Origin: Pedococcus aerophilus
Lineage (GTDB): Bacteria; Actinomycetota; Actinomycetes; Actinomycetales; Dermatophilaceae
DNA length: 64,000 nucleotides
NCBI RefSeq assembly: GCF_039532215.1
Contig: NZ_BAAARN010000003.1
Location: 62,001-126,000 of the forward strand
Direction of reading: 5' to 3'
A program made the translations under genes and the position numbers. Below, piece by piece: positions 1 through 64,000 of the stretch. The notes below the pieces were generated by a model. That model ran no database searches. It worked only from the letters and a program-made list of their open reading frames with translations, and was not told the DNA's origin. How positions within the stretch are numbered: the stretch's first letter is position 1; each line of letters opens with the position of its first letter.

Positions 1-300
1 AGCGAGTCGCAGCACCACCCCGCCGACGCGGACGCGCCCGACTCCTCGCGCGGCACTACCGGCCCGCTCGACGGCACCGGTCCGGACGAGCTGCGTCCGC
101 TCGCGCTGAGCAGTGCGACCGTCACCCTGTGGGGCACCGTCGGCTGGCTCGTGGCGCTCGGCATCATCCTCGCCGTCCCCTCGCTGCACGAGGGCGAGCG
201 CCACTGGTGGCCCTGGACCTGCGTGACCGCGATCGTGCTCGGACTGCTCGGGTTCAGCTACGTGCGCCGCGGCCGCGGCAACGCCGCCGGCGCCGAGTAG
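1..300 (+). CDS. DUF2530 family small membrane protein (5' end outside window)
   Basis: The reading frame is open from base 1 and stops at TAG 298-300, so the start codon lies upstream. The visible 99 residues are an acidic, flexible N-terminal part followed by two hydrophobic segments (about residues 38-60 and 75-90) joined by a loop rich in His and Trp (HWWPW), ending in YVRRGRG. This two-helix plan with LWGT near the first helix and GLLGFSYVRR after the second matches actinobacterial DUF2530 proteins. Function is unknown; it is presumably an inner-membrane protein. The family assignment is by recalled pattern, not by a search. Confidence 0.75.
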   Translation, partial: SESQHHPADADAPDSSRGTTGPLDGTGPDELRPLALSSATVTLWGTVGWLVALGIILAVPSLHEGERHWWPWTCVTAIVLGLLGFSYVRRGRGNAAGAE

Positions 301-352
301 CCACCACCCCGCGCGCCCCGCGCCATACCCCCTCGCCTGCGCTGCTCTCCGC

Positions 353-420
353 GCAAAACGGTGGTTGCTCGACGAAACGGCGGACATGGGGCCCGTTTCG
401 TCGAGCAACCACCGTTTCGC
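353..420. repeat. Long hairpin palindrome, copy 1
   Basis: Two 28-base arms (353-380 and 393-420) are reverse complements with a single mismatch, around a 12-base loop. The arm core is GGTGGTTGCTCGACGAAACG. A near-identical hairpin lies at 1543-1610, on the other side of the AbiEi/DUF559 gene. Copy 1 sits between two convergent stops (300 and 461), so it could also terminate transcription, but it has no T-tract. The word GAGGTCAG follows at 422-429 and also follows copy 2 (1631-1638, 1641-1648). Confidence 0.9.
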
Positions 421-460
421 TGAGGTCAGATCGCCGAGACGTATGCCGCGAGCGGGCTGC

Positions 461-1381
461 TCACGCGGCTCGACGCAGCAGCACGGCCCGGACTCGGGCC
501 AGGACGCGCTCCGGGTGGCTCAGGTCGTCCCAGGTGAGGCGAACCACCTCGTAGCCCAGCTCGCGGAGCCGGTCCTCACGCCGCTTCTCTGCCACGACGA
601 CCTCGGCACCATCAGCGCCCTTGTACTTCACCGCTCCGTCGAACTCGATGACGACGCGACCCGCGACCAGGAAGTCCACGCGTGCGACGAAGCTGCCCCT
701 CTGGTCGCACACGACCACCTGGGATGCGACCGGCAGCCCCAGGGCCGTGAGAACGAGTCGGGTCCTGCTCTCCCCCGGCGACTCCGACGCCCCGTCGATG
801 TGGGCCAGGGCGGCCCTCAGCCGCGCCTTCCCGCGCAGACCACGACGCAGACGAGAGGCGGCCTCCGCGAGATCTGCTTCGGTGCACCGCCCATCGTGGA
901 CCGCCGCATCCCCGGCCACGACTCCAGCTTCGACGCTCACCGATGCCACGGCGACGACCGCATCCGCGACGGCCATCACGGCCAGACCCTCCACCTCGAC
1001 GCGGTCGACGAGGGCACGCAGCGGCATCACCCTGACGCCCCCTCCGGTGGTGGTCTCCTGCACGTCCGCCGCCAGGACGACGAGGTCCCGATCCACGTGC
1101 CACAGCGGAAGTCGGTGAAGCGCCAGGGCGGAGTGGTGGCTGGCCATCTCGTCGACGCCGCGAGAGCGCATGGCCGCGGCCACCGTCAGTCGATAGCGCT
1201 CGTCCCGGTCGGCGGCACTCCACGCAGCCGCTCCGATGAAGGCTCCACGACGAACCCTGACCAGGTCTCCGCCGACGACCCAGCGGCTCACCTCGTCGGG
1301 CGGGATCCCCAAGCGGGTCAGCTGGCGAGAGCCCAGCACACCGCCCTGCGCAGTCATCAGGGCACTGGCTCGCGAGTCCAT
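461..1381 (-). CDS. AbiEi-type N-terminal domain with C-terminal DUF559 (Vsr-like) nuclease domain
   Basis: 306 residues from ATG 1381, starting MDSRASALMTAQGG; the frame is open further upstream but that part looks non-coding. Residues 1-60 resemble the winged-helix domain of type IV AbiEi antitoxins (LGSRQLTRLGI, then RVRRGAF). Residues about 215-306 fit DUF559, a Vsr/restriction-like nuclease fold: SESRTRL, VDFLVAGRVVIEFDGAVKYKG with candidate metal-binding Asp/Glu, then EKRREDRLRELGYEVVRLTW. No AbiEii toxin lies beside it. It reads toward the DUF2530 gene and is bracketed by two matching hairpins. No clear Shine-Dalgarno sequence is seen. Such proteins are common and often multicopy in actinobacteria; the cellular role is unknown. 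Confidence 0.85.
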   Translation of the reverse strand: MDSRASALMTAQGGVLGSRQLTRLGIPPDEVSRWVVGGDLVRVRRGAFIGAAAWSAADRDERYRLTVAAAMRSRGVDEMASHHSALALHRLPLWHVDRDLVVLAADVQETTTGGGVRVMPLRALVDRVEVEGLAVMAVADAVVAVASVSVEAGVVAGDAAVHDGRCTEADLAEAASRLRRGLRGKARLRAALAHIDGASESPGESRTRLVLTALGLPVASQVVVCDQRGSFVARVDFLVAGRVVIEFDGAVKYKGADGAEVVVAEKRREDRLRELGYEVVRLTWDDLSHPERVLARVRAVLLRRAA

Positions 1382-1542
1382 GACGGCGAGAGTGGTCAGG
1401 TCGTCACTGCCCAGCCAGCCTGCGACGCCAGACCTGTGGATCGTCGACGTCGCCGAGCCGGGTTGTGGACAGGCCGTCAGGCCCGGGCCCTCGGCCGCCG
1501 GGGCCGACGCGCCATACCGAGGTCCGCAAGACCCATGCCCCA

Positions 1543-1610
1543 GCAAAACGGTGGTTGCTCGACGAAACGGGCTCCATGTGCGCCGTCTTGTCGAGCAACC
1601 ACCGTTTTGC
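1543..1610. repeat. Long hairpin palindrome, copy 2
   Basis: The left arm (1543-1570) is identical over 28 bases to the left arm of copy 1. The right arm (1583-1610) pairs with it with two mismatches, around a 12-base loop whose sequence differs from that of copy 1. Loop divergence with conserved arms suggests that the stem is what is maintained. It lies between the DUF3027 stop and the start of the AbiEi/DUF559 gene, both read leftward. Confidence 0.9.
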
Positions 1611-1644
1611 GTGGGGAAAGCCGCGCAGGCGAGGTCAGGCGAGG

Positions 1645-2388
1645 TCAGACGAGGTCGTAGCTCAGCTCGTCGACGATGGGTTCGCCGGTGTGGACGTGCT
1701 CGGCGGGTTCGGCGTCGACCTCGGAGTGGGCGCCGCAGCCGTGGTCAAGACTCACGACGCGACCGTCGGAAGGCGACCAGGCGTTGGCGCACACGCCGAA
1801 AAAAGAGCGGAGGGCACCTGCCATCGGGAGGAAGTACCCGCAGGACGAGCAGGGCGACGACGCCTTCTCGGCGACCTCGGCGTGGGGGCCGTTCTCGCCC
1901 TCGTACCAGCGCTGGGCCGCGGCCTCGCGACCCTCGGCGGACAGCACGCGCTTGCGGCCGAGCCCGAGCTCGTACGTCGCGAGCTCGTCGACCTCCTCGT
2001 CGCCCGTGGCCTCGAACCCGGCCTCGAGCAGCGGGTCGTCCTCCTTGTAGGGCAGGACGTCGCCGGCACCGAGGTCGCCGGGGGCGATGCGGTCGGCGTA
2101 CGGCAGCCATTCGGGCGACAGCAGCGCGCCGTCACCGGGGACGAGGTTGGTCTCGCAGACCGTGGCGACCTTGCCGCGCGGCACGCGGGCGACGGTGATC
2201 GCCCAGCGCCAGCCGGGGTAGGCCCGCGCCGTGCACGCGAAGTAGTGAGTGCCGAGGCGCTCGTCGTCGAGCTCCATGCCGAGGTGGTCACCGACGGTGC
2301 CGGCCTCCGCGATGGACTCGGCGGCCTCGCGGGCCAGGTCGACGGCGCCCTCGAGCACCGGGTCCTTCTTGGGGGCGGCCATGCTCAC
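1645..2388 (-). CDS. DUF3027 family protein
   Basis: 247 residues from GTG 2388, whose GTGA overlaps the stop of the cold-shock gene; ATG 2382 is an alternative start. It begins with an acidic helical region (LEGAVDLAREAAESIAEAG), continues with FACTARAYPGWRWAITVARVPR, and has a zinc-ribbon-like region near residue 180 (SSPCSSCGYFLPM, then FGVCAN). These are hallmarks of DUF3027, a conserved actinobacterial family of unknown function, usually beside a cold-shock gene as here. The overlap implies translational coupling. The two CxxC-like parts suggest metal binding; that is inference. Confidence 0.85.
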   Translation of the reverse strand: MSMAAPKKDPVLEGAVDLAREAAESIAEAGTVGDHLGMELDDERLGTHYFACTARAYPGWRWAITVARVPRGKVATVCETNLVPGDGALLSPEWLPYADRIAPGDLGAGDVLPYKEDDPLLEAGFEATGDEEVDELATYELGLGRKRVLSAEGREAAAQRWYEGENGPHAEVAEKASSPCSSCGYFLPMAGALRSFFGVCANAWSPSDGRVVSLDHGCGAHSEVDAEPAEHVHTGEPIVDELSYDLV

Positions 2389-2780
2389 GGCTCCAGCTGG
2401 TCGGCGAGAAAGCGCAGGACCGCGGCGACCTTGGTGCCGTGCTCCTTGTCGAGGCGGCGGCCCCGACGCAGGGAGTTGCTGGTGCTGTCGAGCAGCTTGA
2501 TGGCGTCCTCGACGAGCGGCGCGAGGTCCTCGGGGGACTTGCGGTTCTGCTCACGCTTGCCGGCGGTGACGCTCGGCGCCGGCTCGAGCAGGGACACCTG
2601 GAGCGCCTGCGTCCCGCGACGCCCCTCGGCCACGCTGAACTCGACGCGGACACCGCCCTTGAGCGTGCTCGCGCCGTCGGGCAGGGCGTTCGCGTGGAGG
2701 AACACGTCGCTGCCGTCGTCGCCGGAGATGAAGCCGAAGCCCTTCTCCGCGTCGTACCACTTGACCTTGCCAGTGGGCAC
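2385..2780 (-). CDS. Cold-shock domain protein with C-terminal extension
   Basis: 131 residues from ATG 2780. Residues 1-65 are a cold-shock domain with both RNA-binding motifs recognisable: GKVKWYDAEKGFGFI and DVFLHANAL. It should bind single-stranded RNA or DNA in the cytoplasm and act as a nucleic-acid chaperone. Unlike 67-residue CspA, it carries a basic helical tail of about 60 residues (KREQNRKSPEDLAPLVEDAI, then RFLADQLEP), a form found in actinobacteria next to DUF3027. It overlaps that gene by four bases. It is divergent from the MFS gene at 2928, so 2781-2927 must hold promoters for both. Confidence 0.92.
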   Translation of the reverse strand: MPTGKVKWYDAEKGFGFISGDDGSDVFLHANALPDGASTLKGGVRVEFSVAEGRRGTQALQVSLLEPAPSVTAGKREQNRKSPEDLAPLVEDAIKLLDSTSNSLRRGRRLDKEHGTKVAAVLRFLADQLEP

Positions 2781-2927
2781 TGGTCCACCTCTACATCGAA
2801 AGTTTGGGTGCGCTCTGTGCGCATCGCAAGGCTATCGGGTGGTGCCAAATCCTTTCCCGGTATGCCGCGCGGTCGCCTCCCGGAAAACCGGTTCAGGACT
2901 GTCGGTGGGCTGGGGGAGGATGTCCGG

Positions 2928-4355
2928 GTGAGTGAGTCCGAGCAGTCCCCGTCGACCCCGAAGCAGGGCGTGCGCCAGTTCTGGGGCGACCTGTCGACCG
3001 AGGGTCGCTGGCTGCTGTCGACGGTGGCGGTCCAGACGCTGGGCCGCGGTCTGACCCTGCCGTTCACCGTGATCTACCTCAACGAGGTCCGCGGCATCTC
3101 CCTCGACCTCGCCGGCGCGCTGATGGCGTTCATCGCCGTGGTCGCGCTCGCCGTGACGGGGCCCGGCGGTGCGCTGACGGACAAGGTCGGCGCGCGCCGG
3201 ATGCTGCTGTTCGCCACGAGCGCCCAGCTCGTGGGCTGCGTCATCCTGGCCTTCGCCACGACGCCGTGGACGGTGGCGCTGGCCTTCATGTTCCTGGGGT
3301 TCAACTTCGGCGTGTCCTGGCCGGCGTTCAACGCCCTCGTGGCAGCCGTGACGACCGGTCCTGCGCGTCAGCAGTACTTCGGCATCAACTTCGCCCTGGT
3401 CAACCTCGGCATCGGCCTCGGTGGTGTCATCGGCGGGCTCTACGCCGACGTCGACAACCCGTCGTCCTTCACGGTGATCTTCCTGGCCGACGCCGCGAGC
3501 ATGCTCGTGCCCATCGCCCTGCTGCTGGGGCCGCTGCGCCACGTCCACGGCCGGGCCGAGAAGCCCGAGGGCACCGAGGGTGCCGGCGGCTCGTACCTCG
3601 AGATCGTCCGGCAGCCCGCAGTCGTCTGGATGACCGTGCTCACCTTCCTCGGCACGTTCGTGGGGTACGGCCAGATGGAGGCCGGGTTCCCTGCGTTCGC
3701 CCGCCAGGTCAGCGAGGTGCCGACGGAGGTCATCGGCTTCGCCTTCGCGCTCAACACCGCGGTGATCGTGGGTCTGCAGTTCGCCGTCCTGCACCGCATC
3801 ACCGGTCGGCGCCGCACCCGCGTGCTGCTCGTCATGGCGGGACTGTGGGCGGCGGCCTGGGTCATGCTCGGGCTCACCCGTTTCGCCCCGGGCACCCTCG
3901 TCGCCGCCGGCGGGGTGCTGGCGTTCCACGCGCTCTTCGCGCTCGGCGAGACCCTGCTCCAGCCGACCATCCCTGCCATCACCAACGACATGGCCCCGGA
4001 CCACCTTCGCGGCCGGTACAACGCCGTCAGCGCGGGAGCGTTCCAGTCCGGCACCATCCTCGGCCCGGTCGTGGCCGGGTTCATGCTCAACCACCGCTGG
4101 TCGACGGCGTTCATCGCCATGCTCGTGGTCATCTGTGGGGCAATGGCCCTGCTGGCCCTCGTCGTCGAGCGCCGGATCCCCGCAGGGGTCAACGGCCTCG
4201 AGGCCGAGCCGGTCGTCCCGAGCGCCGAGCCGGCCGGCGCGGGCCCCGGCGACGGCGTGGCCAGCGCGGCTGAGACCAAGGCCACTGAGACCAAGGCCGC
4301 TGAGACCAGGGGGGCCGAGTCACCGGTGGTCGGGTCCCGCGCCGCCCGGTCGTAG
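2928..4355 (+). CDS. MFS transporter
   Basis: 475 residues from GTG 2928, chosen because GGGGGAGGA at 2912-2920 is a good ribosome-binding site and MSESEQSPS leads straight into the first helix; the longer open frame runs into the cold-shock promoter region. About twelve hydrophobic segments are present, and the MFS loop 2-3 signature appears as GGALTDKVGARRML. The C-terminus is a low-complexity tail (ETKATETKAAETRGAES). It is a proton-coupled permease or exporter of unknown substrate in the inner membrane. The stop abuts the convergent epimerase stop with no gap. Confidence 0.9.
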   Translation: MSESEQSPSTPKQGVRQFWGDLSTEGRWLLSTVAVQTLGRGLTLPFTVIYLNEVRGISLDLAGALMAFIAVVALAVTGPGGALTDKVGARRMLLFATSAQLVGCVILAFATTPWTVALAFMFLGFNFGVSWPAFNALVAAVTTGPARQQYFGINFALVNLGIGLGGVIGGLYADVDNPSSFTVIFLADAASMLVPIALLLGPLRHVHGRAEKPEGTEGAGGSYLEIVRQPAVVWMTVLTFLGTFVGYGQMEAGFPAFARQVSEVPTEVIGFAFALNTAVIVGLQFAVLHRITGRRRTRVLLVMAGLWAAAWVMLGLTRFAPGTLVAAGGVLAFHALFALGETLLQPTIPAITNDMAPDHLRGRYNAVSAGAFQSGTILGPVVAGFMLNHRWSTAFIAMLVVICGAMALLALVVERRIPAGVNGLEAEPVVPSAEPAGAGPGDGVASAAETKATETKAAETRGAESPVVGSRAARS

Positions 4356-5285
4356 TCAGGCGAGCTGGCTCGGGGTGATCCCCCACGTGCCCGACCACGA
4401 CTGGCCGGGCTCGAGGACGACGAGGCCGTCCCCGGAGTTGAAGGCGTTGCTCGGGCAGGACATCGGTTCGACCGCGACACCGCGGGTCCCCTTGACCCCG
4501 GTGTCGGCACCCTTGGCGGTGAACACCTGCACCCACTCCAGCGCCGCGTCGCCCCAGACCCCCACCTCGCCCGTGGCGAGCCCCCCGACGACGACCTCCC
4601 ACGCACCATCGCGCCCGGTCCGGTCCAGGGCCGTGTATGCCGTGTCGAGGCTCGTGGTGCCCAGAGCCCGGTTGCTGCGGAAGTCCATCTCGGGCCGCAC
4701 GGCCTCGGTGGCGGTCGGGATCATCTGCTCGTCGACGACGACCTCACGAGCCGCGGGGATGGTGAGCTCGACGTCGGCGAGGCGGGTCTCGTTCAGCGCG
4801 ACGTACGGATGCGCGCCATACCCGAACGGGGCGGGGGCGTCCCCCACGTTGGCAGCGTGCGCGCTGACGGTGAGGCCATCGTCGTCCAGGACGTAGTTGA
4901 CGCTGAGGTCGAGCGTCCAGTCCCAGCCGGGTGAGGGGTGCAGCCGGGTCCGCACGGTCAGGGCCGACCAGTCGTCGTCGTGCCAGTGCAGCTGCCACGG
5001 GAGCCATCGGACGAGCCCGTGGTTGGAGTTGGACAGCGGGATCTCGGTGAGGGCGAGCTGGTGGTCGACCCCGTCGAAGGAGTACTGCCCGCCCCGGATG
5101 CGGTTCGGCCAGGGCATCAGCACCTGGCCACGGCCGGCGAGGCAGAACTCGTCCTCGGCGTACCCGGCGACGACGTCCACGCCGTCGACCGTGTAGGTCC
5201 TCAGGCCGCCGCCCACCTCGACGACGGTGGCCTCCTGACGGCCGTGCCGGAGGGTCCACTGCTCGCCGCTGGGTGGGGTGCTCAC
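4356..5285 (-). CDS. Aldose 1-epimerase family protein
   Basis: 309 residues from GTG 5285. Galactose-mutarotase fold: substrate-binding PWPNRIRGG at about residues 58-66, SNHGLVRW, the catalytic His in GYGAHPYV (about 158), and the late EPMSCPSNAFNSG. The family interconverts alpha and beta anomers of aldoses in the cytoplasm; this branch (YihR/GalM-like) has broad or unknown sugar specificity. It stands alone on the minus strand, tail-to-tail with the MFS gene, with no sugar-catabolic neighbours to fix the substrate. The length is normal for the family. Confidence 0.88.
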   Translation of the reverse strand: MSTPPSGEQWTLRHGRQEATVVEVGGGLRTYTVDGVDVVAGYAEDEFCLAGRGQVLMPWPNRIRGGQYSFDGVDHQLALTEIPLSNSNHGLVRWLPWQLHWHDDDWSALTVRTRLHPSPGWDWTLDLSVNYVLDDDGLTVSAHAANVGDAPAPFGYGAHPYVALNETRLADVELTIPAAREVVVDEQMIPTATEAVRPEMDFRSNRALGTTSLDTAYTALDRTGRDGAWEVVVGGLATGEVGVWGDAALEWVQVFTAKGADTGVKGTRGVAVEPMSCPSNAFNSGDGLVVLEPGQSWSGTWGITPSQLA

Positions 5286-5384
5286 GCGCTCACGCTACTG
5301 GCCATGGCAGGGGTGCGCTGGGCAGCCCGCGGGAGCCCGCGAAGTCGACGGACAGAGGGCGGGGACTCGTCCGTCCCCCATGCG

Positions 5385-6131
5385 TCAGGAGCGGCGGACC
5401 GCGCGGATGGCCACGGCCTTGGCGCCGACCTTCTGCGCGACGACCAGGACCGTGTCGTCCTTGGCGACGTCGCCGGCACGGCCCCGCGTGCTGTCGTCGA
5501 CGGCATACGTGGCGCTGAAGCCGTCGACGCTCCTGACGCTCACCGAGGTGTCGCTCGCCGCTGTCACGGTGCCGCGCTGCACGGTCATGACCACCGACTT
5601 CCCGGTGGAGTCCTGGGTCGTGAACTCACCGTGCTGGACGTCCCCGAGAGCCCCGACACCACCCATCATCGGCCCCATGCCGAAGCCGCCCATGCCGCCG
5701 TTGCCGTTGCCGTTGGCCTTGTCGTTGCCCTTGGCCTTGTCGTTGCCGTTCCCGTTGCCGTTGCCGTTGCCGTTGCCGGGCAGCTGACCCATCGGGCCGT
5801 TCTCGAGGCGCCGCTGCTGTCCGGGCGGCAGGTCGTCCTCGTCGCGGTCGCCGCGCATCTGCCCCATCCGTTCGCCACGGTCGTCGTGACCGGCGACGGT
5901 GCGCACGACGGCGGCGGCCCCGAGCCCGAGGACGCCGACGACGAGCAGCAGGGTGAGCACCGAGGCGACGATGGCCGCGATCGTCCCGCCGGTCGTCGAG
6001 GTCGCCTGACGCCAGAGGTTGGGCTGCTTGGGCGCCGCAGCCGTGGGCGTCGAAGCAGCCGGCACCGGCTCGGTCGGCTGGCCGGCAGGCAACGGACGGG
6101 TGGGATCGGTGGGTCCGGTGGGCTCCGACAT
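5385..6131 (-). CDS. Single-pass membrane protein with Asn-Gly repeat linker and DUF5666-like domain
   Basis: 248 residues from ATG 6131, preceded by AGAGGAGC. Layout: Pro/Thr-rich cytoplasmic N-terminus (1-40); one hydrophobic helix (about 48-72, TIAAIVASVLTLLLVVGV); a charged stretch; an Asn-Gly/Lys repeat linker (about 118-145); a Gly/Met-rich part; and a small C-terminal beta domain (GEFTTQDSTGKSVVMTVQRG, then VVAQKVG) resembling DUF5666, which would face outside. Function is unknown. It is probably monocistronic; the nearest gene on either side is transcribed separately. Confidence 0.75.
   Translation of the reverse strand: MSEPTGPTDPTRPLPAGQPTEPVPAASTPTAAAPKQPNLWRQATSTTGGTIAAIVASVLTLLLVVGVLGLGAAAVVRTVAGHDDRGERMGQMRGDRDEDDLPPGQQRRLENGPMGQLPGNGNGNGNGNGNDKAKGNDKANGNGNGGMGGFGMGPMMGGVGALGDVQHGEFTTQDSTGKSVVMTVQRGTVTAASDTSVSVRSVDGFSATYAVDDSTRGRAGDVAKDDTVLVVAQKVGAKAVAIRAVRRS
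5698..5780. repeat. In-frame short repeat encoding the Asn-Gly linker
   Basis: The six-base unit CCGTTG (plus strand) and its variants are repeated about a dozen times, encoding alternating Asn-Gly with interspersed Lys/Asp in the membrane protein read leftward. Simple repeats of this kind often vary in copy number between strains. It is not spaced like a CRISPR array. Confidence 0.8.
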
Positions 6132-6265
6132 GGCGGCTCCTCTCGCTGCTCCCAGTATCGACCTCCAACCTGTGGACCGCGGTCGCTTCCGGACAACCCG
6201 TTCGCCAGCGACCGCCCGGTGGCCGTGCGGTACGCCCGACCACGGCAGCCGACTACCGTGGTGCG

Positions 6266-8554
6266 GTGCCCCCCAAGTCCCGACCCGAGCCCGTGACCGT
6301 CCGGTCGATGGCCGACGACGTCCGGGGGCGCACCGACAGCGAGCTGAGCGACCTGCTGCACCGCCGTCAGGACCTCGCCCGTCCCGCCCCCGCCGACCTG
6401 TCGGCGCTGGCCGCCCGGGCCAGCACCCGGGCCAGCGTCCAGCGGGCCGTCGACTCGCTCGACCTCGCCCACCTCCAGGTCCTCGAGGCCGCGCTCGCTG
6501 CTCCCGAGACGACGACGTCGCCCGTCGAGCCCACGGACGTCGCCACGCTCCTCGGCGCCCGGACGTCCGAGGTCACGCCGCTGCTGGACGACCTGTGGTC
6601 GTCGGCCCTGCTGTGGCGCAGCCCCGAGGGCGCGCGCGTCGTGCGCACGGTCGGCGAGGTGCTGGTCCACCCCGCGGGCCTCGGCCCCCGCGCCGTCGAC
6701 CTCCCCGGTGCCGCTGCGGCAGCGACCCCGGCGGAGATCGCCACCGTCGTGGAGCAGGCCCCGCCCGCGGCCCGGGCCATCCTCGACCGCCTCACCTGGG
6801 GTCCGCCCGTCGCGGTCCTGCCCGCCGGCACCCCCGACCGGGTCGCGGAAGGTGCCCGGTGGCTGCTCGAGCACCACCTCGTCCGCTCTGTCGGCGTCGA
6901 CCAGATCGCCCTCCCGCGTGAGGTCGCCCTCGCACTGCGCGGTGGTCGAAGCCATCGTGCGACCGTCCTCACCGCACCGGACCTCGAGGGCCAGGAACGT
7001 CCCCTCGAGGCCATCGACGCCGCCGCGGGCCAGCAGGTCACCGACCTCCTCGCGCTCGTCGACGAGCTCGCGGCCGAGTGGGGCCTGCGCCCTCCCCGCG
7101 TGCTGCGCTCCGGCGGGCTCGCGGTGCGCGACCTCAAGCGGATCGGCTCGGTCCTCGACGTCGACGAGGCGCGTGCCGCGTTCGTCGTGGAGCTCGCGTA
7201 TGCCGCGGGCCTCCTCGCGGACGACGGGTCCCTCGACCCGTCGTGGGCACCGACCCCGGCGTACGACGAGTGGCAGCAGCAGCCGGGCGACCAGCGCTGG
7301 GCCGTGGTGGCGCGGGCGTGGCTGCTCACGACCCGCGCACCCCACCTCGTCGGGACCACTCCGGCCGGGGCGTCCGGCACGGTCAACGCCCTCGGCCCGG
7401 AGGCGCACTGGCCGCCGGCACGGAGCCTGCGCCGTGACGTCCTCGACCAGCTCTCCACCGCGCCGACCGGACTGGCCCCCACCCAGGGCTCTGTCGCCGA
7501 CGCCCTGCGCTGGCGCCGTCCGCGCCGGGTGCCCGGCACCCTCGACGTCGTCATCACGGCGGTGCTGCGCGAGGCCGAGTGGCTGGGCGTCACCGGCCGA
7601 GGAGCGCTGTCCAGCGCCGGCCGGGCACTGCTCGAGGGGCGTGACGAGTCTGCCCTCGCGGCAGCCATGCAGCCGCACCTGCCCGACCCCGTCGAGCACG
7701 TCCTGCTCCAGGCCGACCTCACCGCCATCGCGCCGGGGCCGCTGGCCGGGGGCCTCGCCACCTTCATGCGGCTCGTCGCAGACGTCGAATCCCGAGGCGG
7801 GGCAACGGTCTACCGCTTCACGCCCGACTCGGTCCGCCGCGCGCTCGACGCCGGCTGGTCGGTCGATCAGGTCGTGGTGGCCCTCAGCGACGCCAGCCAC
7901 ACGCCGGTCCCCCAGCCCCTGGACTACCTCGTCCGCGACGTCGCCCGCCGCCACGGACAGGCCCGGGTGGGCGCGATGCGTGCCTACATCCGCTGCGACG
8001 ACGAGACGACCCTCGGCGCCATGCTCGCCGAGCGCGAGCTCTCCCCCCTCCAGCTGCGCAGCATCGCCCCGACCGTCCTGGTGTCCCCCGTCGCGGCCGA
8101 GACGGTCGTGGACTTCCTGCGGGAGAACGGTTTCGCGCCGGCTGCCGAGACCCCCGACGGGGGCATCGTCGTCCCGCAGGCGGGCCGGCACCGCACCCCC
8201 CTCCAGCGGCGCACCTCCCCCGTCACCGCCTCCGGTGTGGACGACGAGCTCGTCACCACCCTCGTCGGTGCGCTCCGCGCCGGGGAGCAGGCGGCTGACT
8301 ACCAGAGGGAACAGGTGGCCACCCGCCCCGGACCCAGCCTGCCGAGCACCGACCCGACCACGACGCTGGCCGTGCTGCGCGACGCCGCCGCGGACCGGCA
8401 GGCGGTCTGGCTCGGGTACTCCGAGGCCGACGGCCGGGTCCAGCGACTGCTCTTCTACCCCGAGCGGGTCGAGGGCGGGCGGGTCCACGGCACCGCCGAG
8501 GGTGTGAGCCGGACCCTGTCGATCCATCGCGTGACCGGCGCCGCCGTCGGCTGA
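6266..8554 (+). CDS. Helicase-associated protein (XPB/Ssl2 N-terminal-like), partner of XPB
   Basis: 762 residues from GTG 6266. There is no Shine-Dalgarno sequence; TACCGT at 6254-6259 sits six bases upstream, as expected for a leaderless transcript. It begins with winged-helix-like helical repeats (SELSDLLHRRQDL, then VDSLDLAHLQVLEA) and continues through a long all-helical region to a C-terminal domain (TLAVLRDAAADRQAVWLGYS, then VEGGRVHGTAEG) that resembles a WYL-like module. This fits the helicase-associated (Helicase_C_3-type) proteins found with actinobacterial XPB. No Walker motifs are present. The XPB gene follows 1.7 kb downstream, so a DNA-repair role is likely by context. Confidence 0.85.
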   Translation: MPPKSRPEPVTVRSMADDVRGRTDSELSDLLHRRQDLARPAPADLSALAARASTRASVQRAVDSLDLAHLQVLEAALAAPETTTSPVEPTDVATLLGARTSEVTPLLDDLWSSALLWRSPEGARVVRTVGEVLVHPAGLGPRAVDLPGAAAAATPAEIATVVEQAPPAARAILDRLTWGPPVAVLPAGTPDRVAEGARWLLEHHLVRSVGVDQIALPREVALALRGGRSHRATVLTAPDLEGQERPLEAIDAAAGQQVTDLLALVDELAAEWGLRPPRVLRSGGLAVRDLKRIGSVLDVDEARAAFVVELAYAAGLLADDGSLDPSWAPTPAYDEWQQQPGDQRWAVVARAWLLTTRAPHLVGTTPAGASGTVNALGPEAHWPPARSLRRDVLDQLSTAPTGLAPTQGSVADALRWRRPRRVPGTLDVVITAVLREAEWLGVTGRGALSSAGRALLEGRDESALAAAMQPHLPDPVEHVLLQADLTAIAPGPLAGGLATFMRLVADVESRGGATVYRFTPDSVRRALDAGWSVDQVVVALSDASHTPVPQPLDYLVRDVARRHGQARVGAMRAYIRCDDETTLGAMLAERELSPLQLRSIAPTVLVSPVAAETVVDFLRENGFAPAAETPDGGIVVPQAGRHRTPLQRRTSPVTASGVDDELVTTLVGALRAGEQAADYQREQVATRPGPSLPSTDPTTTLAVLRDAAADRQAVWLGYSEADGRVQRLLFYPERVEGGRVHGTAEGVSRTLSIHRVTGAAVG

Positions 8555-8584
8555 CGCCAGCGACCGGCCGCGGTCCGGCGTCAG
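8551..8584. terminator. Bidirectional terminator hairpin
   Basis: CTGACGCC at 8551-8558 pairs with GGCGTCAG at 8577-8584, with further pairing inside (GACC with GGTC). It overlaps both convergent stop codons, of the helicase-associated gene and of the HMG-CoA lyase gene, so it can serve both. Confidence 0.6.
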
Positions 8585-9522
8585 TCGTTCCCGGCAAGGG
8601 CCTTGACCACACGCGACGGCGACGGACGACCGAGCTGGTCGGCCATCCACGTGCTGGTCTCGACGAGCGCGGCCAGGTCGACCCCCGTGCGCACCCCCGC
8701 ACCGTCGAGGGCCCAGACGAGGTCCTCGGTCGCGAGGTTGCCGGTGGCGCTCTTGGCATAGGGGCAGCCGCCGAGCCCACCGGTCGAGGCGTCGACGACG
8801 GTCACGCCGTGGCGCAGCGCCGTCATCGTGTTGGCGAGCGCCTGCCCGTACGTGTCGTGGAAGTGCACCCCGATCCGGTCGGCGGGTATGCCGCGGGCCT
8901 CCAGCGCATCGAGCAGCCGGCTCACGTGGCCGGTCGTGCCCACCCCGATGGTGTCGCCGAGGGAGAGCTGGTCGGCGCCGAGGTCCATGAGCCGCACCGC
9001 CACGTCGGCCACCTGGTCGACCGGCACCGGGCCCTCCCATGGGTCGCCGAAGCACATGGACAGGTACGCGCGGACCCACAGCCCGGAGGTGCGGGCCCGG
9101 TCCACGACGGGCGCGAACATGTCGATCGACTCGGCGACCGTGCGGTTGAGGTTCTTGCGGGCGAAGGTCTCGGTGGCGCTGCCGAAGATCGCGACCGCCC
9201 CGACGCCGGCCTCGAGGGCACGGTCGAGGCCGCGCTCGTTGGGGACGAGGGCCGGCCGCCGCGAGCCGAGCCCCTCGTCGCCGAGGAGGTCGAGGACCTC
9301 GGTGGCGTCCGCGAGCTGCGGGACCCAGGCCGCCGGGACGAACGACGTCGTCTCGATCGTCCCCAGTCCGGCGGCCGCGAGCCGGCGGACGAACTCTGCC
9401 TTCACCTCCGCGGGCACGACGGTCTTCTCGTTCTGCAGCCCGTCGCGGGGACCCACCTCGTAGATGGTCACGGCGTCCGGCAGGTCGCTGGCGGGCTCGA
9501 GCTGGGGCAGTCCGGTGGTCAC
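8581..9522 (-). CDS. mvaB: Hydroxymethylglutaryl-CoA lyase
   Basis: 313 residues from GTG 9522; the frame opens to 9564 but the family starts close to the barrel. Motifs: EVGPRDGLQNE at the start of the TIM barrel with the metal-binding Asp, the HMGL-type GVHFHDTYG with two metal-ligand His, and GGLGGCPYAKSATGN with the catalytic-loop Cys. The enzyme cleaves HMG-CoA to acetoacetate and acetyl-CoA, the last step of leucine degradation, in the cytoplasm. No other leucine-pathway gene is adjacent. It lies between the XPB-partner gene and DUF4190, reading against both. Confidence 0.93.
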   Translation of the reverse strand: MTTGLPQLEPASDLPDAVTIYEVGPRDGLQNEKTVVPAEVKAEFVRRLAAAGLGTIETTSFVPAAWVPQLADATEVLDLLGDEGLGSRRPALVPNERGLDRALEAGVGAVAIFGSATETFARKNLNRTVAESIDMFAPVVDRARTSGLWVRAYLSMCFGDPWEGPVPVDQVADVAVRLMDLGADQLSLGDTIGVGTTGHVSRLLDALEARGIPADRIGVHFHDTYGQALANTMTALRHGVTVVDASTGGLGGCPYAKSATGNLATEDLVWALDGAGVRTGVDLAALVETSTWMADQLGRPSPSRVVKALAGND

Positions 9523-9623
9523 CCCCTGATCCTGCCACTGCCCGGATTGCCGCCTGCCGGCCACGGCGCGGCACCGCGCACGTTAGATTTGGCGCAGGTA
9601 CCGGACCGGCTGAAGGACTTCGC

Positions 9624-10292
9624 ATGAGCGACACCCCCAGGAACGACAGCACCGAGGACCGCGGAGACGACGTCTACCGCGACCCCACGGCTCCCAGCGA
9701 GGCGCCGTCCTACGGCCCGCCGTCGTCCTCCGGCACGCCCGAGCGCACCGAGCAGCTGCCGACCGGCGGTGACACCCAGCAGGTCCCGTCCTCGTCGTCG
9801 TTCCCCCCGCCGCCGCCCCCGCCCGGTGCGGGCTCGGCCCCGCAGAACCCGTATGCAACCCCGCCTGCCGGCAACGCGCCGCAGAACCCGTACGCCGCTC
9901 CCCCCGCAGGCGCGGCCTACCCGAGCCAGTCCGAGGTCGCCCAGGGCGGCGCCCCCGGCACCCCGCCGCCGCCCGGCTACGGCCAGGCCCCCGCGTACGG
10001 CCAGCCCGCGTACGGCCAGGCGCCGGCGTACGGCAACCCCGGTGGGTCCCTGAGCGGCAACACCATCGCGCTGCTCATCGTGTCCGGCCTGCTCACCATC
10101 GGTGGCTGCGGCGTCGGCATCCCCGCCCTCGTCTTCGCCATCATCGCGGTGACCAAGAAGGACCAGGCGTCCGAGATGGGCAAGTGGACCCGGTGGGGCT
10201 GGATCGCCCTCGGTGTCACGGTGCTGCTCGTCGTCCTGGGCTTCGTCGCCCTGTTCTCCCTCGCTGCCGTGGGTGGGTCGACCAGCCCGTGA
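9624..10292 (+). CDS. DUF4190 domain protein with Pro/Tyr-rich N-terminal region
   Basis: 222 residues from ATG 9624. Residues 1-140 are disordered and rich in Pro, Tyr, Gln and Gly, with repeats of the PAYGQ and NPYA type. Residues 145-220 contain two hydrophobic helices separated by KKDQASEMGKWTRWGWIALG, the DUF4190 pattern. The expected topology is a cytoplasmic repeat region anchored by a helical hairpin. TAGATT near 9584 may be its -10 element. Its stop overlaps the GTG of the XPB gene (GTGA), so the two are probably cotranscribed; the functional link is unknown. Confidence 0.85.
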   Translation: MSDTPRNDSTEDRGDDVYRDPTAPSEAPSYGPPSSSGTPERTEQLPTGGDTQQVPSSSSFPPPPPPPGAGSAPQNPYATPPAGNAPQNPYAAPPAGAAYPSQSEVAQGGAPGTPPPPGYGQAPAYGQPAYGQAPAYGNPGGSLSGNTIALLIVSGLLTIGGCGVGIPALVFAIIAVTKKDQASEMGKWTRWGWIALGVTVLLVVLGFVALFSLAAVGGSTSP

Positions 10293-11938
10293 CCGACGGG
10301 CCCCTGATCGTCCAGAGCGACAAGACGCTCCTGCTCGAGGTCGACCACCCGCGTGCCGAGGAGGCACGACGGGCGATCGCGCCGTTCGCCGAGCTGGAGC
10401 GCGCGCCGGAGCACATCCACACCTACCGCGTCACGCCGCTGGGGCTGTGGAACGCCCGCGCAGCCGGCCACGACGCCGAGCAGGTGGTCAACGCCCTCAT
10501 CACGTTCAGCCGGTACGCCGTGCCGCACGCCCTGCTGGTGGACGTCGCCGACACCATGGACCGCTACGGCCGGCTCACGCTGGAGAAGGACCCGGAGCAC
10601 GGCCTGCTGCTGCGCACGACGGACCGTCCGGTGCTCGAAGAGGTGTTGCGGCACAAGAAGATCAAGCCGCTCATGGGTGAGCGGATCGACGCGGACCGCG
10701 TGCTCGTACACCCCTCCGAGCGCGGTCACCTCAAGCAGGAGCTGCTCAAGGTCGGCTGGCCCGCCGAGGACGAGGCGGGCTACGTCGACGGCGAGGCCCA
10801 CCGCATCGACCTCGACAACGCCGGCTGGTCGATGCGGCCCTACCAGCAGCAGGCTGTCGACGGCTTCTGGCACGGCGGCTCCGGCGTGGTCGTCCTTCCC
10901 TGCGGCGCGGGCAAGACGCTCGTCGGCGCCGGGGCGATGGCCCAGGCCAAGGCGACCACCCTCATCCTCGTGACGAACACCGTCTCGGCCCGGCAGTGGC
11001 GCGACGAGCTCATCAAGCGCACCAGCCTCACCGAGGAGGAGATCGGCGAGTACTCCGGTGCCCGGAAGGAGATCCGCCCGGTCACCATCGCGACCTACCA
11101 GGTGCTCACGACGCGGCGGAAGGGCGTCTACACGCACCTCGACCTCCTCGACGCGCGCGACTGGGGCCTCATCGTCTACGACGAGGTCCACCTGCTGCCT
11201 GCGCCGATCTTCCGCATGACCGCCGACCTCCAGGCCCGCCGTCGCCTCGGCCTCACCGCCACGCTCGTGCGCGAGGACGGCCGCGAGGCCGATGTCTTCT
11301 CCCTCATCGGCCCCAAGCGCTACGACGCCCCGTGGAAGGACATCGAGGCTCAGGGCTACATCGCCCCGGCCGACTGCGTGGAGGTGCGGGTCACCCTGCC
11401 CGACAGCGAGCGCCTCGCGTATGCCGTCGCGGAGCCCGAGGACCGCTACCGCCTCGCCTCGTGCAGCCCGGTGAAGATCCCCGTGGTCGAGAAGATCGTC
11501 GCGCAGCACCGCGGCGAGCCCACCCTCGTCATCGGCCAGTACCTCGACCAGCTCGACGAGCTGTCCCAGCGGCTCGGTGCCGACGTCATCACCGGTGAGA
11601 CCTCGGTCGCCGAACGGCAGAAGCTCTTCCAGGCGTTCCGCGTCGGGGACATCGACCTGCTCGTGGTGTCCAAGGTCGCCAACTTCTCGATCGACCTGCC
11701 CGAGGCCAGCGTCGCCATCCAGGTCAGTGGCACCTTCGGCTCCCGGCAGGAGGAGGCGCAGCGCCTCGGTCGGGTGCTGCGACCCAAGGGCGACGGTCGC
11801 ACGGCGCACTTCTACTCCGTGGTGTCGCGCGACACCGTCGACGCCGAGTTCGCCGCGCACCGCCAGCGCTTCCTGGCCGAGCAGGGCTACGCCTACCGGA
11901 TCGTCGACGCCGACGACCTCGGCGACGACCCCGCCTGA
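10289..11938 (+). CDS. DNA repair helicase XPB
   Basis: 549 residues from GTG 10289, overlapping the preceding stop by GTGA. A SF2 helicase: N-terminal XPB-specific domain (1-175), Walker A PCGAGKT (204-210), DEVH box (298-301), GLTATLVRED with the XPB RED motif (328-330), and a C-terminal helicase domain ending in the arginine-finger region QEEAQRLGRVLRPKG. Length and motifs match bacterial XPB, an ATP-dependent 3'-5' helicase implicated in DNA repair. The helicase-associated protein at 6266 is its usual partner. Cytoplasmic. Confidence 0.95.
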   Translation: MTDGPLIVQSDKTLLLEVDHPRAEEARRAIAPFAELERAPEHIHTYRVTPLGLWNARAAGHDAEQVVNALITFSRYAVPHALLVDVADTMDRYGRLTLEKDPEHGLLLRTTDRPVLEEVLRHKKIKPLMGERIDADRVLVHPSERGHLKQELLKVGWPAEDEAGYVDGEAHRIDLDNAGWSMRPYQQQAVDGFWHGGSGVVVLPCGAGKTLVGAGAMAQAKATTLILVTNTVSARQWRDELIKRTSLTEEEIGEYSGARKEIRPVTIATYQVLTTRRKGVYTHLDLLDARDWGLIVYDEVHLLPAPIFRMTADLQARRRLGLTATLVREDGREADVFSLIGPKRYDAPWKDIEAQGYIAPADCVEVRVTLPDSERLAYAVAEPEDRYRLASCSPVKIPVVEKIVAQHRGEPTLVIGQYLDQLDELSQRLGADVITGETSVAERQKLFQAFRVGDIDLLVVSKVANFSIDLPEASVAIQVSGTFGSRQEEAQRLGRVLRPKGDGRTAHFYSVVSRDTVDAEFAAHRQRFLAEQGYAYRIVDADDLGDDPA

Positions 11939-12055
11939 GCCGTCCTGCGCGGAGGGGAGGACTCCCCCGGTCGCACCGCGCCTGACCCGAGCAGGCTGAA
12001 TACCTGTGTCGCGCAACAGAACTCGCGTCTCGCACTGGCGGCACGGCACGCTCGG

Positions 12056-12101
12056 TGGGGAGCTCTCCCCATCGACCCACTGGACCCCCGCTGCCTAGGT
12101 T
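12056..12101 (+). promoter_or_regulatory. Candidate promoter and operator of the M23 peptidase gene
   Basis: An inverted repeat TGGGGAG-CT-CTCCCCA spans 12056-12071. TAGGTT at 12096-12101 matches the actinobacterial -10 TANNNT. The leader to the GTG at 12154 carries CAGGGGG at 12141-12147 as ribosome-binding site. A c-di-AMP (ydaO) leader, sometimes seen before cell-wall hydrolase genes, does not fit this short leader. Confidence 0.4.
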
Positions 12102-12153
12102 TCCCCTCGTCGGCGCACCGGGCGCCGCAGATCACCTGTCCAGGGGGAACCAC

Positions 12154-13026
12154 GTGAAGACCACCAAGACCAAGCTCATCTCCACGCTCGCCGTCGGAGG
12201 CCTGCTCGCCGCCGGCGCGATCACCACGACGGTGGCCGCGACGTCCGCAAGCGCCGCGCCGAACTTCCAGATGCCGTTCCCGTGCGGCCAGACCTGGGAC
12301 GGCTCGACGCGCTCCAACCACTCGCCGAACCGTTCGGTGGACTTCAACCGCCCCAACGACATCGGCGACACCGTCGTCGCGTCGGCCGGTGGCACGGTCA
12401 GCCGGGTCGCCAACGAGGGCAGCACGTCCTACGGCCGCTGGGTCGAGGTCAACCACGGCGGTGGCTACACGACGCGCTACGCCCACCTGTCCACCCAGTC
12501 GGTCAGCACCGGCCAGGCGGTCAAGGCCGGCCAGAAGCTCGGCACCGTCGGCTCGACGGGCGGCTCCACCGGCCCGCACCTGCACTTCGAGCAGCGCCTC
12601 AACGGCAACGACATCAGCGTGAAGTTCAACGGGGCGACCGTCGCGTACTACACGACGAAGGCGTACACCTCGAAGAACTGCGGAGGCGGCAGCGGCACAC
12701 CCACCAACCCGCAGACCATCAAGGACGCCTGCGGCACCGGCTACACGGTCATCGACCGCAAGGCCATCAAGGGCGCCACGATCTACCTGACCTACAACTC
12801 CGCCGCCGGCAAGAACTGCGTGGCCACGATGAAGACGACCAACATCGGGAAGAAGACCCGGGTCAGCGCCTTCCTCGAGGTCAAGGGCGGCAGCCGCAGC
12901 ACCGACGCCGGGTCCTACGGCTACTACGCGGGTCCGGTCAAGAAGTCCGCTGCCGGCAAGTGCGTGAAGTGGGGCGGCTCGACGAGCGCCGCCAGCTACA
13001 CCAGCCCGTTCGAGCACTGCGGCTGA
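12154..13026 (+). CDS. Secreted M23 family metallopeptidase
   Basis: 290 residues from GTG 12154, chosen because CAGGGGG precedes it and a clean Sec signal peptide follows (MKTTKTKLIS, a hydrophobic core, then ATSASA before A-PNFQ). The lysostaphin-type M23 domain occupies about residues 45-165: zinc ligands in NHSPNRSVDFN (His and Asp) and in GPHLHFEQ (HxH). The C-terminal 100 residues form an extra Lys- and Cys-containing domain (DACGTGYTVIDRK, then KCVKWGG). It should cleave peptidoglycan cross-bridges outside the cell. A strong terminator follows directly. Confidence 0.92.
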   Translation: MKTTKTKLISTLAVGGLLAAGAITTTVAATSASAAPNFQMPFPCGQTWDGSTRSNHSPNRSVDFNRPNDIGDTVVASAGGTVSRVANEGSTSYGRWVEVNHGGGYTTRYAHLSTQSVSTGQAVKAGQKLGTVGSTGGSTGPHLHFEQRLNGNDISVKFNGATVAYYTTKAYTSKNCGGGSGTPTNPQTIKDACGTGYTVIDRKAIKGATIYLTYNSAAGKNCVATMKTTNIGKKTRVSAFLEVKGGSRSTDAGSYGYYAGPVKKSAAGKCVKWGGSTSAASYTSPFEHCG

Positions 13027-13053
13027 CGGACGACCCTGCGGCACCACGACGAA

Positions 13054-13087
13054 AGCGGCGCCCTCCCTGCGACGGGAGGGCGCCGCT
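13054..13087. terminator. Terminator hairpin
   Basis: A perfect 14-base stem (AGCGGCGCCCTCCC with its complement) encloses a six-base loop, 27 bases after the M23 stop and before the convergent amidase stop at 13130. It can serve both genes. Confidence 0.8.
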
Positions 13088-13129
13088 GCGTCACCTATGG
13101 CGCGCTGCGGCGACCGGAGTGCCAGGACC

Positions 13130-14068
13130 TCAGAGGGCGTCGAGGACCTCGTGGCTGATCCGTGCGAGGGTGACCGCACCGACGGGACGGAACGGGTGCA
13201 GCGGGTCCGGGCCGACCGACCCCGTGGGGCCGCCGAGCTCGGTGTGGGCCAGGGCGCTCATGACGACGTAGGCGTCCTCGCGCGAGACACCCCGCTCGTC
13301 GACGAGGACGGAGAACAGCGACTCGTAGGCCATGTCGATGGAGTCCTGGACCGGGTCGCCCAGGCCGACGCACACCAGCTCGGCACCGGTGTCGACGCGC
13401 GGCGCCCGCATCCCGGCGCCCAGCCCCTTGACCACGTCGACGGTCACGGTGACGCGACCAGCCGCCTCGATGGCGACGAACGAGGACTCACCTCGGCTCA
13501 TCACCGCGTGCAGGTCGCCGAGGGACAGCAGCGCGCCAGGCACCTGCACGGGGAGGTAGACCGTCGAGCCGGAAGCAGCGTCGGTGAGGTCCATGTTGCC
13601 GCCGGTCGGGTAGCTCGGCATGACCGTCGACAGGTCGCCGTCGGCGGGGGCTACCATGACGCACCCGACCATGGGTGCGGCCGCGCAGTCCAGGTCCTCG
13701 GTCAGCTGGACCCGCCCGTCTCGCAACGGGATCCGCCGGACGAACCACTCCTCGCCCATCGGCCCCGCCAGGGCCCCGGCGCCGGGGATGTAGACCGACC
13801 AGCCGAAGTCGCCGAAGGTGATGTCCTCGATGGTGACGGCGAGCGCGTCGCCGGGCTCGGCCCCCTCGACGAACACCGGGCCGGTGACGGGGTTCAGCGG
13901 TGCGGTGACCTTCGCCAGGTCCCGCAGCTCCTCCATCTGGGCGTAGGCCGCGTCGTCGGTCTCGAAGGTGATGCGGTCGCCGGCCCCGGCGGTCACCCGC
14001 AGCACCGGCTCGTCCGAGGCCGACAGCCCCGGCCGCCCCTGGTCCTTCGTCAGCAGGTGCTCGCTCAT
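13130..14068 (-). CDS. Acetamidase/formamidase family protein
   Basis: 312 residues from ATG 14068, whose ATGA overlaps the permease stop. Family motifs: NPVTGPVFVEGAEPGDALAV near residue 60, FVRRIPL, APMVGCVMVAP, and YPTGGNMD with the metal-site region, then GDLHAVMSRGE. These enzymes hydrolyse formamide or short amides to ammonia and acid in the cytoplasm. It is the last gene of the operon 16486-13130 (hydrolase, permease, amidase), which suggests release of ammonia from an imported amide. The exact substrate cannot be read from sequence. Confidence 0.9.
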   Translation of the reverse strand: MSEHLLTKDQGRPGLSASDEPVLRVTAGAGDRITFETDDAAYAQMEELRDLAKVTAPLNPVTGPVFVEGAEPGDALAVTIEDITFGDFGWSVYIPGAGALAGPMGEEWFVRRIPLRDGRVQLTEDLDCAAAPMVGCVMVAPADGDLSTVMPSYPTGGNMDLTDAASGSTVYLPVQVPGALLSLGDLHAVMSRGESSFVAIEAAGRVTVTVDVVKGLGAGMRAPRVDTGAELVCVGLGDPVQDSIDMAYESLFSVLVDERGVSREDAYVVMSALAHTELGGPTGSVGPDPLHPFRPVGAVTLARISHEVLDAL

Positions 14069-15465
14069 GCGCGCTCCCCTGCCGCCGCACGCTCTCCCGT
14101 CGCCGCGTGCTCCGGACGGATGCCACGGTCGTGGGTCGTGTACCAGGCCAGCACGACGCAGCCGATGGCCAGCCACACGAGGCCGCCGATCTTCGCGGCC
14201 GCCTCGGCGTTCCACAGGACGTAGCCGATCACGAGGAACCCGATCACCGGTGACACCCAGTGCAGGAACACGTTCCGCGAGCGCTTCCGCACGGCATACC
14301 AGGAGACCACGGACACGTGCAGCAGCATGAAGCTCGTCAGCGCACCGAAGTTCACCAGCGACGCGATCAGGCCCACCTGACCGACGAAGAACAGTCCGGT
14401 GACCAGCGTCAGCCCGCCGACGAGCAGGATGGCGCGCTCGGGCACCCGGGTGCGGGTGTTGATGTGGGCGAGGAAGCCGGGCAGCCGCCCGTCGCGGCTC
14501 ATCGAGAACAACAGCCGGGACGTCGCGCTCTGGGCGGCGACGGCGTTGGCGATGCCGACCGCGAGGGCGTTCATGGCGAGGAAGGCCACCTGCCACCCGT
14601 GGTTGCTGACCTGCTCGACGATCCCGAAGAAGGCGTTGTTGACCTCGTCGTCACCGAACTGCTGGGTGTCGGGGACGAGCATCGCGGCGAGCCACGTCTG
14701 GGAGACGAAGAAGAACGCCACGAGCAGCAGGCCGACGACCATGGCCGTGCCGGCAGCCTTGCGACCACCCTTGGCCTCCTCGCTCAGGGTGGCGATGCCG
14801 TCGAACCCGAGGAAGCTCAGCACGGCGATCGACAGGGCCGTCCCCACGAGGCCGGGCGTGAAGTCGCCGGAGTCGAACAGCGGCGCGGTGGTGAACTGGG
14901 CGCCGTTGGTCCCACGGGAGATGGCGGTGACCGCCATGACGATGAAGATGACGATGAACAGCAGCTCGGCCGCGAGGAACAGGCGGTTGACGATGGCGGT
15001 GAACGAGATGCCGATGTAGTTGACGCCGGTGTTGACCACCAGGAAGAGCACGATCCACAGCTGCTTCGGGATGTCCGGGAAGATGCCGGCCATCGACTCG
15101 GCGGCAAAGACGTAGAGCAGCGTCGGCACGAGCAGGTAGTCGAGCAGGATGGTCCAGCCGGCGAGGAAGCCGAGCTTGGGGTTGAGGCCACGGCCGACGT
15201 ACGAGTACACCGAACCGGCGATCGGGAAGGCCTGCGACATCTGGGCGTACGACATCGCCGTGAAGATCATCGCGACGAGCCCGATCAGGTAGACGAGGGG
15301 CACCATGCCCTTCGACTCGTTGTAGACCACCCCGAAGATCGCCCACGGTGCGATGGGCACCATGAAGACGAGGCCGTAGATGATCAGGTCGGTGGTGGAC
15401 AGGGTGCGGTTGAGCTCCTGCCGGTAGCCCAACTCGGCGAGCTCGGTGTTGTGCGTGCTGCTCAC
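14065..15465 (-). CDS. APC family amino-acid/amide permease
   Basis: 466 residues from GTG 15465, preceded by GAGGAG. About twelve membrane segments; the APC signature region is FPIAGSVYSYVGRGLNPKLG with the first helix break, and FLGFDGIATLSEEAKGG follows near residue 235. It is a secondary transporter for amino acids, amines or related amides in the inner membrane. It is coupled by ATGA to the amidase and lies 85 bases after the hydrolase stop, so the operon pairs uptake with two hydrolytic steps. Substrate is inferred only from this context. Confidence 0.9.
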   Translation of the reverse strand: MSSTHNTELAELGYRQELNRTLSTTDLIIYGLVFMVPIAPWAIFGVVYNESKGMVPLVYLIGLVAMIFTAMSYAQMSQAFPIAGSVYSYVGRGLNPKLGFLAGWTILLDYLLVPTLLYVFAAESMAGIFPDIPKQLWIVLFLVVNTGVNYIGISFTAIVNRLFLAAELLFIVIFIVMAVTAISRGTNGAQFTTAPLFDSGDFTPGLVGTALSIAVLSFLGFDGIATLSEEAKGGRKAAGTAMVVGLLLVAFFFVSQTWLAAMLVPDTQQFGDDEVNNAFFGIVEQVSNHGWQVAFLAMNALAVGIANAVAAQSATSRLLFSMSRDGRLPGFLAHINTRTRVPERAILLVGGLTLVTGLFFVGQVGLIASLVNFGALTSFMLLHVSVVSWYAVRKRSRNVFLHWVSPVIGFLVIGYVLWNAEAAAKIGGLVWLAIGCVVLAWYTTHDRGIRPEHAATGERAAAGERA

Positions 15466-15550
15466 GACAGCTCCTCGTGGGGGGAAGGGATGGGGAGGGG
15501 AACGGACAGGGTGGTGCTGGGCGAGATGAAGCGACGAATCCGGCTGGGGC

Positions 15551-16486
15551 TCAGTCGTTCTCACGCAGGAAGGCACCGACGATGGCGGTGAACCACTCGG
15601 GCTCCTCGACGTGCGGCATGTGGCTGGACTCGGCGAAGACGTGCGAGCGGGCGTCCGGGATGCGCTGGACGAAGGGCTCCCACACCAGCGGCATCGCCTC
15701 GTCGTGCGCCCCGCTCACCACGAGCGTCGGCACCGCGATGCCGGGCAGGCGGTCCACGACGCTCCAGTCCTTGAGGGACCCGATGACGTGGAACTCCGAG
15801 GGGCCGTTCATCGTGTGGTAGACCGTCGGGTCTGCCTCGAGCTGGGCGAAGGACGCGGTCACCTCCGGCGGGTTCGGGACCACGCGGCACACGTGCCGGT
15901 CGTAGAAGACCTGCATCGCCGCGGCATACTCCGCGCTGTCGGTGGTGCCCGCCTCCTCGTGCCGCAGCAAGGTGGCCTGCACCTCCTCGGGGAGCCGCGA
16001 ACGCAGGGTCCCCGCGGCCTCGAGCCACAACGGCATCGACGCCGGGCTGTCGCAGATGCTCAGGCTCGCGATCCCGTGCGGGTCCGCGAGCAGCACCTCG
16101 CTGCCGAGCATCCCGCCCCAGGACTGGCCGAGGAGGTGGAACCGGTCACCGATGCCGAGGTGGTCCACGACCGTCCTCAGCTCCTCGACGAACAGGTCGA
16201 CCGTCCAGAAGTCGGGGTCCGCGTCCGGAAGGTGGGTGCTCCTGCCGCAGCCGAGCTGGTCGTAGTGGACGACGGCCCGCCCGTCGCCGGCGAGCGCCGT
16301 CATGGCGAGCGTGTAGTCGTGGGCCACTCCCGGCCCGCCGTGCAGGACCACGAGCGGCGCCTGCGAGGCATCGGGGCGCAGGGCGTCCGGGTCACCGGTG
16401 ACGCGGAACCACGTCTCGTGCCCCCGGAACGGGACGGTGCCGGTCCGGCTCGGAGCGGGTATGGCGGGTGGTGCTGACGGGGTCAC
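15551..16486 (-). CDS. Proline iminopeptidase-type alpha/beta hydrolase
   Basis: 311 residues from GTG 16486, preceded by AGAAGGAGA. The oxyanion-hole motif is HGGPGVAHDY near residue 50, then HYDQLGCGRS, the nucleophile elbow GQSWGG (Ser about 130), and a late catalytic His in SSHMPHVEEP. This combination is typical of proline iminopeptidases and related amide hydrolases (peptidase S33). Cytoplasmic; no signal peptide. It is first in the operon with an APC permease and an amidase, so it may cleave an imported N-terminal proline peptide or an amino-acid amide. The divergent FCD regulator at 16586 probably controls it. Confidence 0.88.
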   Translation of the reverse strand: MTPSAPPAIPAPSRTGTVPFRGHETWFRVTGDPDALRPDASQAPLVVLHGGPGVAHDYTLAMTALAGDGRAVVHYDQLGCGRSTHLPDADPDFWTVDLFVEELRTVVDHLGIGDRFHLLGQSWGGMLGSEVLLADPHGIASLSICDSPASMPLWLEAAGTLRSRLPEEVQATLLRHEEAGTTDSAEYAAAMQVFYDRHVCRVVPNPPEVTASFAQLEADPTVYHTMNGPSEFHVIGSLKDWSVVDRLPGIAVPTLVVSGAHDEAMPLVWEPFVQRIPDARSHVFAESSHMPHVEEPEWFTAIVGAFLREND

Positions 16487-16510
16487 GGGCTCTCCTTCTC
16501 GATGACCGCG

Positions 16511-16554
16511 CCACTCAACCGCAGAAATGGTCTGGTGACAATACCTTTGAGTGG
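16511..16554. promoter_or_regulatory. Candidate FCD/GntR operator between divergent promoters
   Basis: The divergent intergenic region holds an inverted repeat CCACTCAA (16511-16518) / TTGAGTGG (16547-16554). Within it TGGTGACAA (16533-16541) fits the FadR-type consensus TNGT-N-ACNA. It lies between the start of the hydrolase operon and the regulator's -10 (TAGACT 16573-16578), so it could repress both. Confidence 0.5.
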
Positions 16555-16585
16555 ACGATGAGACGGCGGCCGTAGACTCCCCGGC

Positions 16586-17344
16586 GTGAGCGACGGCGCA
16601 GAGCACCTGGAAAGCGGTACCGGTGGGGGCCTTGACCCGCTGCGCGTGAGCATGACCGCCTCGCTCGCCGACCGGCTCGTCACCGCGATCGCCGTCGGCG
16701 CCTACTCCCCCGGCGAGCGGCTCCCGCCGGAGCGGGAGCTGGCCGCGTCGCTCGGCGTCTCACGCGTGACCCTGCGGGAAGCCCTGCGACAGGTGTCCGA
16801 GCTGGGGCTCGTGGAGACCCGGCGGGGACGCGGCGGCGGCACCTTCGTCTCGACGGTGGACTGGGGAGAGGTCGCGCCGGACGTGGCCCGACGCACCCTC
16901 GAGGTGGAGCTGCCCCGGCTGCGCGACCTGTTCGACTACCGCTGCCTGGTCGAGGGCATGATCGCGCGCACCGCCGCAGAGCGCCGCACCGCCGAGGACG
17001 TCGCCGAGCTGCACTCCGCCCTCGCCGAGTTCGAGCAGGTCGAGGGGATGATCGAGGCCCGCGCGATCGACCACCGGATCCACGGGCTGATCACCGCAGC
17101 GGCCCGCAACCCGCACCTCAGCCTGCTCAGCGCCCGCCTCACCGCCGCTGCGACGCTCGGGTTCGGCGCCGAGCCCTACTCCCCGGAGTTCCTCGCCCAG
17201 GCGCGCGCCGAGCACGCCGAGCTGATCCGGCACGTCGTCCTCGGTGACGCGGACGGGGCCGGCCGTTGCGCGCATGCGCACTTCTCGCTCACCCTCGAGT
17301 CCATGCAGGCCGGTCTGCGCAAGGCCGTCGCGCGCTCCACCTGA
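16586..17344 (+). CDS. GntR family regulator, FCD (FadR) subfamily
   Basis: 252 residues from GTG 16586, seven bases after TAGACT (16573-16578), so probably leaderless. Winged helix at about residues 25-95 (YSPGERLPPERELAASLGVS, RVTLREALRQ, then RRGRGGGTFV). FCD ligand domain at about 110-240, with the expected metal-binding Asp/His residues (LFDYRCLVEG; DHRIHGLITAAARNPHL; HAELIRHVVLGDADGA). Members bind carboxylic acids and usually repress an adjacent divergent operon, here the hydrolase-permease-amidase genes. A candidate operator lies between them. Confidence 0.9.
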   Translation: MSDGAEHLESGTGGGLDPLRVSMTASLADRLVTAIAVGAYSPGERLPPERELAASLGVSRVTLREALRQVSELGLVETRRGRGGGTFVSTVDWGEVAPDVARRTLEVELPRLRDLFDYRCLVEGMIARTAAERRTAEDVAELHSALAEFEQVEGMIEARAIDHRIHGLITAAARNPHLSLLSARLTAAATLGFGAEPYSPEFLAQARAEHAELIRHVVLGDADGAGRCAHAHFSLTLESMQAGLRKAVARST

Positions 17345-17426
17345 GCACCACGTCCGTGGAGCACCACGCGGACGCGCCCAGTCGGCATACAGGCAACTCC
17401 CAGACTCTGCCCGGACACTGGGTGAC

Positions 17427-18131
17427 GTGAACGCCGAACCGGAAGCCCGCCTGCTCGTCGTCGAGGACGAACCCAACATTCGCGAGCTGCTCGCCACGTC
17501 GTTGCGCTTCGCGGGGTTCGAGGTGCACACCGCCGCCGACGGAGCCACCGCCCTCAACCTGGCCACCGCGCACGAGCCCGACCTGGTCGTCCTCGACGTG
17601 ATGCTCCCCGACATGGACGGGTTCACCGTGACCCGCAAGCTGCGCGACACCGGACGCCAGCTGCCCATCGTGTTCGTCACCGCGCGCGACTCCCTCGACG
17701 ACAAGATCAAGGGCCTCACCGTCGGTGGGGACGACTACGTCACGAAGCCGTTCAGCCTCGAAGAGGTCGTGGCCCGCATCCGCGCCGTGCTGCGCCGGAC
17801 CCGCGGCGAGGTCGACGAGTCGTCGGCGTTGCGGTTCGAGGACCTCGAGCTCGACGAGGACTCGCACGAGGTGCGCCGCGGGACGCGCTCGATCGACGTG
17901 TCCCCCACCGAGTTCAAGCTCCTTCGCTACCTCATGCTCAACCCCAACCGCGTGCTGTCCAAGGCCCAGATCCTCGACCACGTCTGGGACTACGACTTCC
18001 GCGGCGAGAGCGGCATCGTCGAGTCCTACATCTCCTACCTGCGCCGCAAGATCGACACCGACGGGCTGCCCGCACTGATCCACACCAAGCGCGGCGTGGG
18101 CTACGTGCTGCGCAAGCCGCCGGAGGCGTAG
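17427..18131 (+). CDS. OmpR family response regulator (MprA-like)
   Basis: 234 residues from GTG 17427, where the receiver domain begins at once (ARLLVVEDEPNIRELL). Phosphoacceptor Asp57 in VVLDVMLPDMDGF, switch Thr in FVTARD, Lys in VTKPFSLEE. The C-terminal winged helix (about 130-230) has SPTEFKLLRYLMLNPNRVLS and the closing HTKRGVGYVLR. GACACT seven bases upstream of the start may serve as a leaderless -10. Followed with no gap by its sensor kinase and then an HtrA-like protease, the order of mycobacterial mprA-mprB-pepD. It probably controls an envelope-stress regulon. Confidence 0.93.
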   Translation: MNAEPEARLLVVEDEPNIRELLATSLRFAGFEVHTAADGATALNLATAHEPDLVVLDVMLPDMDGFTVTRKLRDTGRQLPIVFVTARDSLDDKIKGLTVGGDDYVTKPFSLEEVVARIRAVLRRTRGEVDESSALRFEDLELDEDSHEVRRGTRSIDVSPTEFKLLRYLMLNPNRVLSKAQILDHVWDYDFRGESGIVESYISYLRRKIDTDGLPALIHTKRGVGYVLRKPPEA

Positions 18132-19619
18132 GTGACCGAGACGAGATCGCCCGCGCACCAGCGGGTCCTGGCTCGAGCCTCGCGCCGCCTCGAGGCGCTG
18201 CCCCTGCGGCTGCGGCTCATCGCGGTCATGCTCGTCCTGCTCCTGCTGGCGCTCACCCTCACCGCGTCGGCGACCGCCGTGCTCATGCGCCGCGACCTCG
18301 TGGGCCGGGTCGACCAGCAGCTGCGGCTCGCCGCCGAACCCGTCGCCAAGCAGGCCTTCAACGACCTGGGCAGCGCCATCAGCGAGGGCATCCCCAACGG
18401 CTACGCCTTCGTCATCCTGCCCAACGACGGCCGCGAACCCATCGCCGCGAACCCCATCGGCGAGTCGATGCACCCGGCCATCCCGGAGCTCACCGTCGAC
18501 AGCCCGCAGGTCCGCACCGGAGACCCCTTCACCATCCGGTCGCAGGAGGGCGAGCTCAAGTGGCGGGCGATCGCCGGCACCCTGCGCGGCAGCCAGGCCG
18601 TCGTCGTCGTGGCGGTGCCGCTGCGCACCGTCGACCGGACCGTCAGCAAGCTCGTCCTCGTCGAGCTCCTCATCGGGCTCGGCGTGCTCCTCGCGTGCGC
18701 CGGCGGTGGTTGGTATGCCGTGCACCGCGCCTTCCGCCCGCTGCGCCAGATCGAGGACACCGCGTCCGCGATCGCGGCAGGAGACCTCACCCGCCGCATC
18801 CCGACGCGGACGGCCAAGGACGAGGTGACGTCGTTGTCGCGCTCGCTCAACGTCATGCTCGCCCAGATCGAGCAGTCCTTCGCCCAACGCGAGCAGTCCG
18901 AGGAGCGGATGCGCCAGTTCGTCGCCGACGCCTCCCACGAGCTGCGCACGCCTCTCGCCGCGGTGCGTGGGTACGCCGAGCTGTACCGCCAGGGCGCGGT
19001 CCGTGAGCCGGCCGACGTGGCCAGCGCGATGTCCCGCATCGAGGGAGAGGCGGGGCGCATGGGTGGCCTCGTCGAGGACCTGCTCATGCTGGCGCGGCTC
19101 GACGACCAGCGTCCGTTGCGCATCGCCGACGTCGACCTCATCGTGCTCGCCGCCGACGCGGCGCAGGATGCGCGCGCCATCGACACCGGTCGGGCCATCA
19201 CGGTGACCGGCCTCGACGGGCCCCTGGCGCCCACGACCGTCCCGGGTGACGACGCCAAGCTGCGCCAGCTGCTGGCCAACCTCCTTTCGAACGCCCTCAA
19301 CCACACCCCGCCGGGCTCCCCGGTCGAGATAGCGGTCGGCATCCGCCGGTCCGACGGCCTGGCCGTCGTCGAGGTCCGCGACCACGGCCCCGGTGTCGAC
19401 CCCGAGCAGGCGAAGAAGGTCTTCGAGCGCTTCTTCCGCGCCGACCCGTCGCGCGGTCGCGGCAGCGGTGGCGGCAACGGCCTCGGCCTCGCCATCGCCG
19501 CAGCCATCGTGGCCGGTCACGACGGTCGGATCGGGGTCGCCCCCACCCCCGGTGGAGGGGCCACGTTCGTCGTCCAGCTGCCCACAGGAAACTCCCAGCC
19601 GGCGCCCAGTACTCCTTGA
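18132..19619 (+). CDS. Sensor histidine kinase (MprB-like)
   Basis: 495 residues from GTG 18132, starting right after the regulator stop. Two membrane helices (about 28-50 and 176-198) flank an extracytoplasmic sensor of about 125 residues. Then HAMP (200-250), the HisKA dimerisation box with phosphorylated His269 in DASHELRTPL, and an ATPase domain with N box (NLLSNALNHTPPG), G1 (DHGPGVDPEQ) and G2 (GNGLGLAIA). It should phosphorylate the preceding response regulator. Context with the protease at 19672 suggests sensing of envelope stress. Confidence 0.93.
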   Translation: MTETRSPAHQRVLARASRRLEALPLRLRLIAVMLVLLLLALTLTASATAVLMRRDLVGRVDQQLRLAAEPVAKQAFNDLGSAISEGIPNGYAFVILPNDGREPIAANPIGESMHPAIPELTVDSPQVRTGDPFTIRSQEGELKWRAIAGTLRGSQAVVVVAVPLRTVDRTVSKLVLVELLIGLGVLLACAGGGWYAVHRAFRPLRQIEDTASAIAAGDLTRRIPTRTAKDEVTSLSRSLNVMLAQIEQSFAQREQSEERMRQFVADASHELRTPLAAVRGYAELYRQGAVREPADVASAMSRIEGEAGRMGGLVEDLLMLARLDDQRPLRIADVDLIVLAADAAQDARAIDTGRAITVTGLDGPLAPTTVPGDDAKLRQLLANLLSNALNHTPPGSPVEIAVGIRRSDGLAVVEVRDHGPGVDPEQAKKVFERFFRADPSRGRGSGGGNGLGLAIAAAIVAGHDGRIGVAPTPGGGATFVVQLPTGNSQPAPSTP

Positions 19620-19643
19620 CCTCGGGTGTGTTGACTGAGGTCA
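19617..19643. promoter_or_regulatory. Candidate operator/promoter before the protease gene
   Basis: TGACCTC (19617-19623) and GAGGTCA (19637-19643) form an interrupted palindrome overlapping the kinase stop, 28 bases before the protease ATG. TTGACC and TTGACT words within it could be -35 elements. It may give the protease gene its own promoter; unproven. Confidence 0.35.
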
Positions 19644-19671
19644 CCAAGCCACACCAAGGAGTGCGAGAGCC

Positions 19672-21270
19672 ATGACCCAGATCCACCAGGACACCCAGCC
19701 GGGCCCCACCGGTGAGGGCGGCCAGCCTCCCCAGCAGCCCCAGCCGCCGCTGGCCCCGATGCAGCAGCCGCCGATCACCGAGGCGCAGCAGCCGCCGATC
19801 ACCGAGGCGCAGCAGCCGTCGAGCGCCCCCTCCGAGCCCTTCGCCCGGCCCGACGACACGGCACCGGTCTGGTACGGCCAGACCCAGTCGTTCGCCCGCG
19901 ACACCCGTGACCATGGCACCCCTACCGGGACCACTGTGGGCACCACTGCCGGGACCACTGCCGGGACCAACGCCTTCGGGATGTACCCCAGCGGCGACCA
20001 CGCCGCATACCCCCCGATCGCACAGCCACCGGCTGGGCCGCCCCCTCCCGCGTTCACGCGGGACGGTGCAGAGCCCGCCCAGCCGGGCAATCGGCGCCGC
20101 TGGACGGAACTCACCGCCGTCGCGGTGCTCGCCGCCCTCCTCGCGAGTGGTGGCACCTACGCCGCGGCCCAGCTCACCGACGAGGCGCAGACCTCCTCCA
20201 CTGCGTCCTCGTCGACCCTGGGCCGCGGCGCAGACGCCGCGCCGGTCGTGCAGGCGGATGCGACGAACCCCAACTGGACGGCCACGGCCGCGGCGGTCTC
20301 CCCGAGCGTCGTGTCGATCACGGTGGCCTCCGGCTCGGGTGAGGGACAGGGCTCCGGTGTCGTGATCGACGACAAGGGCCACATCCTCACCAACAACCAC
20401 GTCGTCGCCGGCGCCGGCCAGAACGCCAAGCTCACCGTCACCCTCAACGACGGCCGCACCTACGCCGCCACCGTCGCGGGCACCGACCCGAGCACCGACC
20501 TGGCCGTCATCACCCTGACCGACCCGCCGAGCAACCTCACCCCCATCGCCATCGGCAACTCCGACGACATCAAGGTGGGTGACCCGGTCATGGCGATCGG
20601 CAACCCGCTCGGCCTCGCCGGCACGGTGACCACCGGCATCGTCAGCGCCCTCAACCGCCCCGTCACCACGGCGGCCGAGGACGACAACAGCCAGCAGCAG
20701 AACCCCTTCGGGCAGGGACAGGCCCCGTCGACGCAGTCCGGGGGTGATGACGTCGTGACCAACGCCATCCAGACCTCCGCGGCGATCAACCCGGGCAACT
20801 CCGGCGGCGCGCTCGTCAACGCCTCGGGCCAGCTCATCGGCATCAACTCCGCCATCGCGAGCCTCGGCTCGTCCAGCGGCAGCAGCCAGAGCGGCAGCAT
20901 CGGCATCGGGTTCGCGATCCCGGCCAACGAGGCCAAGTCGATCGCCACCCAGCTCATCGACAAGGGCAGCGCCGAGCACGCCTTCCTCGGGGTCAGCCTG
21001 TCCGACGGCACGGCCTCCGACGGCTCGAGCCAGCGGGCCGGGGCCCAGGTCTCCGAGCTGTCGGCCAACACCCCTGCTGCGCAGGCGGGCCTGCAGAAGG
21101 GCGACGTGGTGGTCGCCGTCGACGGCGAGCGGGTCGACTCGGCCCTGGCGCTGGTCGCCAACATCCGGGAGCGCGGCGTCGGCGACAAGGTCGCCCTCAC
21201 CGTCCTGCGCGACGGCAAGCAGCTCGAGCTGACCGCGACCCTGGTGGCCAAGGCCGCAGCCACCCAGTAA
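19672..21270 (+). CDS. Membrane-anchored S1C serine protease with PDZ domain (HtrA/PepD-like)
   Basis: 532 residues from ATG 19672, with AAGGAG 16-11 bases upstream. The long N-terminal cytoplasmic part is Pro/Gln-rich and repetitive (QQPPITEA twice; Gly-Thr repeats). One membrane helix at about 143-165. Trypsin-like domain with the complete catalytic triad: His243 (TNNHVV), Asp276 (STDLAVI), Ser377 (GNSGGAL). PDZ domain at about 435-520. The protease acts outside the membrane on misfolded or regulatory proteins. It follows its presumed two-component regulators and is closed by a terminator. Confidence 0.93.
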   Translation: MTQIHQDTQPGPTGEGGQPPQQPQPPLAPMQQPPITEAQQPPITEAQQPSSAPSEPFARPDDTAPVWYGQTQSFARDTRDHGTPTGTTVGTTAGTTAGTNAFGMYPSGDHAAYPPIAQPPAGPPPPAFTRDGAEPAQPGNRRRWTELTAVAVLAALLASGGTYAAAQLTDEAQTSSTASSSTLGRGADAAPVVQADATNPNWTATAAAVSPSVVSITVASGSGEGQGSGVVIDDKGHILTNNHVVAGAGQNAKLTVTLNDGRTYAATVAGTDPSTDLAVITLTDPPSNLTPIAIGNSDDIKVGDPVMAIGNPLGLAGTVTTGIVSALNRPVTTAAEDDNSQQQNPFGQGQAPSTQSGGDDVVTNAIQTSAAINPGNSGGALVNASGQLIGINSAIASLGSSSGSSQSGSIGIGFAIPANEAKSIATQLIDKGSAEHAFLGVSLSDGTASDGSSQRAGAQVSELSANTPAAQAGLQKGDVVVAVDGERVDSALALVANIRERGVGDKVALTVLRDGKQLELTATLVAKAAATQ

Positions 21271-21284
21271 CCGGTCGTCCCCGG

Positions 21285-21329
21285 GTCGGGGGCAGGAGGT
21301 GAGCCACCACTCACCCTCCTGCCCCCGAC
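21285..21329. terminator. Terminator hairpin
   Basis: GTCGGGGGCAGGAGGTGAG pairs with the reverse complement at 21310-21329, with one bulged C. It starts 14 bases after the protease stop. Confidence 0.75.
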
Positions 21330-21396
21330 TGCCGTGCCGGCCCCCCCCCTGGAAGTCGTTCGACCGACGGGCGCTCGGGTGGCACAGTGGACCCTT

Positions 21397-23406
21397 GTGT
21401 CTGCTGCCCCTGAACTGAAGCGAGAGCAGGACCACCTCAGCACCGCGCGAGCGGCCCTGGCCCGGATGCGGGAGCAGACGCTGGCCCTCAAGGTGCAGGC
21501 CCACGACCCGATCTCGGCCGAGCACCTGGCCCGCACGCTGCACCTGCGGGCGGCGTCGCTGCAGGACGACCCGTCGACGACGTTGTTCTTCGGCAGGATC
21601 GACACCGACAGCGACGAACGGTGGTACGTCGGACGGCGTCACGTCGCCGACGAGCGGGGCGACCCCCTCGTCATCGACTGGCGCGCGGGGATGTCGACGG
21701 CGTTCTACCGCGCCTCGCGGAACGAGCCGATGGGCGTGGTGCTGCGGCGCCGGTTCGGCCTGGACCGAGGTGCGATCACGGCCTACGAGGACGAGCACCT
21801 CCAGGACCGGGCCGAGCACGAGGTCCGCAGCCAGATCCTCGCCGAGGAGATCGAACGTCCGCGTGTCGGCCCGATGCGCGACATCGTCGCCACCATCCAG
21901 CCCGAGCAGGACGAGATCGTCCGTGCCGGTGCCGAGCAGACGATCTGCGTCCAGGGCGCCCCGGGCACCGGCAAGACCGCGGTCGGCCTGCACCGAGCGG
22001 CGTGGCTGCTCTACGCGTTCCGCGACAAGCTCGCCCGCTCGGGGGTCCTCGTCATCGGCCCGAACCGCGCCTTCCTCGAGCACATCGGCGCCGTCCTGCC
22101 GGCCCTCGGCGAGGTCGCCGTCGGCCACACGACGATCGAGGAGCTGGTCGCCTCCGTCCCCGTCCGAGGGACCGACTCCACCGCGACCGCCGTCCTCAAG
22201 GGGGACGCGCGGCTCGCCGAGGTGCTGCGCGCCGCCGTCTGGTCGCAGGTCCGGCCCGCCACCGAGGCCCTCGTCGTCCCCCGCGGCGTCCGCAAGTGGC
22301 GCGTCCCCGCCTACGAGGTCAACGACATCCTCGACGAGCTGCGTACCCGTGGGGTCCGGTACGACGCCGCCCGACAGATGCTGCCGCAGCGGCTCGCCCA
22401 CGCGGTGCTGCTGCAGATGGAGCAGGCCGGCGACTCCCCGGACGACCGCGTCCAGGACACCGTGGCGCGCAGCACCATCGTCAAGAAGTACGTCGCCTCC
22501 CTCTGGCCGGCACTCGACGCCAAGGCCGTCCTCTACTCCCTCCTCTCCGACGCCGACGAGCTCGCCCGGCACGCGCAGGACCACCTCACCCCCGACGAGC
22601 AGGCACTTCTCGTGTGGCCGAGTCCCCCACGCAGCAAAGGATCTGCCCGGTGGTCGCGCCCGGATACCGTCCTTCTCGACGAGCTCGCCGACCACATCGC
22701 GCGGACTCCTTCGCTGGGTCACGTGGTGCTCGACGAGGCGCAGGACCTCTCCCCCATGCAGCTGCGCGCCGTCGGTCGGCGCTGCTCGACGGGCGCCGCG
22801 ACCGTCCTCGGCGACATCGCGCAGGGCACGACCCCGTGGGCGACCAACTCCTGGGAGGAGTCCCTGGCCCACCTCGGCAAGCCCGGCAGCCACATCGAGG
22901 TCCTCGACCGCGGCTTCCGTGTGCCCGCCAGCGTGATCGAGTATGCCGCGCAGCTCCTTCCGCACATGGCCGCCGGGCTCGGGGCTCCCGTGTCCGTCCG
23001 TGACAACCCCGGTCGGCTCGACGTGCTCCCCGTCCAGCCCGACGAGCTGCTCGCCGCGACAGCACGGGTGGTGGCCCGTGAGGTCGAGGAGCCCGGTTCC
23101 ATCGGTGTCATCGTGCCGGACGCCTGGGTCGACGACGTGTCGAAGTCGTTGCAGGCCAACGGGATCGAGCACGGCGTCCTCGGCCAGGACCACGGTGACA
23201 TCGACCACCAGGTCGATGTCGTGCCGGCCACGGTCGCCAAGGGCCTCGAGTTCGACCGGGTCCTCGTCCTCGAGCCGTCGGCCATCGCCGCCGCCGAGCC
23301 CGACGATCGGACCGGGCTGCGCCGCCTCTACGTCGTGCTCACCCGCGCCGTGTCGGCCCTGACCGTCGTGCACGCCGAGCCTTTGCCGGACGCCCTCACC
23401 CCCTGA
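21397..23406 (+). CDS. HelD/HelR-like RNA polymerase-recycling ATPase (UvrD-like fold)
   Basis: 669 residues from GTG 21397; no ribosome-binding site is evident and CACAGT lies about eight bases upstream. An N-terminal antiparallel coiled coil (ELKREQDHLSTARAALARMR) of the type inserted into the RNA polymerase secondary channel is followed by FFGRIDT and VIDWRAGMSTAFYRA, Walker A GAPGTGKTAVGLHR near residue 190, the Walker B-like VVLDEAQDLSPMQ, DRGFRVPASV, and the late AKGLEFDRVLVLE and YVVLTRAV. This is the class II HelD layout. Members dissociate stalled polymerase, and some (HelR) confer rifamycin tolerance. I see no obvious rifamycin-associated palindrome upstream. Confidence 0.88.
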   Translation: MSAAPELKREQDHLSTARAALARMREQTLALKVQAHDPISAEHLARTLHLRAASLQDDPSTTLFFGRIDTDSDERWYVGRRHVADERGDPLVIDWRAGMSTAFYRASRNEPMGVVLRRRFGLDRGAITAYEDEHLQDRAEHEVRSQILAEEIERPRVGPMRDIVATIQPEQDEIVRAGAEQTICVQGAPGTGKTAVGLHRAAWLLYAFRDKLARSGVLVIGPNRAFLEHIGAVLPALGEVAVGHTTIEELVASVPVRGTDSTATAVLKGDARLAEVLRAAVWSQVRPATEALVVPRGVRKWRVPAYEVNDILDELRTRGVRYDAARQMLPQRLAHAVLLQMEQAGDSPDDRVQDTVARSTIVKKYVASLWPALDAKAVLYSLLSDADELARHAQDHLTPDEQALLVWPSPPRSKGSARWSRPDTVLLDELADHIARTPSLGHVVLDEAQDLSPMQLRAVGRRCSTGAATVLGDIAQGTTPWATNSWEESLAHLGKPGSHIEVLDRGFRVPASVIEYAAQLLPHMAAGLGAPVSVRDNPGRLDVLPVQPDELLAATARVVAREVEEPGSIGVIVPDAWVDDVSKSLQANGIEHGVLGQDHGDIDHQVDVVPATVAKGLEFDRVLVLEPSAIAAAEPDDRTGLRRLYVVLTRAVSALTVVHAEPLPDALTP

Positions 23407-23482
23407 CGACGCAGCCCATCATCCCCCGACGACCTCGGCTGACCTCCCGGGCTCCTGCGCGACCGTCTGGGAGACTCAGCCC

Positions 23483-24136
23483 GTGCCTGCGCTCATCTCC
23501 TGGTGGAAGCTTGACCTCGCCGAGCTCGCTCCCGGCGCGCACCACGACGCCGTGCTCGCCATCGGCACCGACCTCGTGCGGCGCTGGACGGAGCCGCACC
23601 GCGGGTACCACGACACCCGCCACCTCGTGGAGGTCTTCTGGGCCCTGGAGGACCTCGAGGCAGGCGGTGAGATCGACTCGCGCCTGGGCGTCCTCGGTCG
23701 CCTCGTCGGGTGGTTCCACGACGCCGTGTACGACCCGTCGGCCGCCGCCGGGGCCAACGAGGCCGACAGCGCCGACCTCGCGGTGCGGGACCTGCGCGCG
23801 CTGGGGCTGGCCGACAAGGACGTCGAGCTCGTGCGCGACCTCGTCCTCGCGACCACCACCCACGACCTGCGCGAGGGCGGACTTGCCGCGGCCTTCCACG
23901 ACGCCGACCTCTGGATCCTCAGCGCCCCCGCGGAGCGCTACGCCGAGTACACAGCTGCTGTCCGCGCCGAGTATGCCGCGGTGCCCGACGACGCGTTCCG
24001 CTCCGGCCGCGCCGCCATCCTGCGGCCCTTCCTCGACCGCGAGTCGATCTACGCGACCAGCACCGCCCGGGAGGGCTGGGAGGACCGCGCGAGGGCCAAC
24101 CTGGTGCAGGAGATCGCCGACCTCACGACCGCCTGA
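23483..24136 (+). CDS. HD-superfamily metal-dependent hydrolase
   Basis: 217 residues from GTG 23483. Metal-binding residues typical of this small HD family: YHDTRHLVEVFWAL near residue 36, GWFHDAVYDPSA near 75 (the HD pair), EADSADLAVRDL, and TTTHDLREG plus DADLWIL further on. It is probably a cytoplasmic phosphohydrolase of unknown substrate. It is convergent with the Nudix gene, seven bases from its stop, where ACGGG/CCCGT could form a weak hairpin. Confidence 0.82.
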   Translation: MPALISWWKLDLAELAPGAHHDAVLAIGTDLVRRWTEPHRGYHDTRHLVEVFWALEDLEAGGEIDSRLGVLGRLVGWFHDAVYDPSAAAGANEADSADLAVRDLRALGLADKDVELVRDLVLATTTHDLREGGLAAAFHDADLWILSAPAERYAEYTAAVRAEYAAVPDDAFRSGRAAILRPFLDRESIYATSTAREGWEDRARANLVQEIADLTTA

Positions 24137-24143
24137 CGGGGTC

Positions 24144-24653
24144 TCACCCGTGCAGGCCGGCCTCGACCAGCGGCCACCAGAACTGCCGGCCCGACCGGGC
24201 CAGGAACTCCTGCGGGTCGACCCACTCCGGGTCCACGGCGTCGTCCTCGTGCGCCACGAGGTCCTCGCCCACGAGCGGCCAGTCCGCGGCATACAGCTGC
24301 AGGTAGCCGCCGCCGCGGGGCCAGCGACCGGTGCTGCTGACCGGCTCGAACTGCTCGTGTCCGATCGCAACCAGGGAGGCCGGGTCGAGGTCCAGGCCGA
24401 CCTCCTCGGCGACCTCTCGAACCACGCACTCGGCGACGGTCTCGCCCTCCTCGCGCCAGCCACCGGGCGGCCCCCATTCCCCGCGTCGGGGGCTCCACGT
24501 CACGGCGCACCAGCCGCGGACGTCGCGCAGCACGACCATCGCCGCGAACACCTCGGCCTCGGGTGCCGGCTCCGCGGTCGAGGTGAGGACCACGTGCGAG
24601 ACCGAACCGTCGGCGAACTCGATGTCGCTGAGCCGCAACGGAAGTGCCGTCAC
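24144..24653 (-). CDS. Nudix hydrolase
   Basis: 169 residues from GTG 24653, whose GTGA overlaps the stop of the DUF4031 gene; the frame opens further but would run into that gene. The Nudix box is complete at residues 65-87 (GX5EX7REUXEEXGU), in GGWREEGETVAECVVREV then AEEVGL. These enzymes hydrolyse a nucleoside diphosphate linked to another group. The preceding WSPRRGEWGPPGG is the usual strand before the box. The substrate is unknown. Translational coupling to DUF4031 suggests a shared task. Confidence 0.9.
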   Translation of the reverse strand: MTALPLRLSDIEFADGSVSHVVLTSTAEPAPEAEVFAAMVVLRDVRGWCAVTWSPRRGEWGPPGGWREEGETVAECVVREVAEEVGLDLDPASLVAIGHEQFEPVSSTGRWPRGGGYLQLYAADWPLVGEDLVAHEDDAVDPEWVDPQEFLARSGRQFWWPLVEAGLHG

Positions 24654-25390
24654 CGGGACGAGTCCTGGAGCTGGGCCACCAACGGCCACCAGTGGCGCTC
24701 GCGCAGCGCTGCCACCGCCTCGTCGCGACCGACCCACCGGCCGACACCGGTGTCGAGGTCATGCCGGAGCTCGGCATGCCACACGGCGAAGCACGCCTTG
24801 GGCACCGGCCACGGGTACTCCTCGTCGGGCGTCGGCACGCTGTTGCGGACGTAGCCCAGCAGGGACGGGGCCAGGTCGTGCCGGGGACCGGCGACGACCT
24901 CGAGGAGTCGCCGGAGCGCCTCCTGCGGGTCGAGGTCGCCCACCGGTGCGGACGGCAGGTCGAGGCCGCCGGTGAGGCGCTCCAGGACCAGCAGGTCGGC
25001 TCCCCTCGTGAGGACGACCCGGACGACGACGGTGCCGGCCGGCGGGTCCTGCTGCCGCGAGGTGATGACGTCGGCCCGGGAGCCGTTGGGCAGCCACGGG
25101 GCATCTGGGACAGAGTGGATCACCTTCTCGTGCCTGCGTTTCTGGATGCGCAACCCGCTGCGCTGGAGGATGCGGACGATCTCCTTGCCGGGCACCTCCT
25201 GCGCGCCGGCGGCGACCAGCGCCGCATACCTCTCCTCCGGCACGTCGTAGTGGTCCCCCTCGAAACCCCGTCGTGGGATCCCCTGCGCTGCAGCGAAGTC
25301 GTGCAGCTCGGCGTAGGACGTGTCGCTGACCAGGTGGGACCAGAGCCGTCCGTGGGCGGGCCAGGCGGGCGGGTCGATCCAGATGGTCAC
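24650..25390 (-). CDS. DUF4031 protein with C-terminal Nudix-like region
   Basis: 246 residues from GTG 25390. Residues 1-85 are DUF4031: TIWIDPPAWPAHGRLWSHLV, FAAAQGIPRRGFEGDHYDV, then RYAALVAAGAQEV. The remainder (TVVVRVVLTRGADLLVLERL, then LDPQEALRRLLEVVAG and WWPLVAQL) has the beta-alpha spacing of a Nudix fold but lacks the REUXEEXGU residues, so it is probably non-catalytic or only related. It is followed with four-base overlap by a canonical Nudix hydrolase. Function of DUF4031 is unknown. Confidence 0.8.
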   Translation of the reverse strand: MTIWIDPPAWPAHGRLWSHLVSDTSYAELHDFAAAQGIPRRGFEGDHYDVPEERYAALVAAGAQEVPGKEIVRILQRSGLRIQKRRHEKVIHSVPDAPWLPNGSRADVITSRQQDPPAGTVVVRVVLTRGADLLVLERLTGGLDLPSAPVGDLDPQEALRRLLEVVAGPRHDLAPSLLGYVRNSVPTPDEEYPWPVPKACFAVWHAELRHDLDTGVGRWVGRDEAVAALRERHWWPLVAQLQDSSR

Positions 25391-25512
25391 GCCCCGACGC
25401 TACCTCGCGCCGGGCACGCCTGTGGAAAACCTCGCGACCGGTGCGGCCCTCGCGCCTAGCCTCGCGGGAAACGGTGTCACGCAGGCACCGACGACCCGTG
25501 AGGAGGACGGTC

Positions 25513-25803
25513 ATGACCGCACAGTTCCAGGTGGACACCGGACAGATCCAGGCAGCATCGGGCGACATCGCCCGCATCTCCAGCGAGATCGACGGCCAGG
25601 TCACCGCGATGATGGCCCGGCTCAACGGCCTGCAGGGGGCGTGGACCGGTTCGGCGTCAGCACGGTTCCAGGCGCTGGTCTCCGAGTGGCAGGGCACCCA
25701 GCGCCAGGTCCGCGCCTCGCTCGACTCCATCGGCGGCGTCCTCGCCGCCGCGGGGGTCCAGTACGCCGAGACGGAGGCGCAGACCTTGCGGATGTTCAGC
25801 TGA
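25513..25803 (+). CDS. WXG100 family (ESAT-6-like) protein
   Basis: 96 residues from ATG 25513, preceded by GAGGAGGACGG. It is all helical with the WXG turn in GAWTGSASARFQAL (about residues 43-56), flanked by two helices of equal length, the defining plan of WXG100 proteins. Members are secreted as dimers by type VII (ESX) systems. No EccC ATPase, second WXG100 partner or toxin gene is nearby, so any secretion would rely on a machine encoded elsewhere. The C-terminal helix ends VQYAETEAQTLRMFS, which lacks an obvious YxxxD/E signal. Confidence 0.9.
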   Translation: MTAQFQVDTGQIQAASGDIARISSEIDGQVTAMMARLNGLQGAWTGSASARFQALVSEWQGTQRQVRASLDSIGGVLAAAGVQYAETEAQTLRMFS

Positions 25804-25815
25804 CGGGAAGCCGGG

Positions 25816-28356
25816 CTACTCGGTGGTGATCGCGCGCAGGACGTCCAGGCGGGCCGCGCGGCGTCCGGGCCACAGGGCGGCGAGGACCCCGACGAACCCG
25901 GCCAGCACCACGAAGACCGCCAGCTGGAGGCCGGGGATGGCGAGGACGTCGATCCCGTCGTCGGCGAGGCTGCGCTGGAGGGCCCAGCCGGCCACGAGGC
26001 CGAGGACCACCCCGAGCACGGCACCGAGCAGCGCGATCGCCACCGACTCCAGCCGCAGCATGGTGCGCAGCTGGCGCCGGCTGAGGCCGACCGCCCGCAG
26101 CAGGCCGATCTCCCGGGTCCGCTCGATCACGGACAGGGCGAGGGTGTTGACGATCCCGAGGATGGCGATGATGACGGCCAGGCCGAGCAGCGCGTAGATG
26201 ATGTAGAGCAGCTGGTCGATGGGCGCCCGCTGCTCCGCCGCGAACTCGTCCTGGTCCTTGAGGGTCACGGTGGGCACGTCGGCGATGACCTTCTCGATGG
26301 CGGCCTCCACGGTCGCCGGGTCGGCGCCCTTGTCCCTGACGACGAAGGCCACGCTGTCCCGGTCGGGCACACCCGCGGCCTTCGCGGTGTCGAGCGTGAT
26401 GAGGATCGAGTTCGGCACCGACGCGGAGGTCACGAAGATGCCGGCGACCGTGTAGTCGTCCTGCTGGCCCGCGACGTCGCCGCGCACCGCACTTCCCACC
26501 GTCAGCTTCTGCTCCTTGGCGCGGTCCTCGGAGACGAGGACCGTCCTGCTCGTCAGGGCGGCCAGCGAACCAGAGGTGAACTCCAGCGGCACGGCCTCCC
26601 CGAAGGCGGTGGGGTCGATCGCGGCGGCGAAGCCCCGGTCGCCGTCGAGGGACACCGGCAGGTAGCGCAGCGGGCTGACGGTGGCCACGCCCGGCACCGC
26701 CTCGACGTCCTTGGTGACCTCGGTGGAGAACGGCTGGCCGACGGCGTTCGAGACGACGTAGTCGGCGGCGAACGTCGAGTTGATGGACTTGTCGACGCTG
26801 GCCTTGGCCGAGGCGCCGAAGACGGACATCATCGCGACGAGCGTCAGGCCGATCATCAGGGCCGACGCGGTGGCTGCGGTCCGGCGCGGGTTGCGGGTGG
26901 CGTTCTGCTCCGCCATCAGGCCGACCGCCCCGAACAGGCGCCGGTAGACCCAGCCGAGGAGCGCGATGACGGGCCGTCCGATCACCGGGGAGGTGAGGAT
27001 GGCGGCGAGCACGAGTCCGAGCACGCCGCCGCCGACCCAGTAGGCGCTGTTGTCGATGGAGGTGAAGGCCCCGAGCCAGGTGCTGACCAGGCCGGCGAGG
27101 AACAGCACCGCGCCCACCCAGACGCGCCGGTGCAGGGCCGACTCCGGCAGCGCGATGTCGTCCCGCATGGCCGCCACCGGCGGCATCGCGCCGGCCCGGC
27201 GAGCAGGCAGGTACGCGGCCACCATCGTCACGAGCATCCCCACGCCATACGCGATGAGGGCCGTCGAGGGCGCGAAGACGAGCGGCGACCCGCTGAGGTC
27301 GAGGCCGAACTGCGCGAACAGGGTCTGGATGCCGATGGCCAGCAGGAAACCGCAGCCGAGGCCGACGGTGGACCCGAACAGCCCGACGACGAACGCCTCG
27401 AACAGGACCGAGCGCGTGACCTGGTGCCGACCGGCGCCGAGGGCCCGCAGCATCGCGAGCTCGCGGCTGCGCTGGGCGACGAGGATCGAGAAGGTGTTGA
27501 TGATGAGGAACGACCCGACGAACAACGCGATCCCGGCGAAGACGAGCAGGAAGATGTTGATGAAGTTGAGCGCCTGGTTGATGCCGGTCGCGGACTCCTT
27601 GGCGACGGCCTTGCCGGTCACCGCCTCGAACCCGGCAGGCAGCTTCGCCTGCACCGCGGCAGCGAGGTCGTCGGCGCTGGTCCCGTCCTTCGCGGTCACC
27701 CACGCGTCGGTGAACTCGTCCTTGCCGCCGTAGTAGAGGCCTTGGGCCGTTCTGGTGTCGAAGAACGCGAGCGTCGCCCCGACCGTCCCGCCCTTGAACT
27801 CCGCGATGCCCACGAGCTTCGCGGTGACGATGGGCTGGGCGCCGCTGGTCACGAGCTTGAGGGTGTCGCCCAGGACGTAGCCGGCGCGCTTGGCGGTGCC
27901 GGAGTCGAGGACAACCTCGCCGGCGCCCTGCGGCCAGCGCCCGGCGGACAGGGTCGCAGGCGGGTCACCGGCCGAGGTCGGCGCGTCGTTGTAGCTCAGC
28001 CCCAGCCCGGGCGGCCCCCCGCCGCCGATGATCTTGCCCTTGGTGGAGATGACGAACGTCGTCGGGTCGCTGACGTTGCCGTCAGCGCGGGCCACCCCGG
28101 GCACGCTCTTCAACGAGTCCACCAGGGATGCCGGGACGGTCTTGGACGTGGGGCCGGCCTCGAAGTTTGAGCTGGCGCTCGCGGGGCGGACCACGACGTC
28201 CCCCACGGTGTTGACGATCCCGTCGAAGGCCTTGCCCAGGGTGTCGGTGAAGATGAACGACCCGGAGACGAACGAGACGCCGAGGATGATCGCGAAGGCG
28301 CTCATGAACAACCGCAGCTTGCGGCCGAGCAGGCTCTTCCAGCTGGCGCGCAGCAC
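25816..28356 (-). CDS. FtsX/MacB-type ABC transporter permease
   Basis: 846 residues from GTG 28356. Helix 1 (about 17-38) is followed by a MacB-like extracytoplasmic domain. Then comes an FtsX domain (about 262-380, with RSRELAMLRALGAGRHQV), a second cluster of helices and soluble domain, and a second FtsX domain near the end (LSVIERTREIGLLRAVGLSR). The duplicated layout is usual for actinobacterial permeases of the LolCDE/MacB superfamily, which work in mechanotransmission or lipid/peptide export rather than nutrient uptake. The ATPase gene is two bases upstream in the same operon. Confidence 0.92.
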   Translation of the reverse strand: MLRASWKSLLGRKLRLFMSAFAIILGVSFVSGSFIFTDTLGKAFDGIVNTVGDVVVRPASASSNFEAGPTSKTVPASLVDSLKSVPGVARADGNVSDPTTFVISTKGKIIGGGGPPGLGLSYNDAPTSAGDPPATLSAGRWPQGAGEVVLDSGTAKRAGYVLGDTLKLVTSGAQPIVTAKLVGIAEFKGGTVGATLAFFDTRTAQGLYYGGKDEFTDAWVTAKDGTSADDLAAAVQAKLPAGFEAVTGKAVAKESATGINQALNFINIFLLVFAGIALFVGSFLIINTFSILVAQRSRELAMLRALGAGRHQVTRSVLFEAFVVGLFGSTVGLGCGFLLAIGIQTLFAQFGLDLSGSPLVFAPSTALIAYGVGMLVTMVAAYLPARRAGAMPPVAAMRDDIALPESALHRRVWVGAVLFLAGLVSTWLGAFTSIDNSAYWVGGGVLGLVLAAILTSPVIGRPVIALLGWVYRRLFGAVGLMAEQNATRNPRRTAATASALMIGLTLVAMMSVFGASAKASVDKSINSTFAADYVVSNAVGQPFSTEVTKDVEAVPGVATVSPLRYLPVSLDGDRGFAAAIDPTAFGEAVPLEFTSGSLAALTSRTVLVSEDRAKEQKLTVGSAVRGDVAGQQDDYTVAGIFVTSASVPNSILITLDTAKAAGVPDRDSVAFVVRDKGADPATVEAAIEKVIADVPTVTLKDQDEFAAEQRAPIDQLLYIIYALLGLAVIIAILGIVNTLALSVIERTREIGLLRAVGLSRRQLRTMLRLESVAIALLGAVLGVVLGLVAGWALQRSLADDGIDVLAIPGLQLAVFVVLAGFVGVLAALWPGRRAARLDVLRAITTE

Positions 28357-28358
28357 GG

Positions 28359-29159
28359 TCAGGCTCCCTGGAGGCGAGGGTCGAGCTTCTTCATCCGCTC
28401 GAGGATCTTCTCGGCGGTGGGCTCGCGCATCTCGTCCACGACGACCCCGTCAGCGAGGAAGACGACGCGGTCGGTGTGCGCGGCGGCCACGGGGTCGTGG
28501 GTGACCATGACGATGGTCTGGCCGAAGTCGTCGACGCTGCGGCGCAGGAAGTTCAGCACCTCGGCGCCCGACGTCGAGTCGAGGTTGCCGGTCGGCTCGT
28601 CGGCGAACACGATCTCGGGCTTGCTCACCAGCGCCCGGGCGCAGGCGACGCGCTGCTGCTGGCCACCGGACAGCTCGTTGGGCCGGTGGTTGAGGCGGTC
28701 GCGCAGCCCCACCGTCTCGACGACGAGGTCGAACCACGACGGATCGGCCTTGCGCCCGGCGATGGCGAGCGGCAGGAGGATGTTCTCCTCGGCGTTCAGC
28801 GTGGGGATGAGGTTGAACGACTGGAAGACGAACCCCACCCGGTCGCGGCGCAGCGTCGTCAGCGCCTTGTCCTTGAGCCGGGTGATGTCGACGTCGCCGA
28901 TGTAGACCTCACCGGCGGTGGCGGCGTCGAGGCCCGCGGCGCAGTGCATCAGCGTCGACTTGCCCGAGCCCGACGGCCCCATGATGGCGGTGAACTCGCC
29001 CGCGGCGAGGTCGAGGCTGACGCCGTCGAGCGCACGCACCTGGGCCTCACCCTTGCCGTAGACCTTGCTGAGGTCCCTGACCCGCGCCGCCGGAGGGCGC
29101 GCACCGGCCACTCCGTCTCCGACGGCTGACCTGCTCGTGGACGAAGGCGTGGTGGTCAT
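28359..29159 (-). CDS. ABC transporter ATP-binding protein (LolD/MacB type)
   Basis: 266 residues from ATG 29159; the frame opens to 29219 but homology begins after a Ser/Ala-rich N-terminus of about 25 residues. Walker A GPSGSGKST, Q-loop FVFQSFNLIPTLNAEEN (typical of LolD/MacB ATPases), signature LSGGQQQRVACARAL, Walker B IVFADEPTGNLDS, and H-loop MVTHDP. It powers the FtsX-type permease encoded two bases downstream. Cytoplasmic face of the membrane. The upstream region 29160-29330 contains no gene and should hold the promoter. Confidence 0.94.
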   Translation of the reverse strand: MTTTPSSTSRSAVGDGVAGARPPAARVRDLSKVYGKGEAQVRALDGVSLDLAAGEFTAIMGPSGSGKSTLMHCAAGLDAATAGEVYIGDVDITRLKDKALTTLRRDRVGFVFQSFNLIPTLNAEENILLPLAIAGRKADPSWFDLVVETVGLRDRLNHRPNELSGGQQQRVACARALVSKPEIVFADEPTGNLDSTSGAEVLNFLRRSVDDFGQTIVMVTHDPVAAAHTDRVVFLADGVVVDEMREPTAEKILERMKKLDPRLQGA

Positions 29160-29330
29160 CGGGGCTCCCGGGCTCAGGGTGGTGGTTCTCACGGGTGACA
29201 ACGCTAGGGAGACCCACAATGCTCCACCCTCGGGTGAGACCCCGAGCCACCCCTGACCCGACCCTGACCCAACCCGGCGCGCAGCGGCGGACAGACCACC
29301 CGCAACCCGTCCGGACCCGGACGAACTGCC

Positions 29331-31031
29331 TCAGCTGATGACGACCCGCGCCACCTGCTCGAGGTCCGGGGCGTCGTACCGGTCGCCCTGCACGACCCCC
29401 ATGTCCCAGCGCATCACGAGGCCCCGCCCGCGGACCTCGAGGGTGGCGAGGTTGTTGTCGAACCACGGTCCCTCGGTCATGGGCCACTGGTACGGCGCGC
29501 TCGGCACCTTCGCGGTGCGGCTCACCAGCTGCTCGAGCGGGCGGGCGAGTCCCTTGCCGATGAACGCCTGGGCGATGCGGACCTGGCGGGGCAGGGGGTT
29601 GCGGATCGGCGAGCAGACCGCCTGGATGATGCGGCTGGAGCCGGGGCTGAGCTGGCGGTGGTCGATCTCGGTGACGTAGGAGTTGTGCACGTCCCCGGAG
29701 AGGAACGTGATGGTGCCGGGGGCCCTCCCGCGCTTGCCGTCCGCGACCTCGACGACCATGCCGAGCACGGTCGTGAAGCCTTCCTGGAAGGCGGCCCAGT
29801 GCTCGAGGTCGAGGGCGCGGCGCATCTTCTCGCCCCACCTCGCGACGCGGGGCCCCCAGGCACCGGTGGCCATCGCCTCGTTGATCGCCTCGAGGTCGTG
29901 GATGCCCTGGGCCATGAGGAACGGCAGCGACGTCCCGATGAAGAGGTGGTCGACGTCGCCCTGGAGCTGCTCGTCGAGCCAGGCCATCTCGTCGTCGTCG
30001 AGGATCGAGCGGCGGTCCGGCTCGAGCAGTCGGGCTGCGCGGCTGTCGACGACGACGAGCCGGGACTCCCCGAGGTCGCGCGCGTAGCTCCAGCGGTAGG
30101 TCTCCGGGTGCTTGTCGACCCGCTCGGCCAAGGTGTCCAGCACCTGCGTCAGGTCGAGCTCGCCGTCGGCACCGGACGCCGCATGCTCGGCGATGAGCTG
30201 CCACACCTCGTCCTGCGCGAGGTCCTCGGGCGAGAGGTTGCCGACGTGCTGGTAGACCCAGTAGGACGACAGCCCGCCGACGATGCGCTCGTGCCACCAC
30301 GGCAGCCGGTTCATCTCGCGGTGCCAGTCCTGGGAGGTGTTCCAGTCGTCGCGGATGTCGTGGTCGTCGAAGATCATGGCGCTCGGCAGCGTCGACAGCA
30401 GCCACCGGTTGAGCGGGTCGGCCCAGGCGAGCCGATAGAGGTGGGCGTACTCGTCGTAGTCCTTGAGCTCCTCACCCGGCGGCTCGTCGAGGCTTCGGCG
30501 CGAGGCGATGTACTCGCGCATCTCCTCCGAGGTCTCGTCGGCGTAGACCTGGTCGCCGAGGAAGACCACGAGGTGCGGCCACTGCGCCGGGTCGGTGCGG
30601 GTCAGGTGGTGCGCATAGGCGCGCAGCGCATCGACGCCGTTGGTCTTGTTGCCCTCGGCGTCGTGGGGCACGCTCGTGCGGCAGGACCCGAACGCCATCC
30701 GGGTGGGCTCGCTGTGGCGGAGCGTCGTGATCCGGCTGGCCGGCAGGGACGCCGCGAGCGAACCCGTCGCCTCGGCCCGGGACGGCCAGACCTGCACCCC
30801 ATCGATGTCGACCTCGTACTCGCTGCCCTGCCCCGGCTCGAGGCCGTCGAGGACGACGAGGGCGTAGTGGTGGCCGTGGACGACGAACGTCGGCGCCTCC
30901 CAGGAGCGGTCGAACGCCCGCACCGTGACCGTCGCCGTGTCCTGGGTCTGCACCCACACGGTCGCGCTCGTCTCCCCCACGTAGCGCAGCAGGGGGCCGA
31001 GGGTCAGGGGGGACGTGTCGAGTTCGGGCAC
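29331..31031 (-). CDS. PhoD-like alkaline phosphatase family protein
   Basis: 566 residues from GTG 31031. An N-terminal beta domain (GPLLRYVGETSATVWVQT) precedes the metallophosphoesterase core: RMAFGSCRTS, VVFLGDQVYAD, FDDHDIRDDWN, and FLSGDVHNSYV late in the chain. These are the PhoD metal-site motifs. Unlike secreted PhoD enzymes there is no Tat or Sec signal, so it probably acts inside the cell on phosphodi- or monoesters. It is transcribed toward the ABC exporter. Two GGTATGGC words and a perfect palindrome lie 70-95 bases upstream of the start. Confidence 0.88.
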   Translation of the reverse strand: MPELDTSPLTLGPLLRYVGETSATVWVQTQDTATVTVRAFDRSWEAPTFVVHGHHYALVVLDGLEPGQGSEYEVDIDGVQVWPSRAEATGSLAASLPASRITTLRHSEPTRMAFGSCRTSVPHDAEGNKTNGVDALRAYAHHLTRTDPAQWPHLVVFLGDQVYADETSEEMREYIASRRSLDEPPGEELKDYDEYAHLYRLAWADPLNRWLLSTLPSAMIFDDHDIRDDWNTSQDWHREMNRLPWWHERIVGGLSSYWVYQHVGNLSPEDLAQDEVWQLIAEHAASGADGELDLTQVLDTLAERVDKHPETYRWSYARDLGESRLVVVDSRAARLLEPDRRSILDDDEMAWLDEQLQGDVDHLFIGTSLPFLMAQGIHDLEAINEAMATGAWGPRVARWGEKMRRALDLEHWAAFQEGFTTVLGMVVEVADGKRGRAPGTITFLSGDVHNSYVTEIDHRQLSPGSSRIIQAVCSPIRNPLPRQVRIAQAFIGKGLARPLEQLVSRTAKVPSAPYQWPMTEGPWFDNNLATLEVRGRGLVMRWDMGVVQGDRYDAPDLEQVARVVIS

Positions 31032-31100
31032 GCACTGTTTCTACACGCACCGCCTGTGCCGTGGGTGGGAAACCCCTTGCCGCGAGATGGGGACCAGCAC

Positions 31101-31126
31101 GGTATGGCGCGGTATGGCGCCATACC
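31101..31126. repeat. GGTATGGC direct copy plus perfect 16-bp palindrome
   Basis: GGTATGGCGC at 31101-31110 is immediately repeated at 31111, where it forms the perfect palindrome GGTATGGCGCCATACC (31111-31126). The octamer GGTATGSC is scattered through the whole window; this is its densest cluster. It lies between the phoD-like start and the groEL terminator, so it could be a regulatory site for the former. Confidence 0.7.
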
Positions 31127-31170
31127 CGGTGGTTGGCGCGAGGTCACCGCCCCGGGGCGCAGCGGGCACG

Positions 31171-31207
31171 CCAGAGGGCGGCCCCCACTCGGGGAACCGC
31201 CCTCTGG
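31171..31207. terminator. Terminator of the groEL transcript
   Basis: CCAGAGGGCGG (31171-31181) pairs with CCGCCCTCTGG (31197-31207), 39 bases beyond the groEL stop on the minus strand. Confidence 0.7.
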
Positions 31208-31245
31208 TTGGTGCGTCGTGCTGGTGACTCGGTGAGGAGCTGGGC

Positions 31246-32946
<1,701 letters not shown>

Positions 32947-32988
32947 TCACGTCGCACACGTTCCCCGGACCTCACTTTGAGGCCATGA

Positions 32989-33015
32989 TTGTCACTCTCA
33001 TGATGAGAGTGCTAA
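32989..33015. promoter_or_regulatory. CIRCE operator, distal to the groEL start of... proximal copy
   Basis: TTGTCACTC, a nine-base spacer and GAGTGCTAA; compared with the consensus TTAGCACTC-N9-GAGTGCTAA the right half is perfect and the left half has two differences. It is the copy nearer the groEL start, about 120 bases upstream of it. It is the expected binding site of the heat-shock repressor HrcA. Confidence 0.92.
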
Positions 33016-33023
33016 CGCCATTA

Positions 33024-33050
33024 TTGGCACTCTCCCCCCGAGAGTGCAAA
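33024..33050. promoter_or_regulatory. CIRCE operator, copy farther from groEL
   Basis: TTGGCACTC, a nine-base spacer and GAGTGCAAA. The start-to-start distance from the other CIRCE is 35 bases. Paired CIRCE elements usually give tight HrcA repression of groEL. Confidence 0.92.
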
Positions 33051-33237
33051 CGCCTCCCGGGGCGTCTCGGGACGGCTCGACCACACCGCCCCCGCGAACC
33101 GCTCCCAGTGACGTCCTGCGGTGGTCGCGACGTCAGGTCGGGAGCGACGGCGTCACCGTGATCGGTTCCCGTCGTCCCGCGGCCGGCGCGCGGAAACTCG
33201 GGCGACGGGACCCAGCCATGCGGCATACGGTCGGGTC

Positions 33238-33894
33238 GTGGACCGGGACGCGCTGGACGCGGCGCTCGACGAGGCCTTCGCCACCACGGCGCAGGGCCTG
33301 TCGGCGTGGCCCGATCCGCGCGCCGGCTGGGAACCCGGTCGTGCGCCGCCGCAGGAGTGGTACTCCCGGGTGCTGGACCCCGGCAGGTACCGGCTGCTCG
33401 GCGCCCGGTGGGCCGCCTGGGTCACGGTACTGGTCGACGCCGGTCTGGCCCAGCCGGCTGACGGGTCCGCTGCCCGGTGGCAGGACCTGCTCCCGGTCGT
33501 CGTCACCGGCACCGATCGCCTGGTCCCGACCGCCCCGGGGGCTCTGCCACTGGTGGTCGTCCACACGCAGATCGAGGACGTGAGCGATGCCGGGCTGGTG
33601 GTCGGGGTGGGCGACCCGGCGTGGACGGTCGCCTGCATCCCGTGCTGCGGTTGCGACGCCTGCGACGACGGCTCGGAGCCCCTGCTCGAGCAGCTCGACG
33701 ACACGGTGTGGGGCGTGGTGAGCGGTGCCTTCAGGCTGGTCCGCGACGGCGACCGTCGGGTGATGACCGTCGGCGCCTCGGGCGACGGGCGATGGTCCGC
33801 CGAGGGGCCCTTCGCCCAGGGTGAGCCGGACCGGTGGCTGGCCGACCCCCGAGGCCGCACCCTCGTCGAGGGTGCGGCCTGGGACGCCCTCTGA
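33238..33894 (+). CDS. DUF6226-like conserved protein
   Basis: 218 residues from GTG 33238; the frame opens to 33121 but that would cross the groEL promoter region. Visible features are EWYSRVLDPGRYRLLGARWAAW, a hydrophobic core, and a striking cysteine cluster IPCCGCDACDDGSEPLLEQL (about residues 138-157), followed by VWGVVSGAFRLVRDGDRR. I associate this PCCGCDACD motif with DUF6226, with moderate certainty. Four clustered Cys suggest metal binding. No signal peptide or membrane helix. Function unknown. Confidence 0.75.
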   Translation: MDRDALDAALDEAFATTAQGLSAWPDPRAGWEPGRAPPQEWYSRVLDPGRYRLLGARWAAWVTVLVDAGLAQPADGSAARWQDLLPVVVTGTDRLVPTAPGALPLVVVHTQIEDVSDAGLVVGVGDPAWTVACIPCCGCDACDDGSEPLLEQLDDTVWGVVSGAFRLVRDGDRRVMTVGASGDGRWSAEGPFAQGEPDRWLADPRGRTLVEGAAWDAL

Positions 33895-33986
33895 CCGGCG
33901 TGCCTTGGTCGGCGGGGTCGGCCGGGGCTTGCACGGGGCGCGCGAGGGGTATGGCGCGGGGCCGGGTCGCGGTGGGAGCCTGAGCC

Positions 33987-34424
33987 ATGGCGCCGCCCCA
34001 GGACCCGTTCGAGGGGTCGAACTTCGAGGTCGAGATCGACGGACTCGTCTCCACCGCGTTCTCCCGGGTCGAGCTGCCCCACGCCGTGGTGGACGAGGTC
34101 GCCCACCGCTCCGGCAGTGACAAGACGTCGTCCTCCCGCAAGGCTCCGGGGCTGTCGCACTACTCCCACCTCGTGCTCACCCGCGGGCTGACGACCGACC
34201 TCGAGCTCTGGCGCTGGTGGACCGCGGCCCGCGACGGCGACCCGTCGGTGGACCGCAACGTCGCCGTCCGGCTGCTCGACGCGACCCGGTCGCCGGTGCT
34301 GACCTGGCGGTTCCGCAACGCCTTCCCCGTCGTCCACCGGGTCACCCCGCTCGACGCCTTGTCCAGCGACGCGGTGGTGGAGACGGTCGAGCTGGCCTTC
34401 GACGCTATGGACGCCGAGGCCTGA
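33987..34424 (+). CDS. Orphan phage tail-tube-like protein (gp19 family)
   Basis: 145 residues from ATG 33987. FEVEIDGLVSTAFSRVELPH, a disordered loop, LVLTRGLTTDLELWRWW, NVAVRLLDATRSPVLTWRF and FPVVHRVTPLDALSSDAVVE follow the pattern of T4 gp19-like tail-tube proteins of contractile phages and injection systems. These polymerise into hexameric tubes. No sheath, baseplate, spike, AAA ATPase or terminase gene is visible within the window, so this copy is solitary. It may be a domesticated remnant or a tube subunit used by a system encoded elsewhere. It is followed by a hairpin. Confidence 0.8.
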   Translation: MAPPQDPFEGSNFEVEIDGLVSTAFSRVELPHAVVDEVAHRSGSDKTSSSRKAPGLSHYSHLVLTRGLTTDLELWRWWTAARDGDPSVDRNVAVRLLDATRSPVLTWRFRNAFPVVHRVTPLDALSSDAVVETVELAFDAMDAEA

Positions 34425-34470
34425 CCCGACCGTCCCGCTCGACGCAGCAGAGCCTGCTGCCGTGGCCACA

Positions 34471-34520
34471 GGTTGCTGCCTGCCCTGACGGCAGCAACCC
34501 CTGCTAGCAGAGGTTGCTGC
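34471..34520. terminator. Hairpin between convergent genes, with an extra GGTTGCTGC copy
   Basis: GGTTGCTGCC (34471-34480) pairs with GGCAGCAACC (34490-34499) around a nine-base loop. A third copy of GGTTGCTGC follows at 34512-34520. Lying between the tail-tube stop and the convergent alpha-mannosidase stop, it can terminate both transcripts. It shares only the short word GGTTGCT with the 353/1543 hairpins. Confidence 0.65.
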
Positions 34521-34554
34521 AGTCCGGGCGTGCGGAGAGTGGGCGGGGCCGGGG

Positions 34555-37500
34555 TCAGCGGGTGAAGCGGAGGGTCACCACCTGGAAGGGGCGCAGGGCG
34601 AGCGTGACCCCACCCTCGACGACCTGGACCCCGGCCGTCTCGAGCGGTCGTTCGAGCAGGTCGACCGTGTCGATCGTCCCGAACTCGAACCCCGCCAGCA
34701 CCGTCGCCGAACCCCTGGCCCCCAGCGACTCGTAGAGCCGGACCACCACGTCGCCCGACCCGTCGTCGGCCAGCTTGACGGCCTCGACGACGGCCGAGCC
34801 GGAAGACACGGAGACCAGCGGCTCGACCGCGGCCCCCGACCCGGAGACCGTCCGAAGCGGCAGGTTGACCCGGTACCCTTCGCGGATAGCGTCGGCGATC
34901 CCGGCGCCGGGGACGACGGCATACCGGAGGCGGTGCACCCCGAGGTCGGCGACGGGGTCGGGGCTCTGCGGGGCGCGGAGCAGCGAGAGCCGGACCTGGG
35001 TCGTGGAGCCACCGCCCTCGCGGTCGCGGCGGGTGACGTCGTGGCCGTACGTGGAGTCGTTGACCACAGCGGCGCCGTACCCGGGCTCGCCGACGTGGAC
35101 CCAGCGGTGGGCGCAGATCTCGAACTTGGCCGCGTCCCACGACGTGTTGGTGTGCGTCGGGCGGTGGACGTGCCCGAACTGCACCTCCGCGGTGGAGCGC
35201 TCGGTCGTCACGTCGAGGTCGAACCCGGCCTTGAGGATCTTCTCCCGCTCGCGCCAGTCGACCTCGGTGTCGACGTCGACCCGGGCCTCACCGGGGGTGA
35301 GCGTGAGGAGCTGCGTGACGGTGGACTCGCCGAACGACCGCACGACGCGCACGCCGCCATCCACGCCGGAGACCGAGGAGACGTCGGTAAGGTCGGTCCA
35401 GGTGCGGCGGTAGTAGGCGTCGACGTCCCACGCGTCGAAGTCGACGGGGGTGTCGGGGTGCAGCTGGAGCAGGTTGCCGGCGCTTCCCGGCGCGAGGGCC
35501 TCGCGCCCCGTGGCCGTGTCGACCACCGAGGTGAGCAGGCCGCGGGCGTCGACGACCGCACGGACGAGACCGTTGGACAGCACCCACCCGTCGCCGTCGG
35601 TGGTGACCTCCACCGGTGCACCACCCGACGCAGCAGAGGGACCGGCCGCGCCGCCCGCCACTCCCGCACGCTCGTGGGGCGCGGCGTTGAAGACCACTTC
35701 GACGTCGCCCTCACCGGCCAGCGCGGCCTGGGCGCGGTCGATGATCGCCTCGAGCTCGGCGGCGACCGCCTCGTAGTTGGCGACGGCCTCGCGGTGCACC
35801 CACCCGATCGACGAGCCGGGGAGGATGTCGTGGAACTGCTGCAGCAGCACCACCTTCCAGATCCGGTCCAGCTCCTCGGACGGATACGGCGCCCCGGTGC
35901 GGACCGTCGCGGTGCTCGCCCAGAGCTCGGCCTCGCGCAGGAGGTGCTCGCTGCGACGGTTGCCCTGCTTGGTCTTGGCCTGCGAGGTGTAGGTGCCGCG
36001 GTGCATCTCGAGGTAGAGCTCGCCGACCCAGATCGGGGCGTCTGGGTACTCCGCCTCGGCCTGCTCGAAGAACGCGTCCGGCCGCTCGACCTCGACGCGC
36101 GCCGATCCGTCGAGGTCACGCAGCCGCGACGCCCGGGCGAGCATCTCGCGGGTGGGGCCGCCACCGCCGTCGCCCCAGCCGAACGGCAGCAGCGACCGGG
36201 TCGCGTCGCCCTTGTCGGAGAAGTTGCGGGCGGCGTGGGCGACCTCGGCCCCGGAGACCTCCGAGCCGTAGGTGTCGGCCGGCGGGAAGTGCGTGAAGAT
36301 CCGCGTGCCGTCCAGGCCCTCCCAGCGGAACGAGTGGTGCGGGAAACGGTTCGTCGTGTTCCACGAGATCTTCTGCGTGAGGAACCACTGCGACGCCGAC
36401 AGCGCGATGAGCTGCGGCAGGGCGGCGGTGTACCCGAACGAGTCCGGCAGCCACACCTCGCGCGTCTCGATGCCGAACTCGTCGAGGAAGAACCGCTTCC
36501 CGTGGTTGAGCTGGCGGGCCAGCGCCTCGCCGCCGGGCATGTTCGTGTCGGACTCGACCCACATCCCGCCGACGGGGACGAAGCGACCCTCGCGGACGCG
36601 CTCGACCACCCCGGCCCACACCTCCGGCCGGTGGTCGCGCAGCCACGCGAACTGCTGCGCCGAGGACATGGCGTAGACCAGCTCGGGGTGCTCGTCCATC
36701 AGGGCGAGGACGTTCGAGCTGGTGCGGGCGACCTTGCGGACGGTCTCGCGGACCGGCCACAGCCAGGCCGAGTCGATGTGGGCGTGGCCGACCGCGGAGA
36801 TCCGGTGGGCGCTGGCGCGAGCCGGGTCGGCGAGGACACCGGCGAGCTGTTCCCTTGCGGCAGGGGCGGATCCGGCGATGTCGGAGGTGTCGAGGGCGTC
36901 GAACGCGCGGTCGATCGCCCGCAGCAGCTGCCACTGCCTCGGGTCGCTCTCGGGGAGCTCGGCGGCCAGCTGGCCGAGCACCTCGAGGTCCTGCTGGAGC
37001 TCCCAGACCTCCTGCTCGAACACCGCGAGTTCGGCCCGCACGACCGAGTACATCGGCTCGCTGCCCGCAGTCTCCTTCTCCCCCAACGGAGACGGCGTGA
37101 AGTCGAAGCCGCCACCACCGAGCAGCAGCGGGTTCGACGCCGACTCGACGAACAGCTCGACCTCCTCACCCCCCTGCGCGTCGTCGGCGACACGGACCCA
37201 CTGGTTGCGCGGGTTGAGCCCCTTCACCGGGGTGCCGTCGGCGCGGTAGACGAGCCCCTCGACGTGGAACCCGGTGCGCAGCGGGTCGAACCCCAGGTCG
37301 AGCCGCAGGTCGACCGGCCGTCCCGCGTGAGCCGCGGGCACCGTCGCGCGGACCCGCCACCACGTCGTGCCCCACGGCGGGCCCCAACGGTCGCCGACCT
37401 CCGCATCGGCGTAGTCCGCGGCCAGGCCCTCCTCGAGGGGCACGGGCTCGCCGGGGGCGTCCCAGCGGCCGAGCTCGACGGGCACGGGCGCCGACCAGAC

Positions 37501-37566
37501 GGCGGCCTCGATCCGCTGCAGGGTCCGGCGCAGTCGCCCCTCGATGAGGCGGCGGTCGTCGTGCAT
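34555..37566 (-). CDS. GH38 alpha-mannosidase
   Basis: 1003 residues from ATG 37566, preceded by AAGGAG; the frame opens further but across the preceding gene. GH38 signatures in order: metal-site GHAHIDSAWLWPVRE near residue 265, DTNMPGGEALARQL, the nucleophile Asp in LPDSFGYTAALPQ, GWGDGGGGPT, and QFHDILPGSSIG. Large beta-sandwich domains complete the chain to VVTLRFTR. It removes alpha-linked mannose from oligosaccharides by a retaining mechanism; no signal peptide, so it acts on imported glycans. Last gene of the six-gene ABC operon 43205-34555. Confidence 0.95.
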   Translation of the reverse strand: MHDDRRLIEGRLRRTLQRIEAAVWSAPVPVELGRWDAPGEPVPLEEGLAADYADAEVGDRWGPPWGTTWWRVRATVPAAHAGRPVDLRLDLGFDPLRTGFHVEGLVYRADGTPVKGLNPRNQWVRVADDAQGGEEVELFVESASNPLLLGGGGFDFTPSPLGEKETAGSEPMYSVVRAELAVFEQEVWELQQDLEVLGQLAAELPESDPRQWQLLRAIDRAFDALDTSDIAGSAPAAREQLAGVLADPARASAHRISAVGHAHIDSAWLWPVRETVRKVARTSSNVLALMDEHPELVYAMSSAQQFAWLRDHRPEVWAGVVERVREGRFVPVGGMWVESDTNMPGGEALARQLNHGKRFFLDEFGIETREVWLPDSFGYTAALPQLIALSASQWFLTQKISWNTTNRFPHHSFRWEGLDGTRIFTHFPPADTYGSEVSGAEVAHAARNFSDKGDATRSLLPFGWGDGGGGPTREMLARASRLRDLDGSARVEVERPDAFFEQAEAEYPDAPIWVGELYLEMHRGTYTSQAKTKQGNRRSEHLLREAELWASTATVRTGAPYPSEELDRIWKVVLLQQFHDILPGSSIGWVHREAVANYEAVAAELEAIIDRAQAALAGEGDVEVVFNAAPHERAGVAGGAAGPSAASGGAPVEVTTDGDGWVLSNGLVRAVVDARGLLTSVVDTATGREALAPGSAGNLLQLHPDTPVDFDAWDVDAYYRRTWTDLTDVSSVSGVDGGVRVVRSFGESTVTQLLTLTPGEARVDVDTEVDWREREKILKAGFDLDVTTERSTAEVQFGHVHRPTHTNTSWDAAKFEICAHRWVHVGEPGYGAAVVNDSTYGHDVTRRDREGGGSTTQVRLSLLRAPQSPDPVADLGVHRLRYAVVPGAGIADAIREGYRVNLPLRTVSGSGAAVEPLVSVSSGSAVVEAVKLADDGSGDVVVRLYESLGARGSATVLAGFEFGTIDTVDLLERPLETAGVQVVEGGVTLALRPFQVVTLRFTR

Positions 37567-37663
37567 GGGTGCTCCTTCTCGTGGGGGCGAGTGGTGGTGC
37601 GATCGGTATGGCGCGTGGTCGGGCGGGACGTCGTGGTGCGTGGGTGGGTGGTGGCCGTCGCCC

Positions 37664-38884
37664 TCAGGCGGCGATGGCGACGATGGTGCGGTCGGTGCGT
37701 TCGAGGAGGTGGTGGCCCTCGTGCCCTCCGACGATGACACGGTCGCCACGGACCGGCGACCGGCGACCGTCGGGGCAGACGAGCATGGTGCCGTCGGCGT
37801 CGAGGGCCACGAGCTCGTCACCGAGCCGCAGCAGGAGAGGCGCGTCGGGTCCGGCCGACACCGCCGTTCGTCCGGCGAGCATCCCGCCGAGGACGTCGCC
37901 GTCGGCACAGGCCACCCAGGTCGTCGGCGACCCCGGAGCCGCGTCGTGACCGTGGCGGTGGAAGTCGCTGCCGCCCAATGGGGTTGGGCTGCCGACAGCC
38001 GTCCACCACGCCAGCGGTCCACCATCGGCCAGGTCACGCCAGGACGAGTGCCAGACCTCGGCGGCGCTCGCCGCACGGGAGCCGGGAGGGCTCGGGTGGC
38101 GCCAGGCGCAGTCGCCGGACACGGGGTGGTTGACCGACAGCAGGCCTCCGCGACCCGCGACCTCCCCGGCCCAGGTGCCGCCCGGCAGTCGGAAGTCCAC
38201 CCAGCCGATGTCACCGAACGCGTTGGCGTGGCCGTCGGCCGTGGTCACCTCCTGGCCCGGCAGCAGGTCGATACCGTGACGCGCGCCGACCTCGGCGAGG
38301 AACGGGTGGTGGCTGGTCGTGTTGTGGTCGGTGACCCACAGGAAGTCCAGGCCGCGACCGGACGCCAGCGCCGCCAGCTCGTCGATGGTGAGCGAGCCGT
38401 CGGAGTGCACCGTGTGGGCGTGACAGTCACCGGCGTGCCAGGTGAGCCCGTCGACCGAGGGCAGTTCGCGACGCGGCGGACGGGGCGCGATCGGCGGACG
38501 GGAGCCCTCGACCGCAACCGTCCTCCCAGACACCCGGACCTCGACGTCGGTCTCGACCACCACCTCCCACGCCAGACCCTCGAGCGGGAGGCGGTGCAGG
38601 CCGAGGACCACCTGCCACTCCCCGACAGGCAGGCCACGGTCGAGGTAGCCGGGTGTCGTGCCGTGGTGGCCGAGCTCGACCAGGCTGCGCGCACCACCCG
38701 ACCACCCACGCCAGCCGAGCGGGTCCACCAGCCCCAGGTCCAGGACCCCGCCGGAGCCGTGGGACCGGTCGAACTCCAGCGTGAGGCGGACCCCGCGCGA
38801 CGACGCCGGGACCTCGAACGGCAGGTACTGCCAGACCGACTCGGCCCGGTCGTCCGGGGTCCAGGTCCCGGCGTGCCGGATCAC
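37664..38884 (-). CDS. CehA/McbA family metallohydrolase (PHP domain)
   Basis: 406 residues from GTG 38884, overlapping the ATPase stop by GTGA. Residues 1-145 form a beta-sandwich-like N-terminal domain. The PHP domain starts at GDCHAHTVHSDGSLTIDELA (about 152-171) with metal ligands HxH and Asp, then FLWVTDHNTTSHHPF, LLPGQEVTT, LSVNHPVSG and the late GGSDFHRHG. PHP members of this group are phosphoesterases or phosphodiesterases. Its place between a sugar ABC ATPase and an alpha-mannosidase suggests action on phosphorylated mannosyl glycans; that is inference. Confidence 0.87.
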   Translation of the reverse strand: MIRHAGTWTPDDRAESVWQYLPFEVPASSRGVRLTLEFDRSHGSGGVLDLGLVDPLGWRGWSGGARSLVELGHHGTTPGYLDRGLPVGEWQVVLGLHRLPLEGLAWEVVVETDVEVRVSGRTVAVEGSRPPIAPRPPRRELPSVDGLTWHAGDCHAHTVHSDGSLTIDELAALASGRGLDFLWVTDHNTTSHHPFLAEVGARHGIDLLPGQEVTTADGHANAFGDIGWVDFRLPGGTWAGEVAGRGGLLSVNHPVSGDCAWRHPSPPGSRAASAAEVWHSSWRDLADGGPLAWWTAVGSPTPLGGSDFHRHGHDAAPGSPTTWVACADGDVLGGMLAGRTAVSAGPDAPLLLRLGDELVALDADGTMLVCPDGRRSPVRGDRVIVGGHEGHHLLERTDRTIVAIAA

Positions 38885-39993
38885 GACCCGACCAGCTCGC
38901 CGTCCCCGCCGGCCCGGTAGAGCAGGGCCCGCCCCGGAGCCGGGGTGAGGTGCACCGTGTCGCCGAGCTGGGGTTCCTCGGCCTCGGGCAGCACGGCGCG
39001 CACCGACTGCTCGCCGCCGTCGGCCGTGACGAGGACGTTGACGCCGAGGTTCTCGACCGCGCTGACCGTGCCCCTCATCCCCGAGGACCCGGGGTCGCCC
39101 GACTCACCTCCCGCGGGGACCCCCTCACGATCCCCGGGTGAGGCGACGACGTACTCCGGGCGCACGCCGTACACGACCTTGTCGCCCTCGCCGACGGCGA
39201 AGCCCTCGGGCACGGGCAGGGTGAACCCGCCGAGGTCGAGGCGTCCGTCGACGACCTGGGCGTCGAGGAGGTTCATGGGCGTCGCGCCGATGAAGTTGGC
39301 GACGAAGGTGTTGGCGGGGCGCTGGAAGACCTCGCGCGGCGTGCCGATCTGGCGGATGCGACCGGACTCCATGACGGCCATCCGGTCTGCCATCGCCAGG
39401 GCCTCGGCCTGGTCGTGCGTGACGAAGACCGTGGTGACGCCGAGCGACTTCTGGAGCTGCTTGAGGAAAGTGCGGGCCTCGAGCCGCAACCGGGCGTCGA
39501 GGTTGGACAGCGGCTCGTCGAAGAGGAACACCTGTGGGTGGCAGGCGATCGCGCGGGCCAGGGCGACGCGCTGCTGCTGCCCACCGGAGAGCTGGGCGGG
39601 GCGCCGTTGCATCAGCGCGCCCAGGCTCAGCCCGTCGGCCGTCTCGCGCGCCCTCGACTCGCGCTCGGCCTTGGGGACCTTCTGGATCCGCAACGGGTAG
39701 GCGACGTTGTCGGTCACCGTCATGTGCGGGAAGAGCGCATAGTCCTGGAACACCATCGCGACGTCACGGTCGCCCGGGTCGAGGCGCGTGACGTCGCGGT
39801 CACCGATGTGCACCGTGCCCTCGGTGGCGGCCTCGAGGCCTGCGAGCGTCCGCAGCAGCGTGGTCTTGCCACAGCCCGAGGGACCGAGCAGCGCGAAGAA
39901 CTCGCCGTCGGCGATCTCGACGTCGACACCGTCGACACCGCGCACCCCGCCGGGGTACTCCTTGACCAGTCCGGTCAGTGTCACTGAGGCCAT
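38881..39993 (-). CDS. ABC transporter ATP-binding protein (UgpC/PotA-like)
   Basis: 370 residues from ATG 39993, overlapping the permease stop by one base (TGATG). Walker A GPSGCGKTT, Q-loop FQDYALFPHMTV, signature LSGGQQQRVALARAI, Walker B VFLFDEPLSNLDA, H-loop FVTHDQAEA. The C-terminal 120 residues form a TOBE/OB regulatory domain (VYGVRPEYV). It energises the two permeases encoded just upstream. Many actinobacterial sugar transporters share one MsiK-type ATPase encoded elsewhere; this operon carries its own. Confidence 0.94.
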   Translation of the reverse strand: MASVTLTGLVKEYPGGVRGVDGVDVEIADGEFFALLGPSGCGKTTLLRTLAGLEAATEGTVHIGDRDVTRLDPGDRDVAMVFQDYALFPHMTVTDNVAYPLRIQKVPKAERESRARETADGLSLGALMQRRPAQLSGGQQQRVALARAIACHPQVFLFDEPLSNLDARLRLEARTFLKQLQKSLGVTTVFVTHDQAEALAMADRMAVMESGRIRQIGTPREVFQRPANTFVANFIGATPMNLLDAQVVDGRLDLGGFTLPVPEGFAVGEGDKVVYGVRPEYVVASPGDREGVPAGGESGDPGSSGMRGTVSAVENLGVNVLVTADGGEQSVRAVLPEAEEPQLGDTVHLTPAPGRALLYRAGGDGELVGS

Positions 39994-40895
39994 CAGCCCT
40001 TGATTCCTCCTTGGAAGGCGAACCCGTAGCGGCGGTTCACGACGAGGTAGAGCACGACGACGGGGACGGAGTAGACCAGCGCGAAGGTGGAGATGAGCGC
40101 GAAGTTCGGCTGGCCGCCGGCGTCGTAGAACGTGTACATCACTACTGCCGCAGGCTGTTTCGCGGGATCGGACAGCAGGACGTAGGGAACGAGGAAGTTG
40201 CCCCAGACCTGGACCAGCGCCCAGACGCCCACCGTCGCCATACCCGGTCGGATGACCGGCAGGACGATGTGGCGCAGGATCTGGCTCGGTGAGGCGCCGA
40301 ACACGCGGGCCGACTCCTCGTAGGACTTCGGGATCGAGTCGACGAAGTCCTTGAGCATGAACACCGCCGCGGGCAGCAGGCCCCCCGACAGCACGAGCAC
40401 CACCCCGAACTGCCGGTCGATGATCCCGAGCTGGAAGAGCATGAGGAAGATCGGCACCATGGCCGCCGTCCCCGTGACGATCGAGCTGAGCAGCAGTAGG
40501 GCGTAGAGGATCTGGTCACGTCCCGGGATGCGCACCCGCGAGAGGGCGTATGCCGCGAGGGCGGCGAGGACGATCACCAGCAGCGAGGAGCCGATCGCCA
40601 GGACGAGGGAGTTCCGGATCGACGGCCAGGTCTGGGGGTTGGCCAGCAGCTTGTCGAAGTTGTCGAAGGTGAAGCCGGACAGCGTCGCCCGGTAGGACGG
40701 CGCCGGGGAGAACGGTGTCAGGACCAGCCACAGCAGCGGCAGCGCGAAGAAGACGACGAGGACGCAGAGGCCGGCATAGCCGAGCGAGCGCACCGCGATG
40801 GTCCGCGCCGGGCCACCTGCCCCCGGGCGCGGTGCCGAGCCGGCAGGTGGGCGTCGTGGGGCTGCCGTCGAGGGAGTCACTGCAGGCGCCGTCAT
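39993..40895 (-). CDS. Carbohydrate ABC transporter permease (MalG-like)
   Basis: 300 residues from ATG 40895, with AAGGAGG upstream and ATGA overlap with the previous stop. The N-terminus is Pro/Ala-rich, followed by six membrane helices. The ATPase-coupling EAA loop reads ESARVFGASPSQILRHIVLPVIRPG near residue 200. The C-terminus ends FAFQGGIKG, typical of the MalG side of sugar importers. It pairs with the permease at 40892-41803 to form the channel for the binding protein at 41778-43205. Confidence 0.94.
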   Translation of the reverse strand: MTAPAVTPSTAAPRRPPAGSAPRPGAGGPARTIAVRSLGYAGLCVLVVFFALPLLWLVLTPFSPAPSYRATLSGFTFDNFDKLLANPQTWPSIRNSLVLAIGSSLLVIVLAALAAYALSRVRIPGRDQILYALLLLSSIVTGTAAMVPIFLMLFQLGIIDRQFGVVLVLSGGLLPAAVFMLKDFVDSIPKSYEESARVFGASPSQILRHIVLPVIRPGMATVGVWALVQVWGNFLVPYVLLSDPAKQPAAVVMYTFYDAGGQPNFALISTFALVYSVPVVVLYLVVNRRYGFAFQGGIKG

Positions 40896-41803
40896 GCCGT
40901 CGCCTCCTTGTCGCTGCCCGTCCGCAGCAGCCGGATGTAGATCACGGCGATGACGAGGTTGGCGAGCAGGAGCAGCAGCGAGATCGCCGAGCCGTACCCG
41001 AGGTGGCCGCCGATGATGGCCTCCTTGTAGATGTAGACGGGCAAGATCTCCGACTCGTTGTCCGGGCCACCCCCGGTGAGCAGGTAGGGCGAGAAGTCGT
41101 TGAACGTCCACAGCGTGATGAGCAGAGTGTTCGTCAGCACGTGCCGCTTCACGGTCGGCAGCACCACGTCCCGCAGCTGCTGCCACGGCCGCGCCCCGGC
41201 CATCCTCGCCACTTCGAGGTGCGAACGCGGGACCGTGTTGAGCGCTGCCGAGTAGAGCAGCATCGAGAACGCCGTACCGCGCCAGATGTTGAAGATGATG
41301 ATGACGGCCATCGGGTGGTCGAGCGCCCAGGCCATGTCGGTGGTGCCGAGCAGGGCGTTGAGGGTGCCGTCACGGCGGTCGAGCAGGGCCTGCCAGAGGA
41401 AGGCGACGACCGAGCCGGGCAGGATCCACGCGAGGAGGACCAGGACGTTGAGCGTGTTGCGGATCGCCGGGCGCGTCGTGCGGAAGAACCACGCGAGCAG
41501 GAAGCCGAGGACGTTCTGCCCGACGACGGCGGAGAAGCCGACGTAGAGGAGCGTCAGGTAGAGGGACTTGGTGAAGGCGGGGTCGCCGAGGGCCGTGACG
41601 TAGTTGCCGAGACCGACGAAGGTGGGCGCCTTCGCGCCGGATCCGCTGAGGCTGTAGTCGAGCAGGCCGAGGTAGATCGTCCAGGCGGCCGGGAAGACGA
41701 GGAACACCCCGACGAGGACGAGAGCCGGTGCGACGAACGCCGTCGCCCGCCCCCTGCCGAGGCCGACGACGTCCGCATCAGCCCCCGGAGACGTGGTCGG
41801 CAC
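40892..41803 (-). CDS. Carbohydrate ABC transporter permease (MalF-like)
   Basis: 303 residues from GTG 41803; this start overlaps the binding-protein gene by 26 bases and may be a little too long. Six membrane helices with WTIYLGLLDYSL after the first, and the EAA coupling loop LEVARMAGARPWQQLRDVVLPTV near residue 210. FNDFSPYLLTGGGP is characteristic of MalF-type subunits. It forms a heterodimer with the following permease. Inner membrane. Confidence 0.93.
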   Translation of the reverse strand: MPTTSPGADADVVGLGRGRATAFVAPALVLVGVFLVFPAAWTIYLGLLDYSLSGSGAKAPTFVGLGNYVTALGDPAFTKSLYLTLLYVGFSAVVGQNVLGFLLAWFFRTTRPAIRNTLNVLVLLAWILPGSVVAFLWQALLDRRDGTLNALLGTTDMAWALDHPMAVIIIFNIWRGTAFSMLLYSAALNTVPRSHLEVARMAGARPWQQLRDVVLPTVKRHVLTNTLLITLWTFNDFSPYLLTGGGPDNESEILPVYIYKEAIIGGHLGYGSAISLLLLLANLVIAVIYIRLLRTGSDKEATA

Positions 41804-43205
41804 CGACGGCCTTCTCGAGGGTGGACTGGTAGGCGGCAGCGGCCTCGTCGGCGCTCTTGCCGCTGACGATGGCGGCGGTCGCCTCCTGGATGGCGAGCGA
41901 GACCTCGTTGTACTTCTCGTCGGAGGGCCGGTAGGTCGTGATCGGCAGGACCTCCTTGGAGATGAAGGTCAGCAGCGGGTCGTTCGTCAGCGTCTGCGCG
42001 TTGACGTCGGCGCGGGCCGAGATGCGGATCTGGGCCTTGGACAAGGCGGTCTGCATCTCCGCGGACGACATCCAGGCCATCAGCTCCCACGCCTGCTGGG
42101 GGTACTTCGTCTTGGGGTTGAGCATCCACCCCGCTCCGCCGGAGACGCTGACGAAGTCCTGGCCGTTCACGCCCTTGCCGGGCTCCATCGCGGGGATCTT
42201 GGCCCAGCCGACGACCTCGTCGCGCTTGGGCATGGCGGTTGTCGCGCAGTCCTTGGTGCTGGGGCAGATCACCGAGCGCCAGAAGTAGTCACCCTCGGCC
42301 AGGATGCCGATCTTGTCCTTGCTGAAGTCGGCGAAGGACTGGTCGCGACCGGCCTTGTCCTGCTGCACCTTCGGGTCGCCGAGCCCGCCTCCGTAGATGG
42401 TTGTGTAGAACCCGAGGACGTCCTTGACGCCGGTGGTGGCCCCCTGCCACTTGGCGCCCGAGTCGTCGTAGAGCGGCTGCCCGGTCCCGGCCAGCAGCGG
42501 CAGGAACCCCTGCGCGGTCGTCGCCTCACCCATCGGCACCCCGGCGTTGATCTGGATCGGGGTGACTCCCGGCAGCTTCTTCAGCGCCTCGCCGGCGCTG
42601 ACGATGTCGGCCCACGACTTCGGCTGCCAGTCGGCCGGCAGCCCGGCCTTGGCGAACAGGGTCTTGTTGAAGTAGAGGACACGACCGTCGGTGCCGTTGG
42701 GGATGCCGTAGAGCTCGTCCTTGAAGGTGAGGTTCTGCTGGACCGCCTCGGAGATCTGCGACCAGCCGTCCCAGCTCTTGGCGGTGTCACCGACGACCTT
42801 GTCGAGCGGTTGGACGTACCCCGCACTGGCCAGCTCGCCCAGCCAGATGCCGTCGGCGGCGAAGACGTCCGCGCCACTGCCGGTCTTGAGGTTGAGCTCG
42901 AGCTTGGTCTTGTACTGCTCGTCCTCGACGCCGGACCCGTTGAACGTCACCTTGGCGGTGACCCCTTTCGCCTTCTGCGCGGCGACGAAGCCCGGGATGA
43001 CGCTGTCGGTGATCCAGGCGGCCTCGGCGGCGTTCTTGCCGCCCACGACGTCGTTGGCGCTGATGACCAGCGTGACGTCCTTGGCCTCGGCGTTGGCGCT
43101 GGGATCGGCGGTGGTGGTGTTGTCCTTGGCGCCCACGCATCCGGTGAGGACGAGGGACAGGGCCATACCACTGGTCAGGAGCACGGCACGACGGGACAGG
43201 CGCAT
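41778..43205 (-). CDS. Sugar ABC transporter substrate-binding lipoprotein
   Basis: 475 residues from ATG 43205, with GGAGGT upstream. The signal is lipoprotein type: MRLSRRAVLL, a hydrophobic core, then LVLTGC with the lipidated Cys at residue 23. The mature part is a two-lobed family 1 binding protein (LVISANDVVGG; SGADVFAADGIWLGELASAG; YGIPNGTDGRVLYFN; FLPLLAGTG). It captures an oligosaccharide outside the membrane for the two permeases. Presence of GH38 in the operon makes mannosyl oligosaccharides the likely ligand. Confidence 0.93.
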   Translation of the reverse strand: MRLSRRAVLLTSGMALSLVLTGCVGAKDNTTTADPSANAEAKDVTLVISANDVVGGKNAAEAAWITDSVIPGFVAAQKAKGVTAKVTFNGSGVEDEQYKTKLELNLKTGSGADVFAADGIWLGELASAGYVQPLDKVVGDTAKSWDGWSQISEAVQQNLTFKDELYGIPNGTDGRVLYFNKTLFAKAGLPADWQPKSWADIVSAGEALKKLPGVTPIQINAGVPMGEATTAQGFLPLLAGTGQPLYDDSGAKWQGATTGVKDVLGFYTTIYGGGLGDPKVQQDKAGRDQSFADFSKDKIGILAEGDYFWRSVICPSTKDCATTAMPKRDEVVGWAKIPAMEPGKGVNGQDFVSVSGGAGWMLNPKTKYPQQAWELMAWMSSAEMQTALSKAQIRISARADVNAQTLTNDPLLTFISKEVLPITTYRPSDEKYNEVSLAIQEATAAIVSGKSADEAAAAYQSTLEKAVGADHVSGG

Positions 43206-43344
43206 CGACGAGACCTCCGGGATCGGCGTCAGTGCCCGGCCCGAGGGGCCCTGGACACCGACTGCGGGTCGACGTTGACCCGCGTCCTCAACCCTTCCAC
43301 AGTGGGACGAAACGGTCCATAGTGACAATCTCGTGCTTTGTCTG

Positions 43345-43357
43345 GTCAAAAATTGAC
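43345..43357. promoter_or_regulatory. Candidate operator and -35 region of the mannoside operon
   Basis: GTCAA-TTT-TTGAC is a 13-base palindrome about 140 bases upstream of the binding-protein start, in unusually AT-rich sequence. Its TTGACC end, read toward the operon, could be a -35 element, with CACTAT near 43317-43322 as a -10 element. A regulator for it is not encoded next to the operon. Confidence 0.4.
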
Positions 43358-43413
43358 GAAAGGGCGCGGTCCCGCCCGGTGCCGCCCTGTCCCGGGGGAC
43401 CGCGTCGGGACGC

Positions 43414-43860
43414 CTAGGTCTGCACGAGGGTGCGCAGGGTGGCGTCCGCCTCCGACGACACGGGGTCGTCCAGGTCGCCGATGAACACGACATGGGCCTC
43501 GCGGGCCGGGTTGGAGTCGAGCTCGGCGAGGACGGTCCGGAAGGCCGCGAGGTTCGGGTGGTCCATCGAGGTGCACGCCTCGGCCGGGCGCAAGGTCTCG
43601 ACCGCCGCCTCGAGCTGCGAGCGCGACAGCGGGTACGTCGCCGTGCCGTGTGCGTGCCCGACGATCTTGGCCAGGACGACCGCCGGGAGGCCGTGCGTCC
43701 CGCCGGGCGAGTTCACGTGCGGGAACTCCAGCTCGGGCGAGCTGGACGCGGGGCTGATGCCCACGCCATACGCGACGGGCGCCTGCCAGCCCTCGATGGT
43801 GGAGGCGAGGGCGTCCTTGATCGCGGCAAGGCCTTCGGGGGTGCTCCAGTTGGCGGTCAT
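43414..43860 (-). CDS. Conserved protein of unknown function
   Basis: 148 residues from ATG 43860. The sequence is soluble and acidic, with ANWSTPEGLAAIKDALASTI, ELEFPHVNSPGGTHGLPAVV, VGHAHGTATYPLSRSQLE and HVVFIGDLDDPVSSEADA. I do not recognise a family. The start codon overlaps the TGA that an unshifted P1 peptidase would use (ATGA 43860-43857), so it is the last gene of the coupled operon 45743-43414. As the sequence stands, the peptidase frame runs into it and would give a fused product. Confidence 0.75.
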   Translation of the reverse strand: MTANWSTPEGLAAIKDALASTIEGWQAPVAYGVGISPASSSPELEFPHVNSPGGTHGLPAVVLAKIVGHAHGTATYPLSRSQLEAAVETLRPAEACTSMDHPNLAAFRTVLAELDSNPAREAHVVFIGDLDDPVSSEADATLRTLVQT

Positions 43861-44907
43861 CGCCCCATCCTGACAGCCGAGGGGAACGCATCGCGGTAGG
43901 AGCGGAGTTCGAGGGAGCCGTTTTCGACGGAGGTCGCCGCGAGGGACCGCCTGCGCGACCGCGCGGGTGACGCAGTCGCCGGCGGCCACCATGAGCGCGT
44001 GCAGTGCCGGCAGGTCGGGTGCGGCCCGATCACCGGTGGCGAGCGCGAACAGCGTGTCGCCGTCGAGGAGGGTGTGCACCGGGTGGATCGCCCGGGCCAG
44101 GCCGTCGTGGCCGAGACCGGCGACCTTCTGGCAGTGCGCCTTGGTGAGCGTGGCGTCGGTGGCGATGACGCCGATCGTCGTGGCGGTGCCGGGCCGGACC
44201 GGCTGCCCCTCGTATGCCGCCGCGGCGCGTTCGCGAGCCGCCTCCAGCTCCGCACCGCCCGGGACCCCGACGTGGTCGAACTCCCCTGCCAGGCCGAAGG
44301 CGACCGCATGGAGCGAGCCGTCCACGTCGTCGACGGCGGACCCGATCGCGTTCACCGCGACGAGGGCGGCGACCGTGGTCCCGTCGTCGAGCACCGCACT
44401 GGCAGAACCGATCCCGCCCTTGAGGCCACCGACCTTCGCCCCGGTCCCCGCGCCCACGCACCCCTGCTCCACCGCATCGTCCGAGGCCGTGTCGAAGGCG
44501 GCCTCCCCGTCAGCGGCACCCGGCGCGTTGCCGAACTCGCCTCCGCGACCGAGGTCGAACAGCACCGCTCCCGGCACGATCGGCACGACCTGCCCGGGCT
44601 CGCCCATCGGCCAACCCAGCCCGGCGGCATACAGGCGTCGCACCACGCCGTCGGCGGCGGCGAGGCCGAAGGCACTGCCGCCGGTCAGCACCACGGCGTT
44701 GACCCGGTCGACGAGGTTGCGGGGGTCGAGCAGGTCGGTCTCGCGGGTGCCGGGGGCACCGCCGCGGACGTCCACGCCGGCGACCGCACCGGCGGGTGGG
44801 GCGAGGACGACGGTGGTGCCGGTGAGCCAGCCGGGCTCGGTGCGGGTCGCGTGGCCGACGCGGATCCCCGGGACGTCGGTCAGGGAGTTGGTCGGGCCGG
44901 GGCGCAC
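43857..44907 (-). CDS. P1 family peptidase (DmpA/S58-like), frameshifted near the 3' end
   Basis: GTG 44907. SLTDVPGIRVGHATRTEPGW, VDVRGGAPGTRETDLLDP, NAVVLTGGSAFGLAAADGVV, GAGTGAKVGGLKGGIGSAS and AVNAIGSAVD are classic for self-processing aminopeptidases of this family. The 5' frame reaches DCVTRAVAQAV and then continues as PRGDLRRKR into the next gene. One base less in the GGG run 43943-43945 restores LAATSVENG, then SYRDAFPSAV and a stop at 43857, exactly overlapping the next ATG. The span is 1051 bases, one more than a multiple of three. So this is a recent frameshift or a sequencing error; the encoded core remains complete. Confidence 0.85.
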
Positions 44908-44910
44908 GGC

Positions 44911-45291
44911 TCAGTCCTGCGAGGCGTCGATGACGCAGAAGCGGTGGCCGTCGGGGTCCTCGAGGACGACGAAGTCATGCTCCTCGTCGGGGTAGGGCCA
45001 GTCCTCGACACGGCGGGCACCGAGGGCGACCAGCCGCTCCACCTCGGCGCCCTGGTCGCGGGCGTAGAGGTCGAGGTGGATCTCGGGGAACCGCGCAGGG
45101 TCGGCGCCGACACCGTCGAGGGAGAGGTTGGGGCCGTCGCCCTCGCGCGGCTGGAGGATGACCCAGTCGGGCTCGGGCTCGTACCGCGGCACGTAGTCGA
45201 GCGCGGGCGCCCAGAACGCCATCGACCTCGGGACGTCGGCCACCTGGATGACGATCGAGCCGATCCGCAGACCGGGTGCGGCGTCGGTCAC
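44911..45291 (-). CDS. VOC (glyoxalase-like) family protein
   Basis: 126 residues from GTG 45291, overlapping the upstream acetyltransferase stop by GTGA. A single VOC unit pair: LRIGSIVIQVADVPRSMAFW, YVPRYEPEPDWVILQP, EIHLDLYARDQGAEVERLVA and the end FVVLEDPDGHRFCVID. Candidate metal ligands are His in EIHLDL and Glu in VVLEDP. Members include glyoxalases, dioxygenases and resistance proteins; the substrate is unknown. It stands three bases before the P1 peptidase start in one operon. Confidence 0.85.
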   Translation of the reverse strand: MTDAAPGLRIGSIVIQVADVPRSMAFWAPALDYVPRYEPEPDWVILQPREGDGPNLSLDGVGADPARFPEIHLDLYARDQGAEVERLVALGARRVEDWPYPDEEHDFVVLEDPDGHRFCVIDASQD

Positions 45292-45743
45292 GACAGCTCC
45301 AGGTGGTGGGCGGCGTCGTGCGGGACGAACCCGACGCGCTCGACCATCGGACGGGTGAACCTCCCAGCCGTCATCCGCACCTCGGCCAGGCCCTCGCCCC
45401 GCGACCACTCGACAGCGGCGCGCAGGAGGAACTCCCCCACGCTGATCCCGCGATGGGTGGGGCGGACGAAGAACGTGTCGACGAGGAGGATCCCGGCGGT
45501 GTCGCGGCGACCCGGCCACGGCAGGGCAGGGACGACCGCGGCCTGGAGGTACCCGGCGTGCTGGTCACCGACCTCGGCGATCCACGCGGGACGGGTGCGC
45601 ACCTGCGTCGACCAGGCGCGGGCGAACCGGTCGAGGAAGCCGGGCTCGGGGGCGCCGCCGCGGTGCAGGGCGCACTGCAGCGTCAGGCCGGCGACGACCA
45701 GCGCGTCGTCGGGTCCGGCGGGTCGCGTGCGCACGTCGGTCAC
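45288..45743 (-). CDS. GNAT family N-acetyltransferase
   Basis: 151 residues from GTG 45743, chosen because TDVRTRPAGPDDALVV is a typical GNAT N-terminus. The acetyl-CoA pyrophosphate loop is VRPTHRGISVGEFLLRAAVEW (motif A: R-x-x-x-x-G), after LLVDTFF, and the C-terminal strand carries VERVGFVPHD. It acetylates an unknown amine with acetyl-CoA in the cytoplasm. It is the first gene of the coupled operon that continues to 43414. A strong hairpin lies upstream and separates it from the DUF3263 gene. Confidence 0.85.
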   Translation of the reverse strand: MTDVRTRPAGPDDALVVAGLTLQCALHRGGAPEPGFLDRFARAWSTQVRTRPAWIAEVGDQHAGYLQAAVVPALPWPGRRDTAGILLVDTFFVRPTHRGISVGEFLLRAAVEWSRGEGLAEVRMTAGRFTRPMVERVGFVPHDAAHHLELS

Positions 45744-45812
45744 GGCGGCAGTCAAGCACGCGTGAGCGGCATGGCGCGCGAGAAGCCCGCGAGGCGCCAT
45801 CCGTGGCCTCCC

Positions 45813-45860
45813 GACACAGCGACGCCCGTCCAGTCGATTCTGGACGGGCGTGGCTGTGTC
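45813..45860. terminator. Long terminator hairpin
   Basis: GACACAGC and CGCCCGTCCAG on the left pair with CTGGACGGGCG and GCTGTGTC on the right, giving about 20 paired bases with small mismatches around a six-base loop. It follows the DUF3263 stop by 13 bases and should end that transcript. Confidence 0.85.
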
Positions 45861-45873
45861 TGGGGGGGTCCGG

Positions 45874-46164
45874 CTACAGCTGGATGCCGAGCCGTCGGGC
45901 GCTGCGGGCCCGCTGGCGCGAGGCGCGCAGCCGGCGCAGTCGCTTGATGAGCATCGGGTCGGCCTCGAGCGCGGCGTCGGAGTCGATGAGGGCGTTGAGC
46001 ACCTGGTAGTAGCGGGTGGCGCTCATGTCGAAGAGCTCCTTGATGGCCTGCTCCTTGGCCCCGGCGTACTTCCACCACTGCCGCTCGAAGGCGATGATCT
46101 CGCGGTCGCGCTCGCTCAGTCCGGCGGCGGCGCTGACGTGATCCTGCTCGTGTGCGGCGTTCAC
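45874..46164 (-). CDS. DUF3263 domain protein
   Basis: 96 residues from GTG 46164. ERDREIIAFERQWWKYAGAK, then FDMSATRYYQVLNALID, matches DUF3263, a short actinobacterial family with a helix-turn-helix-like core in which the MSATRYYQVLN part resembles a recognition helix. The tail is strongly basic (RLRRLRASRQRARSARRLG), consistent with nucleic-acid binding. Function is unproven. It is monocistronic, between a terminator and the preceding intergenic region. Confidence 0.88.
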   Translation of the reverse strand: MNAAHEQDHVSAAAGLSERDREIIAFERQWWKYAGAKEQAIKELFDMSATRYYQVLNALIDSDAALEADPMLIKRLRRLRASRQRARSARRLGIQL

Positions 46165-46321
46165 TCTCGACCCTTCGTAACGGTGCCTTGCAGGGGCAAC
46201 TATACGGAGGGAATCACACGCTTGTCATTCTGTTCGGCGAGCCGTGCCCGGCGACTTTCCGTGCTCAGTCACACCCGTCACACGCACCTCATCCGTGCTG
46301 GCGGGCAGGGCGATGAGCCCC

Positions 46322-47692
46322 TCAGGCCATGGTGTCGAGGATGGCGGTGATGTCGTCCTCGGAGGTCTTCGGGTTGACGATCGCGAACCGGGTGAGCGTC
46401 TCGCCGTCGTGCGAGGTCGGCACGACGAAGGCGAACTCGTCCTCGAGCAGCTTGTCCGACCACTGCTGGTAGTCGGCCGGCGACCACCCGATCCGACGGA
46501 AGACCACGACCGACAGGTCCGGCTCGCGGACGACCTCGACGTAGTCGCGGCGACCGATCTCCTCCGCGGCGAACCGTGTCACGGCGAGGGTCCGCTCGAC
46601 CGCCTCGGTGTAGGCCTTGGTGCCGTGGGTGGCGAGGCTGAACCAGAACGGCAGGCCACGGGCCCGACGGGTCAGCCCGACCGAGTAGTCGGTGGGGTTC
46701 CAGTCGGGCGCCTCGGTGAGGACGTCGAGGTAGGAGGCGTGCTGGGTGTGCGCGGCCCGGGCCAGCGCAGGCTCGCGGTAGAGCAGGGCGCAGCAGTCGA
46801 ATGGCGCGAACAGCCACTTGTGCGGGTCCACGATGAACGAGTCGGCGTGCTCGATCCCGGCGTACAGGTGGCGCACCGAGGGCGCAGCCAGCCCCGCGCC
46901 GCCGTAGGCGCCGTCGACGTGGAACCAGATCCCGAACTCCTGGCACACCGCCGCGACGGACTCCAGGTCGTCGACGATCCCGAAGTTCGTCGTCCCCGAG
47001 GTGGCGACGACGGCGAAGAAGGTCTCCGGGCCGTGCTCGAGCAGCACGTCGCGCAGGGCCGGACCGGTGAGGCGACCCATGTCGTCGACCTCGACGCCCA
47101 CGAACTCGGCGTCCATGACGTCGCACGCCGACTGGATCGAGGAGTGGGCGCCGTGGGTCGCGGCCACGCGCCAAGGGCGGGCGCCGGGACCGCGGCGTCC
47201 CTGCTGGGTCGCCTCCATGCGAGCGGTATGGCGTGCCGCCACGAGCGCGGACAGGTTGCCGATCGTGCCGCCGGGCACGAAGACGCCGCCGGCCTGCTCG
47301 GGCAGGCCGACGAGGTCGGCGATCCAGCGCAGGGCCTGGTTCTCGGCGTAGACGGCGCCGGCGCCCTCGAGCCACGAGCCGCCGTAGATCGACGAGGCAC
47401 CGACCACGAGGTCGAACATGGCCGACGCCTCGGTGGGCGCGCACGGGATGAACGACAGGTAGCGCGGGTGGTCGGTCGAGATGCACGCCGGCGCGAGGTC
47501 CTCCTCGAACAGCTTGAGCGCCGCGAGGCCGCCGATGCCGTCCGGGGTGATGGTCATCCCCGCCGCGGCGTCGAGCTCGGCCAGGGTCCGCGGCCCGTCG
47601 AGCGGGACCGGGTCGAGCTTCAACCGGTCTGCGGAGTAGGCGAGGATCGCGTCGCCGAGGATCTCTAGCTGCTGGTCGCTGTAGCCGTGCAC
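46322..47692 (-). CDS. Pyridoxal-phosphate-dependent group II decarboxylase
   Basis: 456 residues from GTG 47692. HPRYLSFIPCAPTEASAMFD, the phosphate-binding PGGTIGNLSALVAAR, ATSGTTNFGIVDDLE, FHVDGAYGGAGL with the cofactor-binding Asp, and FIVDPHKWLFAPFDC with the Schiff-base Lys are all present. This is the aromatic-amino-acid/glutamate decarboxylase fold; the exact substrate (tyrosine, tryptophan, DOPA, 2,4-diaminobutyrate) cannot be told. The gene stops 157 bases from the DUF3263 start, and a HAD gene starts upstream on the same strand nine bases away. Confidence 0.9.
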   Translation of the reverse strand: MHGYSDQQLEILGDAILAYSADRLKLDPVPLDGPRTLAELDAAAGMTITPDGIGGLAALKLFEEDLAPACISTDHPRYLSFIPCAPTEASAMFDLVVGASSIYGGSWLEGAGAVYAENQALRWIADLVGLPEQAGGVFVPGGTIGNLSALVAARHTARMEATQQGRRGPGARPWRVAATHGAHSSIQSACDVMDAEFVGVEVDDMGRLTGPALRDVLLEHGPETFFAVVATSGTTNFGIVDDLESVAAVCQEFGIWFHVDGAYGGAGLAAPSVRHLYAGIEHADSFIVDPHKWLFAPFDCCALLYREPALARAAHTQHASYLDVLTEAPDWNPTDYSVGLTRRARGLPFWFSLATHGTKAYTEAVERTLAVTRFAAEEIGRRDYVEVVREPDLSVVVFRRIGWSPADYQQWSDKLLEDEFAFVVPTSHDGETLTRFAIVNPKTSEDDITAILDTMA

Positions 47693-47701
47693 GCGGCGAG
47701 T

Positions 47702-48361
47702 CTAGGGCCGCGCGGACCCGAGCAGCTCAGCCCTCAGGCCGACCGCGTCGTCGACCACGGCCAGCGGCCCGGCGGCCTCGAGCGCCGACCGGTGACCAGC
47801 CCCCCAGGTGACGCCCAGCGCCCCCATGCCCGCAGCCCGCGCCGCCTGCACGTCCACCGTCGCGTCGCCGACGTACACACAGTCGGAGGGCGCGGCACCG
47901 AGCCGCTGCGCGGCATGCAGGAGGGGCGCGGGGTCCGGCTTGTGCAAGGGGGTCGCCTCCATGCCGGCGAGCACGTCGATCCGGTCGGCGAGACCGACGG
48001 CACGCAGGCCGAGCTCGACGGTCGACGCCTTCTTCGAGGAGACCACCCCCGTGCGGGCCCCGGCGGCGTGGAGGTCGTCGAGGAGCTCGGGGATGCCGTC
48101 GACGGTGCGGATCAGGTCGTCGTGGTTGGCGAGGTTCCAGGTGCGGTAGACGCTGGTGAGCTCCTCGCCCCGACCGGGGTACCGCTCCTCGAGCACCGGC
48201 TGCAGCGGGCGACCGATCCACGACCGCACCTCGTCGTCATGGGCCGACTCACCGAGCACGGCGGTGAGGGCGTGACGGTAGGACGCCATGATCAGCGGGA
48301 TGGTGTCGGCGAGGGTGCCGTCGAAGTCGAACAGCACGACCGGCCAGCGCAGTGAGGTCAC
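47702..48361 (-). CDS. HAD family phosphatase (phosphoglycolate phosphatase-like)
   Basis: 219 residues from GTG 48361. Motif [16 protein letters not shown] (nucleophile Asp and acid/base Asp), cap domain of four helices, motif II GVVSSKK, motif III Lys in [15 protein letters not shown], motif [18 protein letters not shown]. It dephosphorylates a small metabolite in the cytoplasm, as in Gph or PpaX. It lies nine bases upstream of the PLP decarboxylase and is probably cotranscribed with it. Confidence 0.9.
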
Positions 48362-48448
48362 CCGACCACCCTAGGCAGGCCGAGCCGGCGCGACCCGACC
48401 CGCCCCGAGCCGCGCCACCCGTGCCGACCGGCCGACCACACTCCTGCC

Positions 48449-49084
48449 TCAGCAGTCGGTGTCGAGCATGCCCTCCACGGCGGCCTTCTCGGCGCTGTCG
48501 ACGTCGAGGTCCCAGTAGTACTTCACGTTGATCCACTCGCGGACGTACTCGCAGCGCCACGCGGTGCTCGGCGGCTGCCACTCGGCGGGGTCCTGGTCGC
48601 TCTTGCTGCGGTTGCTCGACGCCGAGACGGCGATGAGCTGCGGGCGGACGAGGTCGTTGGCGAAGTCCTTGCGCTGGGTCGAGGTCCAGCTGCTCGCGCC
48701 CGACCCCCAGGCCTCGGCGAGCGGGATGACGTGGTCGATGTCGAACGTCGACGGGTCGGTCGTCTTCACCCCGTCGTAGACGCTGGTCCAAGTCCCCGTC
48801 GACTTGCACGCCGAGTCGGTCGACGTGATGACGCCGTCGCGCTTGAGGACGGTCTCGCGGGTGTCGCAGTTCGGGGTGATGGTGATCCAGTGCGTGAACA
48901 GCGTGCGGTCGTAGCCGGTGTTGTTCTCGGCCCTGACGGTCAGGGTCGCCAGCTGGTCACGCGAGTCGGCGACCGAGGGGGCAGGCGGGGGCAGGGCCGA
49001 GGCGGCAGAGGCGGCGACGGGGAGGGCTGCGAGGGCGAGGACCGAGGCGGCAGCAGCACGGACCAGCGAGGAGGGGGAGGTCAT
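48449..49084 (-). CDS. Secreted HNH/DUF1524-type nuclease
   Basis: 211 residues from ATG 49084. A Sec signal peptide ([20 protein letters not shown], cut near ASA) precedes a domain with [34 protein letters not shown] with the catalytic His, and [20 protein letters not shown] followed by NRSKSDQDP. This D-H-V-I-P-L arrangement is the DUF1524/HNH pattern of extracellular DNases. Two pairs of Cys (NCDTRE; DSACKS; WRCEY; LDTDC) fit disulfides outside the cell. It is divergent from the uracil-DNA glycosylase gene. Role: nutrient DNA scavenging or competition, not decidable here. Confidence 0.88.
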
Positions 49085-49216
49085 GCCAGCGAGACTGCCC
49101 AAACCCGTTGCGGCGTGGGCAACTCCGAGCCCAGCACGAGGTCGGGATTCGGTGCGGGTTCGGCAAGGCCCGGGTCAACTGTGCCGGTCCGGGACGGCAG
49201 GGCTACGTTTCTGGGT

Positions 49217-49894
49217 ATGCCGCCTGCTGCCCTCCCCGAGCTCGTCCACCCCTCGTGGGCGCAGGCCCTCGAGCCGGTCGCGGACACCGTGACGGCGATG
49301 GGTGAGTTCCTGCGTGCGGAGGTCGCCGCCGGCCGGGGCTACCTTCCGAGCGGGGACAAGGTGCTGCGGGCGTTCGAGCGACCGCTCGACGAGGTCCGCG
49401 TCCTGATCGTCGGCCAGGACCCCTACCCGACCCCGGGCCACGCCGTGGGGCTGTCGTTCTCCGTCGCCCCCGACGTGCGACCCGTGCCGCGCAGCCTGGC
49501 GAACATCTACACCGAGCTCGAGTCCGACCTGGGCCTCCCGCGTCCGACGGACGGCGACCTGTCGCCGTGGGCCGACCGGGGCGTCCTGCTGCTCAACCGC
49601 GTCCTCACGGTGCACCCCGGCAAGCCGGCCAGCCACCGCGGCAAGGGCTGGGAGACCGTGACGGCCCAGGCCATCTCCGCCCTGGTCTCCCGCGGCGGCC
49701 CGCTCGTCGCGATCCTCTGGGGCCGCGACGCCCGCAACCTCGTGCCCCACCTCGGCGACGTCCCGTCGATCGAGAGCGCCCACCCCTCCCCCCTGTCGGC
49801 CCACTCGGGCTTCTTCGGCTCGCGGCCGTTCAGCCGCGCCAACGAGCTCCTGGCCCAGCAGGGCGCCGACCCGATCGACTGGAGCCTGACGTGA
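49217..49894 (+). CDS. ung: Uracil-DNA glycosylase
   Basis: 225 residues from ATG 49217. TACGTT at 49204-49209 lies seven bases upstream, which fits a leaderless transcript. Family 1 motifs: catalytic [18 protein letters not shown] (Asp68), LLLNRVLTV, and the DNA-intercalating [18 protein letters not shown]. It removes uracil from DNA as the first step of base-excision repair. Its TGA overlaps the GTG of the SGNH hydrolase gene. Confidence 0.96.
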
Positions 49895-50772
49895 CCGACC
49901 CTTCCTCCTCCGCCGAGACGTCCGGGCACCCCGAGCTGCCGGACAACGTGACCCAGCTGCCCGAGAGCGGGGGCAAGGTCTGGCACCGCTACGTCGCGAT
50001 CGGTGACTCGTTCACCGAGGGCATGTCCGACGCCGACCCCTCGCGGGACGACCTCTACGTCGGTTGGGCCGACCGGCTCGCGAGCCACCTCGCCGACATC
50101 GCCCACGAGGCCGGGGGCGAGTTCGCCTACGCGAACCTCGCCGTTCGCGGTCGGCTTCTCGCCGACGTCATCGGGCCCCAGCTCGACGCCGCCCTGGCGC
50201 TGCGACCCGACCTCGTCTCCATGGTCGGCGGCGGCAACGACATCCTGCGCCCGAAGGCCGACCTCGACGCCATCGCCGACCGTCTCGAGGCTGCCGTCGT
50301 CCGGCTGCGCGAGGCAGGGAGCGACGTCCTCCTGGCCACCCCCACCGACCCGTCGGGCGCCCCCCTGCTGCGCCACCTGCGCGGACGGCACGCGATCCAC
50401 TCGGCCAACATCTTCAGCATCGCCCAGCAGCATGGCTGCTACGTCATCAACCAGTGGGGAATGGACGCGCTCAAGGACTTCAGGCTCTGGGCCGACGACC
50501 GGATCCACATGACCAGCGAGGGACACCGGCGGGTCGCCCTCAACGCCTTGTCGGCCCTGGGCCACGACACCGACCGGGCCGACTGGAGCACGCCCCTGCC
50601 GCCGTTGCCGACGCCGGGGCGCCGCGAGGCGACCGCCGCGAACGCCGCCTGGGCGAAGACCCACCTCGCCCCCTGGGTGCAGCGCCGCCTGCGTGGGGAG
50701 TCCTCCGGCGACGCGGTGACCGCCAAGCGACCCGAGCTCACGCCCGTCGAGCCGGCCCGGCGCCGTACCTGA
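49891..50772 (+). CDS. SGNH/GDSL hydrolase
   Basis: 293 residues from GTG 49891 (GTGA overlap with ung). Block I with the nucleophile Ser in [14 protein letters not shown], block II Gly in NLAVRGRLL, block III Asn in [13 protein letters not shown], and block V Asp/His in [17 protein letters not shown]. No signal peptide, so probably a cytoplasmic esterase or lipase of unknown substrate. The C-terminal 60 residues are rich in Pro, Arg and Ala. Cotranscription with ung looks structural rather than functional. Confidence 0.9.
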
Positions 50773-50808
50773 CCCGCTCCGTGCCCGTGGACGACCTCGG
50801 CGATGCAG

Positions 50809-50828
50809 GTAGTAGGACGTCCTACTAC
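50809..50828. promoter_or_regulatory. Perfect 20-bp palindromic operator
   Basis: GTAGTAGGACGTCCTACTAC is a perfect palindrome that directly overlaps the presumed promoter: TACCCT at 50829-50834 serves as -10 and the acyl-CoA dehydrogenase ATG follows at 50841. It has the length and symmetry of a TetR-family site. No regulator gene is adjacent. Confidence 0.8.
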
Positions 50829-50840
50829 TACCCTTGACCC

Positions 50841-52010
50841 ATGCCAGCCACCCGCTTGATGCCCTCCGAGGAGGGTCAGGACCTCATCGACCTGACCCGC
50901 GAGATCTGCGCCAAGGAGCTCGCGCCCGTCGTCGACGAGGCGGAGCGGGACGCTGCCACCACCCCGAAGCTCCCCCTCGAGGCGTTCCGGGTGCTGGGCC
51001 GCGCGGGCCTGCTGTCCCTCCCGTACCCCGAGGAGTTCGGCGGCGCCGAGCAGCCGTACGAGGTGTACCTCCAGGTCGTCGAGGAGATCGCGTCGGTCTG
51101 GATGAGCGTCGCCGTGGGCGTGTCGGTGCACGGCCTCACCTGCTACCCGGTCGCCACCTTCGGCACCGACGAGCAGAAGAAGCGCCTGCTGCCCGACATG
51201 CTCTCCGGCGACCAGCTCGGCGCCTACTGCCTCTCCGAGCGCAGCGCCGGCTCCGACGTAGCCGCGATGACCACCCGAGCGGTCGCGGACGACGAGACCG
51301 ACCCCACGAGCTACCGACTCAAGGGCACCAAGGCCTGGATCTCGCACGCCGGCCACGCGGACTTCTACACGTCGTTCGTGCGCACCTCCGATGACGGCGG
51401 CCGCGGGCTGTCCTGCTTGGTCGTCCCCGGTGACGCCCAGGGCCTGGAGTTCGGCACCCCCGAGAAGAAGATGGGCCTGCACTGCGACACCGTGAGCGAG
51501 GTGCACTTCGAGGGCGTCGACGTCGCGGCCGACCGCCTCGTCGGCGAGCGCGGCCAGGGCATGGCGATCGCCCTCTCGGCGCTCGACTCCGGTCGGCTCG
51601 GGATCGCCGCTGCCGCCACGGGTCTCGCGCAGGCAGCCCTCGACCGTGCGGTCGACTACGCCAAGGACCGTCAGCAGTTCGGCCGCCCGATCGGTGACAA
51701 CCAAGGATTGGCGTTCCTGCTCGCCGACATGGAGGCCGCGGTCACGTCGGCCCGCGCGTCCTACCTGCACGCAGCCCGGCTCAAGGATGCCGGACGGCCG
51801 TTCGGCAAGGAGGCCGCCGTGGCCAAGCTGGTCGCCACCGACAACGCCATGCGCGTCACCACCGATGCAGTGCAGGTCCTCGGCGGCGCCGGGTACACCC
51901 AGGACTTCCCGCTCGAGCGCTACATGCGCGAGGCCAAGGTGACCCAGATCTTCGAAGGCACCAACCAGATCCAGCGGCTCGTCATCAGCCGCCAGCTGCT
52001 CCGCGGCTGA
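50841..52010 (+). CDS. Acyl-CoA dehydrogenase
   Basis: 389 residues from ATG 50841, six bases after TACCCT, so probably leaderless. Acyl-CoA dehydrogenase signatures: [15 protein letters not shown] near residue 130, [34 protein letters not shown], and the late catalytic Glu in [13 protein letters not shown]. It oxidises an acyl-CoA at the alpha-beta bond using FAD and passes electrons to ETF. With the SDR dehydrogenase downstream it makes two consecutive beta-oxidation-type steps. The perfect palindrome upstream implies repression by a TetR-type regulator. Confidence 0.93.
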
Positions 52011-52053
52011 CCTGCTCGCCCTGACACCTCCCCCACCGAAAGGCCGAATCCCC

Positions 52054-52818
52054 TTGCAGATCAACGACTCCACCGTCGCGCTCATCACCGGCGGCGCCTC
52101 TGGCCTCGGTGGCGCCACCGTCCGGCGCCTGCACGCCGAGGGCGCTGCCGTGGTCATCGTCGACCTCCCGTCCTCCCCCGGTCAGGCCCTGGCCGAGGAG
52201 CTCGGCGACATGGCGCAGTTCGTGCCCGCCGACGTCCGCGACGAGGCCCAGGTGCAGGCGGCGATCGACGCCGCCGGCGAGCTCGGGACGCTGCGCATCG
52301 TGGTCAACTGCGCGGGTGTGGCCACCCCCGGCCGCGTCGTGGGCAAGCGAGGCCCGCTCGGTCTCGAGGACTTCGCGAACGTCGTCAACATCAACCTCAT
52401 CGGCACCTTCAACGTGCTGCGTCTCGCCGCCGCCGCGATGCTGACCAACGAGCCGGTCGACGGCGACCGCGGCGTCATCGTCATGACCGCCTCCATCGCC
52501 GCCTACGACGGCCAGATCGGCCAGGCCGCGTACGCAGCGAGCAAGGGTGGCGTCGTCGGCCTCACCCTCAGCGCGGCGCGCGACCTCGCCGACAAGGCGA
52601 TCCGCGTGGTCACCGTGGCGCCCGGCACCTTCGAGACCCCGATGCTCTCCGGGCTGCCCGGCGAGGTCAAGGAGGTCCTGGAGAAGCAGGTGCCGCACCC
52701 CTCGCGCCTGGGCAAGCCGGCCGAGTACGCCAATCTCGTGGCGCACATCGTCGACAACTCGATGCTGAACGGCGAGGTCATCCGCCTCGACGGCGCACTG
52801 CGGATGCCCCCGCGCTGA
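52054..52818 (+). CDS. SDR 3-hydroxyacyl-CoA dehydrogenase (HSD10-like)
   Basis: 254 residues from TTG 52054, the only start that fits the family N-terminus ([20 protein letters not shown]); AAAGG lies about 12 bases upstream. Cofactor motif [18 protein letters not shown], the catalytic Ser in [10 protein letters not shown] and YAASK with Tyr and Lys, and the end [14 protein letters not shown]. This is the type II 3-hydroxyacyl-CoA dehydrogenase group, using NAD. It lies 43 bases after the acyl-CoA dehydrogenase and should act in the same fatty or branched-chain acyl-CoA degradation. Confidence 0.9.
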
Positions 52819-52913
52819 TCCGTTGGATTGATCCGGCGGGCTGATTCGTCGTGACCGATGCCTGACGTCGGCCGCCCTCACCACCGCTGCTGCCCCGTTC
52901 GAGTGCCCTGCAC

Positions 52914-53711
52914 TCAGCGGGGCAGCGCGCGTTCCTCGGTGACGCTGTTGCCTCCGTCGACGACCAGCACCTGGCCTGTCGTGTAGCCGGCGCCGGGGCT
53001 CGCGAGGAAGGCGATCGCCGCGGCGACCTCGTCGGCCGTGCCGGACCGTCCACCGGGAGTGACCAGTCCCTCGGCCACCTCGTCGTCGGTCTGCGAGCCG
53101 GTCGCGATCCAGCCCGGCGCCACGGCGTTCACCGTCACCCCGTGACGCGCCTCGTCGACCGCGAGCGCACGGGTGAGGCCGACCATCCCGGCCTTCGCGG
53201 CGGCATACGCCACCTCTCCACGCATGCCCATCACGGCGCCGGTGACGCTCGAGACCATGACCACCCGCCCGGAGCCGCTGAGCCGCAGGTGCGGCAGGGC
53301 AGCCCTGGTGACGAGGAACGCCGTGTCGAGGTTGCGGCGCAAGGACTCCGACCACCGCTCGGGGGTCGTCGCGGTGAGGTCGCCCTCGAGGTAGTCGGGC
53401 TGGCTCGTGGAGACCATGCCAGCGTTGTTGACGAGGATGTCGAGCCGCCCGCCCCACTCCGCTGCGGCATCGACGAGGTCGGCCACGACCTCCGGGTCGG
53501 TCAGGTCGCCCACGAGGCCGAGGGCCTCCACCCCGTCGTCCTCGAGCTCTCGCGCCCGCTCCTTGATGCGGCTCGACGTCGCGGCGAGAACCACGCCTGC
53601 ACCCAGGGCGCCGAGGTGGCGGGCGGTCGCGAAACCGATGCCGCTCGGGCTGCCTGCCCCGGTGACGAGCGCGGTGCGGCCGGTGAGGTCGAGGGAGGCG
53701 GGGAGCGGCAT
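52914..53711 (-). CDS. SDR family oxidoreductase
   Basis: 265 residues from ATG 53711. Cofactor motif TGAGSPSGIGFATARHLGALG, VGDLTDPE, VNNAGMVS, the Ser in VVMVSSVTGAVMG, YAAAKAG with catalytic Tyr and Lys, and the end TTGQVLVVDGGNSV, typical of FabG-like ketoreductases. The insertion SPS within the Gly-rich loop is seen in a sub-branch of these proteins. The substrate is unknown. It is convergent with the preceding SDR gene and unrelated to it at the sequence level beyond the fold. Confidence 0.9.
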   Translation of the reverse strand: MPLPASLDLTGRTALVTGAGSPSGIGFATARHLGALGAGVVLAATSSRIKERARELEDDGVEALGLVGDLTDPEVVADLVDAAAEWGGRLDILVNNAGMVSTSQPDYLEGDLTATTPERWSESLRRNLDTAFLVTRAALPHLRLSGSGRVVMVSSVTGAVMGMRGEVAYAAAKAGMVGLTRALAVDEARHGVTVNAVAPGWIATGSQTDDEVAEGLVTPGGRSGTADEVAAAIAFLASPGAGYTTGQVLVVDGGNSVTEERALPR

Positions 53712-53744
53712 GCCCGCAGTCTGCCCCACCGCGACCGGGCGGCG

Positions 53745-54206
53745 TCAGGACCTTCGGTACTCCACCTCGACAGGGTGGGGCGGGAACTCCGACGGCTGGC
53801 TCACGCCGGTCGGGACCCATCCGTGGCGCTCGTATAGGCGTCGCGCACGGTGGTTCTGCTCCAGGCACCACAACCGGGTGGCCGTGGACGCGGCGAGGAG
53901 ACTCGCGGCCAGGCCGCTGCCCCAGAGGTCGGGGCGCACCGCGAGGTGCCGCAGCCGGGCGCCGTGGTCGAAGGCCACGAAGCACGTCAGACCCTGCGCG
54001 TCGGTGCCCACGAGGGTGGTCGTCGCCGGGTCGGCGAGGACTGCCTCCCAGCGGGCCAGGACGTCGGCGTCGGGGTACGGGAACTGCGACGGCGGGTAGA
54101 TGTGGGACAAAGCGATGAGGTTCGCAGCCTTCTCGAGCTCTTTGAGCGCCAACGCATCCGGGCCCTTAGCCGGTCGGAGCACCGCGCTGTTCGCAAGACC
54201 TGTCAC
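53745..54206 (-). CDS. GNAT family N-acetyltransferase
   Basis: 153 residues from GTG 54206. The pattern is AVLRPAKGPDALALKELEKA, then SHIYPPSQFPYPDADVLARW, LVGTDAQGLTCFVAFD, the acetyl-CoA-binding LRHLAVRPDLWGSGLAASLL, and the C-terminal CLEQNHRARRLYERHGW common to RimI-like enzymes. Target unknown. It stands 33 bases upstream of the SDR gene on the same strand and may be cotranscribed with it. Confidence 0.88.
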   Translation of the reverse strand: MTGLANSAVLRPAKGPDALALKELEKAANLIALSHIYPPSQFPYPDADVLARWEAVLADPATTTLVGTDAQGLTCFVAFDHGARLRHLAVRPDLWGSGLAASLLAASTATRLWCLEQNHRARRLYERHGWVPTGVSQPSEFPPHPVEVEYRRS

Positions 54207-54285
54207 GCGGCCATGGTGCCACCCCCGGACAGCCGTGACAGGCCAGGAGAGCAGTCGTGTCGGGTGCGTGACGGGGCATGGAAGG

Positions 54286-54312
54286 ACCCGGCCAACTCAT
54301 ACTTGGCCGGGT
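54286..54312. terminator. Hairpin in the gabT-GNAT gap
   Basis: ACCCGGCCAA pairs with TTGGCCGGGT around a seven-base loop. It lies downstream of gabT and upstream of the acetyltransferase start, on the strand of both. Confidence 0.7.
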
Positions 54313-54344
54313 CGGTTCCTGTCTAACAGCGCCACGGGCGCACC

Positions 54345-54384
54345 CCGGTCACCGACACGCGACGATCGCGTGAACAGTGACCGG
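54345..54384. terminator. Hairpin just downstream of gabT
   Basis: CCGGTCAC (54345-54352) pairs with GTGACCGG (54377-54384), with an inner ACGCG/CGCGT pairing. It begins 18 bases after the gabT stop on the minus strand and is the likely gabT terminator. Confidence 0.65.
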
Positions 54385-54401
54385 CGGCGCGGATCGAAGG
54401 G

Positions 54402-55733
54402 TCAGACCGAGGCGGCGAACGCGTTCTCGAGGATGTCGAGGCCCTCGGAGAGCAGGTCGTCGCCGGAGGACAGCGGCGGCAGGAAGCGGAAGACGTTGCC
54501 GAAGGTGCCGCAGGTCAGGGTGACGAGGCCCTCGGCGTGGCAGGCCTTGTTGATCCGGCCAGTGAGGTCGGCATCCGGCGTCTTCTTGTCCAGGTCGCTC
54601 ACGAGCTCGACGGCGAGCATGGCTCCGCGTCCACGGATGTCGCCGATCACGCCGTACTTGTCGGCGAGTGCCTCGAGACGAGGACGGAACATCGCCTCCA
54701 CGGCCTTGGCGCGACCCCGGAGGTCGTCCTCCTTCATCGTCTCGATCGAGGCCAGGGCCGCAGCGCAGGCGACGGGGTTGCCCCCGTAGGTGCCGCCGAG
54801 TCCGCCGACGTGGATGGCGTCCATGACGTCCGCGCGCCCGGTCAGGGCCGCGAGCGGCATACCGCCCGCGATGCCCTTGGCCGTGGTGATGAGGTCGGGG
54901 ACCACGTCCTCGTGCTCGGAGGCGAACCAGTCACCGGTGCGGCAGAACCCGGTCTGGACCTCGTCGGCGATGAACAGGATGCCGTTCTCGGTGCACCAGT
55001 CGGAGACCTTCTTGACGAACCCGGGAGCCGGGACGATGAACCCGCCCTCGCCCTGGATCGGCTCGAGGATGACGGCCGCGGTGTTGTCCTCGCCGACCTG
55101 GGCGTGGACATCGGCGACGAAGGCCTCGAACGCCTCGTCGGCACAGGCCTCCGGGCCGGTGGGCCAGCGGTAGGGGTAGGCCATCTGCACGCGGTAGATC
55201 TCGCTGGCGAACGGCCCGAAGCGGTGCTTGTAGGGCATGTTCTTGGCGGTCAGGCCCATCGTGAGGTTGGTGCGACCGTGGTAGGCGTGGTCGAAGGCGA
55301 CGACGCCCTGGCGACCGGTGAAGTGACGGGCGACCTTGACGGCGTTCTCGACGGCCTCGGAGCCGGAGTTGAACAGCGCTGACCGCTTCTCGTGGGTGCC
55401 GGGGGTGAGCTCGGCGAGTGCCTCCGCGACGAGGACGTACTCCTCGTACGGCGTCACCATGAAGCAGGTGTGGGTGAAGTCGTTGATCTGCTTGGTGACC
55501 GCGTCGATCACCCGCTGGTTGCCGTTGCCGACGGTGGTGACGGCGATGCCCGAGCCGAAGTCGATGAGCTGGTTGCCGTCGACGTCGCGCAGGATGCCAC
55601 CGGCGGCCTGCTCGATGTAGACGGGGAGCCCGGTGCCGACGCCGGCGGAGACCGCAGCGGTCTTGCGCTGCTGAAGGGCCTGGGACTTCGGGCCGGGGAT
55701 GCTGGTGGTGAGGACGCGCTTCTGCTCGAGCAT
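54402..55733 (-). CDS. gabT: 4-aminobutyrate--2-oxoglutarate transaminase
   Basis: 443 residues from ATG 55733. Class III aminotransferase: FGSGIAVTTVGNGNQRVIDA, FNSGSEAVENAVKVARHFTG, FDHAYHGRTNLTMGLT, GGFIVPAPGF, FIADEVQTGFCRTG with the cofactor Asp, and DLITTAKGIAGGMPLAA with the Schiff-base Lys. The features are those of GabT, which converts GABA to succinate semialdehyde. No gabD or GABA permease lies beside it. It is divergent from the LigD-like gene; the 105-base gap holds both promoters. Confidence 0.93.
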   Translation of the reverse strand: MLEQKRVLTTSIPGPKSQALQQRKTAAVSAGVGTGLPVYIEQAAGGILRDVDGNQLIDFGSGIAVTTVGNGNQRVIDAVTKQINDFTHTCFMVTPYEEYVLVAEALAELTPGTHEKRSALFNSGSEAVENAVKVARHFTGRQGVVAFDHAYHGRTNLTMGLTAKNMPYKHRFGPFASEIYRVQMAYPYRWPTGPEACADEAFEAFVADVHAQVGEDNTAAVILEPIQGEGGFIVPAPGFVKKVSDWCTENGILFIADEVQTGFCRTGDWFASEHEDVVPDLITTAKGIAGGMPLAALTGRADVMDAIHVGGLGGTYGGNPVACAAALASIETMKEDDLRGRAKAVEAMFRPRLEALADKYGVIGDIRGRGAMLAVELVSDLDKKTPDADLTGRINKACHAEGLVTLTCGTFGNVFRFLPPLSSGDDLLSEGLDILENAFAASV

Positions 55734-55838
55734 GGAGCGAGCATACGACCGCCCCCAGGGGATCGACAGGCGACGTCCGACCGGCCCCGACAAGCCCGCC
55801 CGGGTGACGTCGCGTCGCACCGGCCCTAGGTTGGCTGC

Positions 55839-56813
55839 ATGGCACCCAAGGCGACGTCGCCCGCGATCGAGGTCGAGGTGGGCGAGCGCGACGTGCGCAT
55901 CTCCAACCCCGAGCGGGTGTACTTCCCCGAACGGGGCGAGACCAAGCTCGACCTGGTCAACTACTACCTGTCCGTGGGCGACGGGATCGTCAACGCCCTG
56001 CGCGAGCGGCCCTGCATGATGCACCGGTTCCCCGAGGGCGTGGCCGGCGAGAAGGTGCACCAGAAGCGGGTCCCGCACGGCGCTCCACCGTGGCTGGAGA
56101 CCGTGCGGGTGAAGTTCCCCCGCTACAACCGCACGGCCGACGAGCTGTGCGTCACCGAGCTGGCGCACGTCATCTGGGCCGTGCAGATGTCCACCGTCGA
56201 GTTCCACCCGTGGAACAGCCGTCGCGCACACGTCGAGAAGCCGGACGAGTGGCGGATCGACCTCGACCCGGGGCCGGAGTGCTCCTGGGACCGCGTCCAG
56301 CGCGTGACGCACGTCGTGCACGAGGTGCTCGACGAGATCGGCGCCGTCGGCTGGCCCAAGACCAGCGGCGGCTCGGGACTCCACGTCTACGTCCGGATCG
56401 ATCCCCAGTGGGGGTTCAAGGACGTACGGCGCGCAGCCCTCGCCTTCGCCCGCGAGGTGGAGCGTCGCGCTCCCGAGGACGTCACGACGACGTGGTGGCG
56501 CAAGGACCGTGACCCCGCGGCGCTGTTCGTCGACTACAACCAGAACGCGCGCGACCACACCATCGCCAGCGCGTACTCGGTGCGGGGCAACGCCCGCGGC
56601 ACGGTGTCGACCCCGATCCGGTGGGACGAGGTCGACGACGTGACCCCCGACGACTTCACCATCGCCACCGTCCCGGCGCGCTACGCCGACCTCGGCGACC
56701 TGCACGCCGGCATCGACGAGGCGGTCTTCGAGATCGACCAGCTGGTCGAGTGGGCCGAGCGCGACGAGCGAGACGGGGCCCAGGACCCACCGGAGACCGC
56801 AGACGCGGACTGA
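55839..56813 (+). CDS. Stand-alone LigD-type polymerase/primase domain protein
   Basis: 324 residues from ATG 55839, six bases after TAGGTT (55827-55832), so probably leaderless. Archaeo-eukaryotic primase-like fold as in the LigD polymerase domain: ISNPERVYFPERGETKLDLV, MHRFPEGV, EFHPWNSR, the catalytic RIDLDPGPE, TSGGSGLHVYVRI, and FVDYNQNARDHTIASAYSVR. In complete non-homologous end joining LigD also has ligase and nuclease domains; here only the polymerase part exists. No Ku or ligase gene is in the window. It likely fills or primes DNA ends during repair. Confidence 0.92.
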   Translation: MAPKATSPAIEVEVGERDVRISNPERVYFPERGETKLDLVNYYLSVGDGIVNALRERPCMMHRFPEGVAGEKVHQKRVPHGAPPWLETVRVKFPRYNRTADELCVTELAHVIWAVQMSTVEFHPWNSRRAHVEKPDEWRIDLDPGPECSWDRVQRVTHVVHEVLDEIGAVGWPKTSGGSGLHVYVRIDPQWGFKDVRRAALAFAREVERRAPEDVTTTWWRKDRDPAALFVDYNQNARDHTIASAYSVRGNARGTVSTPIRWDEVDDVTPDDFTIATVPARYADLGDLHAGIDEAVFEIDQLVEWAERDERDGAQDPPETADAD

Positions 56814-56855
56814 ATTGCTCGCCATACCCGCACCTGCGGACCTAGAGTGGGCCGC

Positions 56856-57260
56856 ATGCCGCAGCTACGGATCAAGGATGCCGCCACCTTTCTTGGGGTG
56901 AGCGATGACACCGTGCGCCGCTGGGTCGACAGCGGCGCCCTCGTCGCCGAGACCGACGAGGCCGGGCGCAAGGTCGTCGACGGCTACCAGGTGGCCCTGC
57001 TGGCCCGCGACCAGGCGCACACCGCGACCGATCCGTCCACGGTGGGCCGGTCGGCGCGCAACCGCTTCGTCGGACTCGTCACCGACATCAAGACCGACAC
57101 GGTGATGGCCCAGGTCGAGCTGCAGTGCGGACCGTTCCGCGTCGTCTCGCTGATGAGCAGCGAGGCCGTCCGCGACCTCGGTCTCGAGCTCGGTTCGGTC
57201 GCCATCGCCGTCGTGAAGTCCACCACCGTCATCGTCGAGACCCCGCAGGGAGCATCATGA
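56856..57260 (+). CDS. HTH-TOBE molybdate-binding protein
   Basis: 134 residues from ATG 56856; TAGAGT (56843-56848) seven bases upstream points to a leaderless start. Residues 1-55 form a MerR/excisionase-like helix-turn-helix (LRIKDAATFLGVSDDTVRRW). Residues 68-132 form one TOBE (Mop-like) domain (NRFVGLVTDIKTDTVMAQVE, then SLMSSEAVRDLGLELGS and VVKSTTVIV), which binds molybdate or tungstate. Its TGA overlaps the modA ATG. It may sense molybdate and control the mod operon, or store it. Confidence 0.88.
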   Translation: MPQLRIKDAATFLGVSDDTVRRWVDSGALVAETDEAGRKVVDGYQVALLARDQAHTATDPSTVGRSARNRFVGLVTDIKTDTVMAQVELQCGPFRVVSLMSSEAVRDLGLELGSVAIAVVKSTTVIVETPQGAS

Positions 57261-58096
57261 TCCGCCGCCTCCGCCCCACCCGTCTGGCCCTCGCGGTCAC
57301 CGCGCTCACCCTCGGCACCGTCGCCTGTGGCAGCGGGGCAGGCGACTCGGCCGGTGGGTCCGCGTCGAGCTCTGCGTCGCAGGCCTCGGGCGGGGCCTCG
57401 GGCTCGGGCAACGGACTCTCGGGTGAGATCACGGTCTTCGCCGCGGCGTCGCTCAAGAAGACGTTCACCCAGATCGGCGCCGACCTCGAGAAGGCGAACC
57501 CCGGGACGAGCGTGAAGTTCAGCTTCGCCGGGTCCTCGGACCTCGTCGCCCAGATCCAGCAGGGCGCCCCCGCCGACGTGTTCGCCTCGGCGGACACGAA
57601 GAACATGGACAAGGTGACCGCCGAGTCGCTCACCTCCGCCGACCCCGTCGTGTTCGCCTCGAACACCCTCGAGATCGCCGTGCCCCCCGGCAACCCCGCG
57701 AAGATCACCTCGTTCGCCGACCTCACGAAGTCCGGGACCAAGGTCGTGCTCTGCGCGCCGGCCGTCCCGTGCGGTTCGGCCGCGGCGAAGGTCGAGGCGG
57801 CTGCCGGCGTCGACATCAAGCCGGTCAGCGAGGAGCAGTCGGTCACCGACGTGCTGGGCAAGGTGACCGCCGGGGAGGCCGACGCGGGCCTCGTCTACGT
57901 CACCGACGTCCTGGGCGCCGGCGACACGGTGCAGGGCATCGCCTTCCCGGAGTCGTCCGCCGCCGTGAACTCCTACCCCATCGCCGCCCTCAAGGCCTCG
58001 AAGAACGCCGCACTGGCCGAGGCCTTCGTCGAAGCCGTCACCGGTGAGGGCGGGCAGCAGGTCCTCGCCGACGCCGGGTTCGCCAAGGCGCCGTGA
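57257..58096 (+). CDS. modA: Molybdate ABC transporter substrate-binding lipoprotein
   Basis: 279 residues from ATG 57257 (ATGA overlap). Lipoprotein signal [20 protein letters not shown] with the Cys at about 24 (LGTVAC), a Ser/Gly-rich linker, then the ModA fold: [71 protein letters not shown]. The oxyanion-binding Ser residues (AAASL; AGSSDL) are in place. It binds molybdate or tungstate outside the membrane and passes it to ModB. Confidence 0.94.
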
Positions 58097-58908
58097 GCCC
58101 TACCCGATCCCGGGGCACCGGCCGACCTGCCCCGCGCCTGGGGCTGCCCGCCTGGGTGTTCGTGCCTGCGGCCGTGGGCGCCGTGTTCGTCGTCCTGCCC
58201 CTGCTCGCGATGCTCACGCGGGTCGAGTGGGCGCAGTTCCCCGATCTGGTGACGTCGGAGTCGTCGCGGGCCGCCCTGCTCCTCAGCCTGCGGACCTCCG
58301 CAGCGAGCACCGTCCTGTGCGTCGTGTTCGGGGTGCCGATGGCGGTGGTGCTGGCGCGCACCGAGTTCAGGGGCCAGTCCGTGCTGCGCTCCCTCGTCCT
58401 GCTCCCCCTCGTGCTGCCGCCGGTCGTCGGCGGCATCGCCCTGCTCTACACCTTCGGCCGCCGGGGACTGCTCGGCGAGACCATCGAGGTCCTCGGCCTC
58501 CAGATCGCCTTCTCCACCACCGCCGTCGTCCTCGCCCAGACCTTCGTGGCGCTGCCCTTCCTCGTCGTGAGCCTGGAGGGGGCCTTGCGAACAGGAGGGC
58601 AGCGCTACGAGGAGGTCGCCGCCACGCTGGGCGCCCGTCCCACCACGGTCTTCCTGCGCGTCACGCTGCCTCTCGTCCTGCCCGGCCTGGCGTCGGGTGC
58701 GGTGCTGGCCTTCGCCCGCGCCCTGGGCGAGTTCGGCGCGACGATCACCTTCGCCGGGAGCCTGCAAGGCGTCACGCGCACGCTCCCCCTCGAGATCTAC
58801 CTCCAGCGGGAGTCCGATCCCCAAGCAGCAGTGGCTCTTTCGCTGGTCCTCGTCGTCGTCGCCACCCTCGTCATCACCGTCACCCGTCGTTCCAGGACGG
58901 CTCTGTGA
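58093..58908 (+). CDS. modB: Molybdate ABC transporter permease
   Basis: 271 residues from GTG 58093, overlapping the modA stop by GTGA. Five to six membrane helices starting at [40 protein letters not shown] near residue 105 is the ModB signature; the ATPase-coupling loop is [20 protein letters not shown] near 175, followed by [13 protein letters not shown]. It forms the membrane channel with ModC. Length and order are standard. Confidence 0.94.
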
Positions 58909-59963
58909 GCCTGGACGCGGTCCTGCGCGTGCCCGGTCGCGCCGTCGACCTGGCCCTGCGCGTGGACCAGGGACGGACCCTGGCGCTGCTCGGCGCCAAC
59001 GGCGCGGGCAAGTCCACGGCCCTCGCCGCGGTCGCTGGGCTCCTGCACCCTGACGAGGGCGAGATCCGCCTCGGCGGTCGGATCCTGTTCTCCGCCAACG
59101 GGTCCGGCACCTGGGTGCCACCCCACGCCCGGGGCGTCGCCCTCCTCGCGCAGGAAGCTCGTCTGTTCCCCCACCTGTCCGTCACCGACAACGTCGCCTT
59201 CGGTCCGCGCAGTGCCGGTATGCCGCGTCGCGACGCCCGCGCGCGGGCCGCCCACTGGCTCGCCGAGGTGGAGGCGTCGGACCTCGCCGACCGCCGTCCG
59301 TCGGCGCTCTCCGGAGGACAGGCCCAACGCGTGGCCATCGCCAGAGCCCTGGCGACCGAACCCGAGCTGCTGCTGCTCGACGAGCCACTGTCGGCACTCG
59401 ACGTCGAGGCGGCTCCCGCGATCCGTCAGCTGCTGCGTCGGGTGCTGCGGGACCGCACCACGGTGGTCGTCACGCACGACATCCTCGACGCCGTGCTGCT
59501 CGCCGACGACGTCGCCGTGCTCGAGTCCGGACGGGTCGTCGAGCAGGGGCCGACGACCCGGGTGCTCTCGAGACCGACCAGCGCCTTCGCTGCGCGGATC
59601 GCCGGGCTCAACCTCGTGCGCGGGACCAGCGACCACGCGGGCACCGGCACAGCCGTCCGGACCGCCGAGGGGCTGCGCGTCGAGGGCCTCGCGGACGAGG
59701 CACTCACCCCCGGCGACCCCGCGGTGGCCGTCTTCAGCCCCGGAGCCGTCGGCGTCTACCGGGAGGCCCCGCACGGGAGCCCACGCAACGCCCTGCGGGC
59801 CACGGTGACCGACCTCGAGCCGCACGGGCACCAGGTCCGGGTCCACACGGCCCACGTGTCCGCGGACATCACGCCGGCCGCGGTGGCCGAGCTCGACCTC
59901 GCCATCGGCACCGAGGTCGTCCTCACGGTGAAGGCGAGCGAGGTGGCGGTCTACGCCGCGTGA
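58905..59963 (+). CDS. modC: Molybdate ABC transporter ATP-binding protein
   Basis: 352 residues from GTG 58905, overlapping the modB stop by GTGA. Walker [10 protein letters not shown] near residue 27, Q-loop [14 protein letters not shown], signature [15 protein letters not shown], Walker [15 protein letters not shown] and H-loop VTHDILDAV. The C-terminal 110 residues carry a TOBE domain ([19 protein letters not shown]) that binds molybdate and can inhibit transport. With modA and modB it completes the importer. Confidence 0.94.
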
Positions 59964-60008
59964 GCGTCCGGGGCCCTCGACCGACTCGGCGTGCACCATG
60001 ATCAGGGA

Positions 60009-60641
60009 ATGGCGGAGCAGCGGAGGCGACCCTGCCGGTGGTGGGTTCCGGCACTGGTTCTGTCAGCCACGACCGGACAGCTCGCCGTGGCCACCTTCGC
60101 CAGCGGGCTGCCGCAGTTCGAGGGCAAGGCCTTCGGCGCCAGGCTCATCGCCTATCCCCTGCTGATGCTCCTCGTCCCGGCGGTGTGGTGGGCGTCCCAC
60201 CGCCGGGGTCGACCGGCCGTGCCGTGGGGGGCCTTCGCGCTCGTCATGGCGCCGTTCCTCATCGACGTCACCGGCAACACCCTCGACCTCTACGACTCGG
60301 TCACCTGGTGGGACGACGCGAACCACTTCGTCAACTGGGCCCTGCTGTGCGGGGGGCTGGGACTGCTCATGGTGCACCGGGTCCCGTCCACCTGGGTTCG
60401 GGTCCTGCTCGTCACCGGGCTCGGTGCCGTGCTCGCCATCGCGTGGGAGCTGGCCGAGTGGTGGACCTTCATCCGTCATGGGACCGAGCTCGGCACCGCC
60501 TACACGGACACGCTGGGCGACGAGGCGCTCGGCACGCTGGGTGCGCTGCTGGCGGGCGCGGTGCTCGCCCGCCGGACGGTGCCCCTCAACCCCGGTGCGG
60601 GAGCTCCTGGAGGACCCAGCGGTTCCCGTCGGGGTCGCTGA
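60009..60641 (+). CDS. YjdF/DUF2238-like membrane protein
   Basis: 210 residues from ATG 60009; GTG 59991 in the same frame is possible. About six membrane helices. The diagnostic parts are IDVTGNTLDLYDSVTWWDDA, NHFVNWALLCGGLGLL, AWELAEWWTF and YTDTLGDEALGTLGALL, with conserved acidic and His residues in membrane-proximal loops. These resemble DUF2238 proteins. Function unknown. The 3' end overlaps the convergent VOC gene by 56 bases. The gene stands after modC, 45 bases away, but relation to molybdate is unproven. Confidence 0.78.
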   Translation: MAEQRRRPCRWWVPALVLSATTGQLAVATFASGLPQFEGKAFGARLIAYPLLMLLVPAVWWASHRRGRPAVPWGAFALVMAPFLIDVTGNTLDLYDSVTWWDDANHFVNWALLCGGLGLLMVHRVPSTWVRVLLVTGLGAVLAIAWELAEWWTFIRHGTELGTAYTDTLGDEALGTLGALLAGAVLARRTVPLNPGAGAPGGPSGSRRGR

Positions 60642-60954
60642 AGTTCACGAAGCGACCCCAGGCGAGCTGCTCGACGGGGGTGCACTCGATGCCGCGGTCG
60701 GCGAGGTACGCGTGGGCGGCATCGGCGTCCTCGACGACGACCTGGATGTACTGCGCCTGCCCGTCCGGCAGCATGCCCAGACCGGTGCCGAAGCAGAAGG
60801 AGCAGGCCGAACCCGGCGGGGTCACCTGGACGAAGCGCAGGTCGTCACTCGGCGAACCGTCCTGCTCGGCCACCCAGCCCAGCCGGGCGTAGAAGTCCTT
60901 GGCCCGGTCGACGTCCGACACGGAGATGGGGATGAGCTCGATCTTGAAGTCCAT
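60586..60954 (-). CDS. VOC (glyoxalase-like) family protein
   Basis: 122 residues from ATG 60954. MDFKIELIPISVSDVDRAKD, FYARLGWVAEQD, RFVQVTPPGSACSFCFGTG, YIQVVVEDADAAHAYLADRG and FVNFSDPDGNRWVLQEL are the usual pieces of small VOC proteins. The sequence lacks a full set of His/Glu metal ligands, so it may bind a ligand without catalysis. It overlaps the YjdF-like gene tail-to-tail. Monocistronic. Confidence 0.88.
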   Translation of the reverse strand: MDFKIELIPISVSDVDRAKDFYARLGWVAEQDGSPSDDLRFVQVTPPGSACSFCFGTGLGMLPDGQAQYIQVVVEDADAAHAYLADRGIECTPVEQLAWGRFVNFSDPDGNRWVLQELPHRG

Positions 60955-61054
60955 GGTGCGTCCTGTCGCTCGCTGGGCCACGGGGTCTCGTGGTGTCTCC
61001 AGCGTAGGAACGCCTCCGGTCAGTTCCTGACCTGTTGCCGGCACGCCACGACCA

Positions 61055-61282
61055 CTAGGGGTTGCGGCGGTGCAGCTCGTCGATGATGACCTGCTCGCGA
61101 GCCAGGGCCGCCAGCACCTCGGGATCGTCCACCGAGGAGCCTGCCGCCCGCACGACGTCCTCGAGATGGGCCAGCTCGGCGAGCAGCTGGCGGACGCTCG
61201 GCTCACCGGCCTCGACCGGAGCCTCGGTCCCGGTGAGGGGCGTCGGCTCGACCGGACGTACCGACTCCAGGAAATCGGTCAT
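61055..61282 (-). CDS. Small protein of unknown function
   Basis: 75 residues from ATG 61282, preceded by an excellent ribosome-binding site (AAGGAGG). Acidic N-terminus with Pro/Thr, then a helical half: VRQLLAELAHLEDVVRAA, DPEVLAALAREQVIIDELHR. The pattern of Leu and charged residues suggests a short coiled coil or helical hairpin. I do not recognise a family. The strong ribosome-binding site and normal codon bias support it as a real gene. Confidence 0.7.
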   Translation of the reverse strand: MTDFLESVRPVEPTPLTGTEAPVEAGEPSVRQLLAELAHLEDVVRAAGSSVDDPEVLAALAREQVIIDELHRRNP

Positions 61283-61582
61283 CGGCGGCCTCCTTGCTCG
61301 CGGCGAATTGAAGGCTCCGACTGCTTGAAGCCAGATGATCATGAGTCGGTTTGTCCCCACTTGTCAACGCGAACGGCGCCTGACCAGCGACCCCCTCACC
61401 ACGCGCCGCAGGATCCGGCGGGCGATCCGACGGACCCCCGCGCGACGCCGATCCGGCGACGCGTGCGACCCGGTCGCTGCCGACGGGGACACCTCGGGCC
61501 GACGGCGGCAAGCAGGACGGGACGCCATCACCTGGAGGCTGAGGTTGTCCTGCTGCGTCCGGTAGGCGCGGAGCTCGTCGGG
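61283..61582. other. Intergenic region without a recognisable gene
   Basis: About 300 bases between the small gene and the glycosyltransferase remnant. Composition is less GC-rich near 61300-61370 (for example GATGATCATGAGTCGG), which probably includes the promoter of the small gene at 61282. No convincing open frame, repeat or RNA gene is seen. Confidence 0.5.
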
Positions 61583-61935
61583 TCACTCGGGGCATGGTGA
61601 CGGCAGCGGGAGGTCCGGGTCTGTCGCCACTCGACGCAAGGCCTTCCACCCGAGCACCTCGAACTCCGCTCGAAGGTCCACCACGACGCCCAGTTGGGTC
61701 GCGTGGCGGCCACCTCGTCGAGGACGGCGCTGGTCCCGTCCGTCGAGCCGTCGTCGACGACGACCACCTCGAAGCGGTCCTGCGGCAGCGTCTGGGCGTC
61801 GAGCGACCGCACCAGCTCGTGCAGCGCCTCGCCGGTGTTGTACGCCGCCACGACGACGGTGAACGCGAGCTCCGAACCGGCCTCCGTGGAGACGGTGAGC
61901 ACCGGGTCGAGTGGTCGGGGAGGGTTCCTGGACAT
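61583..61935 (-). pseudogene. Remnant of a family 2 glycosyltransferase
   Basis: From ATG 61935 (MSRNPPRPLDPVL) the frame gives a clear GT2 N-terminus: LAFTVVVAAYNTGEALHELV, SLDAQTLPQDRFEVVVVDDG, STDGTSAVLDEVAATRPN. Then the frame degenerates. In another frame the following DNA reads LGVVVDLRAEFEVLGWKALR and RVATDPDLPLP to a stop at 61583-61585, which looks like a protein C-terminus. The simplest reading is a large internal deletion joining the two ends of a glycosyltransferase gene out of frame. The DxD region and acceptor domain are gone, so it cannot be active. Confidence 0.65.
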
Positions 61936-62111
61936 CACCCAGAACCTACCGCTGCGCCGGCGACGCAACTTTTTCCGAGACGGACCCATCCGGTCCGGAC
62001 AGGGCTCCGAATGTGAGGTGGGTCACCCCAGCGTCGGATCCCCGCATCCGGCGTGAGGCCCCACCCAGCGCGGCAGCAACCAGCCGGTCGCGCCCAGCGA
62101 AGGAGATCCTC

Positions 62112-62378
62112 ATGTCCGATGCCACTCGGCGAACGTTCCTGGCTGCAGCCGGGACGGGCGCCGCTGCCGCCGCTGCAGCGGTCGCAGCCGCCCCGGGGGC
62201 CAGCGCGGCCCCCGCGACCACCACAGCCGCCGGGTCCGCGGCACCGACGGGGCCCCGCCTCGTCGCCTACGTCGACGACCCGAAGTCCGGGCGCCTCACC
62301 GTCATGTACGGCGAGGACGAGGTCACCGTCCAGGACGCCGACCTCGTCCGCCGCCTCACCCGAGCAGCAGGGAAGTGA
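62112..62378 (+). CDS. Small Tat-signal protein encoded before DUF4331
   Basis: 88 residues from ATG 62112, preceded by GAAGGAGATCC. The N-terminus SDATRRTFLAAAGTGAAAAA is a twin-arginine signal (RRTFL), with an Ala-rich hydrophobic core and a cleavage site near ASA-AP. The mature part is only about 50 residues: Thr/Ala linker, then RLVAYVDDPKSGRLTVMYGE and VQDADLVRRLTRAAGK. No known domain. The DUF4331 gene starts three bases after its stop, so the two are translationally linked. Confidence 0.8.
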   Translation: MSDATRRTFLAAAGTGAAAAAAAVAAAPGASAAPATTTAAGSAAPTGPRLVAYVDDPKSGRLTVMYGEDEVTVQDADLVRRLTRAAGK

Positions 62379-62381
62379 CCC

Positions 62382-63761
62382 ATGTCCTCGCACCGTGAAG
62401 CCCCAGAGGTCTCCAAGGACCCCGTCGCCGACAACACCGACGTCTACGCCTTCGTCAGCCCCGACCGTCCCGACTCGGTCACGCTGATCGCCAACTTCAT
62501 CCCGTTCCAGAACCCCCAGGGCGGACCGAACTTCTACGAGTTCGGCGACGACGTCCTCTACGAGATCCACGTCAGCAACCGCGGCGACGCCCGGCCCGAC
62601 GTCACCTACCAGTTCCGGTTCACGACCAAGATCCGCAACCAGAACACCTTCCTCTACAACGTGGGTCCGATCGGCTCGATCACGGACCCCAACTGGAACC
62701 GGCCGCAGTACTACTCGGTGACCCGGGTGGCGCGCGGTGACCGACCGCGGATGCTGGCCAGCAACCTGACCTGCCCGCCGGTCAACATCGGGCCGCGCTC
62801 GACGCCGAACTACGCGCGCTTCACCGACCAGGCCGTCCACCCCATCCAGGGGGGACGCAAGGTCTTCGCGGGTCAGCGGTCCGACGGCTTCCACGTCGAC
62901 CTCGGCAGCATCTTCGACCTGGGGACGCTGCGCCCCTTCCAGATGGCCCACCTCATCCCGTCGGCCACCGCGGCCGGCGTCAACGGCACGCAGGGCCTCA
63001 ACGTCCACAGCATCGCGATCCAGGTCCCGATCCGGGACCTCACCCGCTACCGCGACAAGCCCCGCGACCCCATGGAGCCGCGCTCCGTCATCGGCGTGTG
63101 GGCGACGGCCAGCCGCCAGCGCTCCCGCGTCTGGGACTCCGAGAAGGGCAGGTACAGCTGGCAGGGCCCCTGGAGCCAGGTGTCACGCCTGGGCAACCCG
63201 CTGTTCAACGAGGTCATCACGCCGATGGCCAAGAAGGACACGTGGAACGCGAAGACTCCCAGCGGGGACAAGGAGTTCGCCAGGTATGTCGCGAAGCCCG
63301 AGCTCGCGGGGCTGCTCCCCGTCCTCTACCCGGGCGTCTTCCCGAAGCTGGCGAAGTACACCAAGGACCGGGCCGACCTGCTCGCGATCCTGCTGACGGG
63401 CATCCCGAAGGGTGTCGTCCCCGGGTTCCAGAACTACACGGGACCCACCCAGGCCGACATGCTGCGCCTCAACGTGGCCATCCCGCCGACCAAGAACCCC
63501 AACCCGATCGGCCTCGTCGCAGGCGACCCCGCCGGCTTCCCCAACGGCCGTCGGATCATCGATGACGTCGTCGCGATCGAGCTGCGGGCCGTGGCCGGTG
63601 CCACCATCCCGCTCGTCGACCCGACCTACACGCCCGACGCAGCCAGCGGCGGTCTCAACGACGGGACGACGAACACGAACCTGCCGTACCTCGACTCGTT
63701 CCCGTACCTCGGCAACCCTGCCGGTGGGTACCAGACCAAGCCCGGCCAGCCGGCGGCCTGA
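62382..63761 (+). CDS. DUF4331 domain protein
   Basis: 459 residues from ATG 62382. SSHREAPEVSKDPVADNTDV, YAFVSPDRPDSVTLIANFIP, YEFGDDVLYEIHVSNRGD and the C-terminal RRIIDDVVAIELRAVAG follow DUF4331 closely, and the family's SHREAP start is intact. There is no obvious signal peptide, though relatives are often exported. Function is unknown; it is proposed elsewhere to be an envelope or secreted protein, which I cannot confirm. It is the second gene of an operon that begins with a small Tat-signal protein. Confidence 0.92.
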   Translation: MSSHREAPEVSKDPVADNTDVYAFVSPDRPDSVTLIANFIPFQNPQGGPNFYEFGDDVLYEIHVSNRGDARPDVTYQFRFTTKIRNQNTFLYNVGPIGSITDPNWNRPQYYSVTRVARGDRPRMLASNLTCPPVNIGPRSTPNYARFTDQAVHPIQGGRKVFAGQRSDGFHVDLGSIFDLGTLRPFQMAHLIPSATAAGVNGTQGLNVHSIAIQVPIRDLTRYRDKPRDPMEPRSVIGVWATASRQRSRVWDSEKGRYSWQGPWSQVSRLGNPLFNEVITPMAKKDTWNAKTPSGDKEFARYVAKPELAGLLPVLYPGVFPKLAKYTKDRADLLAILLTGIPKGVVPGFQNYTGPTQADMLRLNVAIPPTKNPNPIGLVAGDPAGFPNGRRIIDDVVAIELRAVAGATIPLVDPTYTPDAASGGLNDGTTNTNLPYLDSFPYLGNPAGGYQTKPGQPAA

Positions 63762-63775
63762 CCCACCCCACCAAC

Positions 63776-63811
63776 CCTGCCCGGGCGGCGGGCTCCTGCC
63801 GCCCGGGCAGG
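63776..63811. terminator. Hairpin after DUF4331
   Basis: CCTGCCCGGGCGGC pairs perfectly with GCCGCCCGGGCAGG around an eight-base loop, 14 bases after the DUF4331 stop. Because another gene starts at 63832 on the same strand, it may attenuate rather than fully end transcription. Confidence 0.75.
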
Positions 63812-63831
63812 CTCCACCTCTGGAGAGCGCC

Positions 63832-64000
63832 ATGCAGAACCTCGAGAACCCGTTCGCCGGCCAGGGGCCGGTCCTGCTCGACATCGGCGGCGACGTCGGC
63901 GCCCTCGTCGTCGCCATGCCTGCGGAGGCCGAGGGGCTCGAGGTGGAGATCCGTCCCAGCGGCAGCACCGCCGGGCGAGCGGGCCAGCGCCCCCCGCAGG
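63832..64000 (+). CDS. Unknown protein, 3' end outside window
   Basis: ATG 63832 with GGAGAG upstream; 56 codons are visible. QNLENPFAGQGPVLLDIGGD, VGALVVAMPAEAEGLEVEIR, then PSGSTAGRAGQRPPQ. The phrase LLDIGGDVGALVV recurs in short actinobacterial proteins of unknown function, by recollection. It is separated from DUF4331 by a hairpin but shares its direction and probably its operon. Nothing more can be said from the fragment. Confidence 0.75.
   Translation, partial: MQNLENPFAGQGPVLLDIGGDVGALVVAMPAEAEGLEVEIRPSGSTAGRAGQRPPQ

Follow-up and report, generated by a model that had tools for sequence, protein, structure and literature searches.

A single gene for a predicted nuclease, standing between two closely matching long hairpins in a 64,000-nt stretch of the Pedococcus aerophilus genome (the window), raises the question whether gene and hairpins belong together and, if so, as what kind of unit. 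Each hairpin is 68 nt long, with arms of 28 nt and a loop of 12 nt (Table 1), and the predicted single-stranded DNA folding energies of -33.1 and -31.7 kcal/mol correspond to z = -9.95 and -9.25 against shuffled sequence. A 25-mer from the arm, allowing at most 3 mismatches, has four copies in the window and none in 100 shuffles. With both loops turned to the same orientation their sequences are GCCCCATGTCCG and GCTCCATGTGCG, which makes the hairpins inverted copies of one another; the alignment score of the pair is 68.5 inverted vs. 43 direct. The first-pass annotation of this DNA had described both hairpins, including left arms identical over 28 bases and the 12-nt loops, and all of this is confirmed. 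It had also placed GAGGTCAG after both of them, whereas this sequence begins 1 nt after the first hairpin and 20 nt after the second; owing to these unequal distances there is no shared junction, and GAGGTCAG was rejected as one. Outside the hairpins, two further segments form an imperfect inverted repeat that may be due to chance. The unit is bordered by the gene of a small membrane-type protein, putatively named from its own sequence, and by a DUF3027 gene, which a cold-shock gene adjoins on the side far from the nuclease gene. Screening of window positions 1-3000 against Rfam returned microRNA matches alone, far below threshold.

Table 1. Positions and strands of the features discussed (window coordinates; in the last row, coordinates within the fetched regions named)
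Feature	Position	Strand	Remark
Small membrane-type protein gene, 3' end	1-300	+	Other conserved neighbour of the landing site; outside the unit
Outer imperfect inverted repeat, left part	331-350		20 nt, 90% complementary to 1615-1634
Palindrome copy, 3' side of nuclease gene	353-420		This genome's own dialect
Nuclease gene: predicted AbiEi-type fold (residues 1-196) and Vsr-like/DUF559 nuclease domain (201-306)	461-1381	-	Open reading frame open to 1546
Palindrome copy, 5' side of nuclease gene	1543-1610		Same dialect; inverted relative to 353-420
Outer imperfect inverted repeat, right part	1615-1634		Pairs with 331-350, outside the hairpins
DUF3027 gene	1645-2388	-	Conserved neighbour marking the landing site; outside the unit
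GTATGCCG...CGGCATAC hairpin	L169:7208-7252, L170:1699-1739, L171:7134-7184, L174:2969-3010, L177:6016-6055

Homologues of the nuclease start near the ATG at 1381, so the gene probably comprises positions 461-1381 (306 amino acids), and the second hairpin lies about 160 nt upstream of it. The Pfam matches of the protein, to AbiEi_4 (E 6.3e-5), DUF559 (1.3e-3) and MTES_1575 (3.6e-3), are all below the curated cut-off; in a whole-genome scan DUF559 comes slightly above it (20.9 bits vs. 20.6). At E 0.01, MTES_1575 is found in 22 and DUF559 in 14 of 40 family members. NCBIfam gave no match to the protein, and the AbiEi models of PADLOC match its N-terminal part (E 3.9e-10). In an AlphaFold model (pLDDT 94.8, pTM 0.90), residues 1-196 are predicted to resemble the AbiEi antitoxin 6y8q (Z 10.2, rmsd 5.8 over 180 residues) and residues 201-306 the catalytic domain of the homing endonuclease I-Bth0305I (Z 9.1, rmsd 3.2 over 97 residues). 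For the modelled nuclease domain, NGO0050 (Z 8.8) is tied with I-Bth0305I, these two appearing as the nearest solved structures, and the likeness to E. coli Vsr (1vsr, Z 6.9) is middling. Foldseek alone gave E < 0.001 for AbiEi only, with I-Bth0305I at E 0.012, and a fold missing from the list of structure matches was never counted as evidence. The predicted likeness to a homing-family fold is by itself no proof of a homing function. Pfam matches and predicted structure together bear out the two domains proposed in the first-pass annotation, which had also remarked, again rightly, that the gene lacks an AbiEii toxin partner: its neighbours are the DUF3027 and membrane-type protein genes, no AbiEii-like (DUF1814) toxin gene lies beside it, and no methyltransferase was found among the adjacent genes seen. 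The protein had no match at E 1e-5 among plasmid and phage records, so that no vector was found.

Residues E204, E246, D248 and K252 are kept in all of 57 loci, and D236 in 54 of them, these loci having been fetched without use of the peptide EFDGAVKY; the two residues after EFDG vary among them, with E, D and K constant. Conservation makes the five residues candidates for catalysis. An argument from invariance of the whole peptide was dropped, since EFDGAVKY was itself a pattern by which loci had been fetched. The dN/dS values of the gene, 0.17-0.29 in six comparisons (with dS > 1 in four of the six), indicate that the protein is under purifying selection.

The association of gene and palindromes extends far beyond this locus. 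Of 148 genomes sampled from the class, 110 contain a gene of the family, as do 61 of 70 genera. Among 102 actinobacterial loci (114 given, 105 after gene search and removal of duplicates, 102 with both flanks), 67 have matched 5' and 3' flank blocks, as against 5 of 604 permuted pairs, which leaves 35 loci lacking a matched pair at the threshold; when either orientation is accepted, the figures are 74 of 102 and 12 of 401, and 28 loci remain without a pair. Within the same loci, for the 60 with long flanks, the flanks of the gene match in 39 cases, vs. 3 of 120 for stretches taken elsewhere in the locus, and long hairpins (score at least 18) are found in 44 of 120 flank stretches vs. 3 of 240 control stretches. 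Hairpins of score at least 14 stand on both sides of the gene at 32 of the 102 loci, on one side at 45 and on neither at 25. A held-out set from other families of the class, with no locus in common with the first set (criterion ≥90% identity over ≥300 nt), gave matched pairs at 14 of 24 loci vs. 9 of 552 permuted pairs, four of the 28 loci having been lost because the motif search did not place the gene. The bracketing copies at 72 loci are inverted in 27 cases, direct in 33 and tied in 12, and consistent terminal inverted repeats were therefore rejected as a description of the unit.

Palindrome and protein change together. For 63 loci with a pair score of at least 20, a palindrome common to two loci, in the strict sense that both cross comparisons succeed, was seen in none of 1744 pairs with less than 60% protein identity, in 5 of 39 pairs at 60-70% and in 20 of 23 pairs above 70%; a looser test, for which one cross comparison is enough, gave 25 of 1744, 10 of 39 and 23 of 23 in the same classes. 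By these comparisons, palindromes often bracket the gene, are private in sequence to it, and change with the protein. The link between palindrome and nuclease, a suspicion of the first-pass annotation, is in this way strongly supported across the class, by the flank matching in all three comparisons and by the co-change, as it is within the genus by the counts and dialect assignments that follow.

Within the genus, we used 11 genomes, G000 (that of the window, 4.02 Mb) and G138 to G147. The palindrome of the window has nine copies in its own genome, two in the window and seven solo, and none in 185 other genomes of the family when at most 2 mismatches were allowed in the 28 arm bases. The exact two-arm pattern likewise had no match in GTDB r220 contigs, a search that may omit records close to that of the window. 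This empty search suggested an oddity of one genome, an idea rejected since the palindromes of relatives differ in sequence: in congeners where the gene has a close relative, palindromes of other sequence and the same plan adjoin that relative. An alignment of 17 such palindromes has the majority outer sequence GCAAAACGGNGGTTGC, with C2, CGG7-9, G12 and T13 invariant, and from these 17 a covariance model (R1) was built. With matches counted on both strands, R1 found 32 in G000, 14 in G138, 39 in G140, 54 in G141, 58 in G142, 14 in G143 and 74 in G147, the seven genomes in which the gene has a close relative, and 0 in G139, 0 in G145, 2 in G146 and 8 in G144, in which it has none; since R1 was trained on gene-bearing genomes and 150 candidates were scored per genome, these counts favour the gene-bearing genomes and are incomplete. 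Part of the R1 matches, 58 loci, was studied further. Excluding the two flanking copies of the window, 51 of 56 dispersed hairpins were matched to the flanking pair of their own genome among five dialect groups, where 20000 label shuffles reached at most 24; the five misassigned hairpins include degraded copies that resemble another dialect. The dispersed hairpins thus track the gene, and are not spread everywhere irrespective of DUF559 genes, the outcome that the first-pass annotation had named as speaking against its own suspicion. In a common orientation, six of the nine copies of the window's family share the loop consensus GCNCCATGTNCG, and since the loops lie outside the arms this speaks for copying.

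The palindromes themselves have an internal order. Direct repeats inside the arms occur at a spacing of 19 nt in 19 of 64 arms, 20 nt in 13 of 64 and 21 nt in 4 of 60, where about 0.45, 0.5 and 0.3 are expected; smaller excesses are seen at 18 nt (4 vs. 0.85) and 10 nt (7 vs. 1.25), other spacings being near chance. A distance of 19-21 nt corresponds to two helical turns. Two stem positions in the window's family vary without compensation in the opposite arm, most others being kept. Arm repeats and uncompensated variation both agree better with double-stranded sites for protein binding than with a structure that serves pairing only. In three Cellulosimicrobium loci (L139, L146, L151) the flanks carry tandem repeats of the CGAGGTAGAACC type, about 21 nt apart, each perhaps equivalent to a single half-site of the palindromes.

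The DUF3027 gene, present in all 11 genus genomes, allows the landing site to be compared. The palindrome-gene-palindrome block is present at this site in five genomes and absent from six, which is not the fully conserved synteny that the first-pass annotation would have taken as an objection to a mobile unit. It is directly missing in G138, G140, G145 and G146; G138 and G140 have it at a second site instead, with a palindrome on both sides. The proposal of a nuclease-driven element is partly supported by the link of palindrome and gene and by this presence and absence of the block, and fails in one particular, as empty sites were supposed to keep one hairpin and the four directly empty ones carry none. 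In G144 and G139 (L171, L176) about 1.2 kb of other sequence, which reads like a putative helix-turn-helix gene, lies between the DUF3027 and membrane-type protein genes, so the landing site accepts various inserts. A further hairpin, with GTATGCCG...CGGCATAC arms, recurs close to the DUF3027 gene in 5 of the 13 regions fetched (Table 1).

Between the window and G142, the nuclease gene has a dS of 1.20, and the DUF3027 and cold-shock genes have 0.12 and 0.13 (MFS rows were excluded from the comparison for poor alignment). A dS ten-fold that of its neighbours is best read as a replacement of the nuclease gene at the landing site, which most probably took place in one lineage and probably involved the cassette. 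G142 and G143 have a dialect in common, although the neighbouring genes place G142 closer to the window's genome than to G143, and the change of dialect is thus most simply put on the lineage of the window. Solo loci were compared by blastn, tblastx being uninformative at this G+C content. At the orthologous sites C and D (both flanks aligned) and A (one flank aligned), G000 has its own dialect and G142 the other; at site I, G000 retains a palindrome of the G142 kind. Site F carries own dialects in G000, G147 and G141 and palindromes of other families in G142, G144 and G139, and no palindrome was detected there in the remaining five genomes of the genus. Such patterns would arise if older palindromes were overwritten, or if favoured sites received insertions repeatedly. 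The intergenic DNA around the solo sites has diverged, for which reason neither a clean insertion edge nor a target-site duplication was readable there. Palindromes of other families, perhaps each with its own gene, occupy the same intergenic sites at F (L269, L271, L311) and at B, G and H (L276, L321, L267), examples being GTTGGAAGC...GCTTCCAAC in G139 and CGAAGTC..GACTTCG in G146.

The genome of the window contains three paralogues of the gene (C3:54275, C5:324808 and C3:259877), each with its own, different pair of palindromes, and five more DUF559-like matches, four of them below the Pfam cut-off, with at most one hairpin each. The palindrome of paralogue C3:54275 (family 2), searched with at most 2 mismatches, has 7 sites in G000, 14 in G138, 2 in G139, 16 in G140, 0 in G141, 7 in G142, 3 in G143, 1 in G144, 20 in G145 and 0 in both G146 and G147; the reversed control pattern was found once in G139, once in G141 and in no other genome of the genus. 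Wherever about 1.2 kb separates two family-2 sites, the intervening DNA holds a gene of the subfamily (6 of 6: G000, where the gene is the query, G142, G143, G138 and twice G145), and both solo sites checked, in G138 and G145, are free of a gene. Dispersal of the palindromes is thus seen for two families in the genus. An exception that counts against the link of palindrome and gene is G140, where 16 family-2-like palindromes (L377-L392) are free of any AbiEi/DUF559 gene to a distance of about 1.8 kb; they carry AACCTTTGCTAGCAAAGG, many are compound, of about 80-115 nt with the centre GGACAGGTTGCAACCTGTCC, and they are of the same dialect as the G145 unit L397. In G138 and in G145, six times each (L400 and L402 included), family-2 palindromes are paired exactly 60 nt apart, three times the 20-nt spacing within the arms and reminiscent of REPINs. 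A third palindrome family, from a different genus, is found in 3 of 16 genomes, with 3, 2 and 1 copies.

Our reading, to which we give a probability of roughly 0.6, is that the locus in the window belongs to a large class of two-part units in Actinobacteria, each made of a solitary AbiEi-Vsr gene and private palindromes that bracket it and have solo copies elsewhere, gene and palindromes maintaining each other through binding, cutting and copying. AbiEi and Rv2827c are reported to bind paired 23-bp inverted repeats, by which AbiEi-type proteins regulate their own expression (PMC7319586), and this length is close to that of the arms in the window. For VsrA, a Vsr-like DUF559 protein, a DNA-damage response is described in Caulobacter cells without a methyltransferase (PMC12907096). 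By analogy with these two precedents, the protein of the window may bind and cut its palindrome. Two monomers would each occupy one of the inverted arms, in the manner of AbiEi on its repeats, and the nuclease domain would cut at or near the palindrome; repair of the break or recombination would then copy the palindrome, and at times the whole palindrome-gene-palindrome block, to other sites. Gene and palindromes would thereby keep each other in the genome, and the unit, whose enzyme is of a kind unrelated to the RAYTs, would work in the way of RAYT/REP or of a homing gene. We infer binding, cutting and spread by the unit from this combination of features, and the private flanking palindromes point to a genetic element, of a selfish or homing-like kind, that has not been described. 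A more specific version, which we hold tentatively and at slightly less than an even chance, is that the AbiEi-Vsr protein cuts the palindromes that it recognises, that repair then installs the protein's own dialect both at older palindromes and at new positions between genes, and that a newly arrived gene in this way rewrites the scattered ones.

The serious rival is a host regulator, or a terminator or chromosome-organising factor, with the palindromes as coevolving operators and nothing that moves, a reading we consider unlikely without thinking it far-fetched. It draws on the autoregulation of AbiEi-type proteins through inverted repeats (PMC7319586), on the position of the 5'-side palindromes, which are placed as operators could be, on the purifying selection of the gene and on the occurrence of palindromes at orthologous intergenic sites in several genomes. 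The gene context of the 58 palindromes, taken from a crude gene caller, divides between both sides: 23 lie between genes on one strand and 27 between convergent genes, positions that a regulator or terminator might use, yet merely 5 lie between divergent genes (one is within a called gene and two have no gene called on one side). A regulator also leaves the copy on the 3' side of the gene unexplained, as well as the presence or absence of the entire block at the DUF3027 site. Moreover, the gene has ten times the dS of its neighbours and the dispersed palindromes nevertheless match the gene now present, and the loop consensus shared by most copies of the window's family points to copying.

We regard as improbable, more so than the regulator, that the protein is a restriction- or toxin-like nuclease for which its own palindromes are self-marks, sinks or restraints, its loss being punished as in addiction or defence. 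The response to VsrA in methyltransferase-free Caulobacter (PMC12907096) and the PADLOC matches to AbiEi agree with such a role; no obvious partner gene is adjacent, however, and by itself the idea leaves the dispersed solo copies unaccounted for. Mobilisation of the palindromes by another enzyme, a RAYT or an IS200/IS605 transposase, with the nuclease gene as passenger, is less probable again by a wide step. Flanking and dispersed palindromes are indeed described as the hallmark of RAYT/REP (PMC2817692), but Y1_Tnp was found in none of the 11 genus genomes by a search that was positive in 5 of 14 control genomes, and the private palindrome follows the sequence of the nuclease gene, so that RAYT/IS200 as the driver in this genus is largely refuted. 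Ordinary bidirectional terminators that flank the gene by chance, suggested by the strength of the hairpins and the many that lie between convergent genes, are refuted as a full explanation by the gene-specific flank matching at 67 of 102 loci, the 19-21-nt repeats inside the arms and the stems of the window's family, kept in sequence beyond mere pairing, and we give them next to no credit, termination as a side effect being possible.

In spite of its presence in 110 of 148 genomes, the gene family is known to Pfam merely as an AbiEi-like antitoxin domain and DUF559. Its putative DNA target can be read from each genome, often as one private palindrome per gene, so that specificity is directly testable and perhaps decodable. 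The unit of gene and private palindromes would be a second, unrelated case of an enzyme tied to dispersed palindromes; through it one can ask if RAYT/REP is a useful arrangement or a selfish one, and it would account for a class of long palindromes found between genes in these genomes. If the version with homing palindromes is true, the RAYT/REP lifestyle has been invented independently, by an unrelated enzyme and through much of Actinobacteria.

Comparison with known systems places the unit near RAYT/REP and REPIN, where, as described in the sources cited (PMC2817692, PMC3116915), the gene also stands between two palindromes, dispersed cognates track it in abundance and coevolve with it, and the sequences are genome-specific and mostly intergenic. 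The comparison with RAYTs made in the first-pass annotation holds as an analogy of genomic logic, and not for the enzyme: a RAYT is a Y1 (HUH, IS200/IS605-kind) transposase, the protein here a predicted AbiEi part joined to a Vsr-like nuclease. The palindromes here are also longer, about 45-115 nt across loci, and have the 19-21-nt internal repeats; each genome has few copies, at most about 37 by R1; and the GTAG or CGTC tag reported for one end of REP palindromes (PMC3733652) is absent, the ends in the window's family being GCAAAA, ACGAAA, GGGAAA and similar. With I-Bth0305I and free-standing homing genes the unit shares the predicted nuclease fold, and a selfish nuclease gene beside its own sites would behave in this manner; it differs in having two whole palindromes in place of a split site, in its chromosomal intergenic sites and in the AbiEi part. 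Copying into a cut cognate site, as in homing, may lie behind the probable replacement at one site and the dialect differences at orthologous ones, though no clean edges were readable. The AbiEi antitoxins (of the AbiE type IV toxin-antitoxin system, and Rv2827c) resemble the predicted fold of residues 1-196, whereas here no AbiEii gene is adjacent, a nuclease domain is added and palindromes occur on both sides and dispersed. Vsr and DUF559 nucleases of the very-short-patch type have in common with it the nuclease fold, the MTES_1575/DUF559 matches in Pfam and the conserved residues of active-site type; the extra AbiEi part, the linked palindromes and the lack of a methyltransferase among the adjacent genes seen set the unit apart. 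Insertion sequences with terminal inverted repeats differ in that the bracketing copies here are not consistently inverted (27 of 72). A link between DUF559/AbiEi genes and palindromes is not described among the literature matches listed, from a search largely confined to sources other than subscription journals and preprints. Since enzyme and palindromes do not agree with the definition of RAYT/REP, and since each of the other families tested, the bare Vsr/DUF559 fold excepted, fails or leaves open a defining feature, we rate the unit as a new category of system that works like a REPtron.
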